NCBI GenBank assembly: GCA_021793515.1 | Contig: JAJYSP010000012.1 | Coordinates: 1 to 64,000, forward strand | Origin: Actinomycetes bacterium | GTDB lineage: Bacteria > Actinomycetota > Acidimicrobiia > Acidimicrobiales > RAAP-2 | DNA: 64,000 bases | Reading direction: 5' to 3' | In this document: positions 1 to 64,000 of the stretch, piece by piece | Layout of the letters: every line of letters starts with the position of its first letter | Numbering within the stretch: position 1 is the stretch's first letter | Made by a program: the position numbers and the translations under genes | Notes under the pieces: model-generated | Told to the model about the DNA's origin: nothing | Database searches by the model: none | Seen by the model: only the letters and a program-made list of their open reading frames with translations

Positions 1-263
1 TCACCTCTCATCGCAGCAAGAAGATGAAGGCGTATCTGAAGACCCAACGACATTGGCTCGTCACCGAGCGACTCCCGCCCTACGGGCAAGACCTCAATCC
101 GGTTGAACAAGTCTGGGGCAACCTGAAGAACCGCGAACTGGCCAATCTCTGTCCTGACTCCGTCGAAGAGGCGGCCGTGTTCGCCGATGACGGGCTCCTG
201 CGTATCGGCGAGGACACCCGCCTGTGCTTCTCATTCCTCAAGCACTGCGGTCTTTCGTTATGA
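1..263 (+). CDS. IS630-type transposase, C-terminal fragment (cut by window edge)
   Basis: The reading frame is already open at base 3, so the gene begins upstream of the window. The visible part is the end of a DDE-superfamily endonuclease: 'LPPYGQDLNPVEQVWGNLK' matches the conserved IS630/Tc1 block whose glutamate (in NPVEQVW) is the third catalytic acid. About 50 residues follow to a normal stop, which is the usual tail length for the family, so the 3' end looks intact. The element end should lie in 264-297, before the next gene's stop at 298. I could not define its terminal repeat because the left end is missing. Whether the transposase is active cannot be judged. Confidence 0.75.
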   Translation, partial: TSHRSKKMKAYLKTQRHWLVTERLPPYGQDLNPVEQVWGNLKNRELANLCPDSVEEAAVFADDGLLRIGEDTRLCFSFLKHCGLSL

Positions 264-297
264 CCAGAGTGTCAGTGTATTACCGAAAGGTCTTTAA

Positions 298-597
298 TTA
301 AGCCCCCGACCGGCCGGTTAGCTCGTCGAGGGCGTCGGCGTAGGCGAGGTCGAGTTCGGTCAGGCCGTCGCGGTCGTGCGTCCACAGTTCGACGCGCACG
401 TCACGGTAGACGAGCGTCACGACCGCGTGGTGATCGAGCCGATCGGCTATTGGTACCTGATCGACGACCAGCTGAGCGGCCTCCCGGTGACTGGGCAAAT
501 GCCAGTCCGCCACGAGGTGGCCCTCGGCCAGCCGCCACGACGGATGCGTGACGAGCCAGTCACGCACCTCGTCGTCCGTCAGCCTCGGCGGCCTCAC
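298..597 (-). CDS. 4a-hydroxytetrahydrobiopterin dehydratase (PCD/DCoH family)
   Basis: A 99-residue protein of normal family length. It carries the family pattern: 'HPSW' near residue 18, then the histidine pair in '[10 protein letters not shown]' (residues 53-62) that lines the pterin site, and '[12 protein letters not shown]' near the C-terminus. The enzyme dehydrates 4a-hydroxy-tetrahydropterin in pterin cofactor recycling. No aromatic amino-acid hydroxylase is nearby, so its substrate here is uncertain; a moonlighting or Moco-related role has been proposed for some bacterial members. The ATG overlaps the fumC stop by 4 bases, so the two are probably co-translated. Its TAA stop lies next to the IS630-type remnant, but the C-terminus is not truncated. 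Confidence 0.8.
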
Positions 598-1982
598 GGG
601 TGAGTCATGGCCTCGGGTACCACGGCGGCGTCGAACTCCTCAGCCGACAGGAAGCCGAGGGCGAGGGCGGCCTCGCGCAACGTCGTGCGCTCGTGGTGGG
701 CCTTCTTGGCGACCTTGGCGGCCTTGTCGTAGCCGATGATCGGATTGAGGGCCGTGACCAGCATCAGGCTGTTGCGCAGGTGGTGGTCAATCTGCTCGTA
801 GTCGGGCTCGAGTCCCTCGACGCAGAACTCACGGAACCGGTCACAGGCGTCGGTCAGCAGATCGATCGAGTTGCAGAAGTTGTGGATGATCACGGGCTTG
901 GCGACGTTGAGCTCGAGGTTGCCCCGGGAGTCGGCCATCGCGACTGCGGTGTCGTTCGCGTACACCTGTATCCCGACCATGATCATGGCCTCGGACTGGG
1001 TCGGGTTGACCTTGCCGGGCATGATTGAGCTACCGGGCTCGTTCTCGGGCAGACGTAACTCGCCGAGTCCCGACCGGGGACCCGAGCCGAGCCAACGCAG
1101 GTCGTCGGCCACCTTGATGAGGCTCGCCGCCAGGGTCTTGATGGCGCCGTGCGCGAAGACCAGCGCGTCGTGCGCGGCCAGCGCGGCGAACTTGTTCGGG
1201 GCGGTCACGAACGGCTGGCCAGTCAGCGCGGCGATGGCGGCGGCGACCCGCTCACCGAACTCGGGGTGCGTGTTCAGTCCGGTGCCCACCGCGGTGCCAC
1301 CGGCGGCGAGTTCGTAGAGCCCAGGTAGGACCGCGTTCAGCCGTTCTAGGTCGGCGTCGAGCTGGGCGACGTACCCCGAGAACTCCTGGCCGAGTGTGAG
1401 CGGTACGGCGTCCATCAGGTGGGTCCGACCGATCTTGGTCACCCCTTCGTAGGCGCGCGCCTTCTCGTCGAGCGCGTCGCGCAGGCGAGCGACCGAGGGG
1501 ACGAGCCGACCCGTGATCTCCATGACGGCGGCGATGTGCATCGCCGTGGGGAAGGTGTCATTGGACGACTGGGACATGTTCACGTGGTCGTTGGGGTGCA
1601 CGGGATCCTTCGAGCCGCGCTCGCCGCCGGCCAGCTCGATGGCGCGGTTCGAGATCACTTCGTTGACGTTCATGTTCGTCTGGGTGCCCGACCCGGTCTG
1701 CCAGATGCGCAGTGGGAACTCCCCCGCGAGCGATCCGTCGATGACCTCACCGGCGGCGCGCTCAATGAGCTCGGCGCGCTCGGCGTCGAGTTTGCCCAGG
1801 TCGTGGTTGACCCGCGCCGAGGCGAGCTTCAAGATTCCAAAGGCCCGGATGAGCGCTGGGGGCATCGTCTCGTGGCTGATGGCGAAGTGGTGGAGGCTCC
1901 GCTCGGTCTGGGCACCCCAGTATCGCTCAGCGGGCACCTCAATCGTGCCCATAGTGTCTGATTCGATCCGCACGTTGGTCAT
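594..1982 (-). CDS. fumC: class II fumarate hydratase
   Basis: 462 residues, typical of the tetrameric, iron-independent fumarase that interconverts fumarate and (S)-malate in the TCA cycle. The N-terminus '[21 protein letters not shown]' leads into '[13 protein letters not shown]', '[18 protein letters not shown]', and the superfamily signature '[16 protein letters not shown]' containing the catalytic loop serine. This SS/KVNP context together with '[18 protein letters not shown]' favours fumarase over aspartase. The ATG is preceded by a good ribosome site (GGAGGA). The gene sits 8 bases downstream of nfo and overlaps the pterin dehydratase, suggesting a three-gene transcript. Confidence 0.95.
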
Positions 1983-1990
1983 CGTTCCTC

Positions 1991-2893
1991 CTACTTGGTT
2001 TCCATCGATTTCGCCCCGCCTCGACGATAGAGCGCGACGCCGCGCTCGACGACCGCGCGCGCGGCGACCACGTCCTCACCGCGCGGTCCGTCGCCGTCGC
2101 CCGGCACCTCGAGCAGGAGCGGCAGTTCGCGCACCTTGGGGTGTCCGACGAGTGCGGCGAGTCCCGCCTCGCCGATCTCGCCCTCGCCGATGTTCGCGTG
2201 TCGGTCACGGTTCGAGCCGAAGGCTGTCTTGGAGTCGTTCAGGTGCAGGCAGCGCAACCGCTCAACACCGATGCGCTGCTCGACGTCTCGGATTAGTCGG
2301 CGCGCGGCGCTCGGCGTTGCGTAGTCGACGCCGCTCGCGAAGAGGTGCTGGGTGTCCAGGCAGATCCCGAGTCGCTCGTCGTTGCCGCTGGCTTCGAGGA
2401 GGGCCTCAATCTCCTCAAGACTGCGCCCGACCGTCCCCCCGGCGCCGGCGGCGTTCTCGATCAGGATCGGGCAGCGCGTATCGGTCGCCCCCGCGTCGTC
2501 CATGGCCCGGGCGAACGCGCCGACGACCTGGTCCACGACCTCGTCGAAGCCCGCGCCCTTGTGGCTGCCGACGTGCAAAATGACCCCTGAGGCGCCCATG
2601 GCGCGTCCCACGCGCAAGTTGTGGGTGAGTGCCGCGACGGACTTCTCGTAGAGCTCGGGGTCAGCGGTCGCGAGGTTGATGAGGTACGTCGCGTGACAGA
2701 ACGTATCGGTGATGCTCGGGTGGTCGCGCTGGGCCTCGCGGTACGCCTCGAGGACCGCTGGCGCGTACTGGCTCGGTTTCCACATCCGCGGGCTCTGGAC
2801 AAAGACCTGGATCGAGGTCGCACCGATGGCCACCCCAGCGTCCAGCGACGGGATCAGCGTCCCGCCGCCGCGCACGTGCGCACCGATGTTCAT
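1991..2893 (-). CDS. nfo: endonuclease IV (AP endonuclease)
   Basis: 300 residues from the ATG at 2893, where the typical family start '[13 protein letters not shown]' begins; a longer open frame upstream runs into the divergent gene and is rejected. Motifs of the zinc-dependent TIM-barrel AP endonuclease are in order: '[12 protein letters not shown]', '[11 protein letters not shown]', '[11 protein letters not shown]', '[14 protein letters not shown]', '[15 protein letters not shown]', '[26 protein letters not shown]'. The His, Asp and Glu residues in these blocks supply the three metal sites. The enzyme nicks DNA 5' of abasic sites in base-excision repair. It is divergent from the oxidoreductase at 2940, with a 46-base shared promoter region holding an inverted repeat. 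Confidence 0.93.
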
Positions 2894-2909
2894 AACGACA
2901 AAACTACTA

Positions 2910-2928
2910 GGGTCGGAACAACCGACCC
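2910..2928. promoter_or_regulatory. inverted repeat in the nfo / oxidoreductase divergent promoter
   Basis: Perfect 7-base arms GGGTCGG and CCGACCC around a 5-base loop, in the 46-base gap between two divergent starts. It lies just upstream of the AAAGGAG ribosome site for the gene at 2940. It could be an operator or a small hairpin in the leader; nothing shows which. Confidence 0.35.
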
Positions 2929-2939
2929 AAAGGAGTGCC

Positions 2940-3341
2940 GTGACCGACACCTTCACCGACGCCTCGCGCGCCATCTTCGCCAAGCGGGTCCTCGCCCATG
3001 TCGCGAGCCTCTCACCCGACGGATCCCCCAACGTGACCCCCGTGTGGGTCGAACTCGACGGTGACGACGTGATCATCAACACGTCCCTCGGACGGGCTAA
3101 GGCGCGCAATCTAGCGTCGGACCCCCGCGTGGCGGTGTCACTCACTGACCCGGACAACCCCTACGTCGCGATCGCGCTTCGCGGCACCGTGGTCGGCTTT
3201 ACGACCGACGGCGCCGACGAGGTCATCGACCGGCTCGCCAAGAAGTATCTCGACGTGGACACCTACCCGCATCGCCGCGAGGGTGAGGTCCGCGTCACGG
3301 TGCGCATCCGCCCCGACCGGATCGCCGCCCAGCCGGAGTAG
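2940..3341 (+). CDS. PPOX-class F420/FMN-dependent oxidoreductase (flavin split-barrel)
   Basis: 133 residues from a GTG start preceded by AAAGGAG at the right distance; the longer upstream frame would cross the divergent nfo start. The sequence 'ILAHVASLSPDGSPNVTPVWVELDGDDV'-like opening, 'NTSLGRAKARNLASDPRVAVSLTDPDNPYV' and 'LRGTVVGF' are typical of the pyridoxamine-phosphate-oxidase-like split barrel seen in actinobacterial F420-dependent reductases. Such proteins reduce small organic substrates with F420H2 or use FMN. Which cofactor is used cannot be decided from sequence alone. It is a single-gene unit facing nfo. Confidence 0.8.
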   Translation: MTDTFTDASRAIFAKRVLAHVASLSPDGSPNVTPVWVELDGDDVIINTSLGRAKARNLASDPRVAVSLTDPDNPYVAIALRGTVVGFTTDGADEVIDRLAKKYLDVDTYPHRREGEVRVTVRIRPDRIAAQPE

Positions 3342-3355
3342 TCGTCACTTCCCCG

Positions 3356-3826
3356 CTAATCGTGGAAGTGACGCGCGGTGTCCGTGGCCTCGACCGGCAC
3401 GCCGTAGAGCACGGTCGAGCCATCGCCGAGGTGACCATCCACGGTGTACCAGACGGTGATTGGCCGGGGCGGGGCCGGACGGTTGTACGCCCCGCGCACC
3501 GTCAAGACGTCGGTCGCGAGGTTCACCTCGTCGTCGGTCAGCATCGCGCGCACCACGGCGGCCTGCTCACTCGCCCGCTCACCGTCGATCACGACGTGAT
3601 CGAAGTCTCCGAGCCAGCTGAGCGTCGCGATGTCGCGAGCGGCCATTGACGCCGGGTAGTCCTGGCCGACGACCAACCAGGGGCCGAGTGGCCCGAGTGA
3701 CGGGTCACGGGCTCCCAGAGCCACCACGACGTCGCCGTCGGGCACCGACGCCACGACGGGTCCGCCACCTCGCGTGTCCAGTCGGACCAGATCGGTGACC
3801 GCGAGCACGACGTGGGTCATCTCCAT
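3356..3826 (-). CDS. conserved-looking hypothetical protein (156 aa)
   Basis: I do not recognise this protein. It reads 'MEMTHVVLAVTDLVRLDTRGGGP' at the N-terminus, is rich in Val/Asp/Ala, has no membrane segment or signal peptide, and contains 'WLVVGQDYPASMAARDIATL' and 'ADVL'-like hydrophobic stretches compatible with an alpha/beta cytosolic fold. The start is set at the ATG at 3826, two bases after the stop of the DUF2469 gene (3828), so the pair is almost certainly one transcript. In related actinobacterial gene orders rnhB lies in this neighbourhood; this protein shows no RNase H-like acidic motif, so it is not a diverged rnhB that I can see. Confidence 0.6.
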   Translation of the reverse strand: MEMTHVVLAVTDLVRLDTRGGGPVVASVPDGDVVVALGARDPSLGPLGPWLVVGQDYPASMAARDIATLSWLGDFDHVVIDGERASEQAAVVRAMLTDDEVNLATDVLTVRGAYNRPAPPRPITVWYTVDGHLGDGSTVLYGVPVEATDTARHFHD

Positions 3827-3827
3827 G

Positions 3828-4124
3828 TCAGGGCTGGAGGTCTTCCTTGGGGAGCCGCTCGATGTTGACGTCGCGGAACGTGAGCACTCGCACTGAGGGA
3901 ACGAACCGGGCGGCACGGTACATGTCCCAGACCCAGGCGTCGGTCAGGGTCACCTCGAGCATCGTCGGCGTCGTCGCGCGTACTTCGACGGCGACGTCAT
4001 TGGCGAGGTAGAAGCGCCGGTCGGTCTCCACGGCGTAGTGGAACATCCCCACCACGGCCTTGTACTCCTGGACCAACGCCAGTTCGAGGGTCGACTCGTA
4101 GTCGTCGAGCTCTTCGTCGCCCAT
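3828..4124 (-). CDS. DUF2469 family protein
   Basis: 98 residues, full length for a family found almost only in actinobacteria. Diagnostic stretches are 'EYKAVVGMFHYAVETDRRFYL' (split here only by reading), 'LTDAWVWDMYRAARFVPSVR' and 'LTFRDVNIERL'. Function is unknown; the family is usually encoded beside rnhB and rplS. Here it follows rplS by 7 bases with neither lepB nor rnhB between, and precedes an unknown gene by 1 base. The acidic N-terminus and lack of membrane segments suggest a cytosolic protein. This gene is one of the better taxonomic hints in the window. Confidence 0.85.
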   Translation of the reverse strand: MGDEELDDYESTLELALVQEYKAVVGMFHYAVETDRRFYLANDVAVEVRATTPTMLEVTLTDAWVWDMYRAARFVPSVRVLTFRDVNIERLPKEDLQP

Positions 4125-4131
4125 GCGGGCC

Positions 4132-4488
4132 TTACGCGCGCTCGGTTACGCGCCGTTCCTTGATCTTGGCGGCCTTCCCGCGCAGATCACGGAGGTAGTA
4201 CAACTTGGCGCGACGCACGTCACCGTAGGTCTCGACCTCAATCTTGGCGATCGTGGGGGCATGGACGGGGAACGTCCGCTCGACACCGACGCCGAAGCTG
4301 ATCTTGCGGACCGTGAAGGTCTCGTGCAGCCCCGAACCCTGGCGACGGATGACGACGCCCTGGAAGACCTGAACGCGCTCGCGGGTACCTTCCACGACCC
4401 GAACGTGGACCTTGAGGGTGTCACCGGCGCGGAAGGCCGGGATGTCGTCACGCAACGAGTCGCGGTCAATCAGTTCAGTCGGATTCAT
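4132..4488 (-). CDS. rplS: 50S ribosomal protein L19
   Basis: 118 residues, normal length. '[20 protein letters not shown]' and '[20 protein letters not shown]' lead into the strongly conserved '[20 protein letters not shown]', '[17 protein letters not shown]' and '[20 protein letters not shown]'. L19 sits at the 30S-50S interface. It ends the rpsP-KH-rimM-trmD-rplS string, the standard order for this ribosome-biogenesis operon, with a 33-base gap after trmD. Confidence 0.97.
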
Positions 4489-4521
4489 CAGCGTCCCCTT
4501 CGGGTCTCGGGCTGTAAAAGT

Positions 4522-5274
4522 CTAGCGGAATCCGCGGTCCTCTTCCACCAGGGCGAACTCGGTGAGCACCGCCCGGTCCTCGTCACTGAGCCCACCGCGC
4601 GCGCGGATCAGGTCGGGGCGCCGCGCGAGCGTCCGCGCCAGCGCCTGCGCCCGGCGCCAGCGTGCGATGCGCGCGTGGTCGCCCGATCGAAGCACGTCGG
4701 GCACGGCCAGACCCCGGACCTCGGCGGGTTTGGTGTACTGCGGGTACTCGAGCAGGTCGTCGACGAAAGATTCGTCGAGGCTCGAGGCGTCATTGCCAAG
4801 TGCCCCCGGCAACAACCGCACCACCGCCTCGATCACGCACAGCGCCGCGAGTTCCCCACCGGCGAGCACGAAGTCACCGACCGACAACTCATCGTCCACC
4901 ACCAGGTCGATGGCCCGCTGGTCGATCCCTTCGTAGCGGCCGCACAGCAGCGAGAACCCCGAGGTCGCCGCCAGTTCGTGCGCGACGGTGTGGGTGAAGC
5001 CACGCCCCGACGGCGTTAACGCGATGAGCGGTCGAGCCAGGTCGGGCGTCGCTTCGACGGTGCGAAGTATCGGCTCAGCGCGCATGACCATTCCGGCGCC
5101 ACCGCCGTAGGGGGTGTCATCGACCGTGCGGTGCACGTCGTCGGTCTGGTCACGTAGATCAAAGACCCGCAGGCGCCACCGGTCACGTTCGGCCGCCCGA
5201 CCGATCACTGAGGTCGACGCGTAGCCGGTGATGGCCTCGGGAAAGAGCGTGAGCACGTCGACGTGCAGCGTCAT
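4522..5274 (-). CDS. trmD: tRNA (guanine-37-N1)-methyltransferase
   Basis: 250 residues. SPOUT-class methyltransferase that puts m1G at position 37 of tRNAs reading CNN codons and so prevents +1 frameshifting. Visible family blocks: 'VLTLFPEAITGYASTSVIGRA' shortened to its core 'LTLFPEAI', 'PYGGGAGMVMRAEPI', 'LIALTPSGRGFTHTVA', the AdoMet trefoil-knot region 'LLCGRYEGIDQRAIDLVVDD' and 'ELSVGDFVLAGGELAALCVI', and 'LEYPQYTKPAEVRGLAVPDV'. The ATG overlaps the rimM stop by 4 bases, so the two are coupled. Confidence 0.97.
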   Translation of the reverse strand: MTLHVDVLTLFPEAITGYASTSVIGRAAERDRWRLRVFDLRDQTDDVHRTVDDTPYGGGAGMVMRAEPILRTVEATPDLARPLIALTPSGRGFTHTVAHELAATSGFSLLCGRYEGIDQRAIDLVVDDELSVGDFVLAGGELAALCVIEAVVRLLPGALGNDASSLDESFVDDLLEYPQYTKPAEVRGLAVPDVLRSGDHARIARWRRAQALARTLARRPDLIRARGGLSDEDRAVLTEFALVEEDRGFR

Positions 5275-5744
5275 TCGAAGAGACCGTCGGGCACGTCGAC
5301 GTCGATTCGGACGTGGGCCTGGAGAGCGGTGACGAAGGTGAGGGGTACCAGCGAGCCGCTGTCGAGCACGAGTAGATCGCTCGCGGGGTTGGCCTCCACA
5401 TCGACAACAACCCCGCGCGCCGTCCCCGTCGCGTCATAGACGGTTGCCCCGTAGAGGTCATCGATCCAGATGGCGTCGTCGTCATCGTCGATCCGCGGAG
5501 CACGAAGCACAGTGCCGCGCCACTGTTCGGCCTCCTCACGGCGATCAATACCCTCGAAGGTTACGATGAAGCGGTCCTGGTGGCGAGCCGCGGCGCGCAC
5601 GGTGAGCGGTCCACGGTCGGTGGTGAGCGTCGAGCCAGGCGCCCAGCGTTCGCTCCGGTCCGTCCAGAAATCGACGAGTAGTTGTCCGCGAAGGCCATGT
5701 GCCTTGATGATTCGTCCGACCTCGAGCACGCGCTCGTCGGACAC
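5271..5744 (-). CDS. rimM: ribosome maturation factor RimM
   Basis: 157 residues, usual length. The N-terminal RimM domain starts 'VGRIIKAHGLRGQLLVDFWT', followed by a PRC-barrel domain: 'WIDDLYGATVYDATGTARGV', 'DLLVLDSGSLVPLTFV' and the terminal 'VDVPDGLFE'. RimM binds S19 and assists 30S head assembly. It lies between the KH-protein gene (1-base gap) and trmD (4-base overlap), as in most bacteria. Confidence 0.95.
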   Translation of the reverse strand: MSDERVLEVGRIIKAHGLRGQLLVDFWTDRSERWAPGSTLTTDRGPLTVRAAARHQDRFIVTFEGIDRREEAEQWRGTVLRAPRIDDDDDAIWIDDLYGATVYDATGTARGVVVDVEANPASDLLVLDSGSLVPLTFVTALQAHVRIDVDVPDGLFE

Positions 5745-5745
5745 G

Positions 5746-6057
5746 TCAGTCGACGATGTCCACCGACGTCGTCACGCCGTCGCGCGAACCCGCGGCGCTG
5801 ACTAGCGCTCGGATGGCCTGGGCGGTGCGGCCACGTCGACCGATGATCCGACCCATGTCGTCGGGGCCCACGCTGAGCGAGAGCACCACCTTGCCGTGAC
5901 GCTCGGAGACGTCGATGGCGACGGCCTGGGGGTCGTCCGCGAGGGACGATGCGATGTAGTGCAACACGGCCGACGCGGTGCTCGCGTCGGGCGTGAACTC
6001 GTCCTCGTCGATGGTGTTGACGTCACCCTCGACGTAGTCGTCGTGGAGGTCGCTCAC
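5746..6057 (-). CDS. khpA: KH-domain RNA-binding protein (KhpA type)
   Basis: 103 residues from the GTG at 6057, which overlaps the rpsP stop as GTGA; a longer upstream frame is rejected because it would run into rpsP. The C-terminal ~75 residues form a KH domain: 'VLHYIASSLADDPQAV' then the GxxG loop in 'MGRIIGRRGRTAQAIRALV'. KhpA proteins bind RNA with KhpB and influence cell size and ribosome biogenesis in several Gram-positive species. The N-terminal ~28 residues are an acidic extension (DDYVEGDVNTIDEDEF) not present in the shortest family members. Position between rpsP and rimM is the standard one. Confidence 0.92.
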   Translation of the reverse strand: MSDLHDDYVEGDVNTIDEDEFTPDASTASAVLHYIASSLADDPQAVAIDVSERHGKVVLSLSVGPDDMGRIIGRRGRTAQAIRALVSAAGSRDGVTTSVDIVD

Positions 6058-6341
6058 TGTGCGGCCTTTGACGCCTCGAACGCGTCGAGCGCGCCGCACT
6101 GACGCAGGAGCTTGGCGACCCGCTCAGTCGGCTGGGCACCGTGGCGAAGCCAGTGCACCGCCCGCTCATTGTCAATCGAGACGATGGTCTCGTCATTGGC
6201 GGCCGACAGCCCGCGAGGCTGGTAGGTGCCGACGATCTCGAGGAAGGCGCCCGAGCGCGCACGACGGCTGTCCGAAGCCACGACGCGGTAGGTCGGTTGC
6301 TTCTTCTTGCCCATCCGCACCAAACGAAGTTTCACTGCCAC
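6054..6341 (-). CDS. rpsP: 30S ribosomal protein S16
   Basis: 95 residues. 'VKLRLVRMGKKKQPTYRVV' is followed by 'SDSRRARSGAFLEIVGTYQP' and 'RAVHWLRHGAQPTERVAKLL', the hallmark S16 pattern. The start is the GTG at 6341, with GGAGGA upstream; a second in-frame GTG lies 6 bases further in. S16 stabilises the 5' domain of 16S rRNA. It heads the rpsP-khpA-rimM-trmD-rplS operon and lies 62 bases downstream of ffh... in gene order it is transcribed away from the ffh stop side, on the same strand. Confidence 0.96.
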   Translation of the reverse strand: MAVKLRLVRMGKKKQPTYRVVASDSRRARSGAFLEIVGTYQPRGLSAANDETIVSIDNERAVHWLRHGAQPTERVAKLLRQCGALDAFEASKAAQ

Positions 6342-6403
6342 GACGAACGTCCTCCAAGACTGTGCCCCGACCGGGACTGGGTGATGTACCCGAGCGTCTT
6401 AGT

Positions 6404-7870
6404 TTAGCGTTGTTTGGGGGGGGTGACCCTCCCACCCTTCTTCTTCTTGCCCTTTGGGCCCGTCGAGGGGGGGGCCGCACGCATCCCGGCCCCGAGCGCC
6501 TCGAAGCCCGCGGGCAATGCGTCACCGCCGCGCCGGGCGGCCATAGCCGCGAGCTTGCCCATCTGGGGTGGCATTGACGGATTAGCGCCACCCATCTGGC
6601 GCATCATCTTTCGCATCTCGCCGAACTGCTTGAGCAACTGGTTGACCGCGCTAACGGTCGTACCCGAGCCGGCCGCGATGCGCGAGCGCCGTGAGCCATC
6701 GATGATCACGGGTTCACGCCGCTCGCGCGGGGTCATCGAACGGATGATGGCTTCGACCTTGTCGAGCTCACGGTCGTCGACGTTGGCCGCGGCATTTCGC
6801 ATCTCCTTGGTGACGCCCGGCATGAGTCGCATCAGGCCTCCGAGCGATCCCATCTTGCGCACCTGGTTCAGTTGAGCGAGGAAGTCGTCCAAGGTGAACG
6901 AACCGTCCATCATCCGACCGGCCGAGGCGGCGACCACGTCGGCGTCCATCGTCCGCTCGGCCTGCTCGATCAGTGACAGGGCATCGCCCATCCCAAGTAT
7001 CCGCGACGCCATGCGGTCGGGGTGGAACAGGTCGAAGTCCCCCATCTTCTCGCCGGTGGACGCGAAGACAACCGGGCGACCCACCACGCCGCGTGCGCTT
7101 AAGACCGCGCCCCCGCGCGCGTCGTAGTCGAGCTTGGTCACGATGATGCCCGACAGCTCGAGGACCTCGTGGAACGACCGTGCGGTCAGCACGGCGTCTT
7201 GACCCGTCACCGCGTCGATGACGAGGAACGTGTAGTGGGGCGACGTCGCGTCGCTGATCGCGCGGACCTCGTCCATCAGGGCCTGGTCGATCGCCAGGCG
7301 ACCCGCGGTGTCGATGATCACCACGTCGCGGCCGATCCGTGCCGCCTCGGCCACCCCAGCTCGCGCGACCTCGACCGGGCTCGACGGCTCGCTAAAGACG
7401 TCGACACCGATCTGTGCGCCAAGCACCCGAAGTTGCTCGACGGCCGCGGGACGTTGGAGGTCGGCCGCGATGAGATACGGCTGGCGGCCCTGCTGTTTGA
7501 ACCAGGCCGCGAGCTTGGCGGCGGTCGTGGTCTTACCGGCGCCCTGGAGACCCGCGAGGACAATGACGGTCGGCGGACGAGACGCGTAGGTCACCTTCAG
7601 GGCCGAGCCGCCCAGCACCTCGATGAGCTGCTCGTGGACCGCCTTGATGACTTGTTGGCCGGGGCTCAGGCTCTGGCTCAGTGACTGACCCGCGAGTCGT
7701 TCGCGCAACGCCGCGAGAAATGCGCGAACCACCGACAACTCGACGTCGGCCTCGAGCAGCGCCGAGCGCACGTCGACGAGCGCCGCGTCGAGGTCGGCCT
7801 CGCTCAGGCGGCCACGTGAGCGCAGCGACGCGCCGATGCGCTCGAGTCGGTCCGAGAGTGCGTCAAACAT
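6404..7870 (-). CDS. ffh: signal recognition particle GTPase Ffh (SRP54)
   Basis: 488 residues with the full N-G-M architecture. The N domain opens 'MFDALSDRLERIGASLRSRG'. The G domain has P-loop 'GLQGAGKTTTAAKLA', 'YLIAADLQRPAAVEQL', the DTAGR motif in 'VVIIDTAGRLAIDQALMDEV', 'TKLDYDARGGAVLSARG' and 'ASTGEKMGDFDLFHPDRMAS'. The methionine-rich M domain binds signal peptides and SRP RNA, seen as 'LMRLMPGVTKEM', 'MTPRERREPVIIDGSRRSRI' and 'MRKMMRQMGG'. The C-terminal tail is basic (GKKKKGGRVTPPKQR). It targets ribosomes to the membrane together with FtsY, whose gene lies 16 bases upstream. Confidence 0.97.
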   Translation of the reverse strand: MFDALSDRLERIGASLRSRGRLSEADLDAALVDVRSALLEADVELSVVRAFLAALRERLAGQSLSQSLSPGQQVIKAVHEQLIEVLGGSALKVTYASRPPTVIVLAGLQGAGKTTTAAKLAAWFKQQGRQPYLIAADLQRPAAVEQLRVLGAQIGVDVFSEPSSPVEVARAGVAEAARIGRDVVIIDTAGRLAIDQALMDEVRAISDATSPHYTFLVIDAVTGQDAVLTARSFHEVLELSGIIVTKLDYDARGGAVLSARGVVGRPVVFASTGEKMGDFDLFHPDRMASRILGMGDALSLIEQAERTMDADVVAASAGRMMDGSFTLDDFLAQLNQVRKMGSLGGLMRLMPGVTKEMRNAAANVDDRELDKVEAIIRSMTPRERREPVIIDGSRRSRIAAGSGTTVSAVNQLLKQFGEMRKMMRQMGGANPSMPPQMGKLAAMAARRGGDALPAGFEALGAGMRAAPPSTGPKGKKKKGGRVTPPKQR

Positions 7871-7886
7871 GGACTGCAGGCTACCG

Positions 7887-8948
7887 TCAGGCCCGCACGA
7901 GCGAATCGACGAACTCGTCGGGATCGAAGGGGATCAGGTCGTTGACGCCCTCGCCGACACCGACGAACTTCACCGGGATCGCGAGCTCTCGCTCGATCGC
8001 GACGACGATGCCACCGCGGGCGGTGCCGTCGAGCTTGGTGAGCACGATCCCGGTCACCGACGCGGCGGCGAGGAACTCACGCGCCTGGGTCAGCGCGTTC
8101 TGACCGGTGGTCGCATCGAGCACCATGAAGGTCTCGACGACCTGGCCGGGTGCGCGGTCGGCGACCCGACGGACCTTCGCGAGCTCGTCGAGCAGGTTGG
8201 TGCTGTTCGCCCGTCGACCCGCCGTGTCGGCGAGCACGAGGTCGGCGCCGCGCGCGCTGGCGCGCCCCAGCGCATCGTGGATCACCGAGCCGGGGTCGGC
8301 ACCCTCACCGGCGCGCACCACGTCCGCACCCGTGCGCTCGCCCCAGGTCGCGAGCTGTTCCGCGGCGGCCGCCCGGAACGTGTCCCCAGCGGCTAACACG
8401 ACCTGACGGCCGGCGGTGACCTCGCGGTGGGCCAGCTTGCCGATGGTCGTGGTCTTACCCACGCCGTTCACCCCGACGAAGAGCCAGACGGCGACCCGTC
8501 CCGGTTCGGCCGTGGTGGTGACGTGTCGCTGGTCGACCAGTGATTCGCGCAGCAGCCGCCGCACGGCCGTCGCGACACCCTCCGGCGCGCCGTCGCGGCG
8601 CAGCGCCTCGAGTACGGCCCCGGTCGTCGCGACGCCGACGTCGCTGCGCAACAGCACCTCTTCGACGATGTCGAGCTGTTCGTCACTGATCGCCCCGGTC
8701 GTCGTGAGCGAGCGCACGCGATCAAAAACCCCCCGCGACGCCCCGAGTCGTGAGCCCAACGTCGGCTCCTCGTCCAGTTCGGGCCGTTGCGCGATCTCGG
8801 TGACGAGCACGTCGGGCAACGGCGCGGCGTTCGGTGGTGCGAGAGCGCGCCGACCACGGCGGGCCACGGCCAGCGCGATCGCGGCGAGTACGACGACGAT
8901 GGCGACGAGTACGACGACTGACGCAAGGACCATGACCGAGCCGATCAC
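7887..8948 (-). CDS. ftsY: signal recognition particle receptor FtsY
   Basis: 353 residues. It begins with a hydrophobic N-terminal segment ('VMVLASVVVLVAIVVVLAAI', roughly residues 5-25) that can anchor the receptor in the membrane, an arrangement common in actinobacteria. The NG domain follows: P-loop 'GVNGVGKTTTIGKLA', 'VVLAAGDTFRAAAAEQL', 'LVLADTAGRRANSTNLLDEL', 'LTKLDGTARGGIVVAIEREL', 'PVKFVGVGEGVNDLIPF'. The acidic A domain of enterobacterial FtsY is nearly absent. It overlaps the smc stop by 4 bases and is followed by ffh, so both GTPases of the SRP pathway are in one transcript. Confidence 0.96.
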   Translation of the reverse strand: MIGSVMVLASVVVLVAIVVVLAAIALAVARRGRRALAPPNAAPLPDVLVTEIAQRPELDEEPTLGSRLGASRGVFDRVRSLTTTGAISDEQLDIVEEVLLRSDVGVATTGAVLEALRRDGAPEGVATAVRRLLRESLVDQRHVTTTAEPGRVAVWLFVGVNGVGKTTTIGKLAHREVTAGRQVVLAAGDTFRAAAAEQLATWGERTGADVVRAGEGADPGSVIHDALGRASARGADLVLADTAGRRANSTNLLDELAKVRRVADRAPGQVVETFMVLDATTGQNALTQAREFLAAASVTGIVLTKLDGTARGGIVVAIERELAIPVKFVGVGEGVNDLIPFDPDEFVDSLVRA

Positions 8949-11900
8949 GACGCCACCTCACGGGTGACGCGCTGACTGACGACCTTGGATGACGCGCCGG
9001 GAACCATGGTGACACCGTAGAGGGCGTCGGCTGATTCCATCGTGCGCTTCTGGTGCGTCACGATCAACAGCTGGGCCTCGTCGCGGAACTCGTCGACCAG
9101 ACTCAGGAATCGTTGGAGGTTGACGTCGTCCAGGGCGGCCTCGACCTCGTCCATCATGTAGAAGGGTGAGGGCCGCGAGCGGAACACCGCGAAGAGGAAC
9201 GCCAGCGCGGCCATCGAGCGCTCCCCGCCCGACAGCAGCGAGATGCGCCGGACGTTACGCCCCATCGGGCGGACCTCGATCTCGACACCGGTGTTGAGCG
9301 GGTCGTCGGGTTCGGTAAGGAGCAGGCGACCCTGTCCCCCGGGGAACAGCATGCCGATCAGGTTGGCGAAGTGGTCGTTCACGTCGGCCACGGCCATCGA
9401 GAACGTCTGCATGATCTCCTCGTCGAGCGCGCGCAGGACCTCTTGGAGCTCGCGACGGGCGCCGCGCACGTCGGCCACCTGGGCGTCGAGCTCCTGGTAT
9501 CGCTCTTCGAGGGCGCTCAGCTCCTCGAGGGCGAGCGGATTGATCGGTCCGAGGGATGTGATGCGCGCCTCGAGTTCGCCCACGCGCTGTTCCAGCGTCG
9601 CGCCCTCGGGGACCTCGATGGCCTCCACCGGCTCGACCTCGTGGGGTTCGACGCCCAGGTCTCGTCGGATCGCCTCATGCAGTGTCGTGCGCTTCACCGC
9701 GAGTTCGGCCTGCTCGACCTCGAGTCGACGGCGCTCGTCGAACATCGTCGAGAGTCGCGTATCCAGGTCCTGGCGGGCGAGTCGGATTGCCTCGAGGCGT
9801 TCGGCACTCGCGCGCGAGGCTTCGAGCTGCTCGCGATACGTCGAGTCCATCGCCTCCTGGGCGGTCGCCACGTCGGCGCTCGCGCGCTCGACCAACACCG
9901 CGAGGCGGCTGAGCGCACCTAGGTCGAACTCGAGTCGCTCACGCCGTACCGTTGCGGCTTGGCGTTCGGCGGCGTGTCCGGCCAGGCGCCGTTCGATCTC
10001 GGTACGGCGCGCGGCGATGAGTCGACGACGCTCCCCGAACTCCGCCTCGCGACGCGCGAGCGCCGAGGCGGCACCGTCGAGCGCGCGTTGGCTTTCCTCC
10101 AGGGCTCGCTGCGCGGCGGCACTGGCGCGCTGGCGTTCGGCGGCGTCAGCGACGGCGCGCTCGAGCTCGGGTATACCCGCCTCGACGGCCTCGCGTTCAT
10201 CGTTGAGCTTGGACCACTCGTCTTCGAGTGCCGCGGACTCGTGCGACAGGGCCTCGATAGCCGTCGCGTACTCCGCGAGTCGCTCGTGGGCGCGCTCGAT
10301 GTCTCGGGTGAGCGCGTTCACGGCGGCCTCGGCGGCGCTCGCGGTGGCGGTCGCCTCGGTCAGCGACTTACGGGCGCTCACCGCCGCCTCGGCGGCCAAC
10401 TTCGCCGCCGAACGCAGGGTGGGCAGGGCCGTCGCGGCGTCGGCCGCGGCGTCGGCGGCGGCGTCGACGGCGGCGCGAGTGACCACGGCGCGGCCCGACG
10501 CCACGCGCCAGCCCGACGCCGCGAACCGGTCACCGTCCGCAGTCACGATCACTAGGTCCGGGTGGGCGATCGCGAGATCGATACCCGTCTCCCAGTCCGG
10601 CGCGACGAAGGCGCGTGCGAAGAGCGCGTCGAGCACGCCCGCGACGTGATCGGGCGCACCGGCCCGAGGCCGCACGAGATCGCGCACGCGACGGGCGCGA
10701 CCCGGTGTGGACGGTGCATCGACGTGGGTCTCCCCCGCGGCGAGTACCAGTCCCGCGCCACCCGCGCGGCGAAGAACCTCGAGGGCGGCTCGCGCCGAGC
10801 GGCGCCCGTCAACCACCATCGCACCAACCGACGCACCCGCCGCCGACTCGACGGCTCGCTCGGCGCCCGATTCCACGTCCACCAAGTCGAGGAACGACCC
10901 GAGCACACCGTCGAGATCGCCCAGAAGGTCTCGCCCGCCCGAACCCGACAACTCCTCGAGGGCTCGCGCGAGCGCTTCGGCGCGAGCCTGGGTCCGCGCG
11001 GCAACGTCCGAGCCCTCGCGCAGTTCTTCCTCGGCACGAATTCGACGCTGTTCGGCGGCGTCGGCCTCGGCGCCGGCGCGCTCGTGCGCGGCGCGAGCGG
11101 TCAAGGCGGCGTCGTGCGCGTCGGCGAGGGCGGCGTCGGACTGCGCCAGGCGTTCGCTCGTCGTTTTCTGAGCCCGCTCCGTCTCCCCGCGACGTTCAGC
11201 GGTACGCCGGCGCCGCTCGTCCAATGACGCGATCGTGCGCGCGAGCATGGTCGCGCGCTCGCGTGCGGCGCGAAGGATCGCCTCATCGACGCCGCCGGAT
11301 TCGCCGCCGTAGGTCTCCTCGAAGGCCGTTCGCTGATCGTCGTAAACCCGCCGGCGCTCATCGAGCGCGTCACGCTCTGGTCGCAGCGCCGACTCCTCGC
11401 GATCGAGCACGACGAGGTCCGCGTCGAGTCGTGCCGCGTCGGCCTCGAGGGTGGCGATCACGTTCTCGTCGGCCGAAGCGTCAAGGGCTACCCGAAGGGC
11501 GCGCTCGCGTTCGCGGATCACCGAGTTCGTCCCGCGGGCGCGCTCGGCCAGCCCCTGCAGCGCCCCGAGGGTCGATGCCAGCATCTCCTCGCGACGACTC
11601 GCCATCTCCGCTGCCGTGGCTGTGGCCTGGGCGTCCAAAACCACGAGTTCACGACGAACCGTCTCCTCGTCGCGCGTCGCGTTGGTTAGCCCGGCCTCCA
11701 CCTCGGCCCCGCGACGATCGAAGGATTGGAGGCGGTCGGCGAAGAGGGCCATGCGAGCCATTCGAAGCTCTCGCTCCACGTCGGCGTAACTGCGTGCCGA
11801 CGCCGCCTGACGTTCGAGCGGACGCATCTGGCGGCGCACCTCGCGCACGAGGTCACCCAGACGCTCCAAGTTCTCCTGAGTCTGCGACAGCCGACGCTCG

Positions 11901-12430
11901 GCGCGCTCCTTGCGGCGACGGTGCTTCAATACCCCGGCCGCCTCCTCGATCACCGCCCGACGGTTCTCGGAGCTCGAGTTCAGGATCGAGTCGAGTTGAC
12001 CCTGGCCGATGATCATGTGCTGTTGGCGTCCCACCCCGGAGTCGCCGAGCAGTTCCTGCACGTCGAGCAATCGACAGACGGTGCCGTTGATGGCGTATTC
12101 TGAGTCGCCGTTTCGAAAGAGGGTCCGCGAGATGGTGACTTCCGCACCGTCTACGGGCAGGCGGCCGGAGGCGTTATCCAAGGTGAGCGACACCTCGGCT
12201 CGCCCGAGGGCCGCCCGGTTAGCGGTCCCGGCAAAGATGACGTCGTCCATCTTGGCGCTGCGCAGTGCCCGGGTGCTCTGTGCACCGAGCACCCAGGTGA
12301 CAGCGTCGACGACGTTGGATTTACCCGAACCGTTCGGTCCCACGACCGCGGTGACCCCGGGTTCGAACTCGAGCACCGTGTTGTCAGCGAAGGACTTGAA
12401 GCCCTTCATGGTCAGTCGCTTAAGAAACAC
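8945..12430 (-). CDS. smc: chromosome segregation protein SMC
   Basis: 1161 residues, full length. The N-terminal ATPase half starts 'MFLKRLTMKGFKSFADNTVL' with Walker A 'VVGPNGSGKSNVVDAV'. Two long Ala/Arg/Glu-rich coiled coils flank a hinge near residues 500-640 ('DLLGDLDGVLGSFLDLVDV', 'AVESAAGASVGAMVVDG'). The C-terminal half has the ABC signature 'SLLSGGERSMAALAFLFAVF' and Walker B 'PFYMMDEVEAALDDVNLQRF'. SMC dimers with ScpAB organise and segregate the chromosome; scpAB are not in this window. Its 5' end is 38 bases below mutM and its 3' end overlaps ftsY. Confidence 0.97.
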   Translation of the reverse strand: MFLKRLTMKGFKSFADNTVLEFEPGVTAVVGPNGSGKSNVVDAVTWVLGAQSTRALRSAKMDDVIFAGTANRAALGRAEVSLTLDNASGRLPVDGAEVTISRTLFRNGDSEYAINGTVCRLLDVQELLGDSGVGRQQHMIIGQGQLDSILNSSSENRRAVIEEAAGVLKHRRRKERAERRLSQTQENLERLGDLVREVRRQMRPLERQAASARSYADVERELRMARMALFADRLQSFDRRGAEVEAGLTNATRDEETVRRELVVLDAQATATAAEMASRREEMLASTLGALQGLAERARGTNSVIRERERALRVALDASADENVIATLEADAARLDADLVVLDREESALRPERDALDERRRVYDDQRTAFEETYGGESGGVDEAILRAARERATMLARTIASLDERRRRTAERRGETERAQKTTSERLAQSDAALADAHDAALTARAAHERAGAEADAAEQRRIRAEEELREGSDVAARTQARAEALARALEELSGSGGRDLLGDLDGVLGSFLDLVDVESGAERAVESAAGASVGAMVVDGRRSARAALEVLRRAGGAGLVLAAGETHVDAPSTPGRARRVRDLVRPRAGAPDHVAGVLDALFARAFVAPDWETGIDLAIAHPDLVIVTADGDRFAASGWRVASGRAVVTRAAVDAAADAAADAATALPTLRSAAKLAAEAAVSARKSLTEATATASAAEAAVNALTRDIERAHERLAEYATAIEALSHESAALEDEWSKLNDEREAVEAGIPELERAVADAAERQRASAAAQRALEESQRALDGAASALARREAEFGERRRLIAARRTEIERRLAGHAAERQAATVRRERLEFDLGALSRLAVLVERASADVATAQEAMDSTYREQLEASRASAERLEAIRLARQDLDTRLSTMFDERRRLEVEQAELAVKRTTLHEAIRRDLGVEPHEVEPVEAIEVPEGATLEQRVGELEARITSLGPINPLALEELSALEERYQELDAQVADVRGARRELQEVLRALDEEIMQTFSMAVADVNDHFANLIGMLFPGGQGRLLLTEPDDPLNTGVEIEVRPMGRNVRRISLLSGGERSMAALAFLFAVFRSRPSPFYMMDEVEAALDDVNLQRFLSLVDEFRDEAQLLIVTHQKRTMESADALYGVTMVPGASSKVVSQRVTREVAS

Positions 12431-12468
12431 GGGTAGACGCTACCAACCTTCGCCGGCCCCGCCCGGCC

Positions 12469-13371
12469 CTACGCCTGACAGTTCGGACAATAGAAGGTGG
12501 CTCGGCTCCGCACGACGGTCCGTTCGATCAATCGACGGCACTGGAAGCACGGCTGACCCTCTCGGCCATACACCTGGTGGTAGTTCTGATAGGTCCCTGG
12601 TTTGCCGTCGGGGTCGACGAACTGCTCGTCGGCGAGCGTCGAGCCCCCGTACTTGATGGCCTCGGTCAGGACCTCAGTCATCGACCGGTGCAGTCGACGG
12701 ATCTCGATGGTGGAAAGCGAGTCGGCGGGTCGGTCGTAGCGCAGACCGGCCGCGAACAGGATCTCGTCGGCGTAGATGTTGCCGAGCCCGGCGATGATGT
12801 CCTGGTCAGTGAGCACGACCTTGAGCGGGGTCGTGCGGCTGCGCAGGATCGCCGCGAAGCGGTCCCAGCCAATCTGGTCCTCGAGGGGGTCGATGCCGAG
12901 GTGGGCCAACTCGGGGACACGCCGACGTACCCCGAGGCCGTCACCACCCATCGCCAATCTCGCGAACTTAGAGATCTCGACGGTCACACCCTCCTCGGGC
13001 GGCACGGAGACAAAGAGCTCACCGAACGTGCGGGGGTCGACGTATCGCAACTCACCGGCCGGCGTGAGCGTGAAATCGACGTGCGTGTGCTTGGGCTTGG
13101 GGATCTTCGGGCTCTTGGCGCGCAGCAGCTGACCCGACATACCCAGGTGCACCACGAGATGGTGGCCATTGTCCAGGGCGAACACGAGGTACTTGCCGAG
13201 TCGCTCGGCCGACTTCACCGTTCGACCCTCGATGAGCGTTCGAAAGTCCTTGGCCGACTTATGGCGTCGCACGACTCGCCCATTGGTGACCGTGGCGGAC
13301 TTGATCTTCTTGCCGATGAGGTCTCGAGCGAGCGAGGCCCGCACGGTCTCGACCTCGGGTAGTTCAGGCAT
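12469..13371 (-). CDS. mutM: formamidopyrimidine-DNA glycosylase
   Basis: 300 residues from the ATG at 13371, giving the mature-type N-terminus 'MPELPEVETVRASLARDLIG', in which the proline after Met acts as the Schiff-base nucleophile and Glu-3 is catalytic; the longer upstream frame is rejected for that reason. Further motifs: 'YLVFALDNGHHLVVHLGMSG', 'DQDIIAGLGNIYADEILFAA', and a C-terminal zinc finger with CxxC pairs in 'CFQCRRLIERTVV' and 'FYCPNCQA'. It removes 8-oxoguanine. The start overlaps the rnc stop by 8 bases. Confidence 0.95.
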   Translation of the reverse strand: MPELPEVETVRASLARDLIGKKIKSATVTNGRVVRRHKSAKDFRTLIEGRTVKSAERLGKYLVFALDNGHHLVVHLGMSGQLLRAKSPKIPKPKHTHVDFTLTPAGELRYVDPRTFGELFVSVPPEEGVTVEISKFARLAMGGDGLGVRRRVPELAHLGIDPLEDQIGWDRFAAILRSRTTPLKVVLTDQDIIAGLGNIYADEILFAAGLRYDRPADSLSTIEIRRLHRSMTEVLTEAIKYGGSTLADEQFVDPDGKPGTYQNYHQVYGREGQPCFQCRRLIERTVVRSRATFYCPNCQA

Positions 13372-14044
13372 CGCCTCGACCCTCCCACGCCGCTCGCGCG
13401 GCCTCGGACTCAGCACTCTTCTTGGACCGGCCGTGACCGACCCCGCGCGCTTCGCCGTTAACGGTCACCACAGCCTCAAAGGTGGTCGCGTGCGCGGGGC
13501 CGCTGGCGCTGACGCTGTACGTCGGCGTCCCGAGCCCGCTCGCCTCGGCCCACTGGCGCAGGCGTGTCTTCGGGTCGACCTCATCGGGGTCGCGGGCGGC
13601 GATCGCCACGTCGGCCCCGAGGATCTCGCACACGAAGACGCGCGCGGCGTCATAGCCCAGTTCCAGGTAGATCGCGGCCACGACTGCCTCGAAGGCGTCG
13701 GCGAGCATCGACGGTCGCTGGAGCCCTCGAGACTTGATCTCCCCTCGACCAACACGGAGGTAACGCGCCAGATCCAGACGCGTCGCCGCCTCAGCGAGGG
13801 CCTCCTCATTGACGACCCGTGAACGCACGAGCGAGCCCGAGCCCTCGTCGAGCGCTGGGTACTCGGTCACGATCAGGTCGGCGATCGCCAGGTCCACGAC
13901 GGCGTCACCGAGGAATTCGAGGCGCTCGTTGGAGGTGCACCCGTGTTCGGCGGCGTAACTCGAGTGCGTGAGCGCCACGAGCAGGACTGCGCTATCGGCG
14001 CGCAGCCCCAGTCGCTGCGCCAGCGTGTCCCGCGATGAGGGCAA
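13364..14044 (-). CDS. rnc: ribonuclease III
   Basis: 226 residues. The catalytic domain has the signature 'NERLEFLGDAVVDLAIADLI' with the metal-binding Glu/Asp residues, plus 'SMLADAFEAVVAAIYLELG'. The C-terminal double-stranded RNA-binding domain follows: 'DPKTRLRQWAEASGLGTPTY', 'FEAVVTVNGEARGVGHGRSK' and 'KKSAESEAARAAWE'. The enzyme processes rRNA precursors and structured mRNAs. It lies between acpP (14 bases) and mutM (8-base overlap), the order also seen in mycobacteria apart from acpP. Confidence 0.95.
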   Translation of the reverse strand: MPSSRDTLAQRLGLRADSAVLLVALTHSSYAAEHGCTSNERLEFLGDAVVDLAIADLIVTEYPALDEGSGSLVRSRVVNEEALAEAATRLDLARYLRVGRGEIKSRGLQRPSMLADAFEAVVAAIYLELGYDAARVFVCEILGADVAIAARDPDEVDPKTRLRQWAEASGLGTPTYSVSASGPAHATTFEAVVTVNGEARGVGHGRSKKSAESEAARAAWEGRGDA

Positions 14045-14058
14045 CTGGCCAGACTCCG

Positions 14059-14346
14059 TTAGGACACTTGTAATTTTGCCGCCACGTACTCGACAGCGTC
14101 ATGGACCGACGTCAGACCCTCGAGGTCCTCGTCGTCAATGTGAAAGCCCGCGACTTGGGCCGCCAGGTGCTCCTCGAGCGCCTCGACCAGTTCGATCAGC
14201 GCCAATGAATCCGCACCGAGGTCACCGAAGGCCGCGTCCTCAGGAATCTCGCTGGGCTGCTTCTCGAGGATCTCAGCCAACTCGTGTTGGACGAGTTGCA
14301 AGATGGCCGAACGGTCCAGCGGTGGTGGTGCGACGTCCGCGGTCAT
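14059..14346 (-). CDS. acpP: acyl carrier protein
   Basis: 95 residues, slightly longer than E. coli AcpP because of an N-terminal extension 'MTADVAPPPLDRSA'. The phosphopantetheine attachment motif is 'FGDLGADSLALIELVEALEE', with Ser in DSL as the 4'-phosphopantetheine site, and the protein is acidic throughout. An AAAGGAG ribosome site precedes the ATG. Its place between plsX and rnc is the usual fatty-acid/phospholipid arrangement in bacteria, so it most likely serves type II fatty-acid or PlsX-linked acyl transfer and not a polyketide pathway. Confidence 0.9.
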   Translation of the reverse strand: MTADVAPPPLDRSAILQLVQHELAEILEKQPSEIPEDAAFGDLGADSLALIELVEALEEHLAAQVAGFHIDDEDLEGLTSVHDAVEYVAAKLQVS

Positions 14347-14402
14347 GGACTCTCCTTTGCCTCGAGATTAAGACTACTTATCTCGCGACGACCCACACGG
14401 AG

Positions 14403-15386
14403 TTACTGGACGGGATCAGGCCTAATCGCCGTCCTCAGGCGGTTCACGACCTGCGCACTGTCCATCTCGGCCGCAACCCGTAGCGCGTTCATGATGGCCG
14501 TCGCGTTAGAGGAACCGTGGCTGATCACACAAATACCGTTCAGTCCGAGCAGCATCGCGCCGCCCTGGTTCTCCGGGGTCAGCGTCCCAACGATCGGCAT
14601 GAGGTGGGGCAACAGCGCATCGCCCGCCGCGCGGGTCTCGTCGTTGGTGCCAAAGACCGAGAGCATCGTCGAGAACACGAACTTGAGGGCACCCTCGAGG
14701 GTCTTGAGCGCCACATTGCCGGTGAAACCATCGGTGACCACGACGTCCACGGGGCAGGGGATCAGGTCACGTCCCTCCACGTTGCCGGCGAAACGCAGTC
14801 CCGATGTCGCAAGGAGTTCGTGGGTCGCCTTGACGAGCGGGGTACCCTTGGAGGACTCCTCACCGATCGAAAGCAGCCCAATCGAGGGATTGCTCACGCC
14901 AAAATGGGCGGCGACGAACGTCGCGCCCATCGTGGCGAACTGCACCAGCATCTCAGGCGTGCACTCGGCGTTCGCACCGGCGTCAACGAGCACCGAGGGG
15001 TGGTGACCGGGATTGGGCACGGGGATGGCGATGCAGGGTCGGATGACACCGGGCAGACGGCCCATGCGCAGCAACGCCGACGCCATCGTGGCGCCCGTGT
15101 TACCCGCCGAAACCATCGCGCTCGCCTTGCCGTCGCGCACCAGTTCGGCCGCACGCACCAGGGACGAGTCCTTCTTCGTCCGCACGCTCGCCGCGGGGTC
15201 GTCATCCATCGCGATGACCTCGCTGCAGGCGACTACCTCGAGACCCATCGGGTCCCCGAGCAAGTCCGGCACGCCGACCAACGTGACGCGCAACCCTAAT
15301 TCGTCAACGGCGCGGCGCGCTCCGGCAACTATCTCGGCCGGCGCGAAATCACCGCCCATCGCGTCCAGTGCGATGGGCAGCGCCAA
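14403..15386 (-). CDS. plsX: phosphate acyltransferase PlsX
   Basis: 327 residues from a TTG start at 15386, one base after the rpmF stop, giving 'LALPIALDAMGGDFAPAEIV'; the family's conserved 'ALDAMGGD' block is at the N-terminus as expected. A much longer upstream open frame exists but overlaps rpmF completely and is rejected. Other blocks: 'SSLVRAAELVRDGKASAMVS', 'SAGNTGATMASALLRMGRL', 'SIGEESSKGTPLVKATHELL', 'VVVTDGFTGNVALKTLEGAL', 'GAMLLGLNGICVISHGSSNA'. PlsX turns acyl-ACP into acyl-phosphate for glycerolipid synthesis. The rpmF-plsX-acpP order is classical. Confidence 0.93.
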   Translation of the reverse strand: MALPIALDAMGGDFAPAEIVAGARRAVDELGLRVTLVGVPDLLGDPMGLEVVACSEVIAMDDDPAASVRTKKDSSLVRAAELVRDGKASAMVSAGNTGATMASALLRMGRLPGVIRPCIAIPVPNPGHHPSVLVDAGANAECTPEMLVQFATMGATFVAAHFGVSNPSIGLLSIGEESSKGTPLVKATHELLATSGLRFAGNVEGRDLIPCPVDVVVTDGFTGNVALKTLEGALKFVFSTMLSVFGTNDETRAAGDALLPHLMPIVGTLTPENQGGAMLLGLNGICVISHGSSNATAIMNALRVAAEMDSAQVVNRLRTAIRPDPVQ

Positions 15387-15387
15387 C

Positions 15388-15567
15388 TCAGTTGACCTCG
15401 ACGGCGACTCGACCCTTGTACCAACCGCAGTTGGGGCACACGATGTGGGGCAACTTGGCCGTCGCGCACTGCGGGCACACGCTGCGTGCCGGGCGCTCGA
15501 GGCGCCAGTTGGCCGCGCGGCGACTCCGGGTCCGGGCCTTACTTGTCTTCCTCTTGGGTACAGCCAT
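15388..15567 (-). CDS. rpmF: 50S ribosomal protein L32
   Basis: 59 residues, so short that it is easily missed. 'MAVPKRKTSKARTRSRRAAN' is the typical L32 start, followed by a zinc ribbon with 'CPQC' at residues 31-34 and 'CPNC' at 44-47, i.e. the zinc-binding (C+) form. It lies between the DUF177 gene and plsX, the standard yceD-rpmF-plsX order, with the plsX TTG one base after its TGA. Confidence 0.95.
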   Translation of the reverse strand: MAVPKRKTSKARTRSRRAANWRLERPARSVCPQCATAKLPHIVCPNCGWYKGRVAVEVN

Positions 15568-15600
15568 CGATCATCTCTTTCGCTTTGAGCGGCCGAGCCG

Positions 15601-16152
15601 TCACTCGGTGCTCGATTCGTCGGACTCGTCCGCGAATCGAAGTCCGTCAAGTGTAGCCCAGCGCGAGTCTGACGGCGCGCGACAGTCGCACGACGCCTCG
15701 TTCCGGTCGATTCCACAGTAGGGGCATAAACCCCGACAGTCGTCGCGACAGACTGGCGCCAACGGGAGTTCGAGGAAGACCGCGTCGTGCACCAACGGGG
15801 CGAGGTCGACCTCGTCGTGCTCGTAGAGGTACGCCAGGTCGTCCTCGGGTCCCCGTTCGAGTACGAAACGCTCGTTAATCGTCGCCTCGACCTGGCCCTC
15901 GATGGGCTTGGAACACCGCCGACAGAACCCGAACCACGGCGCCGCTACCGTACCCGTGGCGCGCAGTCCACCACTGAAACTCTCGAGTCGAAGATTCACG
16001 CGCACGGGGGCGTCGGGGGCCACGTCGGTCTCCCCCGCACCGCGGGGCTCGAACTCGCGGGGTTCGTCAAAGGGCGCGTCAAAGGCGACCGACATCGTGG
16101 CGGGGCTGTTGCGCACCAATTGCGAGATGGCGACGAGATACGGCGAGGACAC
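15601..16152 (-). CDS. yceD: DUF177 (YceD-like) protein
   Basis: 183 residues from a GTG. DUF177 proteins are encoded next to rpmF in most bacteria and are implicated in 23S rRNA accumulation. Features: 'NLRLESFSGGLRATGTVAAP', cysteine pair in 'FGFCRRCSKPIEGQVEATIN', 'PLVHDAVFLELPLAPVCRDD' and the C-terminal cysteine cluster 'CRGLCPYCGIDRNEASCDC', which may bind a metal. The gene follows the SepIVA-like gene by 4 bases. Confidence 0.88.
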   Translation of the reverse strand: MSSPYLVAISQLVRNSPATMSVAFDAPFDEPREFEPRGAGETDVAPDAPVRVNLRLESFSGGLRATGTVAAPWFGFCRRCSKPIEGQVEATINERFVLERGPEDDLAYLYEHDEVDLAPLVHDAVFLELPLAPVCRDDCRGLCPYCGIDRNEASCDCRAPSDSRWATLDGLRFADESDESSTE

Positions 16153-16156
16153 GGCC

Positions 16157-16789
16157 CTAGAAGGCGTCCTGGTCGAAGAAGGACGAATCGGCCGGCGACG
16201 GCTCCTCGGGCGGCATCGGCGCCGGCTCGGGGCTCAAGAAGTCGCCGTCGGTGGCGCGCGTGTCGAGCAGCGAGGTCGGCAGACCCTGGGAGCTCAACCG
16301 CTCGCGCCCCGAACGGGTGGTCTTTAAGAGCCGCTCGAGCACGATCTCGAAGTTGCCGAGCTTGCCGTCGATGAAGTCCTCGGACTGGTTGATCATCTGG
16401 CGCGCCTGGGCTTGGGCTTCGGCGATGATCTGATCGGCCTTTAAGCGCGACTGGCGCACGATCTCGGTCTTGTCGACCATACGCGCGGCCTCGGCGCGGA
16501 CCTGGTCCATGAGCTGCTGAGCCTTATGCATCTCGGCGGCCATGAGTTCTTCACGGTCACGCAGCGCCCAGCGCGCCTCACGGATCTCGTCCGGCAAATC
16601 GCGCAAGGCGTCGTCCAAGAGCCCGAGAACCTCTTCGCGCGGAATGAGTGCCGAATTGGACAACGGCATCTGTTTGGCGGCACTGATCAGGTCTATTAGC
16701 TGTCGAAGATCGGCTTCGATGTCGCGACGCGCGTGCCGAGCGGGTTCGGTCGAAAACTCGTCGGGGTCGTACCCGTCAAAAGACGTCAC
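16157..16789 (-). CDS. coiled-coil DivIVA-like protein (SepIVA-type)
   Basis: 210 residues from a GTG that overlaps the coaD stop as GTGA. A short N-terminal part ('TSFDGYDPDEFSTEPAR') leads to a long Glu/Ala/Arg coiled coil ('DIEADLRQLIDLISAAKQMP' to 'MINQSEDFIDGKLGNFEIVL') and an acidic proline-rich tail. The position between coaD/rsmD and DUF177-rnc-mutM-smc matches mycobacterial Rv2927c (SepIVA), a septum-associated protein needed for division. The length, coiled coil and synteny agree, so a division or polar-growth role is a reasonable inference. A general ATP-synthase-b-like coiled coil would look similar in composition, but no membrane segment is present. Confidence 0.7.
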   Translation of the reverse strand: MTSFDGYDPDEFSTEPARHARRDIEADLRQLIDLISAAKQMPLSNSALIPREEVLGLLDDALRDLPDEIREARWALRDREELMAAEMHKAQQLMDQVRAEAARMVDKTEIVRQSRLKADQIIAEAQAQARQMINQSEDFIDGKLGNFEIVLERLLKTTRSGRERLSSQGLPTSLLDTRATDGDFLSPEPAPMPPEEPSPADSSFFDQDAF

Positions 16790-17271
16790 CGCTGTGCCTC
16801 CATCTTCGCTCGGAGTCGGACCGCAACGCAGGCCGGCACGAAGGCGTCTACGTTGCCGCCGTAGCGGGCCACCTCGCGCAGCAGTCGCGACGCGATGAAG
16901 GAGTGGCTCGAACTCGTCGGGAGAAAGAGGGTCTCCACGCCCGACAGGGAACGGTTCATCTGGGCCATCTGCAACTCGCTCTCGAAGTCCGACACGGCCC
17001 GCAGCCCCTTCACGATGGCGGTCGCCTGAACATCTTTGGCCACGTTCACCAGGAGTGTTGAGATCGACACGATTCGTACCGACTTGATGTGCGCACAACT
17101 CTCGGCGATCATCTCGCGTCGCTCGTCCAGATCGAACATTGGCTCGGACTTCTGGGGGTTGCGGATCGCGGCGACGACGATCTCGTCGAAGATGTGCGAC
17201 GCCCGCTCGACGACCTCGAGATGCCCATTGTGAAACGGATCGAAGGAACCTGGGATGAGACCGACTGTCAT
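16786..17271 (-). CDS. coaD: phosphopantetheine adenylyltransferase
   Basis: 161 residues. 'VGLIPGSFDPFHNGHLEVVE' has the nucleotidyltransferase GxxxPxHxGH motif, with 'LLVNVAKDVQATAIVKGLRA' and 'SSSHSFIASRLLREVARYGG' (the ISSSxxR-like block). The enzyme makes dephospho-CoA from phosphopantetheine, the penultimate CoA step. It overlaps rsmD by 4 bases upstream and the SepIVA-like gene by 4 bases downstream; rsmD-coaD is a widespread pair. Confidence 0.95.
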   Translation of the reverse strand: MTVGLIPGSFDPFHNGHLEVVERASHIFDEIVVAAIRNPQKSEPMFDLDERREMIAESCAHIKSVRIVSISTLLVNVAKDVQATAIVKGLRAVSDFESELQMAQMNRSLSGVETLFLPTSSSHSFIASRLLREVARYGGNVDAFVPACVAVRLRAKMEAQR

Positions 17272-17795
17272 GGGGCCCCTTGCTCGCTCGGTTCCAACAT
17301 CGTTACGAGCGTAGTGCCGTAGTGCTTGGTTTTGGTGACCGTCCAGCCCACAGGGGCGTCGGCGTACCGGTCATTCTCGATGATGACGCGTTCGGCGACC
17401 ACGGTTTCGAGCAGCGAGGCGACGTCCAGCGGGCCGTACGGCGGATCCGCGACGATCAGGTCAAAGGCGAGCGGTGGCCGCCATCCCGGCAGGCTGGTGC
17501 GCACGAAATGGGCCTCGCCGGTAAGGCCGAGTGGTGCCAGATTCGTCCGGGCGGCATTCAGGCACTCGGGGTCGGCGTCGACGAAGTACACCTGGGCCGC
17601 CCCTCGCGACAGCGCCTCGATCCCCATCGCACCCGAACCGCAGTAGAGGTCCGCCACGATCAACCCGCTCAAGCCGCCTCGGCTCTCTAGCATCGAGAAG
17701 ATTGCTTCGCGGGCGTAGTCGGTCGTCGGACGAACCGTCGAGGGGATCTTGGCCTTGAGCGGCCGACCGCGGGCCTCACCACCAATTACTCGCAC
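17268..17795 (-). CDS. rsmD: 16S rRNA (guanine-966-N2)-methyltransferase
   Basis: 175 residues. The N-terminus 'MRVIGGEARGRPLKAKIPST' and 'VRPTTDYAREAIFSML' are typical of RsmD. The Rossmann AdoMet motif is 'VADLYCGSGAMGIEALSRGA', and the catalytic N6/N2-type motif IV is 'DLIVADPPYG'. It methylates G966 near the P site. The ATG is 19 bases from the recG stop; the pair recG-rsmD-coaD is common in bacteria. Confidence 0.93.
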   Translation of the reverse strand: MRVIGGEARGRPLKAKIPSTVRPTTDYAREAIFSMLESRGGLSGLIVADLYCGSGAMGIEALSRGAAQVYFVDADPECLNAARTNLAPLGLTGEAHFVRTSLPGWRPPLAFDLIVADPPYGPLDVASLLETVVAERVIIENDRYADAPVGWTVTKTKHYGTTLVTMLEPSEQGAP

Positions 17796-17814
17796 CCACT
17801 CAGGCTACGTGGTA

Positions 17815-20013
17815 TCACGACATGAACAAGTACTCGGCCTCATCGGCGTCCACGAAGAGGCGCAACTCATCGACCAGTGCGGGTTGATCGGTGAGATCGT
17901 CGGTGACGAGGCGACCGGCGACTTCGTGGGCTGCCTCGAGCAGGTCACCGTCACGCGTCAGCGACGCGAGTCGCAGGTCACTGGGTCCGCGTTGGCGCGA
18001 CCCGAGGATCGTGCCCTCCCCGCGTAGGGCGAGGTCCACCTCCGCGAGCACGAAGCCGTCCGTCGAATCGACCAGTGCCTCCAGCCTGGTGACGCCGTCT
18101 GGCGACGGGGGCTCGCCGAGCAGGTAGCAGTAACTCGCGAGGTCCGAACGGCCGACCCGGCCGCGGAGCTGGTGGAGTTGGGCCAGTCCGAAGCGCCACG
18201 CGTCTTCGATCACGATCGCCGTCGCCTCGGGCACGTCGACGCCGACCTCAATGACAACGGTGGCGACGAGCACGTCGAGACGACCGGCGCGAAAGTCATT
18301 CATTACCGCCTCTTTGTCGGGGCCCTTCATCTGACCGTGCACCAGCCCCACGCGCAGCCCCGCCAACTCGTGGTTCGCGAGTCGGGCGTGCTCTTCGACC
18401 GCACTCGCCGCCTCGATCCGCTCGGACTCCTCGACCAGCGGGCAGATGACGTAGGCCCGGTGACCGGCGGCGACCTCCGCTCGCACCCGTCGCCAGCACG
18501 CATCCTGGTCCGCCGCCGAACGGGCCCACGCGGTCTCGATTGGTACCCGCCCCTGAGGCAGTTCATCAAGCACGGAACGTTCTAGGTCACCGAAGAGCAC
18601 CATCGCCGCCGTCCGAGGTATCGGCGTCGCGGTCATGACGAGAAGATCGGGTACGGCGTCGAACCCCAACCGGTTCGACGCCTTGGCGCGCAGGATCGCG
18701 CGCTGTTCGACGCCAAAGCGGTGCTGTTCGTCGATCACCACCACGCCCAGGGCGCGGAACGTGACGTCCTCTGTGAGCAGCGCGTGCGTGCCGACGACGA
18801 CGTCGACCTCGCCGTTCGCGATCCGCGCGAGGGCGTCGCGACGTTCGCTCGCGCGTAACCGTCCGCTGAGCAGCTGGACCGCGAGCGGTCGTGACCCGCC
18901 GAGCACCCCCGGATCACGCACCCGCAGTTCAGCCAGATCGGCGCGAATGGACGCGACGTGCTGCTCGGCGAGCACCTCAGTTGGCACCATCAGGGCTGCC
19001 TGCTGGCCATCGTCGACGGCGACCAGCATCGTCGCCAACGCCACCATGGTCTTACCGCTGCCCACGTCACCCTGCAAAAGCCGGTGCATCGGCACGGGTG
19101 ACGCCAGGTCGGCGACGATCTCGCCGAGCACGCGTCGCTGGGCACCGGTGAGCCGGTAGCGATGGCCACCGAGGAACTGGTTTAACAGCGACGGTGCGAC
19201 GACGCCGGGATCGGGATCGAGGTCGTCGACGCTGACCGCGTGGGCCACGCCCGCCGACTCGCGCTCCAACCGGCGCCGGCGCAGCGCGAGCAGCACCTGC
19301 AAGCGCAGGAACTCGTCAAAGGCCAGTCGCCGGCGGGCTGGTTCCACGTCCTCGAGTGCGGCGGGCAGGTGGATCCCCCAGAAGGCGTCGGTGCGCGCGA
19401 CGAGTCCGCGCTCGGCGAGCACCCAGTTTGGCAGTGGGTCAAGGAGTGGACCGGCGCGGCGCAACGTCTCCTCGATGAAGCCACCGAGCTCCCAGCTCGT
19501 CAACCCCGCCTTGCCAGACGCGGGATAGATCGGGACCACGCGGCCGACTCGACTGGCGTCGCGTTCGTCGCCCGACGCGGCGACGATCACGTCGACCACC
19601 GGATTGGCCATCTGGCGGCGCGCCCGGTAGTCGCCCACCTTGCCAAAGAAGAGCGCCTGGGTCCCGACGGGCAGTTGATTGGCCCGCCACGCCTGATTGA
19701 AGAACACGACGTCGAGGGTCTCGCTGTCGTCAGCGACGGTGACCTCGACCATCGAACGACCCTGGCGCGTTCGCCGTGACCGCACGGCACTGACGGTGCC
19801 GAAAACGGCGGCTTCGTCACCAACACTCAGGTCCGAGACGTCGACGCGGCGCGTCCGGTCAACGTACCTTCGCGGGTAGTGGGTCAGGAGATCAAGCACG
19901 CTCCCGAGTCCGATCGAACGCAGCGCCGCGGCCCGCTTGTCGCCGACGTGACGGAGTTGCTCGATGCGCACCTCGCCGAGTTGACGCAGCCGTCGCGGCG
20001 CCAACTCGCTCAC
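17815..20013 (-). CDS. recG: ATP-dependent DNA helicase RecG
   Basis: 732 residues. An N-terminal wedge/OB domain ('LLTHYPRRYVDRTRRVDVSD', 'AVFGTVSAVRSRRTRQGRSM') precedes two helicase lobes: Walker A 'RLLQGDVGSGKTMVALATML', the DEAH-variant 'VVVIDEQHRFGVEQRAILRA', motif III 'LVMTATPIPRTAAMVLFGDL', 'GLVHGQMKGPDKEAVMNDFR', 'VLVATVVIEVGVDVPEATAI', and motif VI/TRG-like region 'LHQLRGRVGRSDLASYCYLL'. RecG regresses stalled forks and branch-migrates junctions. The start overlaps the DAK2-protein stop by 4 bases. Confidence 0.96.
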   Translation of the reverse strand: MSELAPRRLRQLGEVRIEQLRHVGDKRAAALRSIGLGSVLDLLTHYPRRYVDRTRRVDVSDLSVGDEAAVFGTVSAVRSRRTRQGRSMVEVTVADDSETLDVVFFNQAWRANQLPVGTQALFFGKVGDYRARRQMANPVVDVIVAASGDERDASRVGRVVPIYPASGKAGLTSWELGGFIEETLRRAGPLLDPLPNWVLAERGLVARTDAFWGIHLPAALEDVEPARRRLAFDEFLRLQVLLALRRRRLERESAGVAHAVSVDDLDPDPGVVAPSLLNQFLGGHRYRLTGAQRRVLGEIVADLASPVPMHRLLQGDVGSGKTMVALATMLVAVDDGQQAALMVPTEVLAEQHVASIRADLAELRVRDPGVLGGSRPLAVQLLSGRLRASERRDALARIANGEVDVVVGTHALLTEDVTFRALGVVVIDEQHRFGVEQRAILRAKASNRLGFDAVPDLLVMTATPIPRTAAMVLFGDLERSVLDELPQGRVPIETAWARSAADQDACWRRVRAEVAAGHRAYVICPLVEESERIEAASAVEEHARLANHELAGLRVGLVHGQMKGPDKEAVMNDFRAGRLDVLVATVVIEVGVDVPEATAIVIEDAWRFGLAQLHQLRGRVGRSDLASYCYLLGEPPSPDGVTRLEALVDSTDGFVLAEVDLALRGEGTILGSRQRGPSDLRLASLTRDGDLLEAAHEVAGRLVTDDLTDQPALVDELRLFVDADEAEYLFMS

Positions 20014-21644
20014 TCGAGGCCGAAGAAGTAGGGGTAGAAGGGCTGACCGCCGTGGTGGACCTCGACGCCCACCGCTGGGTGGGTCTCACCGACGAACTCA
20101 GTGATCTGACGAGTCACCGTCGCGCTCGATCCTTCGCCCTCGATAATCGTCAGCAGTTCGTGGTCCTCGGTGATCATCGAGTCCAAGAGCGCGATGCTCG
20201 CGGCCTCGATCGACTCGGCAATCGAACGGACCGAGTCGGCGTCGACGCCGATCCAGTCGCCCTCGTGGACCTCACCGGCGTCGGTCGCGGCGTTTCGCAC
20301 GGCCCGCGTGACCTCGCCGGCCCTGACGTGTTCGGCGGCGTCGGTCATCGCACGCACGTTGGTCGCCCCGTCGGCGTTCGGATCGTAGGCGAGCAGGGCG
20401 GCGAAGCCCCCGACGATCGACATCGTGGGCACGACCGAAACCGCGGCGTCAACGAGTGCATCGACCTGGTTCGCCACCGGCACGATATTCGAGTTGTTGG
20501 GCAGCACCACCACCTGGTCCGAACCCGTGGCCCGGACCGCCTCGACCAGGTCGGCCGTGGAGGGGTTCATCGATTGTCCTCCACTGACGAGCACCCGCAC
20601 GCCAAGGGAGCGGAAGATCCGCCCCACGCCGTCGCCGGCGACGACCGCGACTACGGCGGTCGCGGGTGGCGGACCATCGGCTTCGATCTCGGCGGTGGCC
20701 GCGTCGCGAACCCAGCGCTCCTCGAGGACTTGTTCGGCGAGGTCGGTCACGCGAATCTCGCGCGGCCGGCCCGCGTCGAGGGCGGCCTCGATCGCCGGGC
20801 CGATCTCGTCGGTGTGAATATGACAGTTGTAGAGCCCGTCGCCGCCCACGATGACGATGGAGTCACCGAGTCCCGACCACACGTCACGAAAGGCGCGCAT
20901 CCGATCGTCCTCGGCCGCGAGGAGGTACATGACCTCGTAGCGCGGTGACCCGTTGGCGATCGACGTCGAGTTCGTGACGGCAACGTCGTGGACGTCGAGG
21001 GAGTCGACGGATGGTGGGACCGGCAACGCGTCATTGCTGACGACGTGGCACAGCGCGTCAAAGAAGAGCAGCAGGCCGGTGCCTCCGGAGTCCACGACGC
21101 CGGCCTGTTTCAACACCGGCAGTTGCTCGGGCGTGTGCGCCAGCGCCTCGCGCGCCCGGTCTCGTGCGCCGCGAACGACCTTGGACAACGAGGTGGTGGC
21201 GGCGTTGGCCCCCTGGGCCGCCGCACGCGCCACCGAGAGGATCGTGCCCTCCACGGGACGCACGACGGCCTGACGCGCCAACACGTCGGCGTGACTCAGC
21301 GATTCGGCGAGCAACGAGGGGGTGATCACGGCCACGGACTTGAACTTCTCGACGAGGCCGCGCAACAGCTGGGACAGGATGACGCCCGAGTTTCCGCGTG
21401 CGCCCATCAGCGACCCGTGCGCGATAGCGGTGCACACCTCGTCCATGGAGGCGTCGTCGGCGAGGGGCGCGAAGGCGTCCACGACCGACTCCACGGTCAG
21501 TGCCATATTGGTCCCGGTATCGCCGTCAGGAACCGGAAACACGTTCAACCGGTTGATGACATCCTTGTGTGAGCGCAGCAGTCCCGCGAAGGTGGTAATC
21601 GCGGCGCGCAGATCTTGCGCCGACAGTTTCGTACGGGAGGTCAT
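20010..21644 (-). CDS. DAK2/FakA-like kinase protein
   Basis: 544 residues from the ATG at 21644 ('MTSRTKLSAQDLRAAITTFA'); an ATG 45 bases upstream lies in the divergent rpmB promoter and is less likely. The N-terminal ~200 residues are a DhaL/DAK2 ATP-binding domain: 'VINRLNVFPVPDGDTGTNMA' has the paired Asp metal ligands, with 'AIAHGSLMGARGNSGVILSQ' and 'VVDSGGTGLLLFFDAL'. The C-terminal part matches the FakA/YloV layout ('YNCHIHTDEIGPAIEAALDA', 'VVAGDGVGRIFRSLGVRVLV', 'QVVVLPNNSNIVPVANQVDA'). FakA phosphorylates fatty acids held by FakB (DegV) proteins; no degV gene is in the window. recG-DAK2-rpmB is a conserved neighbourhood. Confidence 0.85.
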   Translation of the reverse strand: MTSRTKLSAQDLRAAITTFAGLLRSHKDVINRLNVFPVPDGDTGTNMALTVESVVDAFAPLADDASMDEVCTAIAHGSLMGARGNSGVILSQLLRGLVEKFKSVAVITPSLLAESLSHADVLARQAVVRPVEGTILSVARAAAQGANAATTSLSKVVRGARDRAREALAHTPEQLPVLKQAGVVDSGGTGLLLFFDALCHVVSNDALPVPPSVDSLDVHDVAVTNSTSIANGSPRYEVMYLLAAEDDRMRAFRDVWSGLGDSIVIVGGDGLYNCHIHTDEIGPAIEAALDAGRPREIRVTDLAEQVLEERWVRDAATAEIEADGPPPATAVVAVVAGDGVGRIFRSLGVRVLVSGGQSMNPSTADLVEAVRATGSDQVVVLPNNSNIVPVANQVDALVDAAVSVVPTMSIVGGFAALLAYDPNADGATNVRAMTDAAEHVRAGEVTRAVRNAATDAGEVHEGDWIGVDADSVRSIAESIEAASIALLDSMITEDHELLTIIEGEGSSATVTRQITEFVGETHPAVGVEVHHGGQPFYPYFFGLE

Positions 21645-21656
21645 CGCTAGCGATGC

Positions 21657-21662
21657 TACAAT
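21657..21662 (+). promoter_or_regulatory. candidate -10 element for rpmB
   Basis: TACAAT lies 60 bases upstream of the rpmB ATG, in the gap between the divergent DAK2 gene and rpmB. No clear -35 box is visible at 17 bases, which is common for actinobacterial promoters. The ribosome site AAGGAG follows nearer the start. Confidence 0.35.
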
Positions 21663-21722
21663 GGCTCTTCGGTTTTCACTCGCGGCCACGGGCGCCGCGA
21701 TTGCGTAAGGAGAATGTTCACC

Positions 21723-21932
21723 ATGGCGTCAGTCTGCGAGATTTGCGGCAAGAAGCCGTCATTCGGCATGAACGTTTCCCACTCGCACCGACGCACCAAG
21801 CGGCGCTGGAACCCCAACATCCAGCGCGTGCGCGCCCTAGTGGGTGGGACGCCCAAGCGCCTCAACGTGTGCACCGGCTGTCTGCGCGCCGGCAAAGTCA
21901 CCAAGCCGGTCCGTCGGGTCACGAACGCCTGA
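21723..21932 (+). CDS. rpmB: 50S ribosomal protein L28
   Basis: 69 residues from the second in-frame ATG ('[20 protein letters not shown]'), which has AAGGAG upstream and the family-typical first residues; the first ATG adds only three residues. This is the zinc-binding (C+) form, with 'CEIC' at residues 5-8 and 'CTGC' further on. The core '[17 protein letters not shown]' and '[17 protein letters not shown]' are clear. It is divergent from the DAK2 gene and convergent with thiL: the two stop codons are directly adjacent. Confidence 0.96.
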
Positions 21933-22889
21933 TCAAAGGCTGTGCTGCCAGCCTCGTCGCTCGAGGTGCTCGCCCCGTAACGTCCGCGTCGCCCGGTTCG
22001 TGACAATTCGTCCGATCGCCAGTGGCGGGCGAAGTCCACGTCCGTGCAGGACCAAGGCGAGTCTCGCCGGATCGTCCGTCGCGATCAGGAGTTCGTAGTC
22101 CTCACCACCGCTCAACGCCTCGTCATCGCTCGCGCCGTCAGCGACGGGCACGTCGTGGAGGGCAAAACCGACGCCGCTGGCGTCGCACAACCGGTGCAGG
22201 TCGAGCGCGAGCCCGTCGCTCAGGTCCATCATCGCGTGCACGCCCGCCCCGCGTGCGGCCAACCCCTCGGCCAGCCGCGGCCAGGGACGGCGGTGCGCGA
22301 TGACCAGTGGATGGTCGAGACCGGCCCCCGCTCTACGAAGTCGCAGACCGGCGGCCGATCGACCGAGAGGCCCCGTGACCAGGATCGTATCCCCCGCTCG
22401 GGCCCCACGACGCAAGACGGCGCCCTTGCCCGGACACTCGCCGAGCACCGTCACCGCGACCGCGACGTCTCGACCGAGACTTAAGTCCCCGCCCACGATG
22501 GGGCAATCGGTGGCACTGGCCGCATCGGCGATCCCACGGTGCAACTCCTCGAGGTCGGTGCCCGGCGGCGCGGTGACCGCGACCACGATCGCCCGGGCCC
22601 GTGCACCCATCGCCGCGAGATCCGAGACCGCGGCCGCGACCGCCTTGAAGCCGAGATCCTCGAGCGGAAAAAGTGCCGCGTCGAGGTGGATACCCCACAC
22701 CGCGGTGTCCGTACTCACCAGCGTCTGGCCGACGAAGGGCGCCAAGACGGCCGCGTCGTCACCGACGTGGACCTCGCCGGGCGGAATGTCGCGCCGACCC
22801 ACGATGGCGGCGATACGCTCCACTATGTCGTCTTCGCGCCGTACGGGTCCCCCTAGGGGGACACCGGGTGGGCCGTCAGTCGCGTTCAC
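21933..22889 (-). CDS. thiL: thiamine-monophosphate kinase
   Basis: 318 residues. AIR-synthase/ThiL fold: the metal-binding loop '[20 protein letters not shown]', '[20 protein letters not shown]' (normally TDxxxEGVHFD), '[20 protein letters not shown]', '[20 protein letters not shown]', '[20 protein letters not shown]' and '[20 protein letters not shown]'. It phosphorylates thiamine monophosphate to the diphosphate cofactor. The ATG at 22889 leaves a 17-residue non-conserved leader; a later GTG/ATG start is possible. It is divergent from PEP carboxykinase with about 50 bases between starts. Confidence 0.92.
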
Positions 22890-22939
22890 GACGCCGAGAC
22901 GTTGTCGAGTGGCAACGGAGAGACAACGGAGGGCTTCAC

Positions 22940-24730
22940 GTGTCGTACCCCACCCGCAACCAACAACTCATCGACTGGGTTGAAAAAGTTGCCGCACTCA
23001 CCACACCCGATCGTATCCACTGGTGCGACGGATCAGCCGAGGAATACGACGCGCTCTGCCAATTGCTCGTAGACAACGGCACCTTCACGAAGCTCGCCGA
23101 CGCCAAGCGACCCAATAGTTACTACGCCGCCTCCGACCCCGGTGACGTTGCGCGCGTCGAAGACCGGACCTTCATCTGCTCACGTCTCGAGTCCGACGCC
23201 GGCCCGACCAACAACTGGCGCGATCCCGCCGAGATGCGCGAGACACTCGACGGCCTGTTCGCCGGTTCGATGCGCGGGCGCACGATGTACGTGGTGCCGT
23301 TCTCGATGGGGCCGCTCGGCTCCAAGATTGCCCACATCGGTGTGGAGATCACTGACTCCGCCTACGTCGCGGTCTCGATGCGCATCATGACCCGCATGGG
23401 CGCTGGCGCGCTGGAAGTGCTCGGCGACAACGGCACGTTCGTGCCGTGTCTGCACTCGGTTGGTATGCCACTCGCAGACGGAAAGGCCGACGTCCCGTGG
23501 CCCTGTGACGCGGACAACAAGTACATCGTCCAGTTCCCCGACACGCGAGAGATCATCTCCTACGGTTCGGGCTACGGCGGCAACGCGCTGCTCGGCAAGA
23601 AGTGCTTCGCCTTGCGTATCGCGTCGGTGATGGCGCGAGACGACGGCTGGCTCGCTGAGCACATGCTCATCTTGAAGTTGACGAACCCGGCGGGTGAGAC
23701 TCGCTACGTGACCGGCGCCTTCCCGAGCGCCTGTGGCAAGACGAACCTCGCCATGCTGGTGCCGACCTTGCCGGGCTGGAAGGTCGAGACCATCGGCGAC
23801 GACATCTGCTGGATGAAGCCCGGTCCCGACGGTCGCCTCTACGCGATTAATCCCGAAGCGGGCTTCTTCGGTGTGGCCCCTGGTACCAACTTCGACACCA
23901 ACCCCAACGCGATGTACTCCGTTGAGGCGAACACCATCTTCACCAACACCGCGTTGACTGACGACGGCGACGTCTGGTGGGAAGGGATGAGTGAACCGCC
24001 CGCCCACCTCACTGACTGGCGCGGCCAGTCGTGGACGCCCGAGTCCGCCACCCCCGCCGCGCACCCGAACTCACGATTCACAGCACCGGCCGACCAGGAC
24101 CCCGCCATCGCCCCTGAGTGGCAGGACCCCGCGGGTGTGCCGATTGACGCGATCCTCTTTGGTGGACGTCGCGCCAGCGTGGTGCCGCTCGTCTTCGAAT
24201 CGCGCGACTGGGCCCACGGCGTGTTCCTCGGTTCCATCATGGCCTCCGAGACAACGGCGGCGGCGGCGGGAGCCGTCGGGAATCTGCGCCGCGACCCGTT
24301 CGCGATGCTGCCGTTCTGCGGGTACAACATGGCTGACTACTTCGCGCACTGGCTCACGTTCGCCGACCGGTTCGATGAGTCGACGTTGCCCAAGATCTTC
24401 TACGTCAACTGGTTCCGCAAGGCCGACGACGGACACTGGCTGTGGCCCGGCTACGGCGAGAACAGTCGCGTGCTCGAGTGGGTGTTCGAGCGCAGCGCCG
24501 GACGGGGCCAAGCCGTCGAGACGCCCATCGGCTACGTTCCGGCACCGGGGGCGCTCAACGTCGATGGACTCGACTTGCCCGAGGCTGACCTCTCGCTGCT
24601 TCTCGCCGTCAACCACGACGAATGGCGTAACGAGGTCCCGTTGATCCGCCAACACTTCGCTCAGTTCGCCGACCGGTTGCCCGCCGCGTTGCTCGAACAG
24701 GTCGACGACCTCGAAGCGCGGCTGGGTTAG
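22940..24730 (+). CDS. pckG: phosphoenolpyruvate carboxykinase (GTP)
   Basis: 596 residues from a GTG with GGAGGG upstream; the longer frame upstream runs antisense through thiL and is rejected. The GTP-class signature '[20 protein letters not shown]' contains the P-loop and the hyper-reactive cysteine. Other blocks: '[20 protein letters not shown]', '[17 protein letters not shown]', '[20 protein letters not shown]', '[20 protein letters not shown]', '[20 protein letters not shown]' and '[20 protein letters not shown]'. It converts oxaloacetate and GTP to PEP and CO2; actinobacteria use this class both for gluconeogenesis and anaplerosis. The gene ends one base before the convergent ndh stop. 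Confidence 0.97.
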
Positions 24731-24731
24731 C

Positions 24732-26015
24732 TCACTCGGCGGTCTCGGCGTCCGCGACGATCAGACGGGGGCCCGATGGCCAGTCGAAGTATCGCCACGT
24801 CCAGTTGATCAGCACGCGGAGCCGGTTCCTGAAACCGACCAGATAGAACAGGTGCAGACCGAGCCAAGCCAGCCAACCGAGCGTCCCGCGGATCACGCCG
24901 CCTCGCGGCAATTTCGCAACCGCGGCCCGTCGACCGATGGTCGCCATGATGCCCTTGTTGCGGTAGACGAAGGCCATCGTCGGCTGGCCCCGCGTGACCC
25001 GCAGGATCTGGGTGGCGCAGTGACGGCCCGACTGGATGGCGACGGGCGCCAACTGGGGGCAGAAGGACCCGTCGGCGCTCGGTATGGCGGCCGCGTCACC
25101 GACCGCCCAGACGTTCTCACTGGTCGCGCACCGTAGGTCGACGCCCACGCTCGCTCGCCCACCGGGCCCGGCCGCCACCGACAGTCCGTGGACGAGCGTT
25201 CCACTTGCGGTAACCCCGGCGGCCCAGATGACCGCCGCGGTCTCGAGCCGCTCGCCGTCAGCGAACCGGATCGCCCCCTCCTCGACCGCAACCACCGAGC
25301 GACCGAAGTGAACCTCGACGCCGAGTTCGGCCAGTTCTCGGGCGGCGTAGCGGCTCGCGGACTCGGGGAACGCCGTAAGCAGTCGATCGGCGAGGTCGAC
25401 CAACACCACGCGAACTCGGCTCGCATCGAGCCGTAACCCGTCGCGACGCAGCGCAATGGCGATCAACTCCGCGAGCGCCCCGGCCGTCTCGACACCGGTC
25501 GGTCCTCCACCGACGACGACGAACGTGAGCGACACGGATTCACGTTCGGCCCGCACGTCGGCATCCTCGAGCGCGAGCAGCAACCGGTTGCGCAGTCGAC
25601 GAGCGTCGGCGAGCGAGTAGAGCGGCATCGCGTACTGCGAGGCGCCAGGGATTCCAAAGTAGGCCGCCGTCGCACCGGTGGCGATGACCAGGTGGTCGTA
25701 GTCCAGTCGAGAACCGTCGTCGAGTACCACGGCGTTGGTCGCGTGATCGACCTGGCGCACACGCCCGTGCCGGAAGCGAACGTTGGGCGCGCCACCAAAG
25801 ATCGTGCGAATCGGGTACGCCACGTCCGCAGGCTCGAGTCCCGCCGTGGCGACCTGGTAGAGCAGGGGCAGAAACGTGTGGAAGTTGTGCTTGTCGATGA
25901 TGGTGACGCGAACGGATGAATTCGCGAGGCCCCGCCCGACGGCGATCCCGGCGAATCCCCCACCGACGACGACGACGTGCGTCGCCTTGTCGTCCATTGC
26001 TTCGGGTTGTGCCAT
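24732..26015 (-). CDS. ndh: type II NADH dehydrogenase / pyridine nucleotide-disulfide oxidoreductase
   Basis: 427 residues from the ATG at 26015 ('MAQPEAMDDKATHVVVVGGG'); a longer frame enters the MFS gene. FAD-binding GxGxxG is 'VVVVGGGFAGIAVGRGLA', then 'FHTFLPLLYQVATAGLEPAD', the second NAD-binding glycine motif 'FVVVGGGPTGVETAGALAEL', 'VIWAAGVTASGTLVHGL', and the C-terminal FAD loop 'ENVWAVGDAAAIPSADGSFC', 'QLAPVAIQSGRHCATQI'. The C-terminal 'WLGLHLFYLVGFRNRLRVLI' is the amphipathic membrane-attachment region of NDH-2. It passes electrons from NADH to quinone without pumping protons. Confidence 0.9.
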   Translation of the reverse strand: MAQPEAMDDKATHVVVVGGGFAGIAVGRGLANSSVRVTIIDKHNFHTFLPLLYQVATAGLEPADVAYPIRTIFGGAPNVRFRHGRVRQVDHATNAVVLDDGSRLDYDHLVIATGATAAYFGIPGASQYAMPLYSLADARRLRNRLLLALEDADVRAERESVSLTFVVVGGGPTGVETAGALAELIAIALRRDGLRLDASRVRVVLVDLADRLLTAFPESASRYAARELAELGVEVHFGRSVVAVEEGAIRFADGERLETAAVIWAAGVTASGTLVHGLSVAAGPGGRASVGVDLRCATSENVWAVGDAAAIPSADGSFCPQLAPVAIQSGRHCATQILRVTRGQPTMAFVYRNKGIMATIGRRAAVAKLPRGGVIRGTLGWLAWLGLHLFYLVGFRNRLRVLINWTWRYFDWPSGPRLIVADAETAE

Positions 26016-26044
26016 GGCCCAGTACAGCACATCACCGAGTCGCG

Positions 26045-27343
26045 TCAGCGGCTCGCGTATCGGCGCCCCACACCGTAGAGGATGGCCCCCACGGCGGTGA
26101 TGACGGCGAGGAACCGGTCGCCCGACGTGAAGGCGAGCGAAATTCCCACCGGAATTACGGCGCCGAGCACCCAAGCCAGCTGCTGGCGCACCGCGAAGCG
26201 CGCGAAGGTGCGCCCCTGGGCGCCGGGTGGGACGTGACGCTGGGTGATGGCGTCGAAACTCGGCTGGGCGACCGCAGCGCAGAGGCCGAACCATCCCGCC
26301 ACGATCGCCTGACCAACGAAGGAGGGGTAGTTGCTCGCGACCGCCGCGCCTAGCGCGGTCGCGAGCAGTGCACTCGCGAGCAGGGTCGATTCGCGTACGG
26401 CGTTACGCGCCCGGGTGACCAATCCCAAGCCGACGAGCGCGCCGACCGCACTCATGGCGAGCGCGAAGGCGAACCACCCCAGTCCCGCGTGCGCACGACG
26501 CAGGCCAAAAGCGAGCAGGAACGTGGCGAACCCGATGGTGAAACGCATCAGCGCAGCGGCGCCAAGGCCCCAGGACACTTCCACGTCACCGAGTGGGTTG
26601 AGCGCGTGCCGGTCCCGCTCGGCCTGGGACATCTGGGCGAACTCGTCACGTACGACGCGAGCGGGCCGCTGAAGTCTCGTACTCACCACCGTCGCCCCCA
26701 CGTAGACGATCGAGGCCGCGACGAGCACCGACGGGGCACCGATCCCCTTCAAGAGTCCCGCCGCCACGACGCCCGCGATCAGTCCCGCGATCGTGCCGAG
26801 CAACGTCAACTGCGCGTTGAAGCCGGCGAAGCCCGCGACTTCGCCGCCAGCGTCGGTCGGCCACCCGGCGTTGCCGACCGACGAGCGATGCTCGCTGAAC
26901 TGGTCGGTGCGAGCCATCTCGGGCACGAGCGTCCCGCGGGTCACGACGTAGAGCTTGGAGGAGATCAACACCAGAAAGGCTTCGGGGTAGAGCCACAACG
27001 AATTCAAATGCTGACTCATGGTCCAGCACAGGATCGCCCGAGCACCGGCCGAGAGCGCCACGAGTACCCGACGCCCGTTCGGTGAGCGGTCGATCAGTGG
27101 CCCGAGTAGTGGTGAGACAACTGCGAAGGGGGCGATCGTGATGAGCAGGTACGCGAGAACCTTTCCCTTGGCCTCAGTCGGTGAGACCGAGAAGAACAGT
27201 GATCCGGCCAATGAGACGGTCACGAACGTGTCGCCCGCCATCATCGCCACGTGCACCAACGCGAGCCGGCCGAAAGCCGTGCGCTGATCGAAGAGGTCCT
27301 GGGTCGACGCCCACGCCAGTGAGCCGAGTCCGCGATGACGCAC
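26045..27343 (-). CDS. MFS transporter (12-TM type)
   Basis: About 432 residues from a GTG at 27343, chosen because upstream codons would overlap the secreted-protein gene ending at 27385; a start further upstream (27469) cannot be excluded. Roughly twelve hydrophobic segments are visible, with the MFS loop 'LLGPLIDRSPNGRRVLVALS' between TM2 and TM3 and a basic mid-loop. It resembles uncharacterised actinobacterial MFS proteins in which 'VHVAMMAGDTFVTVSLAGSL' opens the first helix. Substrate unknown. It lies 29 bases upstream of ndh on the same strand, so the two may share a transcript. Confidence 0.8.
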   Translation of the reverse strand: MRHRGLGSLAWASTQDLFDQRTAFGRLALVHVAMMAGDTFVTVSLAGSLFFSVSPTEAKGKVLAYLLITIAPFAVVSPLLGPLIDRSPNGRRVLVALSAGARAILCWTMSQHLNSLWLYPEAFLVLISSKLYVVTRGTLVPEMARTDQFSEHRSSVGNAGWPTDAGGEVAGFAGFNAQLTLLGTIAGLIAGVVAAGLLKGIGAPSVLVAASIVYVGATVVSTRLQRPARVVRDEFAQMSQAERDRHALNPLGDVEVSWGLGAAALMRFTIGFATFLLAFGLRRAHAGLGWFAFALAMSAVGALVGLGLVTRARNAVRESTLLASALLATALGAAVASNYPSFVGQAIVAGWFGLCAAVAQPSFDAITQRHVPPGAQGRTFARFAVRQQLAWVLGAVIPVGISLAFTSGDRFLAVITAVGAILYGVGRRYASR

Positions 27344-27384
27344 GAATACGTAGCGTAGGTGATTGGCCCCGATGTCCGTGAACG

Positions 27385-27741
27385 TCAGTTCGAGAAGCAG
27401 GCTCGACGGTAGACGATGGATGGCAGTAGGCCGGGGTGGCAGTACCGGACGCGTGACGCGAAGTGCCACGTGTGCGTAGAAGTGTCAAAGCGCATCAATT
27501 CGGTCACGCCGATTCGGTTCGGCCCCACCGTGACCGTCGCCCACAGGTACGCCCAGGACCCCTCACAGCCGTAGGCGTTGACCCCGCCCGTGGACGCCAG
27601 GTGCGACACCGGGGCACTCAGCGCCGCCGCCGAGCACGACGCGTCACTGGGCGCGAACGCCGACGTGGCCGTCGCCCGCGCGACCGTCCACCCGAGGCCG
27701 ATGGCTATCGCAAGCGCAGTCACGACACGAGTGATCGACAC
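27385..27741 (-). CDS. small secreted protein, function unknown
   Basis: 118 residues. 'MSITRVVTALAIAIGLGWTV' followed by 'ARATATSAFA' is a clear Sec signal peptide with an Ala-X-Ala cleavage region near residue 28. The mature ~90 residues contain four cysteines (in DASCSAAA, YGCEGSW, RYCHPGL, RRACFSN), compatible with two disulfides, and end 'YRRACFSN'. I recognise no family. It lies 19 bases below the TetR gene and shortly above the MFS gene on the same strand. Confidence 0.6.
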   Translation of the reverse strand: MSITRVVTALAIAIGLGWTVARATATSAFAPSDASCSAAALSAPVSHLASTGGVNAYGCEGSWAYLWATVTVGPNRIGVTELMRFDTSTHTWHFASRVRYCHPGLLPSIVYRRACFSN

Positions 27742-27760
27742 GACGTCAGTCTGACACGCG

Positions 27761-28390
27761 TTACGAATCCTGCGCGTCGCGATTCAGCATCGCCGACCGG
27801 AAGAGCGCATTCATGGTGAAGTCCCAATCCTCCTGCTCGACGGGTGACGTCGTGATGTCGTCGAGAACCCGCCCGAAGACCACCGCTTGGATCAGCGCGG
27901 CGAGGGACCACGCTGATACGTCCTTACGGACAAAACCCCGGTCTTGTCCCATCGACATCACGTCTCGCAACTCGTTGGTGAGTCGTGACTCAGTGGCGCC
28001 GATCAAGGCGGCGAGTTCCGGTCTCGTGAGCGCCGCGGCCACGATGCGCGCTCGCATCGCCCGGCTTCGCCGACGGTCCTCGCCGGCCGACAGCAGCCCG
28101 ATCAGTGGTTGGATACGGATCAAGAACTCGTCAATGTCGGCGGATTGCTGGCTCACGTTCGACAATTCATCGATGTCACGCTGCACCAGATCACTGAACA
28201 ACTGGTTATACGCCGCGTCGATCACGCCCTCGCGCGAACCAAAGTGATGGTAGACAGAGCCGTAATTGACACCCGTTGCGTCGCAGATTTCCGGTATTCG
28301 GATCAGTGACTCGTCGCCACTCCATAGACGAGAAACGACCTCGTCGATCACCGCCTTCATGACGGGAATCGACCGACTTTGTTTGGCCAC
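27761..28390 (-). CDS. TetR-family transcriptional regulator
   Basis: 209 residues. The N-terminal helix-turn-helix is 'IRIPEICDATGVNYGSVYHH' followed by 'FGSREGVIDAAYNQLF', the normal TetR DNA-binding layout; the C-terminal ligand domain is not specifically recognisable. It is divergent from the disrupted MFS exporter gene at 28539, with about 148 bases between. TetR proteins in this arrangement usually repress the divergent exporter and themselves. The intergenic region contains imperfect repeats (ccggcgt ... acgccgg, 28457-28496) that could be its operator. Confidence 0.88.
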   Translation of the reverse strand: MAKQSRSIPVMKAVIDEVVSRLWSGDESLIRIPEICDATGVNYGSVYHHFGSREGVIDAAYNQLFSDLVQRDIDELSNVSQQSADIDEFLIRIQPLIGLLSAGEDRRRSRAMRARIVAAALTRPELAALIGATESRLTNELRDVMSMGQDRGFVRKDVSAWSLAALIQAVVFGRVLDDITTSPVEQEDWDFTMNALFRSAMLNRDAQDS

Positions 28391-28538
28391 ATTGGAATCC
28401 TACCGCCCACTGTCGCTCGGTGACCTTGTCAATTTCACGCCACGTCCATGGCACACCGGCGTCCATGACCCGGTCGGGTTCATCGGTCACGCCGGGTAGT
28501 GTTCCCGTGAAAACATCGGTCCCCGAGGAGGAGAAGTC

Positions 28539-29683
28539 GTGCCGAAACCGACCCGCCTAGAGCCCGAGATCATTCAGGTGGGCGTGGTGATCGTACTCGG
28601 GGCGATCATGTCGATCCTCGACACCACCATCGTCGCCGTGGCGCTGCACACCCTCAGTCACGATTTCCGAGTGGACGTTTCGACGATTCAGTGGGTCACG
28701 ACCGGGTATCTGCTCGCCCTCGCCGTCGTGATCCCCGTCTCAGGCTGGGCGATCCATCGCATCGGCGCCAAGACCGTGTACATGATCTCGCTCGGCTTCT
28801 TCATCACCGGGTCCGCGATGAGTGGCCTCGCGTGGTCGGCGACCAGCTTGATCCTCTTCCGCGTCCTTCAGGGGCTCGGTGGCGGGATGATCCTGCCTGT
28901 CGGCCAATCGATCATGGCACGCACCGCGGGGCCCCAGCGAATGGGTCAGGTGATGGGGATCATCGGTGTCCCCCAACTGCTCGGTCCGATCCTCGGACCC
29001 GTGATCGGTGGCGTCATCATTTCGAACACTTCGTGGCGTTGGATCTTCTTCGTCAACGTACCGATCGGCCTGGTCGCGCTCGTGCTCGCTCGACGATTCC
29101 TGCCGGCCACGTCGGGCGATCGAGGGCACCGATTCGACCTACTCGGCTTCATGCTCTTGTCGCCCGGTCTCGCATTCATCGTCTACGGCCTCGCCGAAGT
29201 CGGTAGCCGCGGTGGTTTCCATGGTGCCGCGGTGTACGACAGCCTCGTCGTAGGACTCGTCTTGAGTGGACTTTTCGTGTTCCGCTCCCTTCGTGCGCCC
29301 GAGCCCCTCATCGATATGAGGCTCTTTCGCGATCGGACCTTCTCCCTCGCGTCTACGGGGATCTTCCTCGTCGGCGCCACGTTGTACGGGACGATGTTCC
29401 TACTGCCCCTCTACTACCAGATCGTGCGCGGCGACTCGGCCTGGCTCGCGGGACTCATGATGGCTCCCCAAGGCCTGGGCGCGGCGATGTCCATGCGCTT
29501 CGGTGGACTCATGGCCGACCGTCGAGGACCGCGATCGGTGGTGCCCTACGGGGTCGTCGTACTCGCCCTCGGCACGTTCTTCTATACCCAGGTCACTGCG
29601 ACCTCCAACTACTGGCTACTCGGGATCGCGCTGTTCATCCGGGGTCTCGGGATGGGCGCGACGATGATGCCTACGTTCGCTGC
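28539..29683 (+). pseudogene. DHA2-family MFS exporter, 5' part (split by IS256 element)
   Basis: First 381 complete codons of an EmrB/QacA-type drug:H+ antiporter, from a GTG with GAGGAGGAG upstream. Motifs: 'LGAIMSILDTTIVAVALHTL' (TM1, the D1 motif typical of 14-TM DHA2 proteins), 'QWVTTGYLLALAVVIPVSGW', 'FRVLQGLGGGMILPVGQSIM', 'GPILGPVIGGVIISNTSWRW', 'IFFVNVPIGLVALVLARRFL'. The frame runs 8 codons into the insertion sequence and stops at 29708. The sequence up to 29683 joins in frame to 31158 when the IS and one copy of its 8-base duplication are removed, giving 499 residues. As it stands the product would lack the last three or so helices. Probable target of the divergent TetR regulator. 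Confidence 0.9.
29676..29683. repeat. target-site duplication, left copy (IS256-family element)
   Basis: TTCGCTGC directly before the IS left end; the identical octamer follows the right end at 31150-31157. Eight bases is the size produced by IS256-family transposases. Confidence 0.9.
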
Positions 29684-29711
29684 GGTTAAGTCCCAACGAG
29701 TGGTGTAAGAG
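29684..29711. repeat. IS256-family left terminal inverted repeat
   Basis: Matches the reverse complement of 31122-31149 at 25 of 28 positions by direct comparison. Shared core GTCCCAACGAGTGGTGTA. Confidence 0.85.
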
Positions 29712-29758
29712 TTTCGTGCGCCTCGTCGTTCGCCACGCCAACCTCGTCGTCGAGAACT

Positions 29759-31030
29759 CTAGGCCGCGGTGATATCGATGACAACCTCCTCGCGTGCGGC
29801 AATGATGGCCGGCCTCGGATCTTCGAGCGACGGTTCGGTTATTGCGGGCTGACTGAGTGATTCGATGCGCAGGTAGCGCCTCGAGACCGCCCACTCGTCG
29901 TTCTGCTCGGCGAGCAGAGCACCCACGAGACGGATGACCGCCTGGCGGTTGGGGAAGATCCCGACCACGTCGGTGCGTCGGCGGACCTCCTTGTTGAGCC
30001 GCTCCTGGGGATTGTTGGATCTGATCTTCTTCCAGTGTTCGAACGGGAAGGCGGTGAAGGCCAAGATGTCGTCGGCCGCGTCGAGCAGGTAGGTCGCCTG
30101 GTCGCAGAACCCCGCCTCGGTGAGTCGACTCGTGACCTCGGCCAGCTTGGCCCAGGTGCTGTCGCGGTCGGGCTGATCGAAGATCGAGCGCACCAACGTG
30201 GCGATCATCGGCCAGCTGGCCTTGGTGCACCGGGTCGCTAAGTTCGCCATGAAGTGGGTTCGACAGCGTTGCCAACTCGCCCCAGAGAGCACCTGGGCGA
30301 TGGCGGCCTTGATCCCGCCGTGCGCGTCAGAGATCACGAGTTCGACCCCGCTGAGTCCCCGGGCGACGAGCGAGCGCAGGAAGGCCGTCCAGGCGGCGGT
30401 GTCCTCGGTGGTGGTGATATCAAAGCCGATGATCTCGCGCGTCCCTTCGTTGTTGACCGCGGTCGCGATCACCGCGGCGACGTTCACGACCCGGCCGCCC
30501 TCGCGCACCCGCTGGGTCAGCGCGTCGATCCACAGGTAGCGGTAGGGACCACGGTCGAGGGGTCGTTCCCTGAACTGGGTAACGACGGCGTCGAGTTCTG
30601 CGGCCAGACGCGAGACCTCGGACTTACTCATGCCGTCGATGCCCATGGCCCTGACGAGGTCGTCGACGCGTCGCGTGGAGACCCCCTCGACGTAGGCCTG
30701 GCAGATCACTGCCACCAACGCCTGCTCGGCGCGTCGGCGCGGGTTCAAGAGCACCTCGGGGTTGTAGACCCCTCGGCGCAGCTTGGGCACGTTGAGCTCG
30801 ATCGTGCCGACCCGCGTGTCCCAGGGTCGGGTGCGGTAGCCGTTGCGCGAGTTCTCACGCTCTGCGGTGCGCTCGTTATAGGCGGCGTTGCACTGCATCG
30901 ACGCCTGGGCACTCATGACGGCATCGGCGAAGGCCCCGAGCATGGACCGCACCATGTCGGTGTCGCCGTCGGCACCCTCCAGGTACTTGCTAAGCCAGGC
31001 GCCAGCGTCGATAGTGGTTGGGACGTTCAT
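29759..31030 (-). CDS. IS256-family (mutator-type) transposase
   Basis: 423 residues from the ATG at 31030, which has GAGGAG at the right distance; a longer frame begins 36 bases upstream. The mutator-type DDE catalytic acids lie in 'YLWIDALTQRV', 'VELVISDAHGGIKAAIAQVL' and 'NNPQERLNKEVRRRTDVVGI'. The conserved 'WQRCRTHFMANL' (the C/H block after the second Asp) is present, and the N-terminal region 'ENSRNGYRTRPWDTRVGTIE' with 'LNVPKLRRGVY' is standard. Full length with no frameshift, so probably functional. It transposes with a short target duplication, as seen at this site. Confidence 0.95.
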   Translation of the reverse strand: MNVPTTIDAGAWLSKYLEGADGDTDMVRSMLGAFADAVMSAQASMQCNAAYNERTAERENSRNGYRTRPWDTRVGTIELNVPKLRRGVYNPEVLLNPRRRAEQALVAVICQAYVEGVSTRRVDDLVRAMGIDGMSKSEVSRLAAELDAVVTQFRERPLDRGPYRYLWIDALTQRVREGGRVVNVAAVIATAVNNEGTREIIGFDITTTEDTAAWTAFLRSLVARGLSGVELVISDAHGGIKAAIAQVLSGASWQRCRTHFMANLATRCTKASWPMIATLVRSIFDQPDRDSTWAKLAEVTSRLTEAGFCDQATYLLDAADDILAFTAFPFEHWKKIRSNNPQERLNKEVRRRTDVVGIFPNRQAVIRLVGALLAEQNDEWAVSRRYLRIESLSQPAITEPSLEDPRPAIIAAREEVVIDITAA

Positions 31031-31121
31031 CGTGTCTCTCCTCAAGTTGTTGTGTCGTAACTGCATCTTGAGATTGACGCGATGAACGTCGTTTTTGGTG
31101 GACCCTGATTCAGCTCACTGG

Positions 31122-31149
31122 CTCGTACACCACTCGTTGGGACTCAACT
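31122..31149. repeat. IS256-family right terminal inverted repeat
   Basis: Reverse complement matches the left repeat at 25 of 28 positions. The element ends at 31149, immediately before the second duplication copy. Confidence 0.85.
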
Positions 31150-31157
31150 TTCGCTGC
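31150..31157. repeat. target-site duplication, right copy
   Basis: TTCGCTGC, identical to 29676-29683. Keeping only one copy restores the MFS reading frame. Confidence 0.9.
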
Positions 31158-31512
31158 CTCGTACTACAACCTCACTCACGACGACGTGCCCAAGGCGACG
31201 TCCGCGACGAATATCCTGCGCCAAGTCGGTGGCTCACTCGGTGTCGCGGTTTTCGCCGTGGTGCTCCAGACCCAGACAACCCACCGGCTCCCAGCGGTCG
31301 GCCTGGCACTGCAGGCCGGTAAGATTCATGCGAACATCAGTCAACTCGAAGCGGTGGCGGGTGCGTTCGCTCATTCATTCTGGTGGTCGTTCGCCGTCTC
31401 GCTGTTGGCGTTGATTCCGGCCGTGTTCTTGCCGAATCGTGGTCTCGCGGCTCAACGATCGGCGGTGCCAGCATTCGACTCACAACCAGAAAGTTCGTCT
31501 CGACATGACTAA
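31158..31512 (+). pseudogene. DHA2-family MFS exporter, 3' part (split by IS256 element)
   Basis: Last 118 codons of the exporter begun at 28539. After the junction the frame reads 'SYYNLTHDDVPKATSATNIL' then 'RQVGGSLGVAVFAVVLQTQ', which is the normal DHA2 sequence around TM11-TM13, and ends with the last helix 'WWSFAVSLLALIPAVFLPNR'. It has no convincing start of its own; an ATG/GTG-type restart near 31186 would give only a fragment. Its stop overlaps the FMN-reductase start by 8 bases, so the two were one transcript before the insertion. Confidence 0.9.
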
Positions 31513-32074
31513 GCCAGTTCTCGAAGTGATTATCGGGTCAACTCGACCCGGGAGGGCTGGCGCGCCAATCGCCAGGTGGTTCTACGACCTCGCCGTCGCC
31601 GACGGGCGATTCGAGGTGGAACTCGTCGATCTCGCCGAAGTAAACCTGCCGATCTTCAATGAACCGAACCATCCGAATCAGGGCAAGTACGAGTTCGAAC
31701 ACACCAAACGGTGGTCGGCCACCGTGTCGCGGGGCGACGCCTTTGTCTTTGTCGTACCCGAGTACAACCACAGCTTCAACGCCGCGACGAAGAACGCGAT
31801 CGACTACCTGCACAATGAGTGGCGCTACAAGCCCGCCGGCATCGTCAGCTATGGCGGCGCGATCATGGGGACGCGATCGGCCCAGCACCTCAAGCCAGTC
31901 TTCAGTGCCCTCAAACTGGTTCACGCCGGCGACGTCTCGATTCCCTTGGTGACCACGCCCGTGGTTGACGGTGTCTTCGTCGGCAACGACATCTTGATCA
32001 ACTCAGCGAAGAGTCTCTTGAACGAACTCGACTTCATCACACCGGGGCTAATGCAACTGCGCGCCGGTCGGTAG
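31505..32074 (+). CDS. NADPH-dependent FMN reductase family protein
   Basis: 189 residues from the ATG at 31505. Flavodoxin-like fold: the FMN phosphate loop 'EVIIGSTRPGRAGAPIARWF', then 'VFVVPEYNHSFNAATKNAID' (the family's PEYNHS block) and 'YGGAIMGTRSAQHLKPVFSA'. Members reduce FMN, quinones, azo dyes or nitro compounds with NAD(P)H. It overlaps the end of the broken exporter by 8 bases, so exporter and reductase likely formed a detoxification unit under the TetR regulator. The IS insertion may now reduce its expression. Confidence 0.88.
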   Translation: MTKPVLEVIIGSTRPGRAGAPIARWFYDLAVADGRFEVELVDLAEVNLPIFNEPNHPNQGKYEFEHTKRWSATVSRGDAFVFVVPEYNHSFNAATKNAIDYLHNEWRYKPAGIVSYGGAIMGTRSAQHLKPVFSALKLVHAGDVSIPLVTTPVVDGVFVGNDILINSAKSLLNELDFITPGLMQLRAGR

Positions 32075-32164
32075 GCACAGCTCCTCGAGCATCTAACCGC
32101 CCGGATCGCGCAGCGATTGACTTCCGACGCTCGGAGCAACGACTCGCTCGGGCATCGACGTGAA

Positions 32165-32205
32165 CCGCCCCGAGTTTCAGAGAGACTCCAAGAAACTCGG
32201 GGCGG
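32165..32205. terminator. strong inverted repeat after the FMN reductase gene
   Basis: Perfect 14-base arms (CCGCCCCGAGTTTC and its complement) around a 13-base loop, 90 bases after the reductase stop. No T-run follows, so it would act as a factor-assisted or stem-only terminator, as is usual in high-GC actinobacteria. It marks the chromosomal side just before the tRNA-derived repeat at 32280. Bases 32075-32453 otherwise hold only this hairpin, the tRNA fragment and the direct repeats listed separately. Confidence 0.55.
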
Positions 32206-32279
32206 ATCAGCCGGAGTTGTGTAAAGCATCACCCGAATCTGTTTCGACAGGGATCAGCCGAATGTCCGCATGAGGCTGG

Positions 32280-32322
32280 GTAGGGCCGGTGGGGATCGAA
32301 CCCACGACCGAGGGATTATGAG
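32280..32322 (-). repeat. att-like repeat: 3' fragment of a CAT-anticodon tRNA gene
   Basis: 43 bases identical to 34395-34437, which is the 3' part of the intact tRNA gene (anticodon loop to discriminator base). Past 32322 the sequence diverges completely from tRNA. This is the displaced tRNA 3' end left when an element integrates into a tRNA gene by site-specific recombination; the other boundary is the intact tRNA. Confidence 0.85.
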
Positions 32323-32351
32323 ATGGGTGAAATCGGTCGGAATGGTCGAGT

Positions 32352-32428
32352 GTGTCGGACTGGTCCGGATCTGACAGAGAACTTGTCCGGAGGTGTCGGA
32401 TTAGTCCGGTGGTGTCGGATTGGTATGT
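32352..32428. repeat. three direct repeats of a 17-base motif beside the att-like site
   Basis: Consensus GTGTCGGAYTRGTCCGG at 32352-32368 and 32393-32409, with a partial third copy at 32412-32428 (GTGTCGGATTGGTATGT). They lie 30-106 bases inside the segment from the tRNA-derived repeat, in non-coding DNA. Short direct repeats in this place are what recombinase arm-binding sites look like, but a regulatory role for the neighbouring operon's 3' side cannot be excluded. Confidence 0.5.
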
Positions 32429-32453
32429 GGGATGAAACGTGGGATTGTGGCAA

Positions 32454-33020
32454 TCACTTGCGCGATGAATTGTCCAGTCGGTCGAGAACCGTGGCGGAAA
32501 GCCCCGCGAAAGTTGCGTTCGATTGCGCAACGACATTTGAAATGAATTCGTCGTTCAATCGGAGCAGTCCAAGAAGAAGATGACCTGGGCACATGTATTG
32601 GTCATGAAGCTCAAGGGCGACGCGTAATGAGAGCTCAAGTGATCGCTTTGCCTCCGCCGTAAAGGGAGGCCGGTGAGTCTTTGCCTCATGAACTCTCCGA
32701 TCTGAAGCCGACTCGAGCGAACCAGGTCCAAAAGTCTCTTCAACTGCTGTCCGTACGCCTGTGTAGTCGATGCCGATAGCGCGCAAAGCTTCGGCGTCAA
32801 TGTCCGTAACGGTGACCTCACGTTTGCGCGGCAACATGCGACGAATCGACTCTGCCGTGATTCCGGCGTCGTTCAGTGGCTCACCAGCGGTGCTCTCCCG
32901 CCCTGCGGCACAGCCGAGCAAGATGTGGCCAGCACCGATATAGCCAGTGCCAAGTTCAAGCGCCGCGTCCTGCGCCTCAACGAGAACAGCTTTCGCCTCC
33001 TGGGTAAATCGTTCGAACAT
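32454..33020 (-). CDS. stand-alone double Clp-N domain protein
   Basis: 188 residues from the ATG at 33020, with GGAGG upstream. Two Clp amino-terminal repeats and nothing else: repeat 1 about residues 1-70 ('MFERFTQEAKAVLVEAQDAA', 'LGTGYIGAGHILLGC') and repeat 2 about 110-185 ('FTAEAKRSLELSLRVALELH', 'CPGHLLLGLL'). In ClpA/ClpC this domain binds substrates and adaptors; here no AAA+ module follows, so it may act as an adaptor, decoy or sensor. It begins one base after the stop of the small HTH gene. It lies in the tRNA-bounded segment, with visibly more AT-rich codon use than its chromosomal neighbours. Confidence 0.85.
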   Translation of the reverse strand: MFERFTQEAKAVLVEAQDAALELGTGYIGAGHILLGCAAGRESTAGEPLNDAGITAESIRRMLPRKREVTVTDIDAEALRAIGIDYTGVRTAVEETFGPGSLESASDRRVHEAKTHRPPFTAEAKRSLELSLRVALELHDQYMCPGHLLLGLLRLNDEFISNVVAQSNATFAGLSATVLDRLDNSSRK

Positions 33021-33021
33021 G

Positions 33022-33255
33022 TCAAATACCTCCGTCTCGCGACGTGGAACGTCCGCCGCCATGCTTTTGGTGAACCGCCTGCTTGGATACGCCTAATTCG
33101 CCGGCGATCTGAGCCCAAGACCAACCAAGGTCGCGTGCTCGATCCACTTGGAGTGACTCAAGTTGCTCAGCAAGTCGGCGAAGCGATGCGACTGCTCGCA
33201 AACCGACCTTGGGATCAACACTTGCGGCGCTGCTCACTTCATCCATCGAACCCAT
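33022..33255 (-). CDS. small helix-turn-helix protein partnered with the Clp-N gene
   Basis: 77 residues. 'LRRLAEQLESLQVDRARDLG' is a helical segment, followed by 'WSWAQIAGELGVSKQAVHQK', a clear helix-turn-helix. A second ATG 9 bases in ('MDEVSSAASV') could be the real start. Small HTH proteins of this kind commonly precede stand-alone Clp-N genes in actinobacteria, so a two-gene regulatory unit is likely. The stop is separated from the Clp-N ATG by one base. Confidence 0.75.
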   Translation of the reverse strand: MGSMDEVSSAASVDPKVGLRAVASLRRLAEQLESLQVDRARDLGWSWAQIAGELGVSKQAVHQKHGGGRSTSRDGGI

Positions 33256-33342
33256 AGCGTCAATCTATCTTGACTCCTCAGAATCGTCAAGTCCTATTGA
33301 CTCAAAGCGGATTTCTGTAGTCTTATCAGGACTAATACCAAT

Positions 33343-33359
33343 GCCGGTGGGGATCGAAC
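33343..33359 (-). repeat. internal 17-base copy of the tRNA 3' end
   Basis: GCCGGTGGGGATCGAAC is identical to 34399-34415 and 32284-32300, i.e. the T-arm/acceptor part of the tRNA. Flanking bases differ and no T stem can form, so this is not a tRNA. It lies between the Clp-N pair and the toxin-antitoxin pair, splitting the segment into two units. Confidence 0.7.
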
Positions 33360-33402
33360 GGGACTGCAGACGGCAGTTTGAATCCCGTTAAGAAATGAGT
33401 GC

Positions 33403-33426
33403 GTACCAGTGGTACATCTGGTACCA
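33403..33426. promoter_or_regulatory. palindromic operator-like sequence upstream of the antitoxin gene
   Basis: A perfect palindrome GTACCA-G-TGGTAC (33403-33415) is followed by a second palindromic octamer TGGTACCA (33419-33426), both within 32 bases of the antitoxin ATG. Repeated palindromes here are typical of autoregulated toxin-antitoxin operons, where the antitoxin alone or in complex binds. No Shine-Dalgarno sequence is visible before the ATG, so the message may be leaderless or nearly so. Confidence 0.55.
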
Positions 33427-33434
33427 TCTATCCC

Positions 33435-33872
33435 ATGGAACGTAGTCGAACTTCTCAGTACTCAATGGGCTTGCGCTACAAGTCACGCTCTGCGAGAGAC
33501 AATTTCAGTGACCTTCTCACGGCGGCGGAGGCGGGCATGCCACCGGTGATCACGCGTGATCGTCCCGTGGCAGCAATCGATGCACGTGCGCTTGAAGAGT
33601 TGCTCGCGATTCGAGCACCCTTTGACGTCCTCTCTTCGGTTACTAATGACCAGGTTGCGTTGTGGCTTTCGGACGGCTCTGCTTATGCGGTCGGCCCTGA
33701 CCTCGCAACCGCAACGGATGGCTTTCTTGACGCACTGGTTGACTACGCACAAAGTTGGTTTGATGACCTGCGTGAGGCTCCAAATCACGCGCAGAACCGT
33801 TGGCTCGCAATGCGCATTGCGCTGCACGCCGGTGACCGGGAAGAACTTGAGCACGCAGTCTTTGGCGACTGA
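33435..33872 (+). CDS. Phd/YefM-type antitoxin (prevent-host-death family)
   Basis: 145 residues from the ATG at 33435; an ATG at 33468 ('MGLRYKSRSARDNFSDLLTA') would give the more compact Phd-type N-terminus, and a GTG at 33399 lies inside the operator-like palindrome. 'SARDNFSDLLTAAEAGMPPV' and 'VITRDRPVAAIDARALEELL' match the Phd DNA-binding fold. The remaining ~95 residues are an acidic, helical extension beyond the usual Phd length, probably the toxin-neutralising part. Its TGA overlaps the next ATG (TGATG). Confidence 0.8.
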   Translation: MERSRTSQYSMGLRYKSRSARDNFSDLLTAAEAGMPPVITRDRPVAAIDARALEELLAIRAPFDVLSSVTNDQVALWLSDGSAYAVGPDLATATDGFLDALVDYAQSWFDDLREAPNHAQNRWLAMRIALHAGDREELEHAVFGD

Positions 33873-34303
33873 TGCCTCGACCACTCGCGCACGCCGATCA
33901 CAAGAAGTTCGTCGAAACCGAAGGCTGGAAGAAGCAAGGAACTACAAGAGGTGCTCGAAAAACAGGAAACCACTTTCGCTATACCCTCCGGCTGAGTACC
34001 GGAGATATTCTCTACACGAGAGTTTCACACGGTTCCGGATCGATTAAGGACCATTCTCTCGTTGCTTTAATTCTGAGAGAACAACTGCGCGTTTCTGAAG
34101 AAGACTTTTATCGCTGCGTCAATGACGGAACCCTACCTCCGCGTCCGGCGCCCGAAAGCCCGCCGGTGCCTTCGGAAGGTCTCGACGCGAAACTTGTTCG
34201 CAGTCTCATTAACAAGGTCGGCCTCTCTCAAATTGAAGTCGCCAAGCTGAGCAAAGCAGACGCGGTTGAGAGGTGGCGTCAGTATCTGACTGATCACCCC
34301 TAA
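33872..34303 (+). CDS. putative toxin (HicA-like / cytotoxic translational repressor family)
   Basis: 143 residues. The N-terminal ~80 residues resemble the small dsRBD-like RNA-binding toxin fold of HicA: 'HKKFVETEGWKKQGTTRGAR', 'GNHFRYTLRLSTGDILYTRV', and 'SLVALILREQLRVSEEDFYR'. A proline-rich linker leads to a second helical part ('LVRSLINKVGLSQIEVAKLS') of unknown role. Paired with the Phd-like gene by a 1-base overlap, the classic toxin-antitoxin arrangement with the antitoxin first. The HicA resemblance is by pattern only; a RelE-like fold is the alternative. Codon use is less GC-rich than in flanking genes. Confidence 0.65.
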   Translation: MPRPLAHADHKKFVETEGWKKQGTTRGARKTGNHFRYTLRLSTGDILYTRVSHGSGSIKDHSLVALILREQLRVSEEDFYRCVNDGTLPPRPAPESPPVPSEGLDAKLVRSLINKVGLSQIEVAKLSKADAVERWRQYLTDHP

Positions 34304-34394
34304 CTTTCCACCGGTGAGGTCACAGCAACGCGCCACAAAGTGATTTCAGCGACTTATGTGGAGACGTCTACCTTTCGTATGTGTTTTCCAGTTA

Positions 34395-34437
34395 GTAGGG
34401 CCGGTGGGGATCGAACCCACGACCGAGGGATTATGAG
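34395..34437 (-). repeat. att-like repeat within the intact tRNA gene
   Basis: The 43-base partner of 32280-32322. It covers tRNA nucleotides 32 to 73 plus one base, so integration here would keep the tRNA functional. Confidence 0.85.
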
Positions 34438-34468
34438 TCCCCTGCTCTAACCACTGAGCTACGGCCCT
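34396..34468 (-). tRNA. tRNA with CAT anticodon (Ile2 or elongator Met)
   Basis: 73 bases, all arms paired: acceptor AGGGCCG/CGGCCCT, D arm GCTC/GAGC, anticodon stem GGGGA/TCCCT with loop CTCATAA, T stem GTGGG/CCCAC, discriminator A; CCA is not encoded. The 'AGCAGGGGACTCATAATCCC' region resembles E. coli tRNA-Ile2 (lysidine-modified CAT) more than elongator tRNA-Met; it is not the initiator because the first pair is A-T and the anticodon stem lacks three G-C pairs of initiator type. Its 3' 43 bases are duplicated at 32280-32322, marking it as an integration site. Confidence 0.9.
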
Positions 34469-34578
34469 GCGAACTGTGGCACATTCGCACTGCGATGAAC
34501 CACTAGCAACCTATCGAACTTGGCCCATCCGCCACCGCACTGCTCCCACGTCGTGCTGCAACAGGCTCGGAATCAGGG

Positions 34579-34651
34579 CTCCCAGAGCAGGACTCGAACC
34601 TGCAACCTAGCGATTAACAGTCGCTTGCTCTGCCAATTGAGCTATCTGGGA
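34579..34651 (-). tRNA. tRNA-Asn (GTT)
   Basis: 73 bases. Acceptor TCCCAGA/TCTGGGA, anticodon loop CTGTTAA (anticodon GTT), T loop TTCGAGT, discriminator G as usual for tRNA-Asn; CCA not encoded. It lies 110 bases upstream of the CAT tRNA on the same strand, with which it may be co-transcribed. Confidence 0.95.
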
Positions 34652-34693
34652 CCGCACCCGAAGGCACCGCAACACTAGCACCCGAACACTTCG

Positions 34694-35491
34694 TCACTGG
34701 AGGTCGAACCACGCCTGGAGCCGTTCGGCGTCCTCGCTCTCGCGCACGGCCCGACGGCTACGCTCGATCCGCTTGGCCATGCCCTGGCGCGTGATCGAGT
34801 GAGCCGCGGCCAGTTCCTCCAGCGTTGTCGTTCGAAACGTGTACTGCCAGAAGTCGTCGAAATCCGGCCCACAAATGCGCTTTAACGCGTCAATCACCCA
34901 CGACGGTGCCTCAGAAGGCCCCTCAGTGCCACGAGAGTCCACGAGGTCCGGTAACGGTGTTTCGTGGAAGCGACGCCGCACCAACTCGCGGCTCATCTGC
35001 ATGATCTCGTCGGCTCTGACCAAGGAAACCCCAAGGTGTGCGGCGATCTCCCGCCGCGACGGCGGGCGCGTTCGTGAACGTTCGAATCGCTGAAGCGAGA
35101 CAACAAGTCGCATCTCGCCGTCGGTCAGGCCCGCCTGCTGCTGCACCGCCTGATTGACGAGCTTGGTAATCCAGTAGTTCGCATACGTCGCGAATCGAAC
35201 GCCACGCGCCGGATCGAATCGACGTAGCGCGTTTACGAGACCTTCCACGCCGGCGGCCTCCAACTCCTCGTTTCCGAATCGGTAGCCACGTTCGTTGACC
35301 CGAGCACGCACGAGTCCACATGTCGCGCGCAGCAAGGTCGACTCCGCCTCCTGGCCGGCCTGGCGCTGTCGAAGCAGTCGTCGTCGCACCGACGCATCGA
35401 CGACGGAGACGAGCGCGGCCTCGGCTTCGCGGCCCCGAACGATGATCGGGTAGAGACGCCGCTCCTCGTCGATGCTGAGGGGCTCGGTCAT
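34694..35491 (-). CDS. compact sigma-70 family RNA polymerase sigma factor
   Basis: 265 residues from the ATG at 35491, 32 bases after the dnaG stop. Region 2 is clear: 'ELEAAGVEGLVNALRRFDPA' and 'RGVRFATYANYWITKLVNQA', the core- and -10-binding helices of group 1-3 sigmas. A region-3-like segment follows ('PSRREIAAHLGVSLVRADEI'), then a weak region 4 ('TLEELAAAHSITRQGMAKRI'). Region 1.1 and the long non-conserved region of primary sigma factors are missing, and region 4 lacks the usual 'RERIRQIE' wording. The position after dnaG is where rpoD sits in many bacteria, but this protein is too short and divergent to be called RpoD. Confidence 0.8.
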   Translation of the reverse strand: MTEPLSIDEERRLYPIIVRGREAEAALVSVVDASVRRRLLRQRQAGQEAESTLLRATCGLVRARVNERGYRFGNEELEAAGVEGLVNALRRFDPARGVRFATYANYWITKLVNQAVQQQAGLTDGEMRLVVSLQRFERSRTRPPSRREIAAHLGVSLVRADEIMQMSRELVRRRFHETPLPDLVDSRGTEGPSEAPSWVIDALKRICGPDFDDFWQYTFRTTTLEELAAAHSITRQGMAKRIERSRRAVRESEDAERLQAWFDLQ

Positions 35492-35523
35492 CGAGAGTCC
35501 CCCGACGATTCGTCGTGACGGGG

Positions 35524-37332
35524 TCACGTTGGTTGGCTGGCCATGCGACCGACGAGCCATTCACGAAGCGAGGCCTCCGCCGACTCACCCTGATCCGTTC
35601 CCAGCAACGCGAGTCGAACCTTCACATCACGAATCACGGCGACCGCGACGTCTGGTGCCACCGAACCGTCGCGCAGGTCACGCTCGAGCTCGTGCAACGC
35701 GACGTCGGCGGCGTGTCGCAGAAGTTGCGCGACGACCGCCGCCACCGCGCTGTCCGACGGGTGCGAACCCGGATCGTCCACGACGACCTCGCTAAGTACG
35801 CGAGCGGCTTCCTCGAGACCCTGGTGGTCGAGTCGTTCGATGATGGTCGACATCGACTCGCCAGTGGTGAGTGCGATGAACGCGTCACGCTGAACGTCGT
35901 GGACGAAGTACGAGGCGTCAAAACGCTGGCGCACGTCAGGAAAGTGCACACAGAGACGTAACGCCTCCAATCCCGGTCGCGGGAGCCGGTCGGTGACCGG
36001 ACGATTCACCGCGACGATGGGCGTGACGCGCACCTCGCCTCGGGCCACGTCGCCGACGCGCGCGCGCAGCGTCGCCACGTCCAGACGAAGACGGTCAGCC
36101 ACTTGCATAACGTACTGGTCGCGCACCAGGTCACTCGGGTGCTCGGCGAGGACAGTAATCGCTCGCTCACCCGCCCGAGCCCGACCCTCGGGCGTACCGA
36201 AGTCGGCGGACTCGAGGACGCGTTCGAGGCGGAACTGCAGAAACGGGACCGCATCGGCTACGCACTGACGCAGTGCGGCGGGATCACGCTGGGCGAGTTC
36301 GGCGGGATCGGTGCCCTCGGGCATACGCGCTACCGCGACGTCGACCTCGTGCTGGCGTTCCCACTGATACACCGAGGCGGCTGCGCTCTGACCGGCCTGG
36401 TCCGCGTCGTAGGCGAGGACGATGCGCTTGGCGAAGTTGCGCATCGTCCGAAAGTGCTCCTCACCGAGTGCCGTACCGCAGGTGGCGACCGCCCGTGGCA
36501 TCCCCGCGCCGAAGAACGCGATGACGTCGGTGTAACCCTCGCACACGATGATCTCGCCGGACCGGATGATGTCATCCTTCGCCCAATTCAGGGCGTAGAG
36601 AGTTCGCCGCTTCGAGTAGATCGGGGTCTCGGGGCTGTTCTTGTACTTCGCCGGTGGGGTCCCGTCGGCTCGCGTAGCCCCGGGCATGATCCGCCCGCCC
36701 ATCGCGATGGCCTTGCCGCTCGGGTCGAAGATGGGAAAGATGAGGCGCGCGCGCATCGCGTCCTGCTTTCGTCCCCGTTGGTTCACGAACCCGAGACCGG
36801 TACCGCCCAGCACCGCCTCGTCGAGGTGCAGAGCGTTCGCGAGCGCGTCCCACTGGTCGGGCGCCCAGCCGAGGCGGAACTGGCGCGCGATCTCCCCGCT
36901 GATGCCCCGGCTCCGCAGGTAGTCGCGCGCCGCCCGAGCGTCGGGGGACTCGAGGAGGCGACGGTGATACCAGTCAACCGCCCGTTCCATCGCGTCGAGC
37001 AGCCGCTGGCGCTCCTTGCGTTCCCTGGACGCGTTGGCGTCCTCATGGAGCTCGATGCCGCAACGCTCCGCGAGCAGTCGGACGGCGTCGACGAAGTCCA
37101 AGTGCATCGTCTCGCGCACCCAGGTGATCTGGTCGCCCGCGACGCGGCAGCCAAAGCAGTAGTACCGCCCCTCTTCGGCGTTGACCGAGAACGACGGGGT
37201 CTTCTCCCCGTGAAACGGACACAGGCCGGTCCAGCGTCGTCCGGTCTTCTTGAGCGCGACCTGCTCGGTGATCAAGGCGACGATGTCTGTAGCGGCGCGA
37301 ACCGCCGCGATGTCGCTGTCCGAGATGGCCAT
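35524..37332 (-). CDS. dnaG: DNA primase
   Basis: 602 residues from the ATG at 37332 ('MAISDSDIAAVRAATDIVAL'). The N-terminal zinc-binding CHC2 domain is 'RRWTGLCPFHGEKTPSFSVN' and 'GRYYCFGCRVAGDQITWVR' (Cys, His, Cys, Cys). The TOPRIM domain holds 'EIIVCEGYTDVIAFFGAGMP', 'AVATCGTALGEEHFRTMRNF' and 'IVLAYDADQAGQSAAASVYQ'. The C-terminal part is the DnaB-interacting helical region and is poorly conserved. It makes RNA primers for replication. It is divergent from the ABC transporter (65 bases) and precedes the sigma factor. Confidence 0.95.
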   Translation of the reverse strand: MAISDSDIAAVRAATDIVALITEQVALKKTGRRWTGLCPFHGEKTPSFSVNAEEGRYYCFGCRVAGDQITWVRETMHLDFVDAVRLLAERCGIELHEDANASRERKERQRLLDAMERAVDWYHRRLLESPDARAARDYLRSRGISGEIARQFRLGWAPDQWDALANALHLDEAVLGGTGLGFVNQRGRKQDAMRARLIFPIFDPSGKAIAMGGRIMPGATRADGTPPAKYKNSPETPIYSKRRTLYALNWAKDDIIRSGEIIVCEGYTDVIAFFGAGMPRAVATCGTALGEEHFRTMRNFAKRIVLAYDADQAGQSAAASVYQWERQHEVDVAVARMPEGTDPAELAQRDPAALRQCVADAVPFLQFRLERVLESADFGTPEGRARAGERAITVLAEHPSDLVRDQYVMQVADRLRLDVATLRARVGDVARGEVRVTPIVAVNRPVTDRLPRPGLEALRLCVHFPDVRQRFDASYFVHDVQRDAFIALTTGESMSTIIERLDHQGLEEAARVLSEVVVDDPGSHPSDSAVAAVVAQLLRHAADVALHELERDLRDGSVAPDVAVAVIRDVKVRLALLGTDQGESAEASLREWLVGRMASQPT

Positions 37333-37397
37333 GGCTAGACGGTACCGCCTCGACGGTGTTCGACCGTCGCTGTCGGTGGTGTCCCTAGACTGCCTCC

Positions 37398-38387
37398 GTG
37401 TCCGACTTCGCCGTAGAAGCCCGATCGATCGTCCGAACATTCAAGGACGGCACCGTGCGCGCGCTCGATGACGTGTCGCTCCACGTAGCGCGAGGCGAGG
37501 TCTTCGGACTACTCGGACCCAACGGCTCAGGCAAGACCACGATGGTCCGCATCCTCTCGACCATCCTCGCCCCTGACTCCGGCTCGGCCATCGTGAACGG
37601 CTTTGACGTCGTGCGCCAGGCCGACGCCGTTCGTCGCAGCATTGGGCTCGCCGGACAGTACGCCACGGTGGACGAGAATCTGACCGGATTCGAGAACCTC
37701 CGGATGATCGGTCGACTCAACCACCTGGACCGGGCCACGGTCCGCCGGCGCGCGAACGAGCTACTCGAACAATTCGGACTGGCCGACGCGGCGACGAGAA
37801 ACGTCAAGACCTACTCGGGCGGGATGCGTCGCCGCCTCGACCTGGCCGCCGCGCTCGTGGCCACACCCCCACTGCTGTTCCTTGATGAGCCAACGACCGG
37901 TCTGGACCCCCAGAGCCGTCAGGATCTCTGGGCCATCATCGAGCAGTTGGTCGAGGACGGCACGACCGTGCTCTTGACGACCCAGTACCTCGAAGAGGCT
38001 GACCGACTGGCGAAACAACTCGTGGTGCTCGACCACGGCCACATCATCGCCCAGGGGACCTCCCGGGAGCTCAAGACTCGCCTCGGTGCGACAGTGCTCG
38101 AGCTCACGTTCGAATCGACCGACGGCGCCGCCCGTGGGGCCGAGATCTTGCGCGCTGTGGCGGGTAACGCCATGAACATCGAGGGGACGGTGGTGGAATA
38201 CACGGTGGATGGCGGTCCCGCCGCGGCCGCTGACGCGCTTCGCCGCCTCGACGCTGCAAACATCGCCCTCGCGGGACTGGTCCTTCGTGAGCCGAGTCTC
38301 GATGACGTGTTCTTGAGTCTCACCGGACATCGGGCCGAGGACGAGGTCGTGAAGCCGGCTCCTGTCACGCGATCGGTCCGACGATGA
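37398..38387 (+). CDS. daunorubicin-resistance-type ABC transporter ATP-binding protein (DrrA-like)
   Basis: 329 residues. Walker A 'LLGPNGSGKTTMVRILSTIL', Q-loop 'IGLAGQYATVDENLTGFENL', ABC signature 'VKTYSGGMRRRLDLAAALVA', Walker B 'PPLLFLDEPTTGLDPQSRQD', and the H-loop 'VLLTTQYLEEADRLAKQLVV'. The 'QYATVDENLTGFENLRMIGR' wording and the C-terminal ~100-residue extension are typical of DrrA-family exporters in actinobacteria. It drives the permease encoded by the 4-base-overlapping next gene. Substrate unknown. Confidence 0.92.
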   Translation: MSDFAVEARSIVRTFKDGTVRALDDVSLHVARGEVFGLLGPNGSGKTTMVRILSTILAPDSGSAIVNGFDVVRQADAVRRSIGLAGQYATVDENLTGFENLRMIGRLNHLDRATVRRRANELLEQFGLADAATRNVKTYSGGMRRRLDLAAALVATPPLLFLDEPTTGLDPQSRQDLWAIIEQLVEDGTTVLLTTQYLEEADRLAKQLVVLDHGHIIAQGTSRELKTRLGATVLELTFESTDGAARGAEILRAVAGNAMNIEGTVVEYTVDGGPAAAADALRRLDAANIALAGLVLREPSLDDVFLSLTGHRAEDEVVKPAPVTRSVRR

Positions 38388-39175
38388 ACGCCCCGACCCA
38401 GACCCCCAAGGGAGACCTGCGCTGGGTGGCGATCGACATCTGGACGATCGCTCGACGCAATCTGCTCACCCTGATACGGATTCCGATTTCGCTCGTCTTC
38501 GCCATCGTCCAACCGGTGATGTTCGTGCTGTTGTTCCGCTACGTATTCGGTGGCGCGATCCATATCGCCCATGGTCAGTACGTCAACTTTCTGATCCCGG
38601 GCATTCTCGTGCAAACGACTATCTTCGGTGCGGTCGGCACCGCCATCGGCCTCGCCGAGGACCTCCAACGGGGACTCATCGAACGCTTCCGTGCACTGCC
38701 CATGGCCCGCACCGCCGTGCTCGGGGGGCGTACCGTGGCCGACCTCGCTAGAAACATCCTCGTGCTGGTCGTCATCACGGTGGTCGGCTTCGCAGTGGGC
38801 TTCCGTCCCCACGGCGGCGTCGGGCCGTATCTCGAAGCGAGCCTGCTCATGCTTTATTTCGCTTACGCGCTCTCGTGGGGCTTCGCCTTTGTCGGCCTGG
38901 CCGCACCCAACTCAGAGACCGCCCAGGCGATGACCTTTCCGATCATCTTTCCCATCACCTTCGCCTCGTCAATCTTCGTCCAGGTCCAATCGATGCCCTG
39001 GTGGTTGCAGGACTTCGCACGTAATCAACCGGTCTCACAAGCGGCCAACGCAGTTCGTGGCTTGATGCTCGGGACCCCAACGGGCAACTCGGTGTGGCTG
39101 ACGCTCATCTGGGGCACCGGCGCGCTGCTCGTGCTCGCACCGCTCGCGACGATGCGCTACCGAAGGGCTGCGTGA
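38384..39175 (+). CDS. ABC-2 type transporter permease (DrrB-like)
   Basis: 263 residues with about six transmembrane segments. 'IARRNLLTLIRIPISLVFAI' and 'VQPVMFVLLFRYVFGGAIHI' form the N-terminal pair typical of DrrB, and 'SNIF'-like 'YVNFLIPGILVQTTIFGAVG' follows. It ends 'MLGTPTGNSVWLTLIWGTGA' with the last helix. Start overlaps the ATPase stop by 4 bases, so stoichiometric translation is likely. The next gene is a thioesterase 3 bases downstream. Confidence 0.88.
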   Translation: MNAPTQTPKGDLRWVAIDIWTIARRNLLTLIRIPISLVFAIVQPVMFVLLFRYVFGGAIHIAHGQYVNFLIPGILVQTTIFGAVGTAIGLAEDLQRGLIERFRALPMARTAVLGGRTVADLARNILVLVVITVVGFAVGFRPHGGVGPYLEASLLMLYFAYALSWGFAFVGLAAPNSETAQAMTFPIIFPITFASSIFVQVQSMPWWLQDFARNQPVSQAANAVRGLMLGTPTGNSVWLTLIWGTGALLVLAPLATMRYRRAA

Positions 39176-39178
39176 ACC

Positions 39179-39607
39179 ATGGCCGTACTGGACGCCACGG
39201 AACTACAGACCATCATGGTCGAGGCGTTCCCCGGTAACGCCGTACCACTCGTGGAGACGGTCACCGACGAATACGTCATCGTGTGTCAGCCGGTCGACCT
39301 CCAGCACGGGCGCCCCGGCGGGACGCTGTCGGGCCCGACGATGATGATGCTCGCCGACACCGCCGCCTGGATGGCGATCCTCGCCCAGATAGGCCCAGTG
39401 CTGCTCGCGGTAACGACGAGCCTGCACATCGACTTCCTGCGCAAACCGGCGCTACGCGACGTGTTGGCCCGAGCGCGCGTCCTCAAACTCGGTCGTAAGT
39501 TGGCCGTCGTTGACGTCGAGATCTACTCGCGCGGCGAGACCGACCTCGTCGCCAAGGCGCAGGTTACGTACTCACTCCCCTCGCCGAAGGGCGCCGCGCA
39601 AGACTGA
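39179..39607 (+). CDS. PaaI-like hotdog-fold thioesterase
   Basis: 142 residues. Hotdog features: 'GGTLSGPTMMMLADTAAWMA' (the substrate-binding helix with its Asp), 'VTTSLHIDFLRKPALRDVLA' and 'RKLAVVDVEIYSRGETDLVA'. Members hydrolyse acyl-CoA thioesters, for example phenylacetyl-CoA derivatives. It follows the DrrAB-like genes by 3 bases and probably shares their transcript, which hints at a lipid- or acyl-linked exporter substrate, but this is weak. Confidence 0.82.
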   Translation: MAVLDATELQTIMVEAFPGNAVPLVETVTDEYVIVCQPVDLQHGRPGGTLSGPTMMMLADTAAWMAILAQIGPVLLAVTTSLHIDFLRKPALRDVLARARVLKLGRKLAVVDVEIYSRGETDLVAKAQVTYSLPSPKGAAQD

Positions 39608-39617
39608 CGGCGCAGCG

Positions 39618-40937
39618 CTACGCGACGGTCATACGACGGCGCAAGTCCTCGACCAACCCCTCGATCGGCACGCGCGTCTGCGCGGTCGTGTCGCGATCAC
39701 GGACGGTCACGGCGCGGTCTTCGAGGGTGTCGAAGTCGACCGTCACGCAGTACGGGGTGCCGATCTCGTCTTGGCGGCGGTAGCGACGGCCGATCGATTG
39801 GGTCACGTCGTAGTCGCACATGTACCACGGCTGCAGGGCGCCGAGGACCTCGCGCGACACCCCTTCGAGCTCGGGCTTCTTCGACAGCGGGAGCACCGCG
39901 ACCTGGTACGGCGAGAGACGCCAGTCGAGTCGTAACACCGTGCGGTTCTCCCCCTCCACAGTGTCTTCCTCGTAGGCGGCGAGGAGGAAGGCCATCATCG
40001 CCCGTGTCGCCCCGGCGGCCGGTTCGATCACGTAGGGCGTGTACCGTTCGCCGGCCTGCTGGTCGAAGTACTCGAGTCGAACGCCCGACGCCTTTGAGTG
40101 CTGGGTGAGGTCATAGTCACCGCGATTGGCGATGCCTTCGAGCTCGTCCCAGCCCCAGGGATAAAGGAACTCAACGTCCGTCGTACCACGTGAGTAGTGC
40201 GAGAGGTCTTCCTTCGCGTGCTCGTGCAGGCGGAGCCGGTTCGCCGGGATACCGAGGTTCGTGTACCACTCGTAGCGCGTCGAGATCCAGTAGCGGTACC
40301 AGCTGTCGGCGTCCGCGGGCGGAACGAAGTACTCCATCTCCATCTGCTCGAACTCACGGGTTCGAAAGACGAAGTTCTGCGGGGTGATCTCGTTGCGGAA
40401 GGATTTACCGACCTGGGCGATGCCGAACGGGGGCTTGCGCCGCGTCGTCGTGAGCACGTTCATGAAGTTGGTGAACATGCCCTGGGCCGTCTCGGGGCGA
40501 AGATACGCCGTCGCCCCCTCGCCTTCGACGGGCCCGGCCTGGGTCTTGAACATGAGGTTGAAGGCGCGCGCCTCGGTGAACTCGGTGCCACCGCAGTTCG
40601 GGCACACGCCGTCGATCTTGTCCTCGCGCCACCGCTCCTTGCAGCGACGGCAGTCGACCAGCGGATCGGTGAAGGTCTCGAGGTGGCCCGACGCCGCCCA
40701 CACCGCCGGCGGACCCAGGATCGCCGCGTCGATGCCGACGATGTCGTCTCGCAACTGAACCATCGAGCGCCACCAGGCCTGTTTGACGTTGCGCAACATG
40801 TTGACCCCGAGCGGGCCGTAGTCATAGGTCGATCGGAAGCCACCGTAGATCTCCGCGGACGGGAAGATGAACCCTCGCCGCTTGGCGAGGTTGATCACCT
40901 TGTCCAACAGGTCGGGGTCCAGCGCCGGCGTGGTCAT
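39618..40937 (-). CDS. glyS: glycyl-tRNA synthetase (dimeric, class II)
   Basis: 439 residues, alpha2-type. N-terminus 'LINLAKRRGFIFPSAEIYGG' and 'STYDYGPLGVNMLRNVKQAW' are diagnostic. A zinc ribbon with 'CRRCKERWREDKIDGVCPNC' follows. Motif 2 is 'FGIAQVGKSFRNEITPQNFV' and 'FRTREFEQMEMEYFVPP', then 'YDLTQHSKASGVRLEYFD' and motif 3 'ENRTVLRLDWRLSPYQVAVL'; the anticodon-binding domain ends the protein. It charges tRNA-Gly. Convergent with the thioesterase gene, 10 bases apart. Confidence 0.95.
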   Translation of the reverse strand: MTTPALDPDLLDKVINLAKRRGFIFPSAEIYGGFRSTYDYGPLGVNMLRNVKQAWWRSMVQLRDDIVGIDAAILGPPAVWAASGHLETFTDPLVDCRRCKERWREDKIDGVCPNCGGTEFTEARAFNLMFKTQAGPVEGEGATAYLRPETAQGMFTNFMNVLTTTRRKPPFGIAQVGKSFRNEITPQNFVFRTREFEQMEMEYFVPPADADSWYRYWISTRYEWYTNLGIPANRLRLHEHAKEDLSHYSRGTTDVEFLYPWGWDELEGIANRGDYDLTQHSKASGVRLEYFDQQAGERYTPYVIEPAAGATRAMMAFLLAAYEEDTVEGENRTVLRLDWRLSPYQVAVLPLSKKPELEGVSREVLGALQPWYMCDYDVTQSIGRRYRRQDEIGTPYCVTVDFDTLEDRAVTVRDRDTTAQTRVPIEGLVEDLRRRMTVA

Positions 40938-40954
40938 CCGACCAGGCTACTGGA

Positions 40955-42028
40955 CTAGCGAGCGCCGTTCAGGCGAACGATCACTTGGTTGGCGAGCAAT
41001 CGACCAGCGGGGGTGAGGGTCACCGTGCCGTCGCGCACGGTCACCAGGTGGGCAATCTCGTCGAGGGAATCGAAGGCTTCGAGGGGGACACCACTCGTCG
41101 TGCGCAAGGCCAACGACTCACGTTCGAAGCGCCGGGTGGCCTCGTCGAGGTACTCCTCGCCGCCCAGGGGACGTCGACCCTCGCGGAGCATGGCGATGTA
41201 CCGGTCGGGGGTGCGCACGTTCCACCACCGGTGCCCGTCTCGATGCGAATGTGCGGCCGACCCGACGCCGAGGTAGTCGCCCTGGTCCCAGTAGAGATGG
41301 TTGTGACGACACTCGTGGCCCGGACGAGCCCAGCTCGAAATCTCCTCCCACCGGTAGCCCGACGCCTCGAGTGTTGCACCGACGAGGTCGTAGGCGTCGG
41401 CCGTCGCGTCCTCGTCGGGGTGGCGCGCGGGATCGCGTCCGAGCGGGGTGGACGGCTCGGCGGTCAGCGCGTAGCAACTGATGTGTGGTGGCGGCGTCTC
41501 AAGGCCCAAGAGATCCTCGAGGGTGGCGGCCACGTCCTCGAGGGTCTCGGCGCGCGAACCGATGATGAGGTCCATGTTCCACGTGGAGAAACCAGCGTCG
41601 GTCACTGCCCGTGCAACCGCCTCGTGGGCCATCACGCCGTGACGACGACCGAGGTCGGCGAGGACCGCCGGGCGCGTCGACTGGATCCCGAAGGACATCC
41701 GATTGACACCACCGACCCGGTAGGCGCGAAGGCGCTCCAACGTGGCGTCCTCGGGGTTGCACTCCACGGTCACCTCGGCGTCCGCAACTCGCGGAATCGC
41801 GTCCAGGATCGAGAGGAGTTGCTCGGCGGACAATCGCGATGGCGTTCCGCCCCCGAAGAATACCGAGGTCGCCGCAGGAGTGGCGTCGGCGTAACTGGCG
41901 AGTTCGGCCCGCACGGCGTCGACGTAATCGTCCATGAGGTGATCGCGGTCCGCGTAGGTGGCAAAGGCACAGTAGTCACAGCGATGCGCGCAGAACGGGA
42001 CGTGGACGTAGACCCCGAACTCGCTCAC
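40955..42028 (-). CDS. hemW: radical SAM heme chaperone HemW
   Basis: 357 residues. The radical SAM cluster motif is 'YVHVPFCAHRCDYCAFATYA' (CxxxCxxC), followed by the AdoMet-binding 'SVFFGGGTPSRLSAEQLLSI', 'VECNPEDATLERLRAYRVGG', 'VNRMSFGIQSTRPAVLADLG'. The C-terminal HemN-like domain has 'GVGSAAHSHRDGHRWWNVRT'. HemW inserts heme into respiratory enzymes; it lacks coproporphyrinogen oxidase activity in characterised cases. It overlaps the photolyase stop by 4 bases. Confidence 0.9.
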   Translation of the reverse strand: MSEFGVYVHVPFCAHRCDYCAFATYADRDHLMDDYVDAVRAELASYADATPAATSVFFGGGTPSRLSAEQLLSILDAIPRVADAEVTVECNPEDATLERLRAYRVGGVNRMSFGIQSTRPAVLADLGRRHGVMAHEAVARAVTDAGFSTWNMDLIIGSRAETLEDVAATLEDLLGLETPPPHISCYALTAEPSTPLGRDPARHPDEDATADAYDLVGATLEASGYRWEEISSWARPGHECRHNHLYWDQGDYLGVGSAAHSHRDGHRWWNVRTPDRYIAMLREGRRPLGGEEYLDEATRRFERESLALRTTSGVPLEAFDSLDEIAHLVTVRDGTVTLTPAGRLLANQVIVRLNGAR

Positions 42029-43425
42029 GGCGCCACCGTCGCGCGGATCTCGGCGAAGCGCGCCAACGCCTCGCGCCGTTCGACACCGGCGTCGATCATC
42101 GGGGCCCGGTACCCGCTCGCGACGAGCGTCTCGACGTCCGCGCGCGTCAGGTCTGATTCGGCGACGCTAGCCAGCTCGGGCACGTAGCGGCGCACGTATC
42201 GGCCGATCGGGTCGAACCGTTCGGCCTGGCGGGTCGGACTGAAGATCCGGTGGAACGGTGCGGCGTCAGTCCCCGAACCCGCGGTCCACTGCCACCCGTG
42301 CTGGTTCGACGCCACATCCCCGTCGACCAGTCGCCACAGGAACCACGACGCGCCCCACCGCCAGTCGACGTGCAAGTGCTTAACCAGGAATGACGCGGTG
42401 ACCATCCGCACTCGATTGTGCATCCACCCCTCGGCGAGCAACTGACGCATTCCCGCGTCGACGAGGGGGAAGCCAGTCTCGCCGCGCGCCCACGCGCCGA
42501 AGCGAGCGACGGCCGCCTCGCCGCGGTCAACGCGCAAGGCGTCGAACCGTGGTTGGAGCGACCTCCACGCGGAGTCGGGCCGGTGGCTGAGCACGTCGGC
42601 GTAGAACTCCCGCCAGCCGATCTCGGCGCGAAACGTACTGCGGCCGCGCGACGGTCCGTCCAGTGCAGCGAGGACCGTTCGTGGGTGCAGGGCGCCCACG
42701 TGGAGATAAGGGCTCAACCGGCTCGTCGCATCAAGGTCGGGCCGGTCACGCTGGTCCTCGTAATGATCCACGTGCGCCGCGAACCGCTCGAGCGCCGCGT
42801 GACCCGCCCGCTCACCGGCTGGTGGACTCTCGGGTGCGGGTGAGTCGGGCAGATCGGCGAAGTAGTGCGGACGTCGACGCGCCGCGAGTTCGACGACCGC
42901 GGTTGGCGTGACGCCCGGGATCGACTCCCACTCGACTTCGGGCGCCGCGACCGGCGCCACGCCGAGACGGGTCTCCCAGACGCGTCGAAACGCGCTGTAG
43001 ACGCGGTAGGGCGCACCCGACGCCTGGCGGATCGTGCCCGGCTCGACGACGTAGGGCGAGTCGATCGTGGTCAACACCCGTCCCTCCCCGGCCAGGGCCG
43101 CCGCGACCGCGCGGTCGCGATGACGGGCGCGCGGCGTCGAATCACCGCTCGCGTAGACGCATTGGGCACCGAGCTCGCGGGCGACCTCGGGAACGACCGT
43201 TGTCGGGTCACCGACCCTGATGACCAGGGCACCACCCATCGCCTCGTCGAGCGCAGTCAGGCTGGCGGCGACGTAGGCCGCGCGGGTCGCGCCGACTGGC
43301 GCGACGAGTTCAGGGTCTACGACGAAAAGTGCGACCACGGTGCCAGCGTGCGCGGCCGCGACCAGTGCGGGGTTGTCCGCCAGGCGCAGGTCGCGGCGGA
43401 ACCAGAAGATGACGGGGTTAGACAC
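42025..43425 (-). CDS. phr: deoxyribodipyrimidine photolyase (cryptochrome/photolyase family)
   Basis: 466 residues from the GTG at 43425, which has GAGGAG 6-7 bases upstream and gives 'VSNPVIFWFRRDLRLADNPA', a canonical photolyase N-terminus; a GTG at 43449 adds eight residues but has no such site. The FAD domain holds 'LSPYLHVGALHPRTVLAAL', 'EIGWREFYADVLSHRPDSAW', 'AWARGETGFPLVDAGMRQLL', 'GWMHNRVRMVTASFLVKHLH', and the tryptophan-rich 'WRWGASWFLWRLVDGDVASN'. It repairs cyclobutane dimers with blue light. The 102 bases upstream to recO hold nothing I recognise. Confidence 0.92.
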   Translation of the reverse strand: MSNPVIFWFRRDLRLADNPALVAAAHAGTVVALFVVDPELVAPVGATRAAYVAASLTALDEAMGGALVIRVGDPTTVVPEVARELGAQCVYASGDSTPRARHRDRAVAAALAGEGRVLTTIDSPYVVEPGTIRQASGAPYRVYSAFRRVWETRLGVAPVAAPEVEWESIPGVTPTAVVELAARRRPHYFADLPDSPAPESPPAGERAGHAALERFAAHVDHYEDQRDRPDLDATSRLSPYLHVGALHPRTVLAALDGPSRGRSTFRAEIGWREFYADVLSHRPDSAWRSLQPRFDALRVDRGEAAVARFGAWARGETGFPLVDAGMRQLLAEGWMHNRVRMVTASFLVKHLHVDWRWGASWFLWRLVDGDVASNQHGWQWTAGSGTDAAPFHRIFSPTRQAERFDPIGRYVRRYVPELASVAESDLTRADVETLVASGYRAPMIDAGVERREALARFAEIRATVAP

Positions 43426-43527
43426 GGGCTCCTCGATGGACGAGGGCACCTTACAGCGTCAATGGCGTCTCTCGCGCAGGTCGCGGGTCGCGACGTCATG
43501 CCTGGTCAGCGTCGGGTCGATCGAGTG

Positions 43528-44265
43528 TCAACGCCCGAGGTCACGTGGTGGTGCGACGTGGGTCGCGCGTAGCCGGCGGCCAAAGTGCAACTCGACGGCC
43601 TCGTGGGCGAGCGACGCGACCTCGCCCGTCCCCGGCGGCTCTTCGGCCCGCAACACGGCCGCGAGGTCGCCGCCGGTGATCCGGCGTAGCAGTTCGAGTG
43701 CGTCGGGCGAGAGTGGACGGCCCGAACGGCACTGTGGGCAGAGGGCTCCGCCGATCGCGGCGTCGAAAGCCACCAGTGGCTCGCTTCGCCCGCAGTTCAC
43801 ACAGGCGTCGAGTACGGGCGCGGATCCGTCGTAGGCGAGCAGCCGCAAGAAGAACGACGTCGGTACGAGGCCGGGGCGAAAGTTCGGGTCATCGAGGGTC
43901 AGAAGGACCCGACGCAGCAGTTCGAAGATGCCCTCGTCGGCCACGTCCTCGGCGGGGATCGCGTTGGCGACCTCGACGACGGCGTAGCCGGCCGCGATGC
44001 GGTCGTAGTCCGCACGCAACGTCGCGTACCGTTCGCGGTGCACCACGTGACGCACGATGTAGCGCTCCCCGCGACCCTGAATGAGGTCGACACCCACGTG
44101 CGCGAGGGTCTCGAGCGATCCGCCGAGGCGGCTCGACGTCTTGCGCGCGCCTTTAGCGAGGACGCGCAGCTTGCCGTGTTCGCGCGTCCAGAGCACCGCC
44201 ACCCGATCGGCCTCGCCCGACGTGTAGGTGCGCAGCACGATCGCGTCGTCGGCGAACTCGATCAT
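43528..44265 (-). CDS. recO: DNA repair protein RecO
   Basis: 245 residues from the ATG at 44265 ('MIEFADDAIVLRTYTSGEAD'); the longer upstream frame crosses uppS and is rejected. The OB-fold N-terminus 'VLRTYTSGEADRVAVLWTRE' and 'GKLRVLAKGARKTSSRLGGS' is typical. A zinc-binding region has CxxC pairs in 'VLDACVNCGRSEPLVAFD' and 'GGALCPQCRSGRPLSPDAL'. RecO loads RecA with RecR and anneals ssDNA. It follows the small membrane-protein gene by a 4-base overlap, itself coupled to uppS. Confidence 0.9.
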   Translation of the reverse strand: MIEFADDAIVLRTYTSGEADRVAVLWTREHGKLRVLAKGARKTSSRLGGSLETLAHVGVDLIQGRGERYIVRHVVHRERYATLRADYDRIAAGYAVVEVANAIPAEDVADEGIFELLRRVLLTLDDPNFRPGLVPTSFFLRLLAYDGSAPVLDACVNCGRSEPLVAFDAAIGGALCPQCRSGRPLSPDALELLRRITGGDLAAVLRAEEPPGTGEVASLAHEAVELHFGRRLRATHVAPPRDLGR

Positions 44266-44483
44266 CCCTCGTCCTGGTCCTCGTCCTCGTCGCGTGGGAA
44301 TTTCGGTCGATGCGGTGCGATACCGATGAATCGATTGAGCGCGAGTCCCGCCCAGATCAACACGACGAGCACCAGCGGCACCACCAACGGGGCGATGAGG
44401 TTGGTCACACCGTTGGCCGCGAGAACCCACAGGAAGACGTAGAACGCCACGCCGGCCAGGGCGACCACCCGGCGAAACGTCAC
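44262..44483 (-). CDS. small membrane protein (two TM segments)
   Basis: 73 residues: TM1 'VVALAGVAFYVFLWVLAANG' and TM2 'LIAPLVVPLVLVVLIWAGLA', then a basic-to-acidic tail 'FPRDEDEDQDEG'. I recognise no family. Both ends overlap neighbours by 4 bases (uppS upstream, recO downstream), which argues strongly that it is translated. Confidence 0.7.
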   Translation of the reverse strand: MTFRRVVALAGVAFYVFLWVLAANGVTNLIAPLVVPLVLVVLIWAGLALNRFIGIAPHRPKFPRDEDEDQDEG

Positions 44484-45223
44484 TGCTCGAGTCCCCCGAA
44501 GCGCCGCTCGCGGCGCTGGTACTCACCAATCGCGTCATAGAGGTGCTCGCGACGGAAGTCGGGCCAGAGCACGTCGGTGAAGACGAGCTCGCTGTAGGCC
44601 ATCTCCCAGAGCAGGAAGTTCGAGATGCGGTACTCGCCCGAGGTTCGCACCACGAGGTCTGGGTCAGGGATCTCGGGGTGATACAGCCGCGCGCGGATCG
44701 CCTTCTCGCTCACCGAGCCCGATGAGACACCGTCGGCGACGAGGCGCGCCACGGCGTCGACGATCTCGGCTCGCCCGCCGTAGTTGAACGCGATGTTGAG
44801 CGTCATCGCGCGGTTCGCGTTCGTGAGGGCACTGGCTTCGTCCATTCGCTTGAGCACCTGCTTGGGGACGCGCCAGTCCCGTCGGCCCGAGAACGTGATC
44901 CGCACACCCTCGTCGTGCAGTTCGTACTGGCGTCGTTCGAGCAGGCCCTTGTTGAAGTTCATGAGGAACCGAACCTCGTCGACGGGTCGACGCCAGTTCT
45001 CCGTGGAAAAGGCGTAGACCGTCAACACCGAGACCCCGGCCGCGAGCGCTCCGTAGGTGGCGTCGAGCAGTGCCTCCTCCCCGGCGGCGTGACCGGCGGT
45101 GCGCGCGAGATTGCGCTGCTGGGCCCATCGTCCATTCCCGTCCATCACAACGGCCACGTGACGAGGCATTCGGGTTCGGTCGAGCCACGCGGGCACCGGG
45201 GTGGGGCGGGGATCGGGCACCAC
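44480..45223 (-). CDS. uppS: isoprenyl transferase (undecaprenyl diphosphate synthase family)
   Basis: 247 residues. 'RHVAVVMDGNGRWAQQRNLA' carries the catalytic Asp and the substrate loop, followed by 'GHAAGEEALLDATYGALAAG', 'LTVYAFSTENWRRPVDEVRF', 'LNIAFNYGGRAEIVDAVARL' and 'PDPDLVVRTSGEYRISNFLL' with 'WEMAYSELVFTDVLWPDF'. It makes the cis-polyprenyl carrier for cell-wall synthesis. The recO-uppS pairing is common in actinobacteria. Confidence 0.93.
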   Translation of the reverse strand: MVPDPRPTPVPAWLDRTRMPRHVAVVMDGNGRWAQQRNLARTAGHAAGEEALLDATYGALAAGVSVLTVYAFSTENWRRPVDEVRFLMNFNKGLLERRQYELHDEGVRITFSGRRDWRVPKQVLKRMDEASALTNANRAMTLNIAFNYGGRAEIVDAVARLVADGVSSGSVSEKAIRARLYHPEIPDPDLVVRTSGEYRISNFLLWEMAYSELVFTDVLWPDFRREHLYDAIGEYQRRERRFGGLEQ

Positions 45224-45274
45224 TAAAAACTAGTTCGTCCCGCGTAAAACCACGCGGCCACGTAAGGTTCTACG

Positions 45275-47260
45275 GTGCGTTCCTTCGACCCTGACGATGA
45301 GACGCCCTACGTCGAACCCGACCCTGACGATGGTGTCGAGCTCGACGCCGACGTCATCGCCGTCGACGCCGACCGGGCGATTGAACTGCTCGATCGAATT
45401 ACCGATGACCTGCCCAGCGGCGGCGAACAGCGCCCGGGTCAGCGCACGATGGTGCAACTCGTGGCCCAGGCGTTCACGCGCTCTCGCCACCTGGTGGTCG
45501 AGGCGGGCACCGGCGTCGGCAAGTCACTCGCCTACCTGATTCCCGCCGCGCTCTCGGGACGTCGGGTCGTGGTCGTCACGGCAACCAAGAACCTCCAGGA
45601 CCAGCTAGCGACCAAGGACGCCCCCACCGTCGCCGCCCGACTGCCAGGTGTGCGCGTCGCGGTAGTCAAGGGGCGCTCGAACTATTTCTGTCGCAACCGG
45701 GCCCACGAGATGGGCGCCGAGCAACTGCGCTTTGACGACGACACCGAAGTGCCGCGCACGGTCGCCAACCAGATTCGTCGGGTGGTTCGCTGGTCCAACG
45801 AGACCGAAACCGGTGATCTGGATGAGCTCACCTTCGACCTGGACTCGCGGACGCGGCGGGCGCTCACCGTGAGCGCACAGGAGTGCCTCGGACGGGCGGA
45901 GTGCCCCCAAGGCGCCTCGTGCTTCGCCGAGCTCGCGCGCGACCGCGCCGCCGCCAGTTCGATCGTTATCGTGAACAATCACCTCTACGCCTCGCACCTC
46001 GCGTCGGGATCGATGCTCCTGCCGAGTCACGACCTCGTAGTCTTCGACGAGGCCCACGAGACGCTGGACGTCTTCGCAGAACTACTCGGTACTTCACTTA
46101 CCGCCACGCGGATCAGGGCGCTCGCGGGCGTTGCACGACCCCTGCTCGGCTCGTCCCACACCTCGAGCGCCGAGCTGGCGAGCGTCGCCGATCGCCTTGA
46201 CGACGCCCTCGACCGCCAGGTCGCGGCTCAGCGGATGACGGGCCTCGACGAGGAGGTCCGCACACTGCTCGAACGAGTGGGCGAGCTCGTCACGGTCATC
46301 GTCGACGCGCTGCGGGGGCTGGCAACGACGGACCTCGCCCACGAGTTCCGCCGTAAACGAGCGCTTGGGCCCGCTATCCACCTCGCCGGTGACCTCCAGC
46401 GACTGCGCCAGACCACCGACGACGAACTCGTGTACCTCGTCGCGCACGAGCGCGAGGTCACCGTCGAACTCGCCCTCATCGACGTCGGTCCCCGTCTCGA
46501 GGAGCTGCTCTGGGGAACGGTCACCGCTGTACTCACGAGCGCCACCATCCCCGACACCCTGCCGCGTGCGCTCGGGCTCGGTGACCTCGCCGTCGAACGG
46601 GTGCGCAGTCCCTTCGACTATCAGCACCACGCGCTGCTCTACGTGCCGAGTGACTTCCCCGGACGAACGGGCGACGGCGCCGAGGTGGCGATCATCGACG
46701 AGCTGGTTCATCTCATCGACGCGGCGGGAGGTCGAACGCTGGCACTCTTCACAAACCGCTCGGTGATGAACCGCGTCGCCGAGGCCGTCGCGCCCCGACT
46801 GGACACACCGGTGCTCGTCCAGGGAACCCTGTCACGACAACGCATCCTCGAGCGCTTCCGCGACGAGGCCGACACCAGCCTCTTCGCGGTGACCAGCTTC
46901 TGGCAGGGTGTCGACGTCCCGGGCCACTCCCTCAGTCTGGTCACTATCGACCGGCTCCCCTTCGCCGTGCCGAGCGACCCCCTTGCCGTCGCGCGGCGCG
47001 AGCGCGTCGCGCGACCGTTCTACGAGGTGGACCTGCCACGCGCCGTGATGTTGCTCGCCCAGGGCGTCGGCCGTCTGATCCGCAGCGCCGACGACCGCGG
47101 CGTCGTCGCGGTACTCGACACCAGGCTCGCCGAGGCCTCGTATCGCACGCAGTTCTTCCGGCGCCTGCCGCCTATGCGTCGTACGCGCAATCGGTCCGAG
47201 GTGACCGAGTTCTTGCGCACGATCCGCGACGACGCCCAGTCGGCCTCGGCCGACGGATAA
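45275..47260 (+). CDS. dinG: DinG/XPD-type ATP-dependent DNA helicase
   Basis: 661 residues. Walker A 'VVEAGTGVGKSLAYLIPAAL', DEAH box 'HDLVVFDEAHETLDVFAEL', motif III-like 'VTAVLTSATIPDTLPRALGL', and C-terminal 'VTSFWQGVDVPGHSLSLVTI' and 'LLAQGVGRLIRSADDRGVVA'. Four cysteines lie between motifs I and II ('NYFCRNRA' and 'QECLGRAECPQGASCFAEL'), the iron-sulfur cluster pattern of the XPD family. It unwinds DNA 5'-3' and is linked to repair of R-loops and damage. It is divergent from uppS. Confidence 0.93.
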   Translation: MRSFDPDDETPYVEPDPDDGVELDADVIAVDADRAIELLDRITDDLPSGGEQRPGQRTMVQLVAQAFTRSRHLVVEAGTGVGKSLAYLIPAALSGRRVVVVTATKNLQDQLATKDAPTVAARLPGVRVAVVKGRSNYFCRNRAHEMGAEQLRFDDDTEVPRTVANQIRRVVRWSNETETGDLDELTFDLDSRTRRALTVSAQECLGRAECPQGASCFAELARDRAAASSIVIVNNHLYASHLASGSMLLPSHDLVVFDEAHETLDVFAELLGTSLTATRIRALAGVARPLLGSSHTSSAELASVADRLDDALDRQVAAQRMTGLDEEVRTLLERVGELVTVIVDALRGLATTDLAHEFRRKRALGPAIHLAGDLQRLRQTTDDELVYLVAHEREVTVELALIDVGPRLEELLWGTVTAVLTSATIPDTLPRALGLGDLAVERVRSPFDYQHHALLYVPSDFPGRTGDGAEVAIIDELVHLIDAAGGRTLALFTNRSVMNRVAEAVAPRLDTPVLVQGTLSRQRILERFRDEADTSLFAVTSFWQGVDVPGHSLSLVTIDRLPFAVPSDPLAVARRERVARPFYEVDLPRAVMLLAQGVGRLIRSADDRGVVAVLDTRLAEASYRTQFFRRLPPMRRTRNRSEVTEFLRTIRDDAQSASADG

Positions 47261-47265
47261 TTGAC

Positions 47266-47271
47266 TATAAT
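47266..47271 (+). promoter_or_regulatory. candidate -10 element upstream of the TauE-type gene
   Basis: TATAAT lies in an unusually AT-rich 47-base gap between dinG and the permease gene, 37 bases before the GTG. No convincing -35 box is visible. AAGGA follows at about 10 bases from the start. Confidence 0.35.
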
Positions 47272-47307
47272 TTCACTAGTAAAACTGGCTTAAGGAAATC
47301 CTCCCTC

Positions 47308-48180
47308 GTGCACCTCGACGTCCTGCTCGTACTCGCCAGTGCCGTGGTGGGGCTCTTGGTGGGTATCACCGGGACTGGCGGTGGCGCGGTCATGACCCCC
47401 ATGCTCGTCCTGCTCTTCGGCGTCGCACCATCGGCGGCGATCGCGTCGGACCTCGTCGCGACCCTGGTGATGCGCCCCGCCGGCGCACTCGTCCACTGGC
47501 GCCGTCACACCGTGAACCGTCGAGTGGCGGCCCTGTTGTGCGTGGGCTCGGTGCCGTCGGCCTTCCTCGGCACCTTCGTCATGGACCGGATCGGCACCTC
47601 GGCGGGCGCCGAGCTCGACCTTCGCCGACTGCTCGGCGTCGCGCTTGTCGTCGGCGGCGCGGCGATGATCGCGCGGCCGTTCCTCGGCGCCGCCGCGCCG
47701 AGCCTGTCGGTCCCGCCCGTCGTGCGCACCGTCCCGACGATCCTCACGGGGGTCGTTGGCGGATTCATGGTGGGACTGACGTCGGTCGGCGCTGGCTCAC
47801 TCATGATGGCCGCGCTCATGCTCCTCTATCCGTCGATGAGTGGCTCAGAGCTGGTCGGCACGGACCTCGCCCAGTCGGTGCCCCTCGCCTTCGGTGCGAC
47901 GATGGGCGCGCTGCTCTTCGGTCACGTCGGGCTCAGCGTCACGGTCGCGGTGATCCTCGGCGCCGTGCCGGCCACCTTCGTCGGTTCACTGATCTCGTCG
48001 CGCAGTGCCAATCGCCTGATCCGTCCGCTGATCACCGTCGTAGTGTTGATGAGCGGGCTCAAGTACCTCGGCCTCGGGTCGCTCTATCTCCTGGCCGCGC
48101 TCGTCGTCGTCGTGGCCCTCGCCCTGGTCAGCCTGCGACGAGCCGCGCTACCCGCACCGAGCGGGAACGCTGTTCAGTAG
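47308..48180 (+). CDS. TauE/SafE-family sulfite exporter-type permease
   Basis: 290 residues, 7-8 hydrophobic segments. The duplicated family motif appears as 'GLLVGITGTGGGAVMTPMLV' near the N-terminus and 'GFMVGLTSVGAGSLMMAALM' in the middle. Members transport sulfite, sulfonates or related anions; no sulfur genes flank it, so substrate is open. The end overlaps the convergent era stop by 7 bases. Confidence 0.85.
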   Translation: MHLDVLLVLASAVVGLLVGITGTGGGAVMTPMLVLLFGVAPSAAIASDLVATLVMRPAGALVHWRRHTVNRRVAALLCVGSVPSAFLGTFVMDRIGTSAGAELDLRRLLGVALVVGGAAMIARPFLGAAAPSLSVPPVVRTVPTILTGVVGGFMVGLTSVGAGSLMMAALMLLYPSMSGSELVGTDLAQSVPLAFGATMGALLFGHVGLSVTVAVILGAVPATFVGSLISSRSANRLIRPLITVVVLMSGLKYLGLGSLYLLAALVVVVALALVSLRRAALPAPSGNAVQ

Positions 48181-49076
48181 CCAAAGCGGTCAAGCGCGTC
48201 GTCGCGACGCTGCCAGCCGGGCTCGACCGATACGCGCAGCTCGAGATAGGTTCCCTCAGGGAGTTGGCGGCGCGCGGCGATGCCGACGTCCTTAAGTAAC
48301 TGGCCACCGTGACCGATGACCATCCCCTTCTGACTCTCGCGTTCGACGAGGATCTCGACGGTGATGTGGGGCCACTCGAACTCGGTCACCCGACAGTGGA
48401 TCGAATGGGGCAATTCCTCGCGCGTCTTTCGCACCAGTTGCTCGCGCACCAGTTCGGCCACCCACTCACGCTCCGGCACGTCCGAGACCTCGTCGGCGGG
48501 AAAGAGGAACGGCGACTCGGGCATGAGTGTGGTGACGAAGTCGCGCAACGCGTCCACCCCGGCGCCGGTCTTGGCCGACACCGCGAAGTACTCCACGCGC
48601 CCCACGACCGCCTCGCGGCCGCGCTCGGCCGCAATCTCCTCCACCGCGCGCGTCGCGGCCAGGAGTTGTGCCGCCACGACTTCACGCGACGTACGGTCCA
48701 CCTTGTTGACCACGACGATCGGTGTCGGACCATCCGTTCGCGCGACGTCGAGCAAGGTCGCGATGACGGCCCGGTCGCCGGGTCCGATCGCGCCCCCCGC
48801 CTCGATGACCGCGAGGATCACGTCGACGTCGTCGGCCGCGTGACGGGCCGCGTCGTTCAGCCGACCGCCGAGGGACGTCCGTGGCCGGTGCAACCCGGGC
48901 GTGTCCACGAAGACGACCTGCACGTCACCCTCGCTGATGACTCCGCGCACCGCGCGCCTCGTCGTGTTGGGCGACGCCGCGGTGATCGTCACCTTGGCCC
49001 CGACCAGCTGATTCACGAGCGTCGACTTGCCCACGTTGGGTCGACCGAGGATCGTCGCGAGTCCGGACCTGGTCAT
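48174..49076 (-). CDS. era: GTPase Era
   Basis: 300 residues from the ATG at 49076. G1 'ATILGRPNVGKSTLVNQLVG', G2 region 'TTRRAVRGVISEGDVQVVFV', G3 'DTPGLHRPRTSLGGRLNDAA', G4 'NKVD', and the C-terminal KH domain 'ILVERESQKGMVIGHGGQLL' with 'LKDVGIAARRQLPEGTYLEL'. Era binds 16S rRNA near the 3' end and checks 30S maturation. The ATG overlaps the CNNM-family stop by 4 bases, in the usual ybeY-CNNM-era order. Confidence 0.95.
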   Translation of the reverse strand: MTRSGLATILGRPNVGKSTLVNQLVGAKVTITAASPNTTRRAVRGVISEGDVQVVFVDTPGLHRPRTSLGGRLNDAARHAADDVDVILAVIEAGGAIGPGDRAVIATLLDVARTDGPTPIVVVNKVDRTSREVVAAQLLAATRAVEEIAAERGREAVVGRVEYFAVSAKTGAGVDALRDFVTTLMPESPFLFPADEVSDVPEREWVAELVREQLVRKTREELPHSIHCRVTEFEWPHITVEILVERESQKGMVIGHGGQLLKDVGIAARRQLPEGTYLELRVSVEPGWQRRDDALDRFGY

Positions 49077-50350
49077 CGCGACTCCAATGGCTCGACGCGG
49101 ACTTCTTCGATTCGACGTCCATCCATGCGCACCACCGTCAGACGATACTCGTCGGTCTCGAAGTGGTCGCCTTGCTCGGGCACACCACCGGCCAGGTCCA
49201 GTACGAGCCCGCCGACCGTGTCCCAACCGTCCTTGGGCAGTGCGAGGTCGAAGTCGACGTTCGCGTCGTCGATGTTCAATCGACCGCTCAGGGTTATGCC
49301 CGCGTCAATCGACTGATTGACCAACTGGGTTGTGCGCGGGTCCGACTCGTCGGCGATCTCGCCAACGAGCTCTTCGAGGATGTCCTCGAGGGTCACGATC
49401 CCCGCCGTGCCGCCGTATTCGTCAACTACCACGAAGAGATGGACCCGGGCCCGACGGATCTCGGTCAAGAGCGCCGCGACCCGCTTCGTCTCGGGTACGA
49501 AATGGGCTTCGCCCATGTGTGCCCCGACGAGTTCCTCACCCTGACCATCGGCGACGAGCGCCGCGAGGTGACGAAGGTTCACGATACCCACGACGTCATC
49601 GACCCCCTCGCCGAGCACGGGTAACCGTGATCGACCGGTGCTGATCGCGAGGTCGAGCGCCTCACGCACGGTCGCACTGGTCGCGACGTCGACCATGTCG
49701 GGTCGAGGCACCATCACCTCGCGCACGATCGTGTCGCCGAACTCGATGACCGAGTGGATGAAGGCCCGTTCGTCGGACTCGATCGCGGCGTCTTCGTGGG
49801 CGACGTCGGCCATAGCGAGGACCTCGGACTCAGTCACCTTGTGGGTGGTCGTCGCGGCGCCGAAGAGCCGCATCACGCCGTTCGCGATCGAGAGTAGGAA
49901 TCGCGAGATCAGTTGGATCGGCCAGAAGCGCAGGATCCGGCTCACGATCGGTGCCGTCAGCAGCGCGGCCGCGTCGGGGTGTTGCACCGCGAAGTTCTTC
50001 GGGATCGCCTCGAAGATCACGAAGATGACGACGACCTCGGCCACGGTAGCGACGAAGACGCCGGCTGCACCGAAGAGGTGCCCGGCGAGTACGCCGACCA
50101 TGGTCGCCGACACCAGTTGGCAGATGAGGACCAGCAGGAGTAGTGGGCTGAGGAACCGCTCGGGCGATTCCGACAGCGCCACGAGGGCCCGCGCGCCGCG
50201 TCGCCCCTCCTCGCGCAACGAGCGCGCGCGCGACTTGTTCATCCGCACGAGTGAGGTCTCGGCGAGCGCGAAGAACCCCGACAACACGAGCAAAACGAGC
50301 ACGCTGGCGACTAAGACGGTGTCGCCACCCGACCAGGTGGCACCGATCAC
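49073..50350 (-). CDS. CNNM/CorC-family transport protein with CBS domains (hemolysin-like)
   Basis: 425 residues. An N-terminal DUF21 membrane domain with 'ASVLVLLVLSGFFALAETSL', 'LLLVLICQLVSATMVGVLAG' and 'VFVATVAEVVVIFVIFEAIP' leads into a CBS pair ('MVPRPDMVDVATSATVREAL', 'DEYGGTAGIVTLEDILEELV'), then a CorC-HlyC domain ('DGWDTVGGLVLDLAGGVPEQ'). Such proteins are implicated in magnesium or cobalt efflux; the name hemolysin is historical. It is coupled by 4-base overlaps to ybeY and era. Confidence 0.9.
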   Translation of the reverse strand: MIGATWSGGDTVLVASVLVLLVLSGFFALAETSLVRMNKSRARSLREEGRRGARALVALSESPERFLSPLLLLVLICQLVSATMVGVLAGHLFGAAGVFVATVAEVVVIFVIFEAIPKNFAVQHPDAAALLTAPIVSRILRFWPIQLISRFLLSIANGVMRLFGAATTTHKVTESEVLAMADVAHEDAAIESDERAFIHSVIEFGDTIVREVMVPRPDMVDVATSATVREALDLAISTGRSRLPVLGEGVDDVVGIVNLRHLAALVADGQGEELVGAHMGEAHFVPETKRVAALLTEIRRARVHLFVVVDEYGGTAGIVTLEDILEELVGEIADESDPRTTQLVNQSIDAGITLSGRLNIDDANVDFDLALPKDGWDTVGGLVLDLAGGVPEQGDHFETDEYRLTVVRMDGRRIEEVRVEPLESR

Positions 50351-50849
50351 GGCAGCTCAGAGCGGTAGTGGCGAGCCAACAACTCTCGTTCGCGCGCCTC
50401 CATGCGTTCCGCCTCCTCGTCGAGTTCGTGATCCCAGCCGAGTAGGTGCAGCACACCGTGGACCACGAGCAGCGCCACCTCGTCGTCGAGACTGCACTCG
50501 TGCTCGACCGCGTTCGTCGCGGCGACCGCGGGACAGATGACAATGTCGCCGATCAACTGGGGGATCTCGGGGAGCGGCGGGTCGCCCGGGCCACTACCGC
50601 CCGCGTCGGGTACCCGGCCGCTCGGCTCGGGTTCGTCGTCGATCGGGAAGCTCAGCACGTCGGTCGGGCCCGACTTGCCCATGAACTGCTGGTTCAACGT
50701 GGCGATTGCCGCCTCGTCGGTGAAGATGAGGGACAGCTCGGCCAGTCCGCGCACACCCTCGTCCACCAGCGCGGCGTTGGCCAGCTGGACCCATCGTTCG
50801 AGCGCGATCGTGAACTCGTGTTGTTCGTCGGCGGCGTAGATATCGATGG

Positions 50850-50853
<4 letters not shown>
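50347..50853 (-). CDS. ybeY: endoribonuclease YbeY
   Basis: 168 residues. The zinc-binding catalytic motif H3xH5xH is 'LLVVHGVLHLLGWDHELDEE', and 'ATLNQQFMGKSGPTDVLSFP' is the other family block. A ~20-residue Gly/Pro-rich insert ('EPSGRVPDAGGSGPGDPPLP') lies between them and is unusual in length. YbeY works in 16S rRNA 3'-end maturation and quality control. The ATG overlaps the PhoH stop by 4 bases. Confidence 0.94.
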
Positions 50854-51811
<958 letters not shown>

Positions 51812-51815
<4 letters not shown>

Positions 51816-52156
51816 CCGGGTGGCCACTCCAGTCGACGACCCCCCAAGACGTGCAGGTGCAAGTGGGCGACCGTCATCTGGGCGTCGCGACCGACGTTGA
51901 TCACCAAGCGGTATCCGCTATCGCGGATTCCCTCGGTCTCGACGATCCGTTGGGCCAACATCACCAGGTCGTCCACGACCCCGCCGTGGGTCGAGGCGAC
52001 CTCATCGGCGCTCGTAATGTGCGTCTTGGGCACGACCAGCACGTGGACGGGTGCCTGAGGGGCGATGTCGTAGAAGGCGTAGGCCGTGTCACTCTCACCG
52101 GCGGGATTGGACGGGATCTCCTTGGCGACGATCTTGCAGAAGAGGCAGTCAGTCAT
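51812..52156 (-). CDS. HIT-family nucleotide-binding protein
   Basis: 114 residues from the ATG at 52156. Zinc-free HIT layout: 'CLFCKIVAKEIPSNPAGESD' at the start, 'APVHVLVVPKTHITSADEVA', and the histidine triad '[20 protein letters not shown]'. Enzymes of this group hydrolyse nucleoside phosphoramidates. It overlaps rsmE by 8 bases and the PhoH gene by 4 bases, the conserved rsmE-HIT-phoH-ybeY order. Confidence 0.92.
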
Positions 52157-52880
52157 AACTGCTCTCATCATTACCCATCTGGCGCGGCCCGTGCGGCCAC
52201 CGCCACTCGGCGCTGTGAAAGGCGAGCAGCGTGGCCGCCGCGACCGCCGCGGTCTCCGCGCGCAGGACGGTGCGCCCGAGCGTGAGCCGTTGGCGGCCCT
52301 CGTCCCACTCGCTCTCACCCCACCCGCCCTCGGGGCCGATCGCGACGGCCGTCACCCCCGACCACCCCTCGCCCCCGGCGAAATCGGCGACGGCGACATG
52401 ATCAGGCACGTCACGGGGCGACACCGGTTCGCCGATCGTCGGGTAGTGGACCCGGCGTGACTGGGCGCTGGCCTCGTAGGCCAGACGTCGCCACCGAGCG
52501 AGCACCTTGGCGCGTGCGTCGGCGCGAAATCGAACCGCGACGCGCGCGCTCAACAACGGCACGATGCTGCTCACCCCGAGTTCGGTGGCCTTGACGACCG
52601 CCCATTCGCTACGGTCGCCCTTCAGCGGCGCGAGGTAGAGCGTGCGCGGCTCGGGCTCGGGCTCGAATTCGACCGGGGTGACGAGCGCGAGCCCATCGGG
52701 CTCCACGTGGGCGATCGCCCACGCCCCGTGACCGTCGGTTACGACAACGGCCTCGCCGCTCGCCGCTCGCAGCACCGCACGCAAGTGGTGATCGTCATCG
52801 CGCGAGAGCACCGGTCGCGCCGGGTCGTCGACACGAAACTGACCCAGGGTCGCTACTCGTGTGAGGAATCCGTCACTCAC
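52149..52880 (-). CDS. rsmE: 16S rRNA (uracil-1498-N3)-methyltransferase
   Basis: 243 residues. N-terminal PUA-like part, then the SPOUT methyltransferase: '[20 protein letters not shown]', '[20 protein letters not shown]', '[20 protein letters not shown]' and the knot end '[20 protein letters not shown]'. It methylates U1498 in the decoding centre. The start overlaps dnaJ by 4 bases, the standard dnaJ-rsmE linkage. Confidence 0.93.
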
Positions 52881-53986
52881 CGTTTGGCCCGACGACGGAA
52901 GAACCCGCCTGACTCAGCCACTACGGCCTCGCCGCGATGCTCGGCGAGCTCGCGCAGCAGCGCCGCCGAGGTCTCGTCCAGGTCCGTCGGCACGTCCACG
53001 ACGAGGTGCACGTACAAGTCACCTCGCCCTCGACCGTGCAGGTGGGTCACACCCTCGTGGCGCACGCGGTGCACGGTGCCGTTCGCGCTGCCGGGGGCGA
53101 CGTCGATCGTTATCGGCTCACGCAACGTGGGCACGTCGATGCTCGCGCCGAGCGCCGCTTGGGTGAAGGCGATGTGCGCCTCGTGGTGCAGGTCGTCGCC
53201 GGAGCGTTGGAAGCGATCGTCCGGCGCGACGCGCAGGTGCACGAATAGTCGACCATTGCTACCCCCACGTGGCCCCGCCGGTCCCCGGTCGGCCAGACGC
53301 ATCGTTGAACCGTCCTCCACGCCCGCGGGGATCTGGATCGTGAGCGTCGTGGAGGTCTGGGTCCGCCCGTCGCCACGGCACTCGGGGCACGGTGACTCGA
53401 TGCGCGTACCGAACCCCCCGCATCGCGGACAGACCGTCGCGGTGACCATCTGGCCGAGGATCGAGTTACGCACCCGGCGCACCTCGCCGGCCCCGTTGCA
53501 CTCGTCGCACGTCACCGGCAAGGTCCCCGGGGCGCTCCCACTGCCCTGACAGGACGAGCAGCGCAACGGCAGGGTCACCGTGATCTCCTTGGATGCGCCG
53601 AATGCGGCCTCGTCGAGGGTTATCTCGACGGCGATCTCGGCGTCTGGTCCCGGCTGGGGTCCGCGGCGCGACGGGGCGTGACCCATGCCTCCAAAGAACA
53701 TGTCGAAGATGTCCTGGACCGAGCCCGCGCCGAACGGTCCGGCACCACCGGCGCCGACGTCGGCGCCGAAGCGGTCGTAGTTGGCCCGACGTTCGGGGTC
53801 CGAGAGGATCTCGTAGGCCTGGGAGACGTCCTTGAAGCGCGCTTCAGATGCGGGGTCGTCGGGGTTGGCGTCGGGGTGGTGCTGACGGGCCAGGTTCCGG
53901 TACGCCTTCTTCAACTCCTCTTGGGTCGCGTTTCGGTCGACGCCGAGGATCTCGTACAGGTCGGGACTAGGCACGGTCGTCTCCAT
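52877..53986 (-). CDS. dnaJ: chaperone DnaJ (zinc-finger type)
   Basis: 369 residues. J domain '[20 protein letters not shown]' with HPD in '[15 protein letters not shown]'; Gly/Phe-rich linker; four CxxCxGxG repeats forming the zinc fingers ('[10 protein letters not shown]', '[10 protein letters not shown]', '[10 protein letters not shown]', '[10 protein letters not shown]'); then the peptide-binding C-terminal domain. A GTG four codons downstream is an alternative start. The gene overlaps hrcA by 20 bases; dnaK and grpE are not nearby, so this is the hrcA-linked dnaJ copy (often called dnaJ2 in actinobacteria). Confidence 0.94.
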
Positions 53987-55013
53987 CGAAGTGTTGCGTC
54001 AGTTGGGCCGAGACGGCCCGCGCGGCGGCCATCGCCTCGCTGTACTTCATACGCGTCGGTCCGAGCAGCCCCACGGCGCCCGACGGGTGACCGTCGATGG
54101 TGACGGGCGCCACGATGACCGCGCACGATACCAATGGCTCGAAGCCGTGTTCTGACCCGATCGCCACCGAGAGTCCTTGGTCGAGGATGTCCTGGACGAG
54201 CGAGACCACCAACAGCTCTTGTTCGAGGATCGCCAGGACCTGGCGCACGGTCTCCACGCCGTCAAAAGCCTCGGCCACCTTGGACGAGCCGCCGATGAAG
54301 ACCTGCTCACCGTCGAGCGTCGGGGCCTGGGCGTGCAAGGTCGCCACCGCCTCGCGCACCAGGGTCGCGACGTGGTCGTTTCGCGACGGAACCTGGACAC
54401 GCGCGTCTAGCACCGTACCGATCAACAGTGCGTTCAGCTGCCGAGACGCTTCGGCGACCTCGACGTGGCTCACGTCGAACGAGGAGAGGAGGCTGTGCTT
54501 TGTGACCGAGCCGTCCGCGAAGACCGTGACGAGGAGTTGGTGTCGCGCGTCGAGACTCACCAGCTGGGTCGAGAGGATCGCGCTCTGCGCGTGCCCGGTG
54601 CCTACGACCACCGACGTGTAGCTGGTGAGCTGGCTGAGCAGCGTCGAGGTCTGGGCGAGGACGTCTTCGACCTCGCCGCGCACGTTGGCGAAGAAGTCCT
54701 TGATCTGCTGCTGCTGGGCTTCGCCAACGACGCCCGCCTGGAGGTGGTCGACGAAGTAGCGATAGCCCTTGTCGGTGGGCACCCGACCGGCGGAGGTGTG
54801 GGGCTGGGCGAGGTAGCCCTCTCGTTCCAGGGTGACCATCTCGGAGCGAACGGTGGCCGAGGACACCGCCAGGTGGCTCGTGGCCGCCACCGCCGACGAG
54901 CCCACCGGTTGTGCGGTGTCGATGTGTTCACGCACCACCGCCTCGAGGATCGTTGCCTTACGAGCGTCGAGGTCGTCGGTGGAACTGGGTTGCCGGATCG
55001 AACGTCGAGCCAC
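53967..55013 (-). CDS. hrcA: heat-inducible transcription repressor HrcA
   Basis: 348 residues from a GTG with AAGGAGG upstream. The winged HTH '[20 protein letters not shown]' and '[20 protein letters not shown]' with '[20 protein letters not shown]' is diagnostic. The C-terminal part ends '[20 protein letters not shown]'. HrcA represses chaperone genes by binding CIRCE; a perfect CIRCE lies 12 bases upstream of its own start, so hrcA-dnaJ-rsmE... should be autoregulated. Confidence 0.95.
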
Positions 55014-55025
55014 TATTCCTCCTTG

Positions 55026-55052
55026 TTAGCACTCAATTCTACCGAGTGCTAA
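55026..55052. promoter_or_regulatory. CIRCE operator
   Basis: Perfect TTAGCACTC - 9 bases - GAGTGCTAA, the consensus HrcA-binding site, between lepA and hrcA. It lies directly upstream of hrcA and overlaps where its promoter must be. Confidence 0.97.
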
Positions 55053-55069
55053 CGCGTCGGCGACGGTCG

Positions 55070-56875
55070 TTAGTCCTCGAGCTTGAGTGCCGCGACGAAA
55101 GCCTCCTGGGGCACTTCGACGCGTCCGAGGTTCTTCATGCGCTTCTTGCCCTCTTTCTGCTTCTCGAGGAGTTTGCGCTTGCGAGTGATGTCACCGCCGT
55201 AACACTTGGCGAGGACGTCCTTGCGTCTGGCCTTGACGGTCTCGCGAGCGATGACCCGGCCGCCGATGGCGGCCTGAATCGGCACGTCGAACATCTGGCG
55301 GGGAATGAGCTCGCGCAACCGCTCGGCCATGCGACGCCCGTAGTAATCGGCGTTCGACTTGTGCACGATCGTGGAGAACGCGTCAACCGGCTCGTGGTTG
55401 ATCAGCAGGTCGACGCGAACCAGTGACGACGTCACGTACCCGCTGACTTCGTAGTCGAGGCTCGCGTAACCCTTGGTACGACTCTTGAGTGCGTCGAAGA
55501 AGTCGATGACCACTTCGGCGAGGGGGATCGAGTAGCGCAACTCCACCCGCTCAGTCGACAGATAGTCCATCTTCTTCATCTCGGCCCGCCTCGACTGACA
55601 CAGGTCCATCACGGTGCCGAGGTACTCCGACGGGGTGAGGATGGAGATGTCGAGCATCGGCTCGTCGATGTGGTCGAGCCGACTCGGTTCGGGCAGGTCG
55701 GTCGGGTTGTCGACGTCGATCTCGGTGCCGTCAGTGAGAAAGGCCCGGTAGACAACCGACGGCGCCGTGGCGATCAGGGCGAGGTTGAACTCACGCTCGA
55801 GTCGTTCGCGCACGATCTCCATGTGCAAGAGGCCGAGGAATCCGCAGCGGAACCCAAAACCCAGGGCGTGGCTCGATTCGGGCTCGAAGGTGATCGACGC
55901 GTCGTTGAGCTTCAATTTCTCGAGTGAGTCGCGCAGATCCGGCAAGTCGTCACCGTCGATCGGGTAGATCCCGCAGAAGACCATGGGCTTGGGGTCGCGG
56001 TACCCGTCGAGCGCGGTGGTAGCGGGTCGTGCGGCCTCGGTGACCGTCTCGCCCGAGCGGGCACCGGCGACGTCCTTGATGCCCGCGACGAGGTAGCCCA
56101 CCTCACCGGGCCCGAGCTGTGCGACCGGCACCATGTCGGGGGTGCGGATCCCGATCTCTTCGATCTCGTGATTCGCCGCTGCCTGCATCATGCGCACCTT
56201 CACGTGGTCGCGCAGGGTGCCGTCGACGATCCGGATCGAACTGATGACGCCGCGATATTGGTCGTAGTACGAGTCAAAGACCAACGCCCGCAAGGGCGCG
56301 TCGGGGTCACCGGTCGGTGCGGGAATGCGCTCGATGACCGCGCGCAGCAACGCCGCCACCCCCTCGCCTGTCTTGGCCGAGATGGAGAGCACCTCGTCAC
56401 CGGGTAGGCCGAGCACGCTTTCGAGCTCGGCCTTACAGCGTTCGGGGTCGGCGGCGGGTAGGTCGATCTTGTTCAGCACCGCCACGATCTCGAGGTTGTG
56501 CTCGATCGCCTGGTAACAGTTAGCCAAGGTCTGCGCCTGGATCCCCTGGCTCGCGTCCACGAGCAGGATCGCGCCTTCGCACGCCGCGAGGGACCGAGAG
56601 ACCTCGTAGCCGAAGTCAACGTGGCCCGGGGTGTCAATCAGTTGGAGGATATGGTCCTCGAAGTGCACCCGCACGTTTTGGGCCTTGATGGTGATGCCGC
56701 GCTCGCGCTCGATGTCCATCGAGTCCAGGTACTGCGCCCGCATCAGGCGAGGGTCGACGGCACCAGTGATCTCCAGGATCCGGTCCGAAAGCGTCGATTT
56801 ACCGTGGTCGACGTGCGAGATGATGGAGAAGTTCCTGATTCGTGAGAAATCAAGGGGTACGGTCGGGGAACTCAC
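55070..56875 (-). CDS. lepA: elongation factor 4 (LepA)
   Basis: 601 residues. G1 '[20 protein letters not shown]', G2 '[19 protein letters not shown]', G3 '[20 protein letters not shown]', G4 '[20 protein letters not shown]'. Then EF-G-like domains and the LepA-specific C-terminal domain ('[20 protein letters not shown]', '[20 protein letters not shown]'). It is a ribosome-bound GTPase affecting initiation and stalled ribosomes. It is divergent from rpsT and 56 bases upstream of the hrcA promoter region on the same strand. Confidence 0.97.
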
Positions 56876-56987
56876 GGTGCAGCAAGGCTACCCGGCGCCG
56901 GGGCGGCCGAGCGCGGCCGCCGACGATTCTGCTAACCTTGTTCAGCCCGCCGGACCCACGGCACCGCTATCGAACGAGGTTGTTTTC

Positions 56988-57254
56988 GTGGCCAACATCA
57001 AGAGCCAGATCAAGCGCAACAAGCAGAACGAGATCGCGCGTGAGCGCAACAAGGCCGTCAAGTCCGAGTTGCGCACCCGCGTCAAGACCGCGGTGAGCGC
57101 GGTGGGCACCGAGAACGAGGCGCAAGCCCTCCAGGTCGCGGTCAAGCGGATTGACATGGCGGCCGCCAAGGGCATCATCCACAAGAATCAGGCGGCGAAC
57201 AAGAAGAGCGGCCTGATGCGACGGATCAACGCCCTGCGAACCAGCGCGAACTAG
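56988..57254 (+). CDS. rpsT: 30S ribosomal protein S20
   Basis: 88 residues from a GTG. 'ANIKSQIKRNKQNEIARERN' and 'VKSELRTRVKTAVSAVG', ending 'GIIHKNQAANKKSGLMRRIN', match S20, a helical protein that binds 16S rRNA. A GAGG site lies 10-13 bases upstream. The longer upstream frame runs antisense through lepA and is rejected. Its TAG region overlaps the convergent holA stop by 4 bases. Confidence 0.95.
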   Translation: MANIKSQIKRNKQNEIARERNKAVKSELRTRVKTAVSAVGTENEAQALQVAVKRIDMAAAKGIIHKNQAANKKSGLMRRINALRTSAN

Positions 57255-58258
57255 CGCCGGGCACTCGCCGTCAATCGAGCGAGTCGAGCAACCAGCACTT
57301 CAATCACCATCAAGTCGGTCACGTCGGCGGTCGTCGCGTCATCACTTGAGCCAAAGGTCACGCCACCCTTCAGGTCCAGGTCAGCGCGCGTGATCAGACG
57401 GACCGCCTCGATGACGCGCACGTCACCGAGGCGACGCGCGGCGGCGAGCGCCTTGCCCGCGGGAAATGACTTGATCCCGAGCAACGCGGCCGCTTCGTCG
57501 GCGTTGCGCACTGGTGCACCCGACAGTCGAGCCAGACGCAGGAAGTGACGCTGCAACAGGTTCACGATCTGCAGACCCGCGCGCCCCTTGGAGTCGAGCA
57601 TGCGTCGAGCCACAGTGATCGCCCGTGAGGCGTCGCCGGCGTCGATCGCGTCAGTGAGGTCCCATTCGGGCACCCCACCGGGGTCACCCAGGTACGGCTC
57701 GATGTGCGCGATGGTGAGCGGCGCCGAACCGTAGATCGCGCGAAGCGTTCGAGCGAGCGAGTCGACGCGCGCGAGGTCGTCGCCGACCCGGTCCACGATC
57801 GCAGACACAACACTTCGATCGACACTGACCCGGTACTGGACCAACTTGTTCGCCACGAACTCCTGACGATCCGCCTGACGGTTGCCGACGTTTACGTCGA
57901 TCACTTCGTCGGCCGACTTGACAAGCTTGTGGGACTTCGCACCGACAACGGCCGCGACGAGCACGGTCTCGGACGTCGGTGACGACATCCACCCGAGCAC
58001 GGCCTTGACCTCGTCGGCCGTGAGGTACTGGGCGTCACGCACCACGACCACGCGGCGTTCGACGAGCATGGCGGGCGTGTAGAGCGCATCAAGCAGTCTC
58101 GCGGTGCTCGATTCACCGGTAGACGAGTCACGCGCGGTGAAGTCCTCGAGGGCAACGGTCGGGTCCAAGTCGCCGAGCGCCCCTTCGACGACCGTGCGCA
58201 CCGTGTCGTAGACCATCGTCGCGTCCGTACCGACGACACAGATCGAGGAGTGGCTCAT
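57251..58258 (-). CDS. holA: DNA polymerase III subunit delta
   Basis: 335 residues from the ATG at 58258 ('MSHSSICVVGTDATMVYDTV'), which overlaps the FolP2-type stop by 4 bases; the longer frame is rejected. Family features are weak at single-residue level but clear in layout: 'LDALYTPAMLVERRVVVVRD', 'SETVLVAAVVGAKSHKLVKS', 'VGDDLARVDSLARTLRAIYG', 'GLQIVNLLQRHFLRLARLSG'. The holA-rpsT-lepA neighbourhood supports it. Delta opens the sliding clamp in the clamp loader. Confidence 0.85.
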   Translation of the reverse strand: MSHSSICVVGTDATMVYDTVRTVVEGALGDLDPTVALEDFTARDSSTGESSTARLLDALYTPAMLVERRVVVVRDAQYLTADEVKAVLGWMSSPTSETVLVAAVVGAKSHKLVKSADEVIDVNVGNRQADRQEFVANKLVQYRVSVDRSVVSAIVDRVGDDLARVDSLARTLRAIYGSAPLTIAHIEPYLGDPGGVPEWDLTDAIDAGDASRAITVARRMLDSKGRAGLQIVNLLQRHFLRLARLSGAPVRNADEAAALLGIKSFPAGKALAAARRLGDVRVIEAVRLITRADLDLKGGVTFGSSDDATTADVTDLMVIEVLVARLARLTASARR

Positions 58259-59112
58259 CGGTCCTCGAGTATGCGCGCCAGCACGTCGCGGACTCGGACG
58301 CTTGCCCCGACGTCGTGCACCCGCACCACCCGGCACCCGGCCGCGATGCCGAGGGCCGTCGCGGCCACCGACGGGTTCTTGCGGTCCGTCACGGGCAGGT
58401 CGAACATGACGCCGAGGAACGTCTTGTTCGACGCCGAGAGCAGCAGCGGGGAACCCAGCTCGGCGAGGGACGCGGAATCGCGCAGCAGCTGCAGCGAGTG
58501 GGCCGCCGTCTTACCGAGGTCGAGTCCCGCGTCGAGCACGATTCGACGTTCGTCGATGCCCGCCTCGATTGCTTGCCGACGCCGGTCGACGAGGAAGTCG
58601 CGAACCGTCGCGGTCACGTCGTCGTAGTGCGGTGACGGGTCCGCGACACGCGGGCGAAGTCGGATGTGCGTGGCGACCACCGTGGCCCCCGCCTTCGCCG
58701 CCGCCGGCAGGTACTGCGGGTCGGCGAATCCGCTGATGTCATTGCCGACGGATGCGCCCTCGCGGTAACAGGCCGCGGCGACCGTTGCGCGCCAGGTGTC
58801 CACACTGATTGCCAGGTCGAATCGACGGCGAAGCTCCGTAACAACGGGCACGACCCGGTCGAGCTCCTCAGACTCGCTGACCTCGTCGCCGGGTCCCGCC
58901 TTCACGCCACCCACGTCGAGCAGGTCAGCGCCCTCAGCGACCAATCGGTCGGCCCGGGTGAGCAGCGCGTCGAGGTCGAACGTGGCGGCGGGTGCGTAGA
59001 AGGAATCACGGGTCCGGTTCAAGATCCCCATGACCAACGCCCGGGTGGTGACGTCGTAGATCCGCGCACCCATCGCGAGTTCGATGGTCCGTTCGGGTCG
59101 AAACGGCCTCAC
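58255..59112 (-). CDS. dihydropteroate synthase paralogue (FolP2 type)
   Basis: 285 residues from a GTG; the ATG at 59070 ('MGARIYDVTTRALVMGILNR') is an alternative. The TIM-barrel DHPS frame is present ('VMGILNRTRDSFYAPAATFD', 'ADLLDVGGVKAGPGDEVSES', 'ISVDTWRATVAAACYREGAS'), but active-site blocks deviate: the usual NVTPDSFSDGG is NRTRDSFY, DVGGESTRPG is DVGGVKAGPG, and the pterin-binding HMRGTP segment is 'THIRLRPRVADPSP'. The NRTxDSFY/VGGVKAGPG wording matches mycobacterial FolP2, a paralogue not shown to be a working DHPS. The true folP is not in the window. Confidence 0.8.
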   Translation of the reverse strand: MRPFRPERTIELAMGARIYDVTTRALVMGILNRTRDSFYAPAATFDLDALLTRADRLVAEGADLLDVGGVKAGPGDEVSESEELDRVVPVVTELRRRFDLAISVDTWRATVAAACYREGASVGNDISGFADPQYLPAAAKAGATVVATHIRLRPRVADPSPHYDDVTATVRDFLVDRRRQAIEAGIDERRIVLDAGLDLGKTAAHSLQLLRDSASLAELGSPLLLSASNKTFLGVMFDLPVTDRKNPSVAATALGIAAGCRVVRVHDVGASVRVRDVLARILEDR

Positions 59113-59816
59113 TAGTAGAGTCGACTGGCCAAACGACGCCGAAAGCCGACGTAGCGCGGGTCTTCGGGGCCCAACGCGTCGAGTAACTCGAGCAGGTTCT
59201 CGCGCGCCGACGGGTTCGTCACCGACTGGTCGAGCAGGTGCTCGAGGGTGAGGTCGATGTCCCCATCGAGGCGCACACCGCCTCGCTCGAGTCGGATTCG
59301 GGCGAGGACCGTCTTGACCGCGACGGCCGACGCCAGCGGTTCGAGGACGGCTTCGGCCTCGTCGAGACGCCCCCCGACGCGCAACAGCTCGCCGAGCGCG
59401 ACCGCGACATCGACGTTCGACGGGTCGAGCTGGTGGGCCTGACGTAGCGACGACTCGTCGCCGGCAGCGAGTAGCCGCTCGATAGGTGAGGCGTCGGGTG
59501 CGAACTTCTTGACCCAGTCGCGCACGGCGTGTTCGGGCAACGCGCCGACGAACGACTCGATGACCTGGCCGTCCTTCAGGGCGAAGACCGAGGGAATTGA
59601 CTGCACGCCGAAGGCCTGGGCGGTGCGAGGGTTCGCGTCCACGTCGACCTTTACGAGCTCCACCGCGCCGTTGGTCTCGCCGATCACTTTTTCAAGCGTG
59701 GGGGTCAACGTGCGGCACGGCCCACACCACGCGGCCCACAGGTCGACCACCACCGGAACCGTCTTGGATCGCTCGATAACGGCCGTATTGAACGTGGCGT
59801 CAGTTACGTCGGTCAC
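59112..59816 (-). CDS. thioredoxin-like protein with C-terminal helical (TPR-like) region
   Basis: 234 residues. The N-terminal ~105 residues are a thioredoxin fold with an intact CGPC: 'PVVVDLWAAWCGPCRTLTPT', 'LVKVDVDANPRTAQAFGVQS', cis-Pro in 'IPSVFALKDGQVIESFVGAL'. The rest is helical with TPR-like repeats ('SSLRQAHQLDPSNVDVAVAL', 'GRLDEAEAVLEPLASAVAVK'), the layout of CnoX/YbbN co-chaperone thioredoxins. Its stop overlaps the FolP2-type GTG by one base. Confidence 0.85.
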   Translation of the reverse strand: MTDVTDATFNTAVIERSKTVPVVVDLWAAWCGPCRTLTPTLEKVIGETNGAVELVKVDVDANPRTAQAFGVQSIPSVFALKDGQVIESFVGALPEHAVRDWVKKFAPDASPIERLLAAGDESSLRQAHQLDPSNVDVAVALGELLRVGGRLDEAEAVLEPLASAVAVKTVLARIRLERGGVRLDGDIDLTLEHLLDQSVTNPSARENLLELLDALGPEDPRYVGFRRRLASRLY

Positions 59817-59858
59817 GACCGAATCCTACCGGCCCTCGATATCGACGCCGTCAAGTCG

Positions 59859-60185
59859 TTACAGGCGGTCGAGCTTGGCGATGAATTTGCGCACCGCGCG
59901 TTCGCTCCGTGCGCCGACGAAGGAGTCCACGACCTGACCATTCTTGAAGGCGAAGACCGAGGGGATGGACTGGACACCGAAGGCCTGGGCGGTGCGCGGG
60001 TTCTTGTCGACGTCCACGGCCACCAATTCGACGGACCCGGCGCTCTCCTCGACCACCTTCTCCAAGATGGGAGTCAAGACCCGGCAGGGACCACACCAAG
60101 TGGCCCAGAGGTCGACCACGACGGGCAACGTCGCTGAGCGATCGAGGACCTTGGCGCTAAAGGTGGCGTCAGTGGCATTGTTCAC
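59859..60185 (-). CDS. trxA: thioredoxin
   Basis: 108 residues, single thioredoxin domain: 'PVVVDLWATWCGPCRVLTPI', 'VDVDKNPRTAQAFGVQSIPS', 'VFAFKNGQVVDSFVGARSER'. Active-site WCGPC and the cis-proline are intact. The sequence is very close to the N-terminal domain of the neighbouring 59112-59816 protein over the whole fold, so the two arose by tandem duplication. It is divergent from the phosphotransferase gene at 60247. Confidence 0.93.
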   Translation of the reverse strand: MNNATDATFSAKVLDRSATLPVVVDLWATWCGPCRVLTPILEKVVEESAGSVELVAVDVDKNPRTAQAFGVQSIPSVFAFKNGQVVDSFVGARSERAVRKFIAKLDRL

Positions 60186-60246
60186 ATTTTCACACTACCG
60201 TCGGTCGCCGACTCCCCTCCCTCGCTCGCTGTTAGCCTCCTCGGCT

Positions 60247-61281
60247 ATGGAGACGATTACGGGTATCGACGTCGAGCCGGTGACCGACTGGCTCGTCAAG
60301 CACGTCGGTCTCATGGCCCCCCTGCGCTTCGAACTCATCGCGGGTGGACGGTCCAACCTCACCTTCCGCGTGACCGACGCCTTGTTCCGCGCAGTGGCGC
60401 TACGCCGTCCGCCGGTGAGCCACGTCCTACCCACCGCGCACGACATGGTGCGCGAGCACACGGTGATCGCGGCGCTCGAGCCGCTCGGAATTCCCGTCGC
60501 GAAGCCACTCGGGCTCTGCGTCGACGCTTCGGTCAACGGTGCACCCTTCTACGTGATGGAGTTCGTCGACGGCTTCATCCTTCGTGACCGCGAACAGGCC
60601 GAGGTCGACTTCGACGAGGTCACGCGCGCCACGATCGGCGAGCACCTCGCCGCAACCCTGGCGAACCTTCACGACATCGACGTCGACCAGGCGGGGCTGG
60701 GCGACCTCGCTCGCCACGACGGGTATCTGGAACGCCAGCTGCGTCGCTGGCGGACCCAGTACGAACAGATGCGCGTCGACGGCGCCGACCACCACCGCTT
60801 GATCGAGGAGGTCGGCGACCGCCTCGCGGCCCGGGTCCCGGCCCAGCAACGCACGTCGATCGTCCACGGCGACTACCGACTCGACAACACCGTGCTCGAC
60901 CAATCCGGCGCGATTGCCGCCATCCTCGACTGGGAGATCTGCACGCTCGGTGACCCCCTCGCCGACGTCGGCTTGATGCTCGACTATTGGGCCGAGCCGG
61001 CCGACGAGATGAGTGCCCTGCTCGGCGTCGCGCCGACGACTGCGCCGGGATTCATCACGCGCGCCCAGTTGCTTGACGCCTACGCTCGCCACTCGAGTCT
61101 CGACCTGAGCGGCGTCGCCTACTATCAATCGTTCGGATATTGGAAGTTGGCCTGCATCCTGCAGGGCGTGTACGCGCGTTATAGCGCCGGGGCGACCGCG
61201 GGAGACCAGGGCAGCGTCGCCGATTTCCCGACGCACATCGCAACGTTGGCGGACCTCGCCCGCCAAATACTGGAGCAGTAA
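60247..61281 (+). CDS. aminoglycoside-phosphotransferase-like kinase (ACAD10/APH family)
   Basis: 344 residues from the ATG at 60247. The nucleotide loop is 'FELIAGGRSNLTFRVTDALF', then 'DMVREHTVIAALEPLGIPVA', 'GAPFYVMEFVDGFILRDREQ', the catalytic 'IVHGDYRLDNTVLDQSGAIA' (HGDxxxxN) and the metal-binding 'ILDWEICTLGDPLADVGLML'. This wording is that of acyl-CoA-dehydrogenase-associated phosphotransferases of actinobacteria, not of true antibiotic kinases. Substrate unknown. The stop overlaps the next start by one base (TAATG). Confidence 0.85.
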   Translation: METITGIDVEPVTDWLVKHVGLMAPLRFELIAGGRSNLTFRVTDALFRAVALRRPPVSHVLPTAHDMVREHTVIAALEPLGIPVAKPLGLCVDASVNGAPFYVMEFVDGFILRDREQAEVDFDEVTRATIGEHLAATLANLHDIDVDQAGLGDLARHDGYLERQLRRWRTQYEQMRVDGADHHRLIEEVGDRLAARVPAQQRTSIVHGDYRLDNTVLDQSGAIAAILDWEICTLGDPLADVGLMLDYWAEPADEMSALLGVAPTTAPGFITRAQLLDAYARHSSLDLSGVAYYQSFGYWKLACILQGVYARYSAGATAGDQGSVADFPTHIATLADLARQILEQ

Positions 61282-62159
61282 TGGACGACGAAATCTACGA
61301 TCGCATCATCTTCTTGGCGGACCCGGTACTCAACGAGCCCGTCTTGGTCATCGGGCTCGAAGGGTGGATCGACGCCGGATTGGGCGCGAGCACGGCCATG
61401 TCCACACTTCTTTCCACCATCCCCACCGAAGTCTTAGCCACCTTTGACACCGAGTACTTCATCGATCAGCGCGCGCGACGACCGGTGGTGCGGATCATCG
61501 ACGGCGTCACGACTGAGCTGACGTGGCCCGAGATCCAACTCCGCTACGGCCGCGACGGCGACGGTGCTGACATGCTGTTCCTCGTCGGACCGGAGCCCGA
61601 TTTCCACTGGAGTGACTTCGTGGACGTCGTCACCGACTCGGCCGGCCGTTTCGACGTGCGCCTGACGGTTGGTCTGGGCTCGTTCCCCGCGCCGACCCCT
61701 CACACGAGGCCGGTCCGGGTGATCGGCACCGCCCCCGCCCAAAGCGCCCATCTGCTCTCGGTCGTCGGCACGATGGCCGGCGAGATCGAGGTCCCCGCGG
61801 GGATCTCCGCGGCCCTCGAGCTCGGGTTCGCCGAGGTTGACATGGACGTCATCACAATTTGGGCGCGCGTGCCGCACTACGTGGCCTCCATGTCCTACCC
61901 CCAGGCCGCCGCGGCCCTGATCGACGGTCTCGCGCGCATCAGCGGTCTCACCCTGGACGCGAGCGAACTGCGCGCCTCGGCCGAAGAAGTCCGTCAGCGA
62001 GTCGACGACCTGATCACGAACAACCCTGACCACGGCTCGATGGTTGAGCAACTCGAGCAGGCCGCGGACGCCGACGAGGAGCACCCCGTCGAAGAGTTGC
62101 CGAGTGGTGACGAGTTGGCCGCCGAGCTCGAGCGGTTTCTTCGCGGCGAGTCGGATTAG
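61281..62159 (+). CDS. PAC2 family protein
   Basis: 292 residues. PAC2 layout: 'PVLVIGLEGWIDAGLGASTA' at the N-terminus, 'MLFLVGPEPDFHWSDFVDVV', and 'AGISAALELGFAEVDMDVIT' with 'WARVPHYVASMSYPQAAAAL'. In eukaryotes and archaea related proteins are proteasome assembly chaperones; the actinobacterial members are commonly encoded near proteasome or metabolic genes and their role is not settled. No proteasome genes are in the window. An acidic C-terminus ends the protein. Confidence 0.82.
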   Translation: MDDEIYDRIIFLADPVLNEPVLVIGLEGWIDAGLGASTAMSTLLSTIPTEVLATFDTEYFIDQRARRPVVRIIDGVTTELTWPEIQLRYGRDGDGADMLFLVGPEPDFHWSDFVDVVTDSAGRFDVRLTVGLGSFPAPTPHTRPVRVIGTAPAQSAHLLSVVGTMAGEIEVPAGISAALELGFAEVDMDVITIWARVPHYVASMSYPQAAAALIDGLARISGLTLDASELRASAEEVRQRVDDLITNNPDHGSMVEQLEQAADADEEHPVEELPSGDELAAELERFLRGESD

Positions 62160-62740
62160 GGACGGGACTGGTCCACGTCGCCCTCTTCGACGGCCAGCCC
62201 TAACCCCAAGGCGTAACCCTCGAGGAACACCGTCGCGTCGCGCTGTCGTGGGTGGCGTTCGGCGATCTCGTAGAAGGCCGGCGAGTGGTCGACTTCGTGG
62301 AGATGGGCGAGCTCGTGGACGAGCACGGCGTCGATGACCCACTCCGGACACTGGCGAAGGCGGCTGCTCACGCGGATCTCGCGGGTCGCGGGCGAACACG
62401 ACGCCCAGCGCGCGCGCTGGTTGGATACCCATCGCACCGAGTTGGGCACGACGGCATCGGTGTAGAGCTCGGCGAGCACCCGGCACCGTTCCTCGAGTGA
62501 CGCGTCGCCGGCTGCGTTCTGGGGACGGTGGGTGACCAGACGCTGTACGAGTTCGTCGACGAACACCGTTCGTTCGCGCCCGCGGAGCCGCGCCGGAATC
62601 TGTACGATGATCCGACTGCCCGACCAATGGGCCGAACCGGTCTTCGTGCGGCGAGTGGACGAACGGATCTCCACCTCGGGTCGGTCGAACCGAGGTGGCT
62701 CGACGACCACTGAGTTTCGAGACGTCGGCCGCGGCGCCAT
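62156..62740 (-). CDS. YgjP-type (DUF45/M48-like) metallopeptidase
   Basis: 194 residues from the ATG at 62740, which overlaps the leuS stop by one base. 'VRWVSNQRARWASCSPATRE' (the family's WGSC-like block) precedes 'LVHELAHLHEVDHSPAFYEI', an HExxH zinc motif with the distal ligand further on. Members are predicted zinc peptidases of unknown substrate. The stop overlaps the convergent PAC2 gene's stop by 4 bases. Confidence 0.82.
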   Translation of the reverse strand: MAPRPTSRNSVVVEPPRFDRPEVEIRSSTRRTKTGSAHWSGSRIIVQIPARLRGRERTVFVDELVQRLVTHRPQNAAGDASLEERCRVLAELYTDAVVPNSVRWVSNQRARWASCSPATREIRVSSRLRQCPEWVIDAVLVHELAHLHEVDHSPAFYEIAERHPRQRDATVFLEGYALGLGLAVEEGDVDQSRP

Positions 62741-64000
62741 CACAGGATGATGTTCACCAGCCGCGGTGCGCGCGCGATGATGCGTGTGGGTTCGGCGCCG
62801 CCGAGGTACTGGCGAACGGTGTCGTCGGCCATGGCTGCGTCGCTCGCCGCGTCGTCGGTGATGTCGGCTCGAACCTCGAGACGCGAACGAACCTTGCCGT
62901 TGACTTGCACGACCATGGTCACCGTCTCGTCGACGAGCAGGTCGGCCCTCGCGACCGGCCACGACTGGGCGTGCACCGACGGCTCGCCTGGGTGGCGGAT
63001 CTCCCAGATCTCGGCGGACACGTGCGGCGCCATGGGTGCGATCAAGCGGACCATCACGTCGACGGCCTCATCGAGAACGGATCGCTCGACGCCCTCGTCG
63101 TGGGCCCACTTGGACACCGTGTTCAGCAACTCCATCACCGCTGCCACCGCCGTGTTGTAGCTCCAGCGATCGAGATCGGTGGTGACTCGTTTGATAGTCC
63201 GGTGCACCGCACGCTCGACGGCAACGTCACGTCGCTCGTCACGCGGCCGCTCGACCAACGTGGTGTCGGTCGCCAGGCGGTAGATCCGGTCGAGGAAGCG
63301 CGCACAACCCTCGATCACGTCCTCGGTCTGGGCGGTCCAGTCGACGTCGTCGGCCGGCGGCCCAACAAAGAGATGGAAGACGCGCAGCGCGTCAGCCCCG
63401 ACGCGGTCGAAGTACTGCTCGGGCGCGATCAGGTTCCCCTTCGATTTTGACATCTTGGAACCGTCGAGGCGGATCATGCCCTGCGTGAAGAGCCGTGTGA
63501 AGGGCTCTCGCGGCAGTCCCGGGGCGAGGCCGATATCGACGAGTGCCTTCAGGTAGAACCGCGCGTAGAGCAGGTGCAAGATGGCGTGTTCGATGCCACC
63601 GATGTACTGGTCGACCGGCATCCACTTCTCCGCCTGAGCGGGGTCGAATGGTCGGTTCTCGGTGAACGGATCGGTGTAGCGAAGGAAGTACCACGACGAA
63701 TCGGTGAACGTGTCCATCGTGTCGGCCTCACGCCGGGCCGGACCGCCGCACACCGGACACGTAGTGTCGCGGAACGCGGCGTGGGTGGCCAGGGGTGATT
63801 GGCCATTGCGGTCCATCACCACGTCGTCGGGCGCCACGACCGGGAGTTGATCCTCGGGGACCGGTACCATGCCGCAGGCGTCGCAGTAGACGATCGGGAT
63901 CGGGCATCCCCAGAACCGTTGGCGCGAGACCAGCCAGTCGCGGAGCCGGTAGTTGACCTTGGCCACGCCCCGCGCCCGCTCCACCAGGAACGACGTCGCC
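62740..64000 (-). CDS. leuS: leucyl-tRNA synthetase, C-terminal part (runs off the window)
   Basis: The frame is open to the last base, so the N-terminal half lies beyond 64000. The visible 420 residues include 'YRLRDWLVSRQRFWGCPIPI', a zinc-binding segment 'YCDACGMVPVPEDQLPVV' and 'DTTCPVCGGPARREADT', 'TFTDSSWYFLRYTDPFTENR', the class I KMSKS loop 'RLDGSKMSKSKGNLIAPEQY', and the anticodon-binding domain ending 'IIARAPRLVNIIL'. It charges tRNA-Leu. Nothing suggests a defect in the visible part. Confidence 0.95.
   Translation of the reverse strand, partial: ATSFLVERARGVAKVNYRLRDWLVSRQRFWGCPIPIVYCDACGMVPVPEDQLPVVAPDDVVMDRNGQSPLATHAAFRDTTCPVCGGPARREADTMDTFTDSSWYFLRYTDPFTENRPFDPAQAEKWMPVDQYIGGIEHAILHLLYARFYLKALVDIGLAPGLPREPFTRLFTQGMIRLDGSKMSKSKGNLIAPEQYFDRVGADALRVFHLFVGPPADDVDWTAQTEDVIEGCARFLDRIYRLATDTTLVERPRDERRDVAVERAVHRTIKRVTTDLDRWSYNTAVAAVMELLNTVSKWAHDEGVERSVLDEAVDVMVRLIAPMAPHVSAEIWEIRHPGEPSVHAQSWPVARADLLVDETVTMVVQVNGKVRSRLEVRADITDDAASDAAMADDTVRQYLGGAEPTRIIARAPRLVNIIL

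Follow-up and report, generated by a model that had tools for sequence, protein, structure and literature searches.

Introduction

Exporters of the DHA2 family have 14 membrane helices. The EmrB-type exporter described here belongs to the same family as the structures labelled EmrB (8zar), EfpA (8ufe), and "Antiseptic resistance protein" (7y58); unlike these, the copy in our window (the whole stretch of DNA analyzed, 64,000 nucleotides) is interrupted at codon 382. The interrupting DNA belongs to the IS256 family, whose member ISCth4 has catalytic residues D175, D241, and E348 and a CxxH motif formed by C262 and H265, according to PMC7780238, which also reports copy-out/paste-in transposition via a circle for this family. 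We conclude with high confidence that an IS256-family element transposed recently into the DHA2 exporter gene at this codon, splitting the gene and duplicating 8 bp of the target.

Results

The coordinates of the element, the exporter fragments, and the adjacent genes are collected in Table 1.

Table 1. Features of the interrupted exporter locus (positions in the window)
Feature	Position	Strand	Size	Remark
TetR-family regulator	27761-28390	-	209 aa	divergent from the exporter
Left exporter fragment	28539-29708	+	389 aa	
Left target duplication copy	29676-29683	not assigned	8 bp	TTCGCTGC
IS256-family insertion sequence	29684-31149		1466 bp	transposase on the minus strand
Inverted repeat, low-coordinate end	29685-29711		27 nt	
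Transposase	29759-31030	-	423 aa from likely start	GAGGAG before the likely start
Inverted repeat, high-coordinate end	31122-31148		27 nt	
Right target duplication copy	31150-31157	not assigned	8 bp	TTCGCTGC
Right exporter fragment	31159-31512	+	117 codons plus stop	
NADPH-dependent FMN reductase	31505-32074	+	189 aa	ATG overlaps the exporter end

The insertion lies in codon 382 of 499. The left fragment comprises 381 codons of the exporter, a further codon that is part exporter and part element, and seven element-derived codons followed by a stop; it alone scores 345.3 bits against TIGR00711 (cut-off, 230.2; profile positions 3 to 371 of 485), which upholds the DHA2 exporter call of the initial annotation. 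The right fragment matches the same profile weakly (positions 384 to 413; E = 0.00063) and is 51 to 90% identical in amino acid sequence to the orthologs at 13 of 13 loci. The closest ortholog, from the same-genus genome G002 (93% amino acid identity on the left and 90% on the right), is uninterrupted and scores 378.2 bits (cut-off, 230.2; positions 3 to 414 of 485), and the exporter matches an EmrB structure with E = 1.6e-46. Joining 1145 bases (28539-29683) to 355 bases (31158-31512) gives 1500 bases, or 500 codons including the stop, and a protein of 499 residues. The arithmetic of the joined frame proposed earlier thus holds, and its continuity is taken from the 13 natural orthologs. In a simple hydropathy scan the G002 ortholog has 13 hydrophobic peaks; the insertion falls after peak 11, and the right fragment contains two. 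The exporter frame of the window is three codons longer than that of G002 (31500-31512), and in G002 the exporter stop precedes the overlapping reductase start.

Do relatives carry the empty site? The left fragment was searched in 61 genomes, comprising our own and 60 relatives (36 from the same genus and 24 from the same order). Nine of the 36 same-genus relatives have a match at 71 to 94% identity, and the best match in the same order reaches 40%. The junction was examined at 13 loci, namely, all nine from the same genus and the best 4 of 80 from a named genome collection (67 to 76% identity), which belong to the Acidimicrobiaceae MAGs bog_769, palsa_658, and VK1_bin-0760 and to an uncultured actinobacterium; the same-genus and named-MAG sets may share species, and the remaining 76 loci of the collection (≤55% identity) lie outside the comparison. 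At every one of the 13 loci the left and right matches follow each other in the same frame, separated by a single alanine codon, which is the empty site; the open frames measure 498 to 534 codons from stop to stop. Hence, the uninterrupted gene for which the initial annotation suggested looking in relatives was found, and no split form occurs among these orthologous loci. Our own genome contains 14 further exporter matches, of which the best-scoring has 36% identity; therefore, no close paralog was found as a stand-in.

The element has the following features of an IS256-family member: a family-level profile score, a DDE triad with a C/DxxH motif, terminal inverted repeats, and an 8-bp target duplication. 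Its longest transposase open reading frame begins at 31066 and encodes 435 residues, with scores of 326.5 bits against NF033543 (IS256 family; curated cut-off, 150), which bears out the earlier family assignment, and 409.7 bits against PF00872 (cut-off, 21). The transposase also matches the ISCth4 structure 6xg8 (E = 3.8e-30); in the alignment, D169, D235, and E343 of the 423-residue form correspond to the DDE residues and C256 and H259 to the CxxH motif, with the chain numbering of 6xg8 offset by 3 relative to the residue numbers of PMC7780238, as deduced from the same alignment. The inverted repeats, described previously as intact, are present at both ends and good but imperfect, matching at 25 of 27 positions (93%). 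The target duplication is perfect, as had been stated, with both 8-bp copies identical when read at the two element ends; two given 8-mers are identical by chance with a probability of about 4^-8 = 1.5e-5. Duplications of 8 bp also flank both other two-ended copies, CGTCGAAG on contig C34 of our own assembly and GAACGCGC in G005. Among the eight copies examined, including that of the window, a duplication could be tested in three and was present in all three, the other five having one usable end each owing to a contig end or truncation.

Our assembly consists of 43 contigs and, as with the named genomes closest to it, its origin is probably metagenomic. The organism is probably an uncultured environmental actinobacterium of the Acidimicrobiia, given that the most similar named orthologs come from Acidimicrobiaceae MAGs. 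A search for identical copies elsewhere, proposed in the initial annotation, turned up none in this assembly, nor any near-identical donor, although copies that were collapsed or left out of the assembly would escape such a search. Besides the window copy, a single near-complete copy was found in our own genome, on C34; it is 94 to 95% identical at the nucleotide level and is split by a 728-bp piece carrying part of an IS30-type transposase. On C36 there is a third piece, about 210 bp long and with 85% identity. At the C34 locus (L037, positions 989-3176), the IS30-family piece is without complete ends and about 5 bp are missing at the join, so that this copy could be either the remnant of a nested insertion or a chimera created during assembly. 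The transposase has matches at E ≤ 1e-30 in 16 of the 61 genomes. Full-length matches (91 to 92% amino acid identity) occur in the same-genus genomes G005, G025 (with one internal stop), and G035, and G002 and G026 have shorter pieces (91 to 93%) where contigs end. In plasmids, 4840 of 72,556 records match the transposase, the best-ranked with 57% amino acid identity, and 10 of the 4840 have a place at 60 to 80% identity. Transposase dS is 0.39 to 0.44 when the window is compared with G005 or G025, below the dS of the left exporter part for the same genomes (1.0 to 1.1), which suggests that the element spread horizontally within the genus; differences in codon usage or constraint could contribute to this gap.

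The window and G002 share the gene order second MFS gene, divergent TetR gene, exporter gene, and FMN reductase gene, with amino acid identities of 95% (for a second MFS gene truncated where the compared stretch ends), 89%, 93/90%, and 88%, respectively. The TetR link claimed for the exporter is thus confirmed as adjacency to a divergent regulator gene (PF00440, 28.1 bits; cut-off, 24). A TetR gene adjoins the exporter in at least 7 of the 13 orthologous loci and an FMN reductase gene follows it in at least 5 of 13, both counts being lower bounds because contig ends cut some loci short. In two of the latter loci (L029 and L030) the reductase match is spread over two frames. The reductase scores 111.6 bits against PF03358 (cut-off, 24), measured on the longer open reading frame 31439-32074, and its start lies within the exporter's end, upstream of the stop codon at 31510-31512. 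Presumably, exporter and reductase were cotranscribed in the ancestor, in a putative TetR-controlled detoxification pair that would have combined export with flavin-dependent reduction, e.g., of quinones.

How recent is the insertion? Compared with G002, exporter dN/dS is 0.056 on the left and 0.065 on the right, in line with the neighbors (TetR, 0.062; FMN reductase, 0.075; second MFS gene, 0.036). Both fragments still resemble a gene under purifying selection. Because neither contains a stop or frameshift and dN/dS is about 0.06, the insertion appears young compared with the divergence from G002. The earlier claim of a recent insertion is therefore supported on the scale of species divergence, judged from the selection pattern in the fragments; exporter dS to G002 is already 0.70 (left) and 0.75 (right), which dates the event only loosely. 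In a test for relaxed constraint, changes were polarized with up to five outgroups, and 3 of 26 uncorrected Fisher tests fell below 0.05, all with outgroup L032. These concern the right fragment (13 synonymous and 6 nonsynonymous changes on the window branch versus 16 and 0 on the G002 branch; P = 0.022), the right fragment plus the reductase (40 and 17 versus 42 and 5; P = 0.028), and left versus downstream on the G002 branch only (P = 0.044). With the other four outgroups the right fragment shows no excess of amino acid changes on the window branch (P = 0.21 to 1.0). We do not adopt relaxed selection below the insertion, the nominal signal being dependent on one outgroup; it is at most a hint of such relaxation, by which the insertion may not be brand-new.

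Pattern searches of 28380-31560 gave two sigma-70-like matches (mean in shuffles, 0.4), both within the element near its low-coordinate end (29756-29806), one per strand, and none at the element end facing the reductase gene, as well as five terminator-like matches (mean in shuffles, 1.9; standard deviation, 1.6); pattern matches of this kind do not demonstrate function, and no conclusion rests on them. One terminator-like match lies on the plus strand within the element (31075-31091) and, if real, would add to polarity.

Downstream of the reductase gene, a perfect 43-bp direct repeat occurs at 32280-32322 and 34395-34437, 2115 bp apart. The second copy forms the 3' end of a tRNA-Met gene (34395-34468), the first is detached, and a third copy of 17 nt is located near midway at 33343-33359 (spacings of 1058 and 1057). 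The arrangement looks as if one or two small segments had integrated here, with the repeats as their attachment sites. In the region between the repeats (32454-34303), one open reading frame encodes a protein with a Clp_N domain (PF02861), another a PHD-like antitoxin (PF12910), and a third, which overlaps the end of the antitoxin gene, a product of 143 residues; scanning of these three open reading frames gave no integrase family match, and the 143-residue product matches no Pfam or NCBIfam family at E 0.001. The antitoxin and the 143-residue product could form a toxin-antitoxin pair.

Discussion

The exporter product would now stop after 11 of 13 hydrophobic peaks plus seven element-encoded residues, and this truncation most likely abolished exporter function. 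Since the reductase start lies inside the exporter's end, a polar loss of the FMN reductase is also plausible, the cut upstream of the overlapping gene having probably lowered its expression. Could the truncated left fragment, or re-initiation in the right fragment, still yield a transporter, whether functional or altered? The left fragment has an open frame and retains 11 hydrophobic peaks, and an open reading frame of 108 residues starts inside the right fragment. However, with 2 of the 13 ortholog peaks in the right fragment the C-terminal half would be incomplete, and the 13 orthologous loci offer no example of a split form; we consider a working product improbable. We give still less credence to the idea that the insertion is a selected, reversible switch, in which selection in this population favors the absence of the exporter together with a polar reduction of reductase expression, and excision restores the gene.

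An assembly artefact, in which the IS repeat caused two unrelated contig ends to be mis-joined, is conceivable in principle, because related copies lie at contig ends in G002, G025, G026, and G035, where assemblers break. Yet the two flanks are parts of a single gene, unbroken in all 13 orthologous loci examined, G002 has matching neighbors to the left and right of it, and the element ends carry an exact duplication of 8 bp. Such features are unexpected from a mis-join, which makes this explanation next to negligible. It is also highly doubtful that the insertion is old and the gene a long-standing pseudogene. Such an age would agree with the downstream excess of amino acid changes seen with L032, but the excess appears with one of five outgroups for the right fragment and one of four for the right fragment plus reductase, uncorrected over 26 tests, and neither fragment has acquired an inactivating change at a dN/dS of about 0.06. 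A recent transposition into an intact exporter gene hence is our favored explanation by far. Overall, what the initial annotation observed is confirmed and most of its interpretation holds, with TetR control, a drug substrate, and altered tolerance as its hypothetical part.

The locus exemplifies the recent loss of a gene to an insertion and is otherwise ordinary. It documents a low-copy IS256-type element common to species of an uncultured actinobacterial genus, and among the titles listed in a literature search none names it, which does not imply its absence from print. The element is a member of a very well-known kind of insertion sequence. Judged by the description of the family (PMC7780238), it resembles ISCth4 in size (1466 versus 1503 bp) and has, like other IS256 elements, a single transposase carrying the DDE triad and the CxxH motif, terminal repeats that are imperfect and about 30 bp long, and an 8-bp target duplication. 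Its repeats carry TGTAAG and TGTACG, which resemble the family motif TGTAAA. Unlike those of the IS256 family, the three target duplications are not A/T-rich, with 5, 5, and 6 of 8 positions being G or C.
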